A DNA stretch of 22,491 nt from a virus, in the IMG/VR virus record IMGVR_UViG_3300024433_000064, positions 1-22,491 of that record. The stretch is one strand, 5' to 3'. A model generated the notes under the pieces. That model saw only the letters and a program-made list of their open reading frames with translations, was not told the origin of the DNA and made no database searches. Positions 1 through 22,491 of this stretch are shown here, piece after piece. Positions within the stretch are counted from its first letter, which is position 1; each line of letters starts with the position of its first letter. A program made the translations under genes and the position numbers.

Positions 1-71
1 GTAAGAAACCATTTAGATTTATTCATATCTGTATCAGTGCAATCTTAAAAGAAATGGCAAAGAAGGTATAG
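1..71 (+). CDS. 3' end of an upstream gene (partial, unknown product)
   Basis: The third reading frame is open from the window edge to a TAG at 69-71 that directly abuts the ATG of the next gene at 72. The 22 visible residues end in a basic stretch (ILKEMAKKV). Abutting stop and start on the same strand fits the compact operon style of the rest of the window. The Shine-Dalgarno-like AAGAAGG of the next gene would lie inside this coding end. Too little is visible to assign a family. Confidence 0.45.
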   Translation, partial: KKPFRFIHICISAILKEMAKKV

Positions 72-746
72 ATGGCTAAGAAATATAATAATTTTAAAAA
101 GGATAGATTTTGTGTTATTGAAAAAGCAATCTCTCCTGATCTTGCAACATTTTGTTATAATTACTTTATGATGCAAAAACAGGTTTATGATACATGTATC
201 AAGGAAAGATACATTTCACCTTTTGAAACCATGTTAGGATATTACGAAGGTGCAGATGAACAAATTCCAAATACCTATTCACAATATTCTAACATTGCAT
301 TTGAAACCTTAATGCTCAAAATTCAACCCGCTATGGAAAAGGCAACAGGATTAAAACTGTATCCGAATTATACGTATGCAAGAATTTATAAACCTGGTGA
401 TGAACTTAAACGTCACAAGGATCGATTCTCTTGTGAAATCTCAACAACACTTAATTTAGGTGGAGATAAATGGCCAATTTATATTGAGCCTAATCCAACC
501 AAAGGGGGTGTGGTTAAAGACAGAGGATATGTTTCAGATATGACTAAGGGAATCAAAGTAGATTTGAAACCTGGAGACATGCTGGTTTATAGAGGAAATC
601 AACTCGAGCATTGGAGAGAACCTTTCAAAGGGAATGACTGTGCTCAAGTCTTTCTTCATTATAACAACTCTAAAACCAAAGGTTCTAAGGAGAACATGTT
701 TGACAAAAGACCCCATTTAGGTCTTCCATCTTGGTTTAAACGTTGA
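72..746 (+). CDS. 2-oxoglutarate/Fe(II)-dependent dioxygenase (prolyl-hydroxylase-like fold)
   Basis: Predicted 224-aa oxygenase of the 2OG-Fe(II) superfamily, which couples decarboxylation of 2-oxoglutarate to hydroxylation of a substrate using one Fe(II). The facial triad is visible: H115 and D117 in RHKDRFS and the distal H180 in LEHWREPF. R182 or K186 is a candidate for binding the 2OG carboxylate. The segment YARIYKPGDELKRHKD and the later LKPGDMLVYRGNQLEHW are typical of small dioxygenases common in marine phages. The start is supported by AAGAAGG about 8 nt upstream. It lies at the head of the visible virion operon, so a virion or host protein is a possible substrate, but the sequence does not show which. 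The family call is firm; the substrate is unknown. Confidence 0.85.
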   Translation: MAKKYNNFKKDRFCVIEKAISPDLATFCYNYFMMQKQVYDTCIKERYISPFETMLGYYEGADEQIPNTYSQYSNIAFETLMLKIQPAMEKATGLKLYPNYTYARIYKPGDELKRHKDRFSCEISTTLNLGGDKWPIYIEPNPTKGGVVKDRGYVSDMTKGIKVDLKPGDMLVYRGNQLEHWREPFKGNDCAQVFLHYNNSKTKGSKENMFDKRPHLGLPSWFKR

Positions 747-751
747 TATAA

Positions 752-804
752 CCTATTGAGAGCCAGAGATACCACCACATACCACCTCTCTGGCTCGTAA
801 TAGG
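752..804 (+). promoter_or_regulatory. Intergenic RNA hairpin that covers the Shine-Dalgarno of the next gene
   Basis: A perfect 10-bp inverted repeat (760-769 GAGCCAGAGA with 787-796) encloses a 17-nt loop. A second 6-bp arm (752-757 CCTATT with 799-804 AATAGG) extends it across a 2x2 internal loop. The right outer arm overlaps the Shine-Dalgarno TAGGAG at 801-806, seven bases before the ATG at 813. No U-run follows, so this is not a standard intrinsic terminator. The loop holds ATACCACC twice (769-776, 779-786). It could be a translational switch, an RNase III-type processing site, or a 3'-end stabiliser. Confidence 0.7.
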
Positions 805-812
805 AGATATTA

Positions 813-1646
813 ATGTTTTTTGGCGGCACATCATTTGCAGCAGCACCTTTCGCAGATCCAGGATTTAATCCTAATGCATTGGTCATTTTAAATGGTAATC
901 AGGTTAATACAGCTACAGGAACGGTAGGACTTGTTGGTAAAGCCAACATATTTCCAACAGGAAGCCAAGCTAATTTTAGTATAGGTAATTTAAGAGTTGC
1001 TGATGTTATTGGTGTTGATGGAATTGCAACAGCTCTTTCTACAGGAACCGTTACTGTTGCAGCGGGTGCCGCGATTGATGTAACAGGAAGTCAAGCTAAC
1101 TTTACTACAGGAACGGTGAACGTTGCAGATGTAGTTGGAGTTACAGGTAATAGAGTTAATTTAGAAACAGGTGATGTTACTTTAGTTGGTAAAGCAACCG
1201 TATTACCTAATGGCAGTGAAATTAATGTTGCTACAGGTACTGTTACTTTTCAATTTAAATATTCAGTTACAGGTTCAAGAGTTAATGTAGATACTGGAAC
1301 CGTATCTATTGTAGGTAAAGCAAATATACCTGCAACAGGATCACAGATTAATACAGACACAGGAGATATTACTGTTGTAGCAGATGCAAATGTTTCTGTT
1401 ACAGGATCAAGAACAAATATTGAAATTGGAAATGTTACAACAAAAGCAAATGCAACAGCTATTGTTACAACAAACAGACAAAATTTATCGACAGGAACAG
1501 TTATTGTTCAAGCCAAAGCAACGGTATTACCAGAAGGTAATGCATTTGAAGTTGCAGATGGTTCTGTATTAGTTAAAAAATGGGATGGTATTGTTCCAGG
1601 TGCAACTCAAACCTGGGTACCTATTCAAACAAGTAGAGGTTCATAA
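813..1646 (+). CDS. Repeat-built fibre/adhesin-like structural protein (paralogue of the next gene)
   Basis: A 277-aa protein opening with MFFGGTSFAAAPFADPG and then made almost entirely of about ten copies of a 22-residue unit, approximate consensus TGSxxNxxTGTVxVxxKAxVxx. It ends with WDGIVPGATQTWVPI. Regular Gly/Thr turns alternating with Val/Ile suggest a beta-solenoid or stacked beta-hairpin rod, as in phage fibres; this is inferred from pattern only. The ATG at 813 has TAGGAG as Shine-Dalgarno, inside the right arm of the upstream hairpin. The TAA overlaps the ATG of the next gene (TAATG), and that gene has the same N- and C-terminal signatures around only about three units. It probably belongs to the tail or receptor-recognition part of the virion. 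No enzyme motif is seen. Confidence 0.75.
   Translation: MFFGGTSFAAAPFADPGFNPNALVILNGNQVNTATGTVGLVGKANIFPTGSQANFSIGNLRVADVIGVDGIATALSTGTVTVAAGAAIDVTGSQANFTTGTVNVADVVGVTGNRVNLETGDVTLVGKATVLPNGSEINVATGTVTFQFKYSVTGSRVNVDTGTVSIVGKANIPATGSQINTDTGDITVVADANVSVTGSRTNIEIGNVTTKANATAIVTTNRQNLSTGTVIVQAKATVLPEGNAFEVADGSVLVKKWDGIVPGATQTWVPIQTSRGS
888..1562 (+). repeat. Degenerate tandem repeats of about 66 bp (22 codons)
   Basis: Within the gene starting at 813, about ten in-frame units of about 66 bp recur, marked by words such as ACAGGAAG(C/T)CAAGCTAA and ACAGGAACGGT. Units diverge at third codon positions and in parts of the amino acid sequence, so they are old or selected repeats rather than recent perfect duplications. 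The next gene carries about three units with the same spacing, indicating expansion or contraction by unit number. Confidence 0.7.
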
Positions 1647-1963
1647 TGTTTTTTGGAGGTAGTTCATTTGCAAGTTCACCATTCGCTGATCCAGGTGGAG
1701 TAAGTGTATTTGTATCTTTAAGTGGAAATAGAATAAATATAGATACAGGAACTGTTGGTATTTCAGCTTCTGCAAGAATATTACCAAATGGTTCAGAAGT
1801 AGAAATTACTATTGGTAATGTTACCATTAGAGTAAATAAAAATGTCCTTGTATCAGGTGCTCAAATAAACCTTGCAACGAACACCATAGATGTGATATCA
1901 TGGAACTCGATAATTCCAGGAGCGACTGGAGTTTGGATCCCAATCGATCCAGACAATCCGTAG
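1646..1963 (+). CDS. Short paralogue of the repeat-built structural protein
   Basis: A 105-aa protein sharing with its upstream neighbour the N-terminal signature MFFGGSSFASSPFADPGG and the C-terminal signature WNSIIPGATGVWIPI. The middle holds about three 22-residue units (SGNRINIDTGTV, NGSEVEITIGNV, SGAQINLATNTI). It is best read as a tandem duplicate with fewer repeat units. Its ATG overlaps the preceding stop (TAATG), so translation is probably coupled by re-initiation, aided by AGAGGT just upstream. It is likely a fibre-associated or tail-tip component. No membrane segment or catalytic motif is seen. Confidence 0.7.
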   Translation: MFFGGSSFASSPFADPGGVSVFVSLSGNRINIDTGTVGISASARILPNGSEVEITIGNVTIRVNKNVLVSGAQINLATNTIDVISWNSIIPGATGVWIPIDPDNP

Positions 1964-1970
1964 GAGAAAT

Positions 1971-2690
1971 ATGGCAAGTACTTATTCAAGTGATTTAAAA
2001 TTAGAGTTAATGACCACAGGTGAAAAATCTGGAACTTGGGGTACCATTACAAACACAAACTTACAACAACTCGAACAAGCTGTATCAGGTTATATTGAAA
2101 TTGATGTTGCATCAGCTGATGTTAATTTATCATTAGCAAATGGTGCTGTATCCAATGGTAAGAATTTATATATTAAACTAACAGGAACTTTAGCTGCAAA
2201 CCGAACAGTTACCATGCCAGACTCTGCGGAAAGAGTCTTTATTATAGAAGACGGAACTTCAAGATCTGCTTCTTTATTTTCTTTAACAGTCAAAACTGTA
2301 TCAGGAACAGGTGTTGCAATACCTATTGCTTCTAAAAATTTATTATATTCAGATGGAACAAATGTCAGTTTAGGAATTAGACATAAAGGATATGTTACTC
2401 CAGGTGCAACTTACACGACCGTCAATGGCGATCAAGTTTTAGTTGATACATCAGGAGGAGGAATTGGTGCTCCTGTAACCATCAATTTACCTGCATCTCC
2501 ATCTGTAGGAGATGAAGTTCACTTTATAGATAGTGGTAATAACTTAGCAGCAAATAATTTAACGATCGGAAGAAACAGTTCTAATATTTTAGGATCAGCT
2601 TCTGATTTAACTGTATCTACAAACTCTGCAGCGTTTACACTTGTATATGTCAACGCGACAAGAGGCTGGATCTATAAAGATAACATTTAG
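1971..2690 (+). CDS. Tail-fibre/virion structural protein (marine-phage family)
   Basis: A 239-aa protein starting MASTYSSDLKLELMTTGE, followed by GTWGTITNTNLQQLEQAVSG. These openings are characteristic of a structural protein family widespread in marine phages, often annotated as tail-fibre-like or virion structural. The middle and C-terminal parts are beta-rich and Ser/Thr/Gly/Asn-rich (LTGTLAANRTVTMPDS, VKTVSGTGVAIPI, LLYSDGTNVSLG, INLPASPSVGDEVHFIDSG). The last of these resembles a C-terminal head domain seen in many fibres. The start at 1971 is preceded by TAGGAG and lies seven bases after the previous stop. Family recognition is from memory of sequence patterns, so the precise virion location is uncertain. 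Confidence 0.7.
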   Translation: MASTYSSDLKLELMTTGEKSGTWGTITNTNLQQLEQAVSGYIEIDVASADVNLSLANGAVSNGKNLYIKLTGTLAANRTVTMPDSAERVFIIEDGTSRSASLFSLTVKTVSGTGVAIPIASKNLLYSDGTNVSLGIRHKGYVTPGATYTTVNGDQVLVDTSGGGIGAPVTINLPASPSVGDEVHFIDSGNNLAANNLTIGRNSSNILGSASDLTVSTNSAAFTLVYVNATRGWIYKDNI

Positions 2691-2698
2691 GAGGTCAC

Positions 2699-4600
2699 AT
2701 GCCTCTCGTTCAATACGGATTTAAGCCAGGCATAGACAAGCAAAATACAGCTGTTGGTGCTGAACAGCGTTGGGTGGATTCGGATAATGTTCGGTTTCGA
2801 TATGGACTTCCAGAAAAAGTTGGCGGTTGGTCTGCGTTAACTACAAACTCTATTGTGGGTGTTTCAAGAAAACTACACGCCTTTGTAGATTTAGATGGAA
2901 ACCGATATGTTGCGATTGGAACCGATAAATTTTTAATTTTATATTTTGAAGGTCAGTATTTTGACATTACACCTTTAAGAGCAACTTTATCTTCTGCGAC
3001 TATTGCAACAACAGATACATCTGCGGTTTGTGAAATTACAACTAGTGGAGCTCATGGTTTAATACCAGGTGATATTGTACTACTTGATAATGTTACTTTA
3101 CCTGGAGGAACCGGTTTTACGGATGCAGACTTTGAAGATAAATTATTTCAAGTGACAGGTGTTGGATCTACAACAACTTTTACAATTACACAGAGTTCAG
3201 CTGCAACAGCAACGGTATCAACAGGTGGAAGTATTGATATCAAACCTTATGAAAATATTGGTCCTGCTGAACAATCTTATGGATATGGTTGGGGTACCGA
3301 TACTTGGGGAGCAGGAGGATGGGGAGATGCATCATCTGCACAAGATGTTGTTCTTGAACCCGGTCTTTGGTCTTTAGATAATTTTGGAGAAGTCCTTATT
3401 GCAACCATTGCTAATGGTAAAACATTTACATGGAATGCAGGAGCAGTATCCGCAACAGCAACAAGAGCTTCTACAGGAACATCGGGATTTGAGACAACGA
3501 ATAATCCTACAGCTTCAAGATTAAGTTTAGTATCACCTACAACAAGGCACTTAATTCATCTTGGAACTGAAACAACGATTGGCACAGCATCATCTCAAGA
3601 TGATATGTTTATTAGATTTTCAGATCAAGAAGATATAAATGATTATACTGCAACTGCAATTAATAGTGCCGGTGATTTTAGATTACAAGATGGAACTAAA
3701 ATTATTGGTGCACTAAAAGCAAAAGAAACGATTCTGGTTTGGACAGACAATGCGCTTTACACCATGAAATTTATTGGTGCACCTTTTACGTTTGGTTTTG
3801 AACAAGTGGGAACCAACTGTGGTTTAATTGGTAAAAATGCTGTAATTGAAATAGATGGAGCTGCCTATTGGATATCCAATAATGGTTTTTTTATGTATGA
3901 TGGTACGGTTAAATCTTTACCCTGTTCTGTAGAAGATTTTGTTTATGACAATTTTGATACAACAAAAGGCCAACAAGTCTACGCTGGATTAAATAATTTG
4001 TATACAGAAGTTGTTTGGTATTATCCAAGTTCAGGTTCTGATTTTAACGATAGCTATGTTGTGTTTAATTATGCAGAACAAGTTTGGTATACAGGAACTG
4101 AGGCAAGAACATCTTGGATTGATGGTATTGTATATCCAAAACCTTTTGCTACTAAATTTGATTCTACTGCATCCGGCACATTTCCTACGGTGATTGGAGA
4201 AGATGGTTTAGGTCAAACGGTATTGTTTGAACACGAAGTTGGAACTGATCAAGTTAATCCAGATGGTTCTACAACAACAGTAACTTCTTTTATAAAATCA
4301 TTTGATTTTGATTTAGACGTACAAGGAAATGGTGAATTTTTTCTAGCTTTAAGACGTTTTGTACCTGATTTTAAAACATTAGAAAATAATGCTAAAGTAA
4401 CTTTAGCTGTAAAAAGATATCCTCAAGATTCTGATACCACAACAAGTTTAAGTCCTTTTACAATCAATTCTACGACACAGAAAAAAGACACGCGTGCGCG
4501 AGGACGTTTTTGTAATATTAAAATAGAAAATGATGGTCAAAGTGAAACATGGAGATTTGGTACACTTCGACTTGATTTACAACCAGATGGGAGAAGATAA
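2699..4600 (+). CDS. Tail hub / packaged-DNA-stabilisation-type structural protein
   Basis: A 633-aa protein with a very strong Shine-Dalgarno (AGGAGGT, 2690-2696). The N-terminus MPLVQYGFKPGIDKQN, followed by WVDSDNVRFRYGLPEKVGGW, is a pattern found in marine phage proteins annotated as P22 gp10-like stabilisation proteins or tail-tube-like proteins. The body alternates short beta-strands with aromatic and Gly-rich turns (YGYGWGTDTWGAGGWGD, FFMYDGTVKSLPC, EQVWYTGTEARTSW), consistent with a beta-propeller-like tail or neck protein. It sits between fibre-like genes and small virion genes, supporting a head-tail or tail role. Relationship to P22 gp10 is a hypothesis. Its TAA overlaps the next ATG. 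Confidence 0.6.
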   Translation: MPLVQYGFKPGIDKQNTAVGAEQRWVDSDNVRFRYGLPEKVGGWSALTTNSIVGVSRKLHAFVDLDGNRYVAIGTDKFLILYFEGQYFDITPLRATLSSATIATTDTSAVCEITTSGAHGLIPGDIVLLDNVTLPGGTGFTDADFEDKLFQVTGVGSTTTFTITQSSAATATVSTGGSIDIKPYENIGPAEQSYGYGWGTDTWGAGGWGDASSAQDVVLEPGLWSLDNFGEVLIATIANGKTFTWNAGAVSATATRASTGTSGFETTNNPTASRLSLVSPTTRHLIHLGTETTIGTASSQDDMFIRFSDQEDINDYTATAINSAGDFRLQDGTKIIGALKAKETILVWTDNALYTMKFIGAPFTFGFEQVGTNCGLIGKNAVIEIDGAAYWISNNGFFMYDGTVKSLPCSVEDFVYDNFDTTKGQQVYAGLNNLYTEVVWYYPSSGSDFNDSYVVFNYAEQVWYTGTEARTSWIDGIVYPKPFATKFDSTASGTFPTVIGEDGLGQTVLFEHEVGTDQVNPDGSTTTVTSFIKSFDFDLDVQGNGEFFLALRRFVPDFKTLENNAKVTLAVKRYPQDSDTTTSLSPFTINSTTQKKDTRARGRFCNIKIENDGQSETWRFGTLRLDLQPDGRR

Positions 4601-4779
4601 TGGCAAAAATTAATATAAGAATACCTGAACCTAAAACAGAATATGATGTTTCTAACCAAAAACAAATTAACAGAGCATTGACAACGATTGTAGAACAGTT
4701 AAATTCTACTTTTTTAAATGAACTCAAACAAGAGACTGAGAGGTTTACTTGGTTTAAATCTTCAGGGAGCAATAGCTAA
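4600..4779 (+). CDS. Small conserved-type virion-operon protein, 59 aa
   Basis: An open frame of 59 codons from ATG 4600 (within the TAATG overlap with the previous gene) to TAA 4777-4779, which again overlaps the next ATG. The protein begins MAKINIRIPEPKTEYD and continues with a helical, polar segment (QKQINRALTTIVEQLNSTFLNEL) that could form a coiled coil. It ends FTWFKSSGSNS. It completely fills the gap between two genes with overlaps at both ends, which strongly supports it as real. Function is unknown; a small tail or head-completion component or chaperone is possible from context. Confidence 0.8.
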   Translation: MAKINIRIPEPKTEYDVSNQKQINRALTTIVEQLNSTFLNELKQETERFTWFKSSGSNS

Positions 4780-5108
4780 TGGCAAATATATATAAGAATG
4801 CACAATTTGATTTGACAACTACAGATGCAACAGATATTTATACTGTTCCATCAAATTCAAGAGCCATTGTACAAAATATACACATGGCAAATGTTGGATC
4901 AGGAAACGTTGTAGTACACGCACATATTTATGATAATTCAGCAACGACTCAATATACGTTTGCAAAACATACAATTGCAGCATCTGACTCTCAAAGTATA
5001 GCAGACGGATCAATTGTGTTAGAAGAAAACGATATATTGCGAGTTCAAGCAGATAGTGCTAATGACATAGAAGGCACAGCTGCAATATTAGAAATTAACA
5101 GAGATTAG
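4779..5108 (+). CDS. Small virion structural protein (beta-rich, 109 aa)
   Basis: A 109-aa predicted beta-sandwich-like protein starting MANIYKNAQFDLTTTDATDIYTVPSNSRAIVQNIHMANVG (given here only as a recognition pattern spread over residues 1-40). It contains VHAHIYD, and near the end LEENDILRVQADSANDIEGTA followed by a terminal ILEINRD. Similar small proteins recur in marine phage tail modules and are usually left as hypothetical; a decoration, neck or tail-tip role is plausible. The start overlaps the preceding stop (TAATG). The stop codon is part of the Shine-Dalgarno region of the next gene (TTAGGAGG). Confidence 0.65.
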   Translation: MANIYKNAQFDLTTTDATDIYTVPSNSRAIVQNIHMANVGSGNVVVHAHIYDNSATTQYTFAKHTIAASDSQSIADGSIVLEENDILRVQADSANDIEGTAAILEINRD

Positions 5109-5115
5109 GAGGAAC

Positions 5116-5364
5116 ATGCCGTTTAAAGAAGAAGGATCAGTCGCATACACTATGATCAATGGTAAAAAGGTGCCAGTAGTTAAATGTGAGACTGAAGTCG
5201 TTTTAAGAAACAAGGATACCAACATAGAATACAATTCAGATGCTGAAGCAGAAGCAGATATTGCTGACCCAAATACCCCTACAACTAGGGAACAAATCGT
5301 TAGATCTGTTAAGATAAAAGTAGCTGCAATGCCGCCTTTAGGAGCTGCTTCTAAAGACTTGTAA
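5116..5364 (+). CDS. Hypothetical small acidic protein, 82 aa
   Basis: An 82-aa protein preceded by a perfect Shine-Dalgarno (AGGAGG, 5107-5112). The first half is beta-like (VAYTMINGKKVPVVKCETEVVLRN). The centre is strongly acidic and Ala-rich (SDAEAEADIADPNTP), followed by a basic amphipathic strand or helix (TTREQIVRSVKIKVAAMPPLG). No catalytic motif or membrane segment is seen. It lies between virion-type genes and just before the HlyC-like gene, one base away, so it is in the same operon. Function unknown. Confidence 0.65.
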   Translation: MPFKEEGSVAYTMINGKKVPVVKCETEVVLRNKDTNIEYNSDAEAEADIADPNTPTTREQIVRSVKIKVAAMPPLGAASKDL

Positions 5365-5365
5365 A

Positions 5366-5818
5366 ATGCATGAAAATGCATTAAACTTGACAAAACAGGA
5401 AATCCCTGCGGACATACAGAAGGTCATTGGTCTGTATAAAAAATTTAGCCGATATGCTGATAATACCCAAGAGGAAATTTATTATCACATTTTGCCGTCC
5501 TTCCAATTAAACCAATGCAAAATCCATTATAATAATGGTGAACTTATTGGCTTTACAAACTGGGCCTTTTTAAGTCCTGAAGTTGAGCGCAGGTTTTTAC
5601 AAACAACTGAATTAAAACCTGAAGACTGGAACAGTGGTTTCATCGCTTGGCATATTGATACGGTTTGTGTAAAAAACATAAACAAAATTATGGCTTGGAC
5701 AAAAACTTATTTTAAAAATTTGTTAAGTGTAGGTGAAGGTTTAAACTGGATCCGAGTTAATAAAGATGGTAAAATAACAAGATGTTCAGTTAAATACAAA
5801 AGAGAGTTTCATGGGTAG
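5366..5818 (+). CDS. HlyC-like (RTX toxin-activating lysine acyltransferase family) protein
   Basis: A 150-aa protein whose centre matches the HlyC/RtxC family layout. LPSFQLNQCKI (43-53) corresponds to LPAIQANQ of HlyC; GFTNWAFLSPEVERRF (62-77) to the SWANLS segment; LKPEDWNSGFIAWHID (83-98) to VAEDWTSGDRKWFID; and WIRV (128-131) to IRV. HlyC enzymes move an acyl chain from acyl-carrier protein to a toxin lysine. The aspartate of the WFID motif is kept (D98). The catalytic His of HlyC, 13 residues before LP, seems to be replaced by Tyr, while another His (H41) lies two residues before LP. Activity is therefore uncertain. It is one base after the previous gene and overlaps the next by 8 nt, embedded among virion genes, with no RTX toxin visible nearby. 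Confidence 0.7.
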   Translation: MHENALNLTKQEIPADIQKVIGLYKKFSRYADNTQEEIYYHILPSFQLNQCKIHYNNGELIGFTNWAFLSPEVERRFLQTTELKPEDWNSGFIAWHIDTVCVKNINKIMAWTKTYFKNLLSVGEGLNWIRVNKDGKITRCSVKYKREFHG

Positions 5819-7256
5819 TTCAGTCTCTAGAATAGTTAAAAAAGTAACAAAACCAATTAAAAAAATAGCATCAAGTCCTATTGGACAAATTGCAATGGCA
5901 GCTTACTTAGGTCCTGCTGCTGCAAGTTCTGGTTTCTTAAGTGGTATGAATCCAATTGTTAGAAATGCGATTTTAAACGCTGCAACTCAAAAACTAACGA
6001 CAGGAGATGTTGATCTAAAGTCCGCTATTGCATCGGGTGCAATATCAGGTGGTATACCTCAAACAGGAATATTAAGTGGAATTGAAAATCCAATGTTAAA
6101 AAGTGCAGCTACAACTGCATTATCAAATGTAGGAGGTTCTTTAGTTACAGGACAAAAAATAGATCCAAAACAAATTGCATTAGCTAGTGCATTAAGTGGA
6201 GGAATTACAGGATTACAACAAAGCGGTAAACTACCTTACTACCAACAAGTACAAGAAAAATTAGGTTTCCAACCAACTCAACCTGACACTACTGGAACAG
6301 GGACTAGAGATATATCAGCTATTGCTGGAATGGAACAAACCGATACTCAATTGGGTATTGGTCAACCTGCTGCACCCATAACTGAAACTCCAGAATATTC
6401 TGGATCTGCAGGTCAAGGTTATGATGTAGATATGGGTTATGAGCCAACTGTTAAAGATGTAGGTGGAGTAAAAGTTACTGGACCAGCTCCTTTAGGTACA
6501 CCAGGTACTGCAACAGATACAACAGCAACTACAGATTCAGGTACATTTACGACAAAACAAGCATTTGATAACTTCATGCAAAATAAAACCCCTGGAAATG
6601 CATTAGATGTTTTAAAAACAGCAGTAATGAATAATAAAATGATTACAGGAATTACATTAGCTTCGTTAGCTTCCTCAGCTGCAATGCCTAAACAACCAGG
6701 TGAATCAGATGAAGAATATCAAAAAAGATTAGGTGAAGTTGAAAACTATGTTAGAAGATATGGGTCAAACTTAAATTTACCACAAGAACAAATTAATAGA
6801 ATATTATCAAACGTAAGAGCTGAATCTTCTGGTGATATAGCTTATGATTTTGCAAATGGTGGAAGAGTAATGAGAAACATGGGTGGTCCTGGAAATTTTT
6901 CTTTAGGTGATTTAACTCGATTTATAGATGTGAATCCTAGAGACGGAATTGATGATAGAGATCCGATGAATGGAATGGGTGTTAGAACTATGGCCATGGG
7001 TGGAGGAATTATGGGAATACCTGTGAGAGATAATGGTATGGGTGTTCAAGAATTAGATTATAGACAAGAGGGTGGTTTTGTGCCAGTAGGTATAAAAGAA
7101 AAAGCTGATGACGTTCCTGCCATGTTATCTAAAAACGAATTTGTCATGACTGCTGATGCTGTAAAAGGAGCAGATCCTGAAGGAAAAGGAGATGTTGAAA
7201 GAGGGGCACAAGCAATGTATGATACAATGAAAAGATTGGAGTCTAAAATAGCATAA
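5811..7256 (+). CDS. Putative internal virion protein with C-terminal 'LSxxEFVMTADAV' motif
   Basis: A 481-aa protein. The N-terminus is basic (SRIVKKVTKPIKKI) followed by a hydrophobic Ala/Gly-rich stretch (about 25-45) that could insert in a membrane or pack as helices. The middle is Thr/Gly/Pro/Gln-rich and looks disordered (about 155-245). The last third is rich in Gly/Met (GGRVMRNMGG, MAMGGGIMGIP) and ends with DDVPAMLSKNEFVMTADAV, a motif that recurs at the ends of large marine phage structural proteins. It overlaps the HlyC-like gene by 8 nt and the next gene by TAATG. Position before other Ala/Gln-rich and giant proteins suggests an internal core or ejection protein. Function is inferred. 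Confidence 0.65.
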   Translation: MGSSVSRIVKKVTKPIKKIASSPIGQIAMAAYLGPAAASSGFLSGMNPIVRNAILNAATQKLTTGDVDLKSAIASGAISGGIPQTGILSGIENPMLKSAATTALSNVGGSLVTGQKIDPKQIALASALSGGITGLQQSGKLPYYQQVQEKLGFQPTQPDTTGTGTRDISAIAGMEQTDTQLGIGQPAAPITETPEYSGSAGQGYDVDMGYEPTVKDVGGVKVTGPAPLGTPGTATDTTATTDSGTFTTKQAFDNFMQNKTPGNALDVLKTAVMNNKMITGITLASLASSAAMPKQPGESDEEYQKRLGEVENYVRRYGSNLNLPQEQINRILSNVRAESSGDIAYDFANGGRVMRNMGGPGNFSLGDLTRFIDVNPRDGIDDRDPMNGMGVRTMAMGGGIMGIPVRDNGMGVQELDYRQEGGFVPVGIKEKADDVPAMLSKNEFVMTADAVKGADPEGKGDVERGAQAMYDTMKRLESKIA

Positions 7257-7993
7257 TGGCTGAAACCGTACAAAGAACATTACCCGCACCGTTTATTGAA
7301 GCATTAGGACAAACCTATGCTGATATGTTAACTAAACAAGTTGGTCAACCTGTTGATACATCTGCATTTGCACCTACAGTTGCTGCAGAATCATCATTAC
7401 AACAACAAGCTAGAACACAAGCTGCTGGACTAGGATCTTTACTTGGACCTCAAGCTTATCAGCAATTTATGTCTCCGTATCAACAAGATGTTATTGATAC
7501 CACATTAACAGAATTCGATAGACAAGCAGCGAGACAACAACAAGGAATTTCACAACAAGCCATTCAAGCTGGAGCATTTGGAGGTTCTAGAGAAGGCGTT
7601 GCTCTAGGCGAGTATCAATCAGCGAGCGACAGGAATCGAGCGGCTTTGCAAGCACAATTATTACAACAAGGTTTCGGTCAAGCTCAAGCTTTAGCTCAAC
7701 AACAATTAGCTTCAGCACAAGGTTTAGGTGCTTATCAAACTCAATTAGGACAAGCGGGTCAAGCACAACAACAAGCTATTCTTGATGCATCAAGACAAGC
7801 GGCTGAGACAGCTGCATATGAGCCTTATCAAAGACTTGGTTTCTTTGGCACAGGTGTCACAGGTTTAATGGGTGGATATCCGGGTCAATATCAATTCACA
7901 CAAACACCACAACCTAGTCCATTACAAACTGCATTAGGTGTTGGATCAACATTGGCAGGTATCTACAGAACGGTCAAAGGACCATTTAGTTAA
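7256..7993 (+). CDS. Gln/Ala-rich internal virion (ejection) protein candidate
   Basis: A 245-aa protein dominated by long Gln/Ala-rich helices (AARQQQGISQQAIQAGAF, LLQQGFGQAQALAQQQ). It has a conserved-looking GAFGGSREGVALGEYQSASDRN centre and a Gly-rich C-terminus (GFFGTGVTGLMGGYPG). This composition is typical of small internal or ejection proteins of short-tailed phages, and the GAFGGSRE segment recurs in marine phages. The TAATG overlap at 7256 indicates translational coupling to the previous gene. A 7-nt-periodic, GC-rich patch at 7617-7644 encodes SASDRNRAA. No enzyme motif is seen. Confidence 0.65.
   Translation: MAETVQRTLPAPFIEALGQTYADMLTKQVGQPVDTSAFAPTVAAESSLQQQARTQAAGLGSLLGPQAYQQFMSPYQQDVIDTTLTEFDRQAARQQQGISQQAIQAGAFGGSREGVALGEYQSASDRNRAALQAQLLQQGFGQAQALAQQQLASAQGLGAYQTQLGQAGQAQQQAILDASRQAAETAAYEPYQRLGFFGTGVTGLMGGYPGQYQFTQTPQPSPLQTALGVGSTLAGIYRTVKGPFS
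7617..7644 (+). repeat. 7-nt-periodic purine-rich repeat, copy 1
   Basis: Four consecutive heptamers, each ending in C: AATCAGC, GAGCGAC, AGGAATC, GAGCGGC. The patch is more GC-rich than its surroundings and lies inside a coding region. It matches in style the copies at 15873, 16741, 19260 and 21884. Confidence 0.45.
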
Positions 7994-7998
7994 TCGAT

Positions 7999-8754
7999 AT
8001 GTCTAAAATAATGAAGAGGCCTATGTTCCGTAAAGGTGGTAGTGCTAACCAAGGCATTATGTCTGGAATGCAAGATAGAGAAAAGTTTTCAGCAAAAGGA
8101 ATTCCTGATGCAACACGACAAGCGATTGAAGAAAGAGCAAAATTATATAGAGCTTATGCAGGAGATCCTATTGCATCTGCTTTAATTGAAGGAGGACTTC
8201 GTTTAGTATCTGAAGCTCCAACCTCAAGCACGTTAAGAAATATCGCAGCTATTGCAAGAGAACCAGTACAAAAAGTATTAGGTCAAGAACAACAAATTGG
8301 TTTAAAAGCTGTAGGTGATGTATTATCAGAAGAACAAGCCATGAGACTTGTAGATGCTAAAGCAAGAAATAAATATAAAGAACTTGCATTATTTCAAAGA
8401 GCTAGAGCTGAATTAATTAGTGAAGGAATAATGAATCCTTCTCAAGAACAAATTACAAAAAGATCAGGGCAAATGAGTAAAGCTGCTCAAACCAAAACTT
8501 CTTTAACAACTTTAATAGAAAAAAATCCTGCGATTAGAACAGAAGAAGCAGCTAGACAAGTTCTTGGTTTTATTGAAACAGCAAGAAATGATCCTAATTT
8601 ATCTACAAAAGTTTATTCAAATGACCCTGTACTAAGAGTTAATAAAAAAGGTAGAACAACTCAAGCTGATGGTATTTATTTTGATTTATCTGTACCAGGT
8701 GGCAGAATGGTAGAAGTTATTAACGGAGTCCCAAGAGAGTACGTTAAAAAATAA
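7999..8754 (+). CDS. Virion-associated protein of unknown function, 251 aa
   Basis: A 251-aa protein with an N-terminus MSKIMKRPMFRKGGSANQGI that is a recurring signature in marine phage structural modules (basic, Met/Gly-rich, then a helical region). Residues about 35-200 are mostly helical and charged. The C-terminal part is beta-like (KVYSNDPVLRVNKKGRTT, then YFDLSVPGGRMVEVINGVPREYV). It starts five bases after the previous stop; no strong Shine-Dalgarno is visible. It is followed by the giant 1271-aa gene with an AAGGAGG site. An internal core or scaffold-like role is inferred from position only. Confidence 0.6.
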   Translation: MSKIMKRPMFRKGGSANQGIMSGMQDREKFSAKGIPDATRQAIEERAKLYRAYAGDPIASALIEGGLRLVSEAPTSSTLRNIAAIAREPVQKVLGQEQQIGLKAVGDVLSEEQAMRLVDAKARNKYKELALFQRARAELISEGIMNPSQEQITKRSGQMSKAAQTKTSLTTLIEKNPAIRTEEAARQVLGFIETARNDPNLSTKVYSNDPVLRVNKKGRTTQADGIYFDLSVPGGRMVEVINGVPREYVKK

Positions 8755-8766
8755 TAAGGAGGTTAA

Positions 8767-11700
8767 ATGGCAGAAAAAGAATTTGATCCATTTAGTCTTG
8801 GGTTTGAAGCTGAAAAAAATAATGAAGTCAGTGCTATTACCGCAGCAGTTGCAGGAATTGCTTCTGGACTTATTAAAATACCAGAAGGATTTGTATCTTT
8901 AGGTGCTGAACTTATTGACCTTGGATTAGATACAAACACAGCAGTCGAAGTAGAAAAATTTTTTGATCAAATCAATCCTTTTGAAGAAGTTGCACAACAA
9001 AAAGCAGCAGGTAAAATTACAGAAGCTTTAACACAAGTAGCATCACTAGGAGCAGTAGGGGCCAAAATTGGAATAAAGTTAGCAGACAAAGCTATTAAAG
9101 CAAAAAAATCTGGTAACTATGTAAAACTATCCAATCCTAATCTTATTAAAGCAACTGAAAAAGCTAATCAGCTTAACAAATCAGCTAAAGTAAAACGTTT
9201 TGCAGCAGGTGTGACAGGAGGTGCTTTAGGAGAAACGTTTGTTGCAGACGTAGAAGAGATTGGCACTTTTGGAGATGTATTTGGAGGCCCAACAGAATTA
9301 GACAGAGAAGAAGAACCAGATGCAAGTGATGATGCATTAAGAAAATTAATGAACAGAGCTAAGTTTGGTTCTGAGTCTATACTTGTAACACCTTTTGTTT
9401 ATGGTGTGGGCGTAGGAGCTAAAGCTTTAGCACAGAGAGGAAAAGATTTAGCTTACAGTAATTCTCAACTTATGCGATTTTTTGATAAAGTTGGATCAGC
9501 ATTCAGGGCACGAGGAGCTAAACCTCAAGAAATATTTGAAAGAAAAAGAACTGAGATTGGTAGAGGTATGGCAGATGTAAATCAAGCAAACGAAATTGTA
9601 AAACAAATTGATAGAGAAGTAGATAGAATATTTCCTTTCTATAAAACAATTGCAAACAAATCCGTTCAAAAAGAAAAGGATCAACTGTTAGCAAACATGA
9701 ATGATGTTATGTTTTCAGGTAGTTTAGATGAACCTATACCGGCAGATTCATTTAACAAATTATATACAACATTGAGAGAGAAAGGTTTAAACAAAGATAA
9801 TGCCAATGCATTATTAGATAGTTTGAAAACAGCTAGAGCTAAATTTACTGAACTTATTAATTTAAGCTCTAATGCTCCAGCAGATATTGCAACTCTTCGT
9901 GGTTTAATGGGATCTCGTGTAGGTGATTATTTAGGCAACACTTACAGAATATTCGAAGACAAACCTGTTTTACCTTTTCAAGTTTATAAACCTACAGAAC
10001 AGGCTATGGAAAATGCAAAAAGGTTATTTAAACGATATGCAGCTAAGAATAAAAATCCAATTACAGATTTAGAAGCGGAACAAATTGTAAATGATTTAAT
10101 CAAAACAGTTCCGAAAAATTTAACGCCGGGAGAATTGCCTTTTTTTAATTATTTAGATTTAACTCCGACTGCAGAAACAAGTTTAGTTAAAAAAACATTT
10201 CAAAGAGAAGTAGAAAAAGAGATAGGCGGAGAAACCATAAAAGAAGTTATTGGACCGGGTAGTAAAATATTTAGAGAATTATTTGGAGAAATCAAAGATC
10301 CCAGGTATTCTATTTATAATGCCATGACAAAACTTTCAGGGGTGGCAAGAAAAAATCAATTTTTTGAAGAAATGGCTGATGTAAACAATTCACTTCGTAA
10401 TCAAGGTCAACGCGGTTTCTTTTATGAATCTAGATTAGATGCAAGACAAGCTTTACCCAATCAGGAAATTGTAGCATTAGATGACTACGTCACTCCATAT
10501 TTTAAAGGTAGTTATTCTGTTAATCCATTAAAAGGATTGTTTACATCAAAAGACATTGCCGAAGGTATTGGTAATGCTCAAAATTTTAGTAAATTTTTAA
10601 GAGGTGAAAGATCTGGAGCTACACTTCCAGAAAAAGGAATTACTTGGATGTATCGTAACTTAATTTTATTTCCAAAAGCAGTTTCTCAAATTGCAAAAAC
10701 CGTTTTATCGCCTGTTACACACTTTAGAAATTTCTTTAGTGCTAGCGCATTTTCAGGGGCTAATGGTATTTTCTTTGAGCCACAATTATTTGGTGGATTA
10801 AAGGAAGCTGTAAAAACCATTCAAGTTGGAACTAGATCCGAAGCTGCTAATAAATTATATAGAGAACTTTTAGAATTGGGTGTCGTGAACTCAGAGGTTA
10901 GATTAGGTGATCTTAAAAATCTAATGCGTGATACAAAAATGATAGATGGTATTAATTTTGATGGTGCACTCAAAGCTATTATGAAACGTATGGCTAAATT
11001 TCAAAAAGGTGCTGAAGATTTATATACTGCAGAAGATGACTTTTGGAAAATTACAAATTATTTTGTAGAAAAAGAAAGACTTGCAAAAGCATATACAAAA
11101 GCGGGTAGAGAATTTACGGAACGTCAATTAAAAGAAGAAGCCGCTGATATTGTTAGAAATACCGTTCCAAATTATGCATATGTTTCTGATACGGTTAGAG
11201 CTTTAAGATCATTACCTTTAGGAAACTTTATGTCATTTCCATCTGAGATATTAAGAACAAGCACAAACATAGCTCAAAGAGCTATCAAAGAAATTAAAGA
11301 TCCAGCACTTAGAAGCATTGGAATGAAAAGATTAATGGGTATGAGTGTAACAGCGGTAGCTGCACCTTATGCCATTCAAAAAGGATTCCAAGGTTTATAT
11401 GATGTAACGAATGAAGAACTTCAAGCATTAAAAGATATTGGTGTTCCAGAGTGGTCTAAAAATTCTACCATATTACCTATAAGAGATCCTAATACAGGTG
11501 AATTAAAATATATTGATTATAGTCATGGTAATGCTTATGACACAATATATAGACCTTTTCAAACTTTATTAAATGAAGTTCAAAGAGGAATTGAAGATGA
11601 AGAAGTATTGATGAAAGGTTTTTTAAGAGGAATCGCAAAGGCTGCTGGTGAACTTGCAGATCCATTTGTATCTGAATCTATATTTACGGAAGCTGCACTA

Positions 11701-12582
11701 GATATTATTACAAGAGAGGGTGTAACAAGAGAAGGTGCAAGATTGTATACCGAACAAACTCCTGAAGGAGATAAAATGAAAATTATTATTGATCATTTAT
11801 CAGAAGCAATGATGCCTTTTTCAAAACAACAACTTGTAAGATTATATCAATCAGCTTTAAATAAAGCAGATAAAAGAGGTCAGACATTTGAACTTCCGGA
11901 TGAGTTAGGCGGTCTTGCAGGATTTAGAGCTATTAAGGTTGACCCACTTAGAAACATGGGTTTTGAAATATCAAAGTATCAACAAGGTGAAAGAAATGCA
12001 CGACGAGAATTTACCGGAGGTGCTGAAGGTGTTTTAAAAGGTGGAGAGGTTGATCCTCAACAAATTATTAGACAGTATTTTGTTGCAAACAAAGCTTTAT
12101 ATGATGTTAGAAAAAACATGCATAATAAAATTAAATCAGCACAAATTTTAGGAACAGATACAGGATCCTTACAAGATGAATTTTTGAAAAGACAAATATC
12201 AGCAAATGAATTTGGAGAATTAGATTTGGGATATTTTGTTCCTTACTTTCCGTCACAAAATATTCAAAACAGGTTTCAACAAGTTGCAGATGATTTAGGA
12301 GTGTCTAATCCTTTTCTCGAAGCATTAAATGAAATTATACAAATGCAAATAGACTTTTCTAATCAAAGATTAAATGAACCTTTTACTTTAGATTTAGAAG
12401 ACTATGTCGCTCCAGTAGTGGACCCTGTATCTTTAGCACCATTGCCTCAACAACCGATGCCAAACCCTCAAATCTTAATGAGTCAGATGCCAATATCTAA
12501 TACGGGATTAACACCTACTGAAAATGCTTTACTATCAGAAGAAGAAAAACAAATAAGATTACGACAAAGAGGTATGGGTTAA
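8767..12582 (+). CDS. Large internal virion / DNA-ejection protein (1271 aa)
   Basis: The largest gene in the window, with a near-perfect Shine-Dalgarno (AAGGAGG, 8757-8763). Residues about 20-90 are hydrophobic and helical (ITAAVAGIASGLIKIPEGF, LGAVGAKIGIKLADKAI), and another such stretch lies at about 850-880 (GMSVTAVAAPYAIQKGF). The rest is long, charged, largely helical sequence. The C-terminus is Pro/Gln/Met-rich. Size, helical content and position at the end of the virion block parallel the giant internal proteins of T7-like phages (T7 gp16), which help form the ejection conduit; direct homology cannot be shown by eye. No lytic transglycosylase motif was recognised. The TAA overlaps the following ATG. 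Internal virion protein is the best guess; a tape-measure-like role is the alternative. Confidence 0.65.
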   Translation: MAEKEFDPFSLGFEAEKNNEVSAITAAVAGIASGLIKIPEGFVSLGAELIDLGLDTNTAVEVEKFFDQINPFEEVAQQKAAGKITEALTQVASLGAVGAKIGIKLADKAIKAKKSGNYVKLSNPNLIKATEKANQLNKSAKVKRFAAGVTGGALGETFVADVEEIGTFGDVFGGPTELDREEEPDASDDALRKLMNRAKFGSESILVTPFVYGVGVGAKALAQRGKDLAYSNSQLMRFFDKVGSAFRARGAKPQEIFERKRTEIGRGMADVNQANEIVKQIDREVDRIFPFYKTIANKSVQKEKDQLLANMNDVMFSGSLDEPIPADSFNKLYTTLREKGLNKDNANALLDSLKTARAKFTELINLSSNAPADIATLRGLMGSRVGDYLGNTYRIFEDKPVLPFQVYKPTEQAMENAKRLFKRYAAKNKNPITDLEAEQIVNDLIKTVPKNLTPGELPFFNYLDLTPTAETSLVKKTFQREVEKEIGGETIKEVIGPGSKIFRELFGEIKDPRYSIYNAMTKLSGVARKNQFFEEMADVNNSLRNQGQRGFFYESRLDARQALPNQEIVALDDYVTPYFKGSYSVNPLKGLFTSKDIAEGIGNAQNFSKFLRGERSGATLPEKGITWMYRNLILFPKAVSQIAKTVLSPVTHFRNFFSASAFSGANGIFFEPQLFGGLKEAVKTIQVGTRSEAANKLYRELLELGVVNSEVRLGDLKNLMRDTKMIDGINFDGALKAIMKRMAKFQKGAEDLYTAEDDFWKITNYFVEKERLAKAYTKAGREFTERQLKEEAADIVRNTVPNYAYVSDTVRALRSLPLGNFMSFPSEILRTSTNIAQRAIKEIKDPALRSIGMKRLMGMSVTAVAAPYAIQKGFQGLYDVTNEELQALKDIGVPEWSKNSTILPIRDPNTGELKYIDYSHGNAYDTIYRPFQTLLNEVQRGIEDEEVLMKGFLRGIAKAAGELADPFVSESIFTEAALDIITREGVTREGARLYTEQTPEGDKMKIIIDHLSEAMMPFSKQQLVRLYQSALNKADKRGQTFELPDELGGLAGFRAIKVDPLRNMGFEISKYQQGERNARREFTGGAEGVLKGGEVDPQQIIRQYFVANKALYDVRKNMHNKIKSAQILGTDTGSLQDEFLKRQISANEFGELDLGYFVPYFPSQNIQNRFQQVADDLGVSNPFLEALNEIIQMQIDFSNQRLNEPFTLDLEDYVAPVVDPVSLAPLPQQPMPNPQILMSQMPISNTGLTPTENALLSEEEKQIRLRQRGMG

Positions 12583-12791
12583 TGAGCAGACAACCTAAAA
12601 CAACAGGTGAACATATTATAGATCTTCAAGGACACATTAAAGGTGTAAAAAGAGAAGTGTATCATCTTAAAACGACTCAGGAACACATGCATAGAGATAT
12701 AGAAAAAGTTGGAAATAAAGTAGACAAATTTCTTTATATTTTGCTCGGAGCACTGATTGCGGCAGTAATTGCTGTAAAAATTCCTTTCTGA
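12582..12791 (+). CDS. Small coiled-coil membrane protein, holin/XhlA-like layout
   Basis: A 69-aa protein with a polar helical N-terminal half rich in His, Lys and Glu (HIKGVKREVYHLKTTQEH, MHRDIEKVGNKVDK) and one C-terminal hydrophobic segment (FLYILLGALIAAVIAVKIPF, about 50-69). This N-in coiled coil plus single C-terminal membrane helix resembles XhlA-type lysis accessory proteins and some holins. Lysis genes often sit at the end of virion operons, and this is the last gene before the hsp20 unit. No endolysin is seen next to it. It could equally be a membrane-anchored virion factor. Start overlaps the previous stop (TAATG). Confidence 0.65.
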   Translation: MSRQPKTTGEHIIDLQGHIKGVKREVYHLKTTQEHMHRDIEKVGNKVDKFLYILLGALIAAVIAVKIPF

Positions 12792-12816
12792 GAGCCTCAA
12801 TTTTTAACGAAACGAC

Positions 12817-12848
12817 CTTGACATGACCTGTGGTACCCCCTATATATT
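12817..12848 (+). promoter_or_regulatory. Promoter of hsp20, matching sigma70 and heat-shock sigma (RpoH) consensus
   Basis: The 112-bp gap before hsp20 contains CTTGACA (12817-12823), then CCCCCTATATATT (12836-12848). For sigma70 this reads TTGACA, 17-nt spacer, TATATA (or 19 nt, TATATT). For heat-shock sigma it reads CTTGACA, 12-nt spacer, CCCCCTAT, against the E. coli consensus CTTGAAA/CCCCATnT. It also reads CTTG, 18 nt, CCTATAT, against the CTTG-N17-18-CYTATnT pattern reported for alphaproteobacterial heat-shock genes. Predicted start near 12853 gives a leader of about 50 nt with a 5-bp hairpin (12858-12870). Confidence 0.75.
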
Positions 12849-12903
12849 ACGCAGGTGCAGCATTTTGCTGGCCTATTAAACTTGCTTAACAAAGGAGTAT
12901 AAT

Positions 12904-13326
12904 ATGACAGGTTTAGACATTATAAATAAATTCAACAAAGATTTCTGGAATCATACAGATGATGTATTTAATTCATCTTTCAGAACAATCTTTGATAACT
13001 TAGCAAAAGCTCAATCCTTTCCATTTTACAATGTGGTAAAATACGGAAACAGTGAATACGGAATCGAGTTAGGACTAGCAGGATTCAATAAGAAGAATGT
13101 TAAAGTTCAATACAAAGGTGGCGTATTAACAGTATCTGGTGAAGTGGACGATAAAGAAAAAGAATACGTTCAAAAAGGACTAGCAGCTAGAAAATTCTTT
13201 AAGCAATTTGCATTGCATGAAGATGTAGTTGTTAACGAAGCTGAAATGGAAGATGGTGTATTAACAGTGAAATTCGGTGTTAAAGAACCAAAAGACATTG
13301 AAGGCGTAGATATTAATATTAAATAA
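12904..13326 (+). CDS. hsp20: Hsp20 small heat-shock protein (alpha-crystallin domain)
   Basis: A 140-aa ATP-independent holdase chaperone of the IbpA/Hsp20 family. The alpha-crystallin domain spans about 39-129, with YGIELGLAGFNKKNVKV (52-68), GVLTVSGE (73-80), GLAARKFFKQFALHEDV (92-108) and the family hallmark A-x4-GVLTV (A113, G118-V119-L120). The C-terminal I-N-I (137-139) matches the I-x-I oligomerisation motif. The N-terminal arm is aromatic-rich (FWNH, FRTIF), as expected for substrate binding. It has its own promoter, Shine-Dalgarno AAAGGAG (12891-12897) and a following terminator-like hairpin, so it is an independent unit between virion and replication genes. Phage Hsp20 proteins occur in marine T4-like phages; here it may protect newly made virion or replication proteins. 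Confidence 0.93.
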   Translation: MTGLDIINKFNKDFWNHTDDVFNSSFRTIFDNLAKAQSFPFYNVVKYGNSEYGIELGLAGFNKKNVKVQYKGGVLTVSGEVDDKEKEYVQKGLAARKFFKQFALHEDVVVNEAEMEDGVLTVKFGVKEPKDIEGVDINIK

Positions 13327-13332
13327 TGACAT

Positions 13333-13405
13333 TTGGTGATGACCCCTTTGGGCACAATAAAAATCTCAGAGGGGTTAGACCAATAGAGTTTATTATTATT
13401 TTTTT
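13333..13405 (+). terminator. Terminator-like hairpin between convergent genes
   Basis: Inner stem of 9 bp (13342-13350 ACCCCTTTG with 13367-13375, one G-U pair) around a 16-nt loop, extended by an outer 5-bp stem (13333-13337 TTGGT with 13379-13383 ACCAA). A T-rich run (TTTTTTT at 13399-13405) follows about 15 nt later, further than in a classical intrinsic terminator. It separates hsp20 from the convergent helicase gene and is the best visible end for hsp20 transcription; the helicase side has no matching U-tract. Confidence 0.55.
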
Positions 13406-13429
13406 ACTTATCTGGTATTTACTTGGACA

Positions 13430-14863
13430 CTAGATCCAATCTTTTAATTCTTCACCCATAATCTCAGTAGCAATATTAACTTTATTACGAAGTGCTTTAA
13501 CAATCTTTTCATCTATAGTATCTTCAGCAATAATATCAACATAAGTCATAGGTTTTTCTTGACCAATACGATCTATTCGTGCTTCAGATTGTTGACGTTT
13601 TTCTAAATCATATCCATTAGAATAATAAATCATGGTAGACGCTGCCGTTAAAGTGATACCATAACCACCTGTTTGTGGCGTTCCCACTAAGAATCGTGTG
13701 GGTCCTTCTTTGTTTTGTATAGCTTTAATCGCTTTTTGACGGTCTTCTGTAGAAGTATCGCCATAATAAGTAACGATAGAATTTTCACCATATGTTTTTT
13801 TTACCTCCTCTAAAATAATTTCAATATCGTATCGATAGTGAGCCCAGATAATAGCTTTTCCCTCCACTTCATCTAAAATATCCATAAGTTCCGAAAGTCT
13901 TTTTGATTTTATTTTTTGTACATCACCGTCGTCAGATTTAAAATGACCGCAAGTGATTTGGTGAAGTCTCATAAGTTGAGTAATTACAGTTGCAGTAGAA
14001 ACCATTTTACCATTAAGAACAGCTAGAGCTTTTTCTTTCATGTTTTTGTACAATTTTTTTTGTTCATCGGACAACTCAATAATACGTTTCATAAAAGTTT
14101 TCTTTGGTAAATCTAAACAATCATCTTTTAAAACTCGATATGAAAATAATTTTAATTTTTCGGATAATTCACCTAAATTTCTGTAACCAACTACAATTTC
14201 AATTTGTCTTCCATGAGCCATTATTTTTTTACAAATTGCATAACGATTTTTAAATGCATAATAGGATTGTTGATCTAATAACCATGGATCTAAAAACATA
14301 CATTGCATGAATAAATCTAACGGAGATTTTGTTACAGGGGATCCTGTTAAAATTCTTTTATAAGGAACATGTTTACCTAGGTCCACAATGGTTTTAGTTC
14401 TAATGGCTCCAGGATTTTTTATGGTAGTCGATTCATCAATGGCCATCATTGATTTGTGGCAATTCAAAAATTTCCATGCAAACTGTTTTCCATTTTTTGT
14501 AGAAAACGCTTCAACATTCATAATTAAAATGTGTAAATCATCGTCAGATTCAAATAAAGTCTTGTATTCATTATCTTTTTTCTTACCACCCGATGCTTCC
14601 CACATCACGACTTTTTTCTCAATATGTTCAGGCATATGGACCGGAATTTCAGAAGAAAACCAGTTTTTATATACACCTTTTGGTGCTATAATTAGCGCCC
14701 CATTTATTTTACCTTTATCATAAAGCATGGCGATATTATCAATAAGGACTTTAGATTTACCTGTTCCCATTTCCATGAAATAGGCAAATACTTTTTTATC
14801 CCAAGACATTTCCAATGCTTTGAGTTGATGCTCGAACGGCTTAGTTTTAAATTTGTAATGCAT
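13430..14863 (-). CDS. SNF2-type superfamily 2 helicase/ATPase
   Basis: A 477-aa SF2 helicase of the SNF2/Rad54 type, and the only minus-strand gene. Motifs in order: Q-like PFEHQLKAL (9-17), Walker A MGTGKS (32-37), Ia IIAPKGVYKNW (58-68), Walker B DEST (143-146), III LTGSPV (172-177), IV KAIIWAHYR (336-344), V GYGITLTAAST (400-410) and VI QSEARIDRIGQ (425-435). Motif VI with R-x-x-R-x-G-Q is diagnostic of SNF2-like ATPases. Small phage SNF2 helicases lack the chromatin-binding domains of eukaryotic members and are taken to act in phage replication or recombination. It converges with hsp20 and diverges from the replication genes. The ATG at 14863 is only about 8 nt from the predicted transcription start, so it may be translated almost leaderless. 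Confidence 0.93.
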   Translation of the reverse strand: MHYKFKTKPFEHQLKALEMSWDKKVFAYFMEMGTGKSKVLIDNIAMLYDKGKINGALIIAPKGVYKNWFSSEIPVHMPEHIEKKVVMWEASGGKKKDNEYKTLFESDDDLHILIMNVEAFSTKNGKQFAWKFLNCHKSMMAIDESTTIKNPGAIRTKTIVDLGKHVPYKRILTGSPVTKSPLDLFMQCMFLDPWLLDQQSYYAFKNRYAICKKIMAHGRQIEIVVGYRNLGELSEKLKLFSYRVLKDDCLDLPKKTFMKRIIELSDEQKKLYKNMKEKALAVLNGKMVSTATVITQLMRLHQITCGHFKSDDGDVQKIKSKRLSELMDILDEVEGKAIIWAHYRYDIEIILEEVKKTYGENSIVTYYGDTSTEDRQKAIKAIQNKEGPTRFLVGTPQTGGYGITLTAASTMIYYSNGYDLEKRQQSEARIDRIGQEKPMTYVDIIAEDTIDEKIVKALRNKVNIATEIMGEELKDWI

Positions 14864-14877
14864 AACTTTCTATGGAC

Positions 14878-14907
14878 ATTATATAATAATTAATATAAAA
14901 ATGTCAA
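14878..14907 (-). promoter_or_regulatory. Consensus sigma70 promoter for the SNF2 helicase gene
   Basis: Read on the minus strand, a perfect TTGACA (+ strand TGTCAA at 14902-14907) is followed after 18 nt by a perfect TATAAT (+ strand ATTATA at 14878-14883). The expected start near 14871 lies about 8 nt before the helicase ATG. The -35 box overlaps the ATG of the divergent gene at 14901. The + strand also reads TATAAT at 14882-14887, but no good -35 was found for that direction. Confidence 0.8.
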
Positions 14908-15269
14908 ATAGAAATATGAAAAATAAAGTTTATGTCATCCAGGACATTCCTGGTACCAGAGAAGGTCGTCCCAAAATAAACATTATTGGAGCAACTGAAT
15001 TTGGTGATCTAAAAGTTTTACTACCTGAGAATGCACAAATAATTTTAAGTGCAGGTCCATTAGTTTTTAAATTAAGAAAAGCATTAAAAGAATACACGGA
15101 AAACGATTATCTTTTACTCACAGGTGATCCTGCAATTATTGGAGTTGCATGTTCTATTGTATCTGATATGACTAATGGGAAATATAAATTATTAAAATGG
15201 GACAAACAAGAAAGAAGGTATTATCCGATTGAAATTGATTTATATCAAAAAATTTCTGACGAGACTTGA
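14901..15269 (+). CDS. Conserved-type marine phage protein of unknown function, 122 aa
   Basis: A 122-aa protein with the pattern VYVIQDIPGTREGRPKINIIGA near the start, then GDLKVLLPENAQIILSAGP and YLLLTGDPAIIGVACSIVSD. These phrases recur in marine phage replication modules, where the family has no assigned role. LLTGDPAIIGVACSIVS could be a nucleotide- or metal-binding loop but no known motif fits. Start choice is uncertain: ATG 14901 lies within the -35 box of the divergent promoter; ATG 14916 (MKNKVYVIQ) is an alternative. No clear Shine-Dalgarno precedes either. It ends inside the -35 box of the following promoter. Confidence 0.7.
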   Translation: MSNRNMKNKVYVIQDIPGTREGRPKINIIGATEFGDLKVLLPENAQIILSAGPLVFKLRKALKEYTENDYLLLTGDPAIIGVACSIVSDMTNGKYKLLKWDKQERRYYPIEIDLYQKISDET

Positions 15270-15294
15270 CAAACTTATTTTAAGGGATTATATT
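15266..15294 (+). promoter_or_regulatory. Strong sigma70-type promoter of the replication module
   Basis: TTGACA (15266-15271) overlaps the TGA of the preceding gene and is followed after exactly 17 nt by TATATT (15289-15294; one mismatch to TATAAT). The predicted start near 15301 lies about 17 nt before the next ATG at 15318, leaving room for the Shine-Dalgarno-like GAAAGG. From here the + strand runs without an obvious terminator to the window end, so this is the likely main promoter for the replication genes. Confidence 0.78.
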
Positions 15295-15317
15295 AGAAAG
15301 AATAGAAAGGTTATATT

Positions 15318-15869
15318 ATGAATAAAATAAATTTTGAAGACGATAGAATAGAATCAGTAAAAGCAGTTGCGGATCCTAATACTTTATCACAAAAGGTGAT
15401 GGAGTTAAAAGATTTAGAAGATGAAATAGCTAACGCTGAAAACTCTGTAAAAAAATTAAAAGAAAAAGCTAAAATCATTTCACAAGTTGAAATTCCTGAA
15501 ATGATGGAAACTATGAATATTAAAAAATTAAAGCTCAAAGATGGTGAGTCTGTTGAAATTGGAAAATTTTACAGCGCATCTATTCCAGAAGAAAATAAGG
15601 AAGCAGCTTTTAACTGGCTTCGAGAAAACGGCCTAGGTGATATCATTCGTAATGAAATCACTGTTACCTTTGGTACGGGCGAAGATAACAAGGCGAGCAC
15701 TTATGCGACCCTTGCTAAGGGACAGGGATACGAACCTATCCAGAAAGTGGGAGTACACCCTCAGACCCTTAAAGCAACTCTCAGGGAGCGTGTTGAGTCT
15801 GGACGAGACATGCCCTCTGAGATTTTTAAAACGTTTGTAGGTAACCAAACAAAAATAACAAGGAGATAA
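15318..15869 (+). CDS. Replication-module protein with coiled coil and conserved C-terminal domain, 183 aa
   Basis: First gene after the strong promoter. Residues about 25-60 form a charged coiled coil (VMELKDLEDEIANAENSVKKL as a rough span). Residues 70-100 are beta-like (KLKLKDGESVEIGKFYSAS). The C-terminal half is compact (NWLRENGLGDIIRNEITVTFG, QGYEPIQKVGVHPQTL, RDMPSEIFKTFVGN). Proteins ending VHPQTLKATLRERVE occur in other marine phage replication regions, without a known role; a DNA-binding or ssDNA-binding accessory role is a guess from position. A stretch inside it (about 15681-15820) is 52% GC with G/C-ending codons, quite unlike its neighbours. The stop lies six bases before the next gene. 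Confidence 0.7.
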   Translation: MNKINFEDDRIESVKAVADPNTLSQKVMELKDLEDEIANAENSVKKLKEKAKIISQVEIPEMMETMNIKKLKLKDGESVEIGKFYSASIPEENKEAAFNWLRENGLGDIIRNEITVTFGTGEDNKASTYATLAKGQGYEPIQKVGVHPQTLKATLRERVESGRDMPSEIFKTFVGNQTKITRR

Positions 15870-15872
15870 CAA

Positions 15873-15907
15873 GCGATGCAAGAAACGCGAAACGAGAAGC
15901 AAGTAGC
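15873..15907 (+). repeat. 7-nt-periodic purine-rich repeat, copy 2
   Basis: Five heptamers in register, each ending in C: GCGATGC, AAGAAAC, GCGAAAC, GAGAAGC, AAGTAGC. The start codon of the gene at 15876 lies inside the first unit, so the repeat encodes its N-terminus (QETRNEKQVA). Confidence 0.55.
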
Positions 15908-16607
15908 AACGAAAAAGTCATCTCTTCCTTCTTCAATATTATTTGAAGATGATGCAGGTGCAGGTTTAGAAAAAGTAAACAATGAAAGTATTGCTTTACC
16001 TATTCTTAAACTTTTACAGAATGGTTCCGGAGAAGCAAAGAAAATGAATGCAAATTACATTGAAGGTGCTGAACCTGGAATGTTCTTGAATACAGTTACA
16101 AAAAAATTGTATGATGGAGCAAAAGGCATAACAGTTGTGCCTTGCCATTATAAATTAGAATATCAAGAATGGTCTGATTTTGGAACGGGTCAAGGAAGAC
16201 CGGAAAACATTTATTTGGACGATTCTGATATCCTATCTAAAACAAGTAAAGATCAAATGGGAAAAGATAGATTACCTAATGGTAATTATATCTTAACTGT
16301 GGGTCAACACTTTGTTTTAATTGCAGGGGAAGATGGAGGAACAGAAACTGCACTAGTATCTATGAGTTCGTCTCAAGGTAAAGTAAGCAGGAAATGGAAT
16401 TCCATGATGTTATCCATTACCATGCAAGGTAAAAATGGACCATACACACCCGCATCTTACAGTCATATGTATAAATTAAGTTCTATACTGAATACTGGTA
16501 AAGGTCTTGAGTGGTACGGTTATGCGGTTCAAAAAATTGGACCTGTAGAAGATGTAGCTGTCTATGAGAGAGCTAAACAATTTTACAATAGTTTAAATAA
16601 TAAATAA
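15876..16607 (+). CDS. Putative ssDNA-binding / replication accessory protein, 243 aa
   Basis: A 243-aa protein with a polar N-terminus encoded by a 7-nt repeat, then ALPILKLLQNGSGEAKK (about 41-57), GAEPGMFLNTVTKKLYDG, GITVVPCHYKLEYQEW, and a beta-rich C-terminal half (YILTVGQHFVLIAGEDGG, ALVSMSSSQGKVSRKW). Proteins with LPxLKLLQ and VVPCHY-like patterns are common in replication modules of marine and other phages, where they are often taken to be single-stranded DNA-binding proteins; I cannot prove this here. The position ahead of the primase supports it. Shine-Dalgarno AGGAG (15861-15865) lies 10 nt before the ATG. The gene is followed by a stable hairpin. Confidence 0.65.
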   Translation: MQETRNEKQVATKKSSLPSSILFEDDAGAGLEKVNNESIALPILKLLQNGSGEAKKMNANYIEGAEPGMFLNTVTKKLYDGAKGITVVPCHYKLEYQEWSDFGTGQGRPENIYLDDSDILSKTSKDQMGKDRLPNGNYILTVGQHFVLIAGEDGGTETALVSMSSSQGKVSRKWNSMMLSITMQGKNGPYTPASYSHMYKLSSILNTGKGLEWYGYAVQKIGPVEDVAVYERAKQFYNSLNNK

Positions 16608-16615
16608 AAATAATA

Positions 16616-16653
16616 TAGGGGCGCAAAGGTGGTTTGAGTCCATCGCGCCCCTA
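16616..16653 (+). promoter_or_regulatory. Stable intergenic RNA hairpin before the primase gene
   Basis: A perfect 9-bp stem (TAGGGGCGC 16616-16624 with 16645-16653), an AAA bulge (16625-16627), a second 5-bp stem (16628-16632 GGTGG with 16640-16644 CCATC, one G-U) and a 7-nt loop TTTGAGT. No U-tract follows; the primase Shine-Dalgarno (GAAGGGA) and ATG (16668) lie just downstream. It is very GC-rich in an AT-rich region. It may be an RNA processing or stabilising site, an attenuator, a protein-binding translational operator, or a DNA-level replication structure. Confidence 0.7.
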
Positions 16654-16667
16654 ACAGAAGGGACAGA

Positions 16668-18209
16668 ATGATAGAAAATTTTAGAGAAATATTTGATGGC
16701 CTAAGATCGGCTTATGGTATTACAACCAAAACTGGAGAAATAAGAGCAAGAGACGGGAAACACGAAACTAAGAATAGTATTATTCGAAGTGAACCGCACA
16801 TTGGTCTTTATACTAAACATTTAAATGGAGAAGAACCTGCGCTTGGAATTATTCCAATTAACGAAGAAAATAATTGTAAGTGGGGTTGTGTTGACATTGA
16901 TGAATATGATTTAAATCATAAAGAAATTATAGACAAAACAAAAGATTTACCTACAACATTATTTAGATCAAAGTCAGGTGGAGGACATTTATTTATTTTC
17001 ACTAAAGATTGGGTCCCTGCATCATTAATGAGAATGAAATTAAAAATGGTTGCAGCCTTTATTGGTAAATCAGGTGCAGAAATTATTCCAAAACAAGATG
17101 TAAAGAGATCAGATAAAAGTGTAGGTAGCTATTTAAATTTGCCTTATCACGGTGGAACAAGAACGACACGATATGCATTTAATGAAAATGCAGAGGCCAT
17201 GTCACTAGAAGAGTTTATGAAACTCTATACATTTAGAGCATTAACAAAACAACAATTAGAAAAGTTTGAAATTAAAGGACCTAAAAAACAAGAGAGTGAT
17301 GACTTTGAAGGTATACCTCCATGTTTAAAAACTTTATTATCAAATAAAGTATCAGAAGGAGGAAGAAATGATACGTTGTTTCATTTAGGTGTTTATCTCA
17401 AAAAAAGATTTGATAAGAATTGGAAAACTAAAATGCTGTTGTATAATACAAAGTATTTTGATCCACCATTAAGCGATGATGAAGTTATTACCGTTTCTAA
17501 TTCAATTGAAAAAGAAGAGTATAAGTATAAATGTAAAATAGAACCGATGCATAGTCATTGTGATCCCATGGCATGTGCTATGGCAAAGTATGGTGTCGGT
17601 GATGGTGATCTTCCTGGAATATTACCCGGATCCATTGAAAAGTATGAATCGGATCCACCGATTTATGTTGTTTCTATTGATGGAGATCAAGTTGAATGTG
17701 ATGATGAAACCTTATGGAATCCAGATAAGTTTGGTATGGCATGTATGAATCAAACTCAAAAAATTATTGATGTTGTATCTAAACCTTTATGGAGAAAACA
17801 TTTAAAAAAATTATTTCAAGATATTCAAGATATCCCAGCACCTGAATCTTCTAAATTAGATGTACAAATCAAGGACTTATTTGAACGATTTGCAACAAGA
17901 GCACCAGGTAAAAATATTGGTGATATTAGAAAGTCTAAAGCATTTACAGAAAATGGTGTCACCATGTTTAAGTGGACAGATTTTTGGATCTTCTTAAGTA
18001 AGAATGGTTGGGACATTAGAAGAATGAATAGTATTAAAACACAAAAATTTTTTATTGATTTATATGGAGGTAAAGAAAAATCTCCTAAAATTGATAATAA
18101 GACGACACGAGTTATTGAAATTGAAGAACAAAAAATATCTGAACCGATTGTAAGAGAATCTAAAAAGAAACAATCTGCATTTAGAGTGGTAGCTGGTGGT
18201 AAAGAATGA
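16668..18209 (+). CDS. Archaeo-eukaryotic-type primase with PriL-like cysteine domain
   Basis: A 513-aa predicted primase or primase-polymerase. Catalytic AEP motifs: motif I VDID (D76, D78), motif II SKSGGGH (S103, H107), then EIIPKQD (138-144) and GSYLNLPYHGG (153-163), close to TOTE/PrimPol-type AEP domains. The next region (about 214-312) begins IPPCLKTLL (C219), continues GGRNDTLFHLGVYLKK, and has C289, C298 and C303 near YKCKIEPMHSHC. Four spaced Cys with a PPC start recall the 4Fe-4S C-terminal domain of archaeal/eukaryotic PriL, so this may be a natural PriS-PriL-like fusion. The C-terminal 200 residues (WRKHLKKLFQDIQD) are unassigned and helical. The TGA overlaps the following helicase start by 4 nt (ATGA), tying the two together. 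Confidence 0.82.
   Translation: MIENFREIFDGLRSAYGITTKTGEIRARDGKHETKNSIIRSEPHIGLYTKHLNGEEPALGIIPINEENNCKWGCVDIDEYDLNHKEIIDKTKDLPTTLFRSKSGGGHLFIFTKDWVPASLMRMKLKMVAAFIGKSGAEIIPKQDVKRSDKSVGSYLNLPYHGGTRTTRYAFNENAEAMSLEEFMKLYTFRALTKQQLEKFEIKGPKKQESDDFEGIPPCLKTLLSNKVSEGGRNDTLFHLGVYLKKRFDKNWKTKMLLYNTKYFDPPLSDDEVITVSNSIEKEEYKYKCKIEPMHSHCDPMACAMAKYGVGDGDLPGILPGSIEKYESDPPIYVVSIDGDQVECDDETLWNPDKFGMACMNQTQKIIDVVSKPLWRKHLKKLFQDIQDIPAPESSKLDVQIKDLFERFATRAPGKNIGDIRKSKAFTENGVTMFKWTDFWIFLSKNGWDIRRMNSIKTQKFFIDLYGGKEKSPKIDNKTTRVIEIEEQKISEPIVRESKKKQSAFRVVAGGKE
16741..16768 (+). repeat. 7-nt-periodic purine-rich repeat, copy 3
   Basis: Four heptamers ending in C: TAAGAGC, AAGAGAC, GGGAAAC, ACGAAAC. It lies near the 5' end of the primase gene and encodes roughly IRARDGKHE, in a charged loop ahead of the catalytic core. 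Confidence 0.45.
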
Positions 18210-19744
18210 CAAAAATAAAAATACCAGGACCTCCTGGCACAGGAAAAACGCATAGACTTATACATCATTATTTAGATATTGAACTCAATCAAAATAAAAC
18301 AAGACATGAAAGAATCTTGTATGTTGGATTTAGTAATGCTGCGGTTGATGAAGCTAGAAAAAGAATAGACAGTTTATATCCTGGAAATAAAATTATTGTT
18401 TCAACCTTACATGCACTTGGAAAACAAACTTTAAATTTAGATTCTAATTTATTACTTAAAGGTAAACGTTGGAAAGAATTTGCAGATCGTTTTGGACATA
18501 ATGATTTAAAATATGATTCAACAGAATCTGAAACTGGTTTTTATAATTATGACGACAATTATTTAAAAGTTATTGAGTATGCAAAAAACAAATTAATTTC
18601 CCGAGATGATTTAGGTCATGCAGCAGAAGAGTTGGGAAAAATAAATGATCTTAATATTGATCGTTGTAAACAAATTTATCAAGACATTGAAGACTTCAAA
18701 CGTGATGAAAAAATGTATGAGTTTTCAGATATGATAAAAAAGTTCATTGACGAAGAATGCGCGTTGTCCCTCGATGCAGTCTTCTTAGATGAAGCACAGG
18801 ATCTGAATCCTCTGCAATGGAAGATGTTTTATCAAATCGAACGTGATTGTAAGAGATCGTACATTGCAGGGGACGACGATCAAGCGATTTATTCGTTTCA
18901 AGGTGCTTCCGCAAAAGAGTTTATTGAATTAGAGGGAGAAGTAGATCCACAAATACAATCAAACCGAGTTCCTAAACGTATTCATCAAAAAGCAGTATCC
19001 ATATTAATGAATATTGAAGAACGATTACCTAAACAATGGAACCCAAGAATAGGTGATGAGGGCGAAGTTATTGAACATATGGAGATTGAAGACATTAATT
19101 TTACAAAACAAGACTGGATGATTTTAGTAAGACGAAATAAACAGATGAGCTCTATTGTTGAGCATTTAGAAAACAATGGTCTATATTTTGAATGTAAATA
19201 CGGAAAACTTTTAAACACGTCTTTGTTACGAGCATGGAGAATCTGGGACCGATTGAATCAAGGAGCGAGCGTCAAGGGGCGAGAAGCTCAGCAACTTTAT
19301 GCAGAATGTTTTCAAGTTAAAACAGGACAAGTTCGACAAGGTTTTGCAAGTGGTAAAAGTGTAGAAGGATTAGACTCCGTTACATTAGATGAATTAAAGG
19401 CAGAACATGGATTACTTATTGAAGGTGATTGGAGACAACTCAATATGTCACCAGATCAAAAAGATTATATACAAGAATTATTAGATTCTGGTGAAAATTT
19501 ACATCAGCGTCCTAGAATAAAGATATCTACACTCCATAAAGTTAAAGGTGAAGAATGTGAAAATGTAATACTTTTTACAGATCTTAGTTGGTTCATTTAT
19601 AATGAGTGCACCAAAACAAGATCACTTACAGATACCGAACATCGAGTATGGTTTGTAGGTGTGACTCGTGCAAAGAAAAGATTATATCTCATGAGTCAAG
19701 ATCCAAACAAAGAACAATATAACATAGGAGAAGATATCATATGA
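18206..19744 (+). CDS. UvrD/Rep-like superfamily 1 DNA helicase
   Basis: A 512-aa SF1A helicase. Motifs: Walker A GPPGTGKTH (8-16), Ia LYVGFSNAAVDEA (38-50), Walker B LDEAQD (194-199) followed by NPLQW, III GDDDQAIYSFQGA (222-234), IV QSNRVPKRIH (251-260), V STLHKVKGEECENVILF, and VI VWFVGVTRAKKRL. This order is diagnostic of UvrD/Rep/PcrA helicases, 3'-5' motors that unwind duplex DNA or displace proteins. At 512 aa it is shorter than cellular UvrD (about 720 aa), so accessory subdomains are reduced. It overlaps the primase gene by ATGA and the next gene by another ATGA, so the three are translationally coupled. It may be the replicative helicase, since no DnaB or T7-type primase-helicase is seen in the window. 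Confidence 0.93.
   Translation: MTKIKIPGPPGTGKTHRLIHHYLDIELNQNKTRHERILYVGFSNAAVDEARKRIDSLYPGNKIIVSTLHALGKQTLNLDSNLLLKGKRWKEFADRFGHNDLKYDSTESETGFYNYDDNYLKVIEYAKNKLISRDDLGHAAEELGKINDLNIDRCKQIYQDIEDFKRDEKMYEFSDMIKKFIDEECALSLDAVFLDEAQDLNPLQWKMFYQIERDCKRSYIAGDDDQAIYSFQGASAKEFIELEGEVDPQIQSNRVPKRIHQKAVSILMNIEERLPKQWNPRIGDEGEVIEHMEIEDINFTKQDWMILVRRNKQMSSIVEHLENNGLYFECKYGKLLNTSLLRAWRIWDRLNQGASVKGREAQQLYAECFQVKTGQVRQGFASGKSVEGLDSVTLDELKAEHGLLIEGDWRQLNMSPDQKDYIQELLDSGENLHQRPRIKISTLHKVKGEECENVILFTDLSWFIYNECTKTRSLTDTEHRVWFVGVTRAKKRLYLMSQDPNKEQYNIGEDII
19260..19287 (+). repeat. 7-nt-periodic purine-rich repeat, copy 4
   Basis: Four heptamers ending in C: AAGGAGC, GAGCGTC, AAGGGGC, GAGAAGC; 18 of 28 bases are G or C in an AT-rich gene. 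It encodes about GASVKGREA in the UvrD-like helicase. The first 18 bases match copy 5 at 21898 with one mismatch, in the same reading frame. Confidence 0.55.
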
Positions 19745-19983
19745 CCACTAAAAATGACTTTGATCGAGTCTTTCCATCTATGAATCAAATAGGTGGAGAA
19801 CATTATAAAATGAAAATTCAACCTTACCACTTTATCATGGGTAATGACTTGAATTTTTTTCAGGGAAATGTAATTAAGTATGTTGTGCGTTATCAAAAAA
19901 AGAATGGCGTACAAGATTTAGAAAAAATAATTCATTATTGTGAATTAGAAATTGAGAGAATGAAAGGACGAAACAATGTATAA
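19741..19983 (+). CDS. DUF3310 family protein
   Basis: An 80-aa protein with the DUF3310 pattern: GGEHYK (18-23), IQPYHFIMGNDLNFFQGNVIKYV (read across about 26-48), and a C-terminal amphipathic helix with QDLEKIIHYCELEIERM. This small phage family is often annotated as nucleotide-kinase-like, though its biochemistry is unknown to me. The start overlaps the helicase stop (ATGA). The gene ends inside the first codons of a tiny out-of-frame ORF (19976). Its place between helicase and polymerase suggests a role in DNA metabolism. Confidence 0.9.
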   Translation: MTTKNDFDRVFPSMNQIGGEHYKMKIQPYHFIMGNDLNFFQGNVIKYVVRYQKKNGVQDLEKIIHYCELEIERMKGRNNV

Positions 19984-20053
19984 ATCAGGTCTTTACGATG
20001 TTGGTTTATTTACTTGTTTATGTTTATATGCATATTGGAGTTTAAATGTTTGA
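19976..20053 (+). CDS. 25-aa hydrophobic microprotein bridging to the polymerase gene
   Basis: ATG 19976 opens a 25-codon frame ending TGA 20051-20053. It overlaps the end of the DUF3310 gene by 8 nt and the start of the polymerase gene by 8 nt, exactly spanning the gap. The product, MYKSGLYDVGLFTCLCLYAYWS plus LNV, is mostly hydrophobic after a short polar start and could span a membrane once. AAAGGA lies about 7 nt before the ATG, a good Shine-Dalgarno. A coupling leader peptide or a small membrane protein are the two options; chance is possible at this length. Confidence 0.55.
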   Translation: MYKSGLYDVGLFTCLCLYAYWSLNV

Positions 20054-22013
20054 TGCCATGCAAGTCGAATGGAATGCACCTGATGGATTTCCTAATCTAT
20101 CTAAATTTAAATACGTTGCTATCGACTTAGAGACTCGAGATCCAAACTTAAAATCAAAAGGATCCGGTGCGGTTAAAGGGGATGGTGAAATTATTGGTGT
20201 GGCCATTGCTGTAGATGAGTCTGGTTTTAAATGGAAAGGATATTATCCTATTGCACATTCAGCAGGTAACATTGATAAAAGAATTGTTTTAGACTATGTC
20301 AAAGAAATATGTGGTTATGATAATGTAAAAATATTTCATAATGCGATGTATGACGTATCTTGGTTAAGGTCGTATGGTATTGAAATTAAAGGAAAAATTA
20401 TTGATACCATGGTTATGTTATCTTTAATTAATGAAAACAGAATGTGGTTTACATTAAACAGTGCCACTTGGGATTATTTACAAAAAAGAAAAGATGAAAC
20501 CGTTTTAAATGAAGTTGCCGCTTCGCAAGGTATTGATCCTAAATCTGAAATGTATAAATTACCTGCAATGTATGTGGGGCAGTATGCAGAAGCAGATGCT
20601 GCATTAACGTTAGAACTTTATCATGCGTTGAATAAAGAAATTGATAAACAAAATTTACATAAAGTTTTTAAATTAGAAACACAATTGTTTCCATGTTTAG
20701 TGGATATGAAATTTAAGGGCGTTCGGGTGGACGTTGAAAAAGCTCATATATTAGAGTCGCAGTTAATTTCAAAAGAAAAAGAATTATTGCAGTCAGTAGA
20801 AAAAGAAACAGGAATATACCCTGAAATATGGGCTGCAAGAAGTATTGCAAAGGTATTTGATAAACTTTCTTTAACATATGATAGAACTGAAAAATCAAAC
20901 GCGCCATCTTTTACAAAAACTTTTCTTCAAGATCATGAAAATCCTTTAGTTAAGAAGATAGCAAAAGCTAGAGAAATAAACAAGATGCATACCACATTTA
21001 TTCAAAGTATTTTAAAACATGTTCATAAAGGTAGAATTCATGCGGATATTAATCCAATAAGATCGGACAGTGGTGGAACAGTTACTGGACGATTTAGTTA
21101 TTCAAATCCTAATTTACAGCAGATGCCTATTAGAAATCCAGAACTTGGAGCTGATATTCGAGGATTATTTTTACCTGAACGAGAACACTTATGGGGATCG
21201 TTTGATTACTCACAACAAGAACCAAGACTTGTGGTCCATTATGCAGCTGATGATGAAAATATATCTCAACAAGATGCTGTTAAAAATATAGTTCAACAAT
21301 TTAAAAATGACTCGGTAGACTTTCACCAGGTTGTTGCAGACATGGCCGGTATTGAAAGAAAACAAGCTAAAACGATTAACTTAGGATTATTTTATGGAAT
21401 GGGAAAAGCAAAATTACAAAATGAATTAGGTTTAGAAAAACATGAGGCCGAAGCTTTGTTTGATCAGTATCATGAGAATGTACCTTTTGTAAAAGCATTG
21501 ATGAGACAAACCATGAATGCTGCAGAAGAAGATGGAGTCATACAAACGATTGGTGGAAGACATTGTCGATTTGATCGTTGGGAGATTAATGAATATACAC
21601 CTGGAGTCATGAAAAAACTTGGAACCAAAATAGAAATTGCTGAATTGTTTAGAGAGAGAATTAGAGAAAACTATCCAGAATTTACAGCTGAAAATTGGAG
21701 ACATGTAGAAAAAGATTTAACTTCTGAACATCCTAAAAAAATTAAAAGAGCGTTAACTTATAAGGCATTAAATAAGTTGATCCAAGGCTCTGCAGCTGAT
21801 ATGACTAAACAAGCTATGCTGGATTTATATAACGAAGGCATTGTCCCTCATATCCAGATTCATGATGAGTTGGATATTTCTGTGAGTGACGAGAAGCAAG
21901 GAGCGAGGGTCAAGGAAATTATGGAAAATGTCAAGCCAGGTGGCACGACAATGAAAGTTCCTAATAAAGTGGATGCCGAGTACGGTGAAACTTGGGGGGA
22001 CATCAAAGGATGA
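20046..22013 (+). CDS. polA: Family A DNA polymerase with 3'-5' exonuclease (PolA, Leu at the Phe762 site)
   Basis: A 655-aa phage replicative polymerase. Exonuclease motifs: Exo I AIDLET (D27, E29), Exo II HNAMYDVSW (N99, D103), Exo III YAEADAAL (D184), so proofreading looks intact. There is no 5'-3' exonuclease domain. Polymerase motifs: TGRFSYSNPNLQQMPIR (347-363), motif A FDYSQQEPR (D387), motif B RKQAKTINLGLFYGMG (438-452), motif C HDELD (606-610). The residue aligned with E. coli Phe762 is Leu446. An extra stretch of about 45 residues (roughly 525-570) separates GGRHCRF from the ALNKLIQGSAADM helix. The ATG overlaps the tiny upstream ORF. A 7-nt repeat near the 3' end encodes KQGARVKE. 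Confidence 0.96.
   Translation: MFDAMQVEWNAPDGFPNLSKFKYVAIDLETRDPNLKSKGSGAVKGDGEIIGVAIAVDESGFKWKGYYPIAHSAGNIDKRIVLDYVKEICGYDNVKIFHNAMYDVSWLRSYGIEIKGKIIDTMVMLSLINENRMWFTLNSATWDYLQKRKDETVLNEVAASQGIDPKSEMYKLPAMYVGQYAEADAALTLELYHALNKEIDKQNLHKVFKLETQLFPCLVDMKFKGVRVDVEKAHILESQLISKEKELLQSVEKETGIYPEIWAARSIAKVFDKLSLTYDRTEKSNAPSFTKTFLQDHENPLVKKIAKAREINKMHTTFIQSILKHVHKGRIHADINPIRSDSGGTVTGRFSYSNPNLQQMPIRNPELGADIRGLFLPEREHLWGSFDYSQQEPRLVVHYAADDENISQQDAVKNIVQQFKNDSVDFHQVVADMAGIERKQAKTINLGLFYGMGKAKLQNELGLEKHEAEALFDQYHENVPFVKALMRQTMNAAEEDGVIQTIGGRHCRFDRWEINEYTPGVMKKLGTKIEIAELFRERIRENYPEFTAENWRHVEKDLTSEHPKKIKRALTYKALNKLIQGSAADMTKQAMLDLYNEGIVPHIQIHDELDISVSDEKQGARVKEIMENVKPGGTTMKVPNKVDAEYGETWGDIKG
21884..21911 (+). 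repeat. 7-nt-periodic purine-rich repeat, copy 5
   Basis: Four heptamers ending in C: GAGTGAC, GAGAAGC, AAGGAGC, GAGGGTC, followed by AAGG. It lies right after motif C of the polymerase and encodes DEKQGARV. It shares AAGGAGCGAGSGTCAAGG with copy 4 (S = C or G). Confidence 0.55.
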
Positions 22014-22023
22014 TAGGAGACAA

Positions 22024-22491
22024 ATGGCATACCTTAACGCAAACATTCCACCGATTTACTGCAAAGTTAGAACCGAGTATTTATACGACATGGACATGTC
22101 TAAGAAAGGTGAAAAGGATTGTGTTGCTTTTGGTATTACGAGCATATCAGGACGCGCGCTCTTGTTTAATATCATGTTACCCAATGGTGCGTGCTATTGG
22201 CGTTTGCCTATCTCAGCGTTTTTCCAAAAACGTTTTTCTAGAGCCGAAGTGCCGGATATGTCAGTTGACCAGTTGGAACTGTGGAACTGTTTTAGTTATT
22301 GGCCTAGTGTTCATTGCTTTGATTGGCTGGCTGGTGTAGACGGAAAATACAGAGGAAAAGATAAAAAATTTTACCCTGGTCAATATCTTTTTACGGTTGA
22401 CTGGGCACATCCAGAGACTAATATACTCAATACGGAACATTCTGAAATACCGCAAGAGCACAAATGTGCTCACATAATGGCCCTAGAAAAC
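22024..22491 (+). CDS. Conserved-type marine phage protein, 5' part (cut by window end)
   Basis: An uninterrupted frame of 156 codons runs from ATG 22024 to the last base of the window. It begins MAYLNANIPPIYCKVRTEYLYD, a pattern common to hypothetical proteins of cyanophages and other marine phages, and continues with CYWRLPISAFFQKR, LELWNCFSYWPSVHCFDW and FTVDWAHPETN. It is rich in Trp, Tyr and Cys, with no motif I can name. The Shine-Dalgarno TAGGAG (22013-22018) lies five bases before the ATG, and the gene starts 10 bp after the polymerase stop. A different frame is also open here (from 21992) but has no good start signal. Confidence 0.8.
   Translation, partial: MAYLNANIPPIYCKVRTEYLYDMDMSKKGEKDCVAFGITSISGRALLFNIMLPNGACYWRLPISAFFQKRFSRAEVPDMSVDQLELWNCFSYWPSVHCFDWLAGVDGKYRGKDKKFYPGQYLFTVDWAHPETNILNTEHSEIPQEHKCAHIMALEN

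Follow-up and report, generated by a model that had tools for sequence, protein, structure and literature searches.

A sigma70/RpoH-like hybrid promoter and a ROSE-like leader RNA before the hsp20 gene of a putative SAR11 phage

Could the chaperone gene of a phage be wired into the stress response of its host? This question is raised by a 22,491-nucleotide stretch of viral DNA (IMG/VR record IMGVR_UViG_3300024433_000064; hereafter the window), in which a sequence-only reading had placed a heat-shock-type promoter before an hsp20 gene. The identity of the gene is borne out: the ORF at 12904-13326 (+ strand) encodes a 140-aa small heat-shock protein matching Pfam PF00011 (HSP20; E 3e-14). The DNA polymerase and large structural protein of the window are closest to those of 023Pt_psg01, HTVC027P and HTVC023P (47-67% identity), and the latter two are cultured phages of SAR11 HTCC1062 from a group called HTVC023P-type (PMC9599517). 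We infer that SAR11 is the host of the window phage. None of the three isolates (HTVC023P, HTVC027P and 023Pt_psg01) carries hsp20 at the corresponding place, and we therefore read conservation from metagenomic relatives.

The gap between hsp20 and a 69-aa ORF ending at 12791 contains the sequence CTTGAC-N16-CCTATAT (12817-12845), 58 nt upstream of hsp20. The bases described earlier are exactly in place: CTTGACA (12817-12823) and CCCCCTAT (12836-12843) are separated by 12 nt, CTTG (12817-12820) and CCTATAT (12839-12845) by 18 nt, and the same bases can be read as a sigma70 promoter, TTGACA (12818-12823)-N17-TATATA (12841-12846), in agreement with a sigma70 hexamer test (TTGACA-N17-TATAAT-like). 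Taken box by box, the -35 element CTTGAC (12817-12822, + strand) is sigma70-like and one base off the RpoH1 consensus CTTGAA, and the C element with the -10 box (CCCCCTATATA, 12836-12846, + strand) is RpoH-like. Compared with the RpoH1 promoters of the rhizobium Sinorhizobium meliloti (consensus CTTGAA-N15-16-CCTATAT; PMC4843759), the window site shares 12 of 13 bases and the spacing, but differs in the last base of the -35 box (CTTGAC versus CTTGAA). Two other strong promoter matches in the window (14907-14878, - strand; 15266-15294, + strand) lack the C run, as the earlier reading had stated.

Several smaller features surround this promoter. A weak terminator-like hairpin (TGAG-AGC-CTCA, then A and five T; 12789-12805) separates the hsp20 promoter from the operon upstream of it, and its counterpart in L005 reads CTGAG-AGC-CTCAG-TTTTT. 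Directly 5' of the -35 element lies an ACGAAA-type block (12807-12816, + strand) that is conserved in the same promoter class; in the window (12807-12823) and its relatives of class A, defined below, an ACGAAA-N2-ACC block adjoins the -35 box. In some relatives an inverted repeat spans the -35 box (GACCTTGACGTAAGGTC in L003, GGGTTGACATAACCC in L001), and the block or the repeat is a possible regulator site. Downstream, a 35-aa putative membrane peptide (MTFGDDPFGHNKNLRGVRPIEFIIIFLLIWYLLGH; 13326-13433) overlaps the hsp20 stop by one base; it is also encoded in L003, L005 and L070, and was not seen in most relatives checked.

We scored the window site with a two-box matrix of SAR11 heat-shock promoters. 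It reaches 8.9, or 6.9 with the hsp20 sites held out, well below the host promoter medians of 14.6-19.8. Sites of this score are expected by chance 0.02-0.05 times per gap of equal length, and both the window site and the phage hsp20 upstream regions outscore AT-rich intergenic background, a comparison that the sequence-only reading had put forward as a check. Judged by its boxes, the window promoter is a good sigma70 promoter and is fully explicable as such; its use by RpoH is plausible.

To place the promoter among its relatives, we aligned the upstream DNA of 80 IMG/VR loci encoding a close Hsp20 (61-96% identity). The alignment resolves two promoter classes. The window belongs to class A, in which the promoter has CTTGACA and a run of C before TATAT; here the spacer between the boxes differs among loci in sequence and by 1-2 bases in length, and the C run is retained. 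Free variation of the C element, which would have counted against the earlier proposal, is not what these relatives show: a run of at least four C is found in 24 of the 26 loci that share the ACGAAA block. It is missing altogether from about half of the relatives, where CTTGAA or CTTGTA and TATAAT-like -10 boxes stand instead (class B). Class A combines a sigma70-like -35 with an RpoH-like -10, and class B an RpoH-like -35 (CTTGAA or CTTGTA in 21/26) with a sigma70-like -10, whereas the other strong promoters of the same phages, in which CTTGACA is common, are sigma70-like in both boxes. The 5 nt before the -10 box are 95% C in class A versus 8% in those other strong promoters. We infer that the phage hsp20 promoters may be hybrids, reached by two routes, that could be used by both sigma factors.

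As a group test, we built a matrix from SAR11 groES and dnaK promoters only. Its median score is 8.5 in 47 distinct phage hsp20 upstream regions, versus 0.7 in 186 regions upstream of other genes in these phages and -0.3 in 208 SAR11 non-heat-shock upstream regions. The hsp20-versus-other difference (MWU p 3.5e-20) remains when regions of like sigma70 strength are compared (p at most 2e-6); the loci are related, and we take these p-values, which overstate independence, only as support for the size of the effect. In Mosig, a cultured pelagiphage, the hsp20 promoter reaches 17.0, which is host level.

The presumed host group encodes rpoH. Our SAR11 genome set was gathered by means of a 16S probe and has record titles naming Pelagibacteraceae, Pelagibacterales and Candidatus Pelagibacter; rpoH is above cut-off in 15 of 19 partial SAR11 genomes. 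The regions upstream of SAR11 groES, dnaK and hsp20 contain CTTGAAA or CTTGTAG, 15-17 nt, and C(C/T)(T/A)ATATGA or CCATATA, and one SAR11 hsp20 promoter (L311), CCCCCATATATAA, is near the phage element. No ClpB gene, sought as an additional heat-shock gene, was above cut-off in the SAR11 genomes. SAR11 and phage promoters have in common the CTTG...C(C)(T/A)ATAT layout, but the phage promoters mix sigma70- and RpoH-like halves.

We also looked for the window promoter elsewhere. Its exact form has no match among the genomes of an 84,980-species collection, and the pattern CTTGACN{9,12}GTACCCCCTATAT occurs in viral contigs, 21 in all, and is absent from cellular genomes; we therefore rejected the idea that the promoter was copied whole from a known host. 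We likewise rejected a general phage promoter: outside this phage group, the exact promoter is present only in L088 and L096, unrelated phage contigs where CTTGACA-N-GTACCCCCTATATT stands on the - strand directly before ORFs that by eye resemble phosphoesterase and nuclease genes. In L085 (564-734) and L097 (1311-1481), of the same phage group, the class A promoter is retained at the same place and hsp20 is replaced. We rejected a phasin-like gene here: the ORF behind the promoter encodes 35 aa (MFPTYAQVKEFWTSYAANVQKFWTDFYKDVSNKQD), could be assigned to no family, and is preceded by a different hairpin leader.

The proposal that the chaperone is wired into the host stress response through its promoter holds in part. 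The rpoH gene of SAR11, the shared promoter layout and the matrix fit of the phage hsp20 upstream regions speak for it; the sigma70 CTTGACA of the window, the relatives without a C element and the failure to find the exact promoter in any genome of the collection qualify it. The stronger link to the host heat-shock system, which the proposal overlooked, is the leader of the mRNA, situated between the promoter and hsp20.

This leader (12854-12906, + strand) scores 67.5 bits with R1, a covariance model that we built from phage leaders only, and it ends at the hsp20 ATG. Hairpin I (12854-12873, + strand) consists of GGU, a bulged G, CAGCA-UUU-UGCUG and GCC, and shows compensatory changes. Within hairpin II lies a UUGCU box (12882-12886, + strand), a ROSE-type anti-Shine-Dalgarno sequence by predicted fold and conservation; the Shine-Dalgarno sequence AAGGAG (12892-12897, + strand) is predicted to pair with CUUGCUU, leaving a G bulged. 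The leader is conserved across promoter classes A and B. Among 46 distinct phage leaders, the two-hairpin structure shows 45 both-side changes, where shuffles give 16.3 and slid controls never exceed 19, and the Shine-Dalgarno pairs of hairpin II are kept in nearly all of the leaders. Of 47 phage hsp20 genes, 46 are preceded by a UYGCU box with GGA after it, as are none of 186 other genes of the same phages. The same box is found before all 16 SAR11 hsp20 genes, versus 0/208 other SAR11 genes and 0/33 groES or dnaK genes.

R1 itself recognizes the host leader. It matches 16/16 SAR11 hsp20 leaders and none of the groES (0/19) or dnaK (0/14) loci. In a search of 20 whole SAR11 genomes at E<=0.001, the hsp20 leader is the sole match, in 8 of the 20; among 190 alphaproteobacterial genomes, searched with strict filters under which weak matches are lost, two were matched, both at hsp20 leaders. 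The SAR11 leaders follow the same two-hairpin plan, and their hairpin I covaries as well. The core AAACTTGCTTAACAAAGGAG...ATGAC is almost identical in phage and SAR11, and a hairpin I with a bulged G is common to both, but the stem of the phage hairpin I differs. The SAR11 Hsp20 proteins are 34-38% identical to phage Hsp20.

These features recall the ROSE family of RNA thermometers, in which U(U/C)GCU pairs with the Shine-Dalgarno sequence (PMC11182007). Short ROSE-like thermometers have been proven by experiment for Pseudomonas ibpA, with two hairpins of which the second pairs the Shine-Dalgarno sequence with U(U/C)GCU (PMC3669281). The window RNA is likewise the 5' leader of a small heat-shock gene, ends at its ATG, carries the Shine-Dalgarno sequence in a 3'-proximal hairpin predicted to pair it with U(U/C)GCU around a bulged G, and has a further upstream hairpin with compensatory changes. 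Both it and the Pseudomonas ibpA leader are about 50-60 nt long with two hairpins and compensatory changes in the first; the window leader differs in being phage-borne and known from sequence, in the sequence of hairpin I, and in lying below the Rfam ROSE cut-offs (PMC3669281). For the window leader, the Rfam ROSE families RF00435 and RF02523 gave no match even with E allowed to reach 5. The family that best fits a SAR11 hsp20 leader is ROSE_3 (22.1 bits; E 0.006, search space 111 nt); it is also the best one for the leader before hsp20 in L370, a 1.6-Mb genome of the same class (E 0.016), and in the methylophage Melnitz (34.1 bits, E 6e-4), each match below the gathering score of 43. Since the window leader has no Rfam match and the others fall under the gathering score, we call the window leader ROSE-like and do not assign it to an Rfam ROSE family. 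In two phage records marked "UNVERIFIED" (L374, OQ572409, Pseudomonas phage Y7; L375, MG065691, Campylobacter phage A11a), we saw an apparent bacterial ibpA with a ROSE leader; this DNA is probably host contamination.

ROSE-like leaders also precede hsp20 in other phages. R1 gives a match that ends where hsp20 begins in Mosig, Melnitz, HTVC103P, HTVC008M and HTVC115P; in AG-345-P14, which is unannotated, the match lies at what appears to be the start of hsp20 (E 9e-6 to 0.05 over all six). Inspected by eye and with a box pattern, 9 of 11 hsp20 genes of T4-like cyanophages have, ahead of the annotated start, the plan GGATGCC-loop-GGGTCC ... CTCGCTT ... GGAG or something close to it; S-T4, the tenth, has this plan before an in-frame upstream ATG, and in the S-TIM61 leader it is absent. 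P-HM2 lacks a ROSE-like leader. The leader of cyanophage SynMITS9220M01 looks ROSE-like by eye and is not matched by R1. We excluded cyanophage leaders from the covariation count, their alignment (A3) being too ragged in hairpin II. The hsp20 leaders of T4-like cyanophages (L376-L385 and L373) resemble short ROSE elements, with a TGCC-loop-GGG hairpin and CTCGCTT...GGAG, and several of them begin just after a TATAAATA late promoter.

Phage thermometers described in the open-licence literature that we searched are those of lambda cIII, SPbeta blyA (fourU) and a sigma70 gene of gut Caudoviricetes (fourU) (PMC11182007, PMC10586365). They too are thermometer-type leaders in phage genomes, but they are not described as ROSE type and none stands before a chaperone gene. 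The Melnitz paper mentions hsp20 and a glutamine riboswitch, and no thermometer. In the open-licence literature we found no report of a thermometer on cyanophage or pelagiphage hsp20, an absence that falls short of proof.

Folding calculations for the window copy as a thermometer are equivocal. Folded only to the ATG, the Shine-Dalgarno sequence is predicted to be unpaired with a probability of 0.11 at 10 C and 0.23 at 40 C. With at least 12 coding bases added (ViennaRNA), it is predicted to be about 80% unpaired at every temperature, and in this fold AAACUUG (12878-12884) pairs with CAGGUUU at codons 2-5 of hsp20. This alternative fold would free the Shine-Dalgarno sequence, and is also possible in SAR11 (ACUUG/CAAGU). 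Co-transcriptional folding would form the leader hairpins before pairing with the coding start, though doubt remains, and nearest-neighbour models lack the non-canonical pairs of ROSE. Taken singly, phage leaders have unremarkable folding energies (shuffle z-scores of -0.3 to -0.8), which are not significant and which we rejected as support.

How else might the promoter be explained? Resemblance by chance within an AT-rich gap would fit the frequency of promoter-like sites in the window (80, versus 79.2 in shuffles) and the rank of the site by RpoH score, fifth among 44,962 positions or 21st with hsp20 held out; conservation in relatives already disfavours it, as do the hsp20 specificity and the strong group statistics, and we regard it as highly improbable. 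A better candidate, possible although we doubt it, is an ordinary sigma70 phage promoter whose C run is a spacer or activator feature of the lineage, with RpoH uninvolved and only the ROSE-like leader tying the gene to temperature. CTTGACA-N17-TATATA is near the sigma70 consensus, CTTGACA recurs in other strong promoters of these phages, the same promoter stands before the 35-aa ORF in L085 and L097 and before unrelated genes in L088 and L096, and its exact form is not in cellular genomes. Yet the C run sets class A apart from those other strong promoters and fits host heat-shock promoters, and relatives without it have an RpoH-like -35 instead.

The leader, for its part, might be kept for translation efficiency or mRNA stability and not for temperature, its likeness to the host reflecting ancient descent of an hsp20 cassette together with its leader. 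Hairpin I could shield the 5' end, as has been suggested for Pseudomonas ibpA (PMC3669281), the folding energies do not point to an abrupt opening with temperature, and in the window the leader may pair with the beginning of the coding region. Against this, the UUGCU/Shine-Dalgarno core is specific to hsp20 and nearly fixed across phages and host despite 34-38% protein identity, and the layout is that of the experimentally proven short ROSE thermometers (PMC3669281). We consider this explanation unlikely, slightly more so than a promoter that serves sigma70 alone.

The reading that we favour, and hold to be reasonably likely, is that hsp20 is a stand-alone unit under host-like two-level control by a sigma70/RpoH hybrid promoter and a ROSE-like thermometer leader. 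Through this promoter, infected cells would transcribe hsp20 even when unstressed, and at a higher rate once RpoH rises and binds. In hairpin II of the mRNA, weak pairing with the UUGCU box would mask the Shine-Dalgarno sequence until warming opens the helix. The phage would then presumably benefit from Hsp20 under unfolded-protein stress or at warm temperature. With somewhat less confidence, we lean toward a wider view: unrelated marine phages (HTVC023P-type podoviruses, pelagimyophages, a methylophage and T4-like cyanophages) would have hsp20 governed by a ROSE-like RNA thermometer, and the SAR11 phages among them would add an RpoH-responsive hybrid promoter, such that chaperone output would track stress in the host and the temperature of the water.

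T4-like cyanophages count hsp20 among their core genes, yet the role of this gene is only guessed at, capsid scaffolding being one suggestion (PMC3037559); a thermometer leader and a heat-shock promoter would lead to testable statements on when hsp20 is needed. If our reading is true, a ROSE-type thermometer would exist in phages, where few thermometers, of other types, have been described (PMC11182007). The mRNA of some of the most abundant viruses of the ocean would then read temperature directly, and the capacity of infected cells for protein folding would be coupled to warming.
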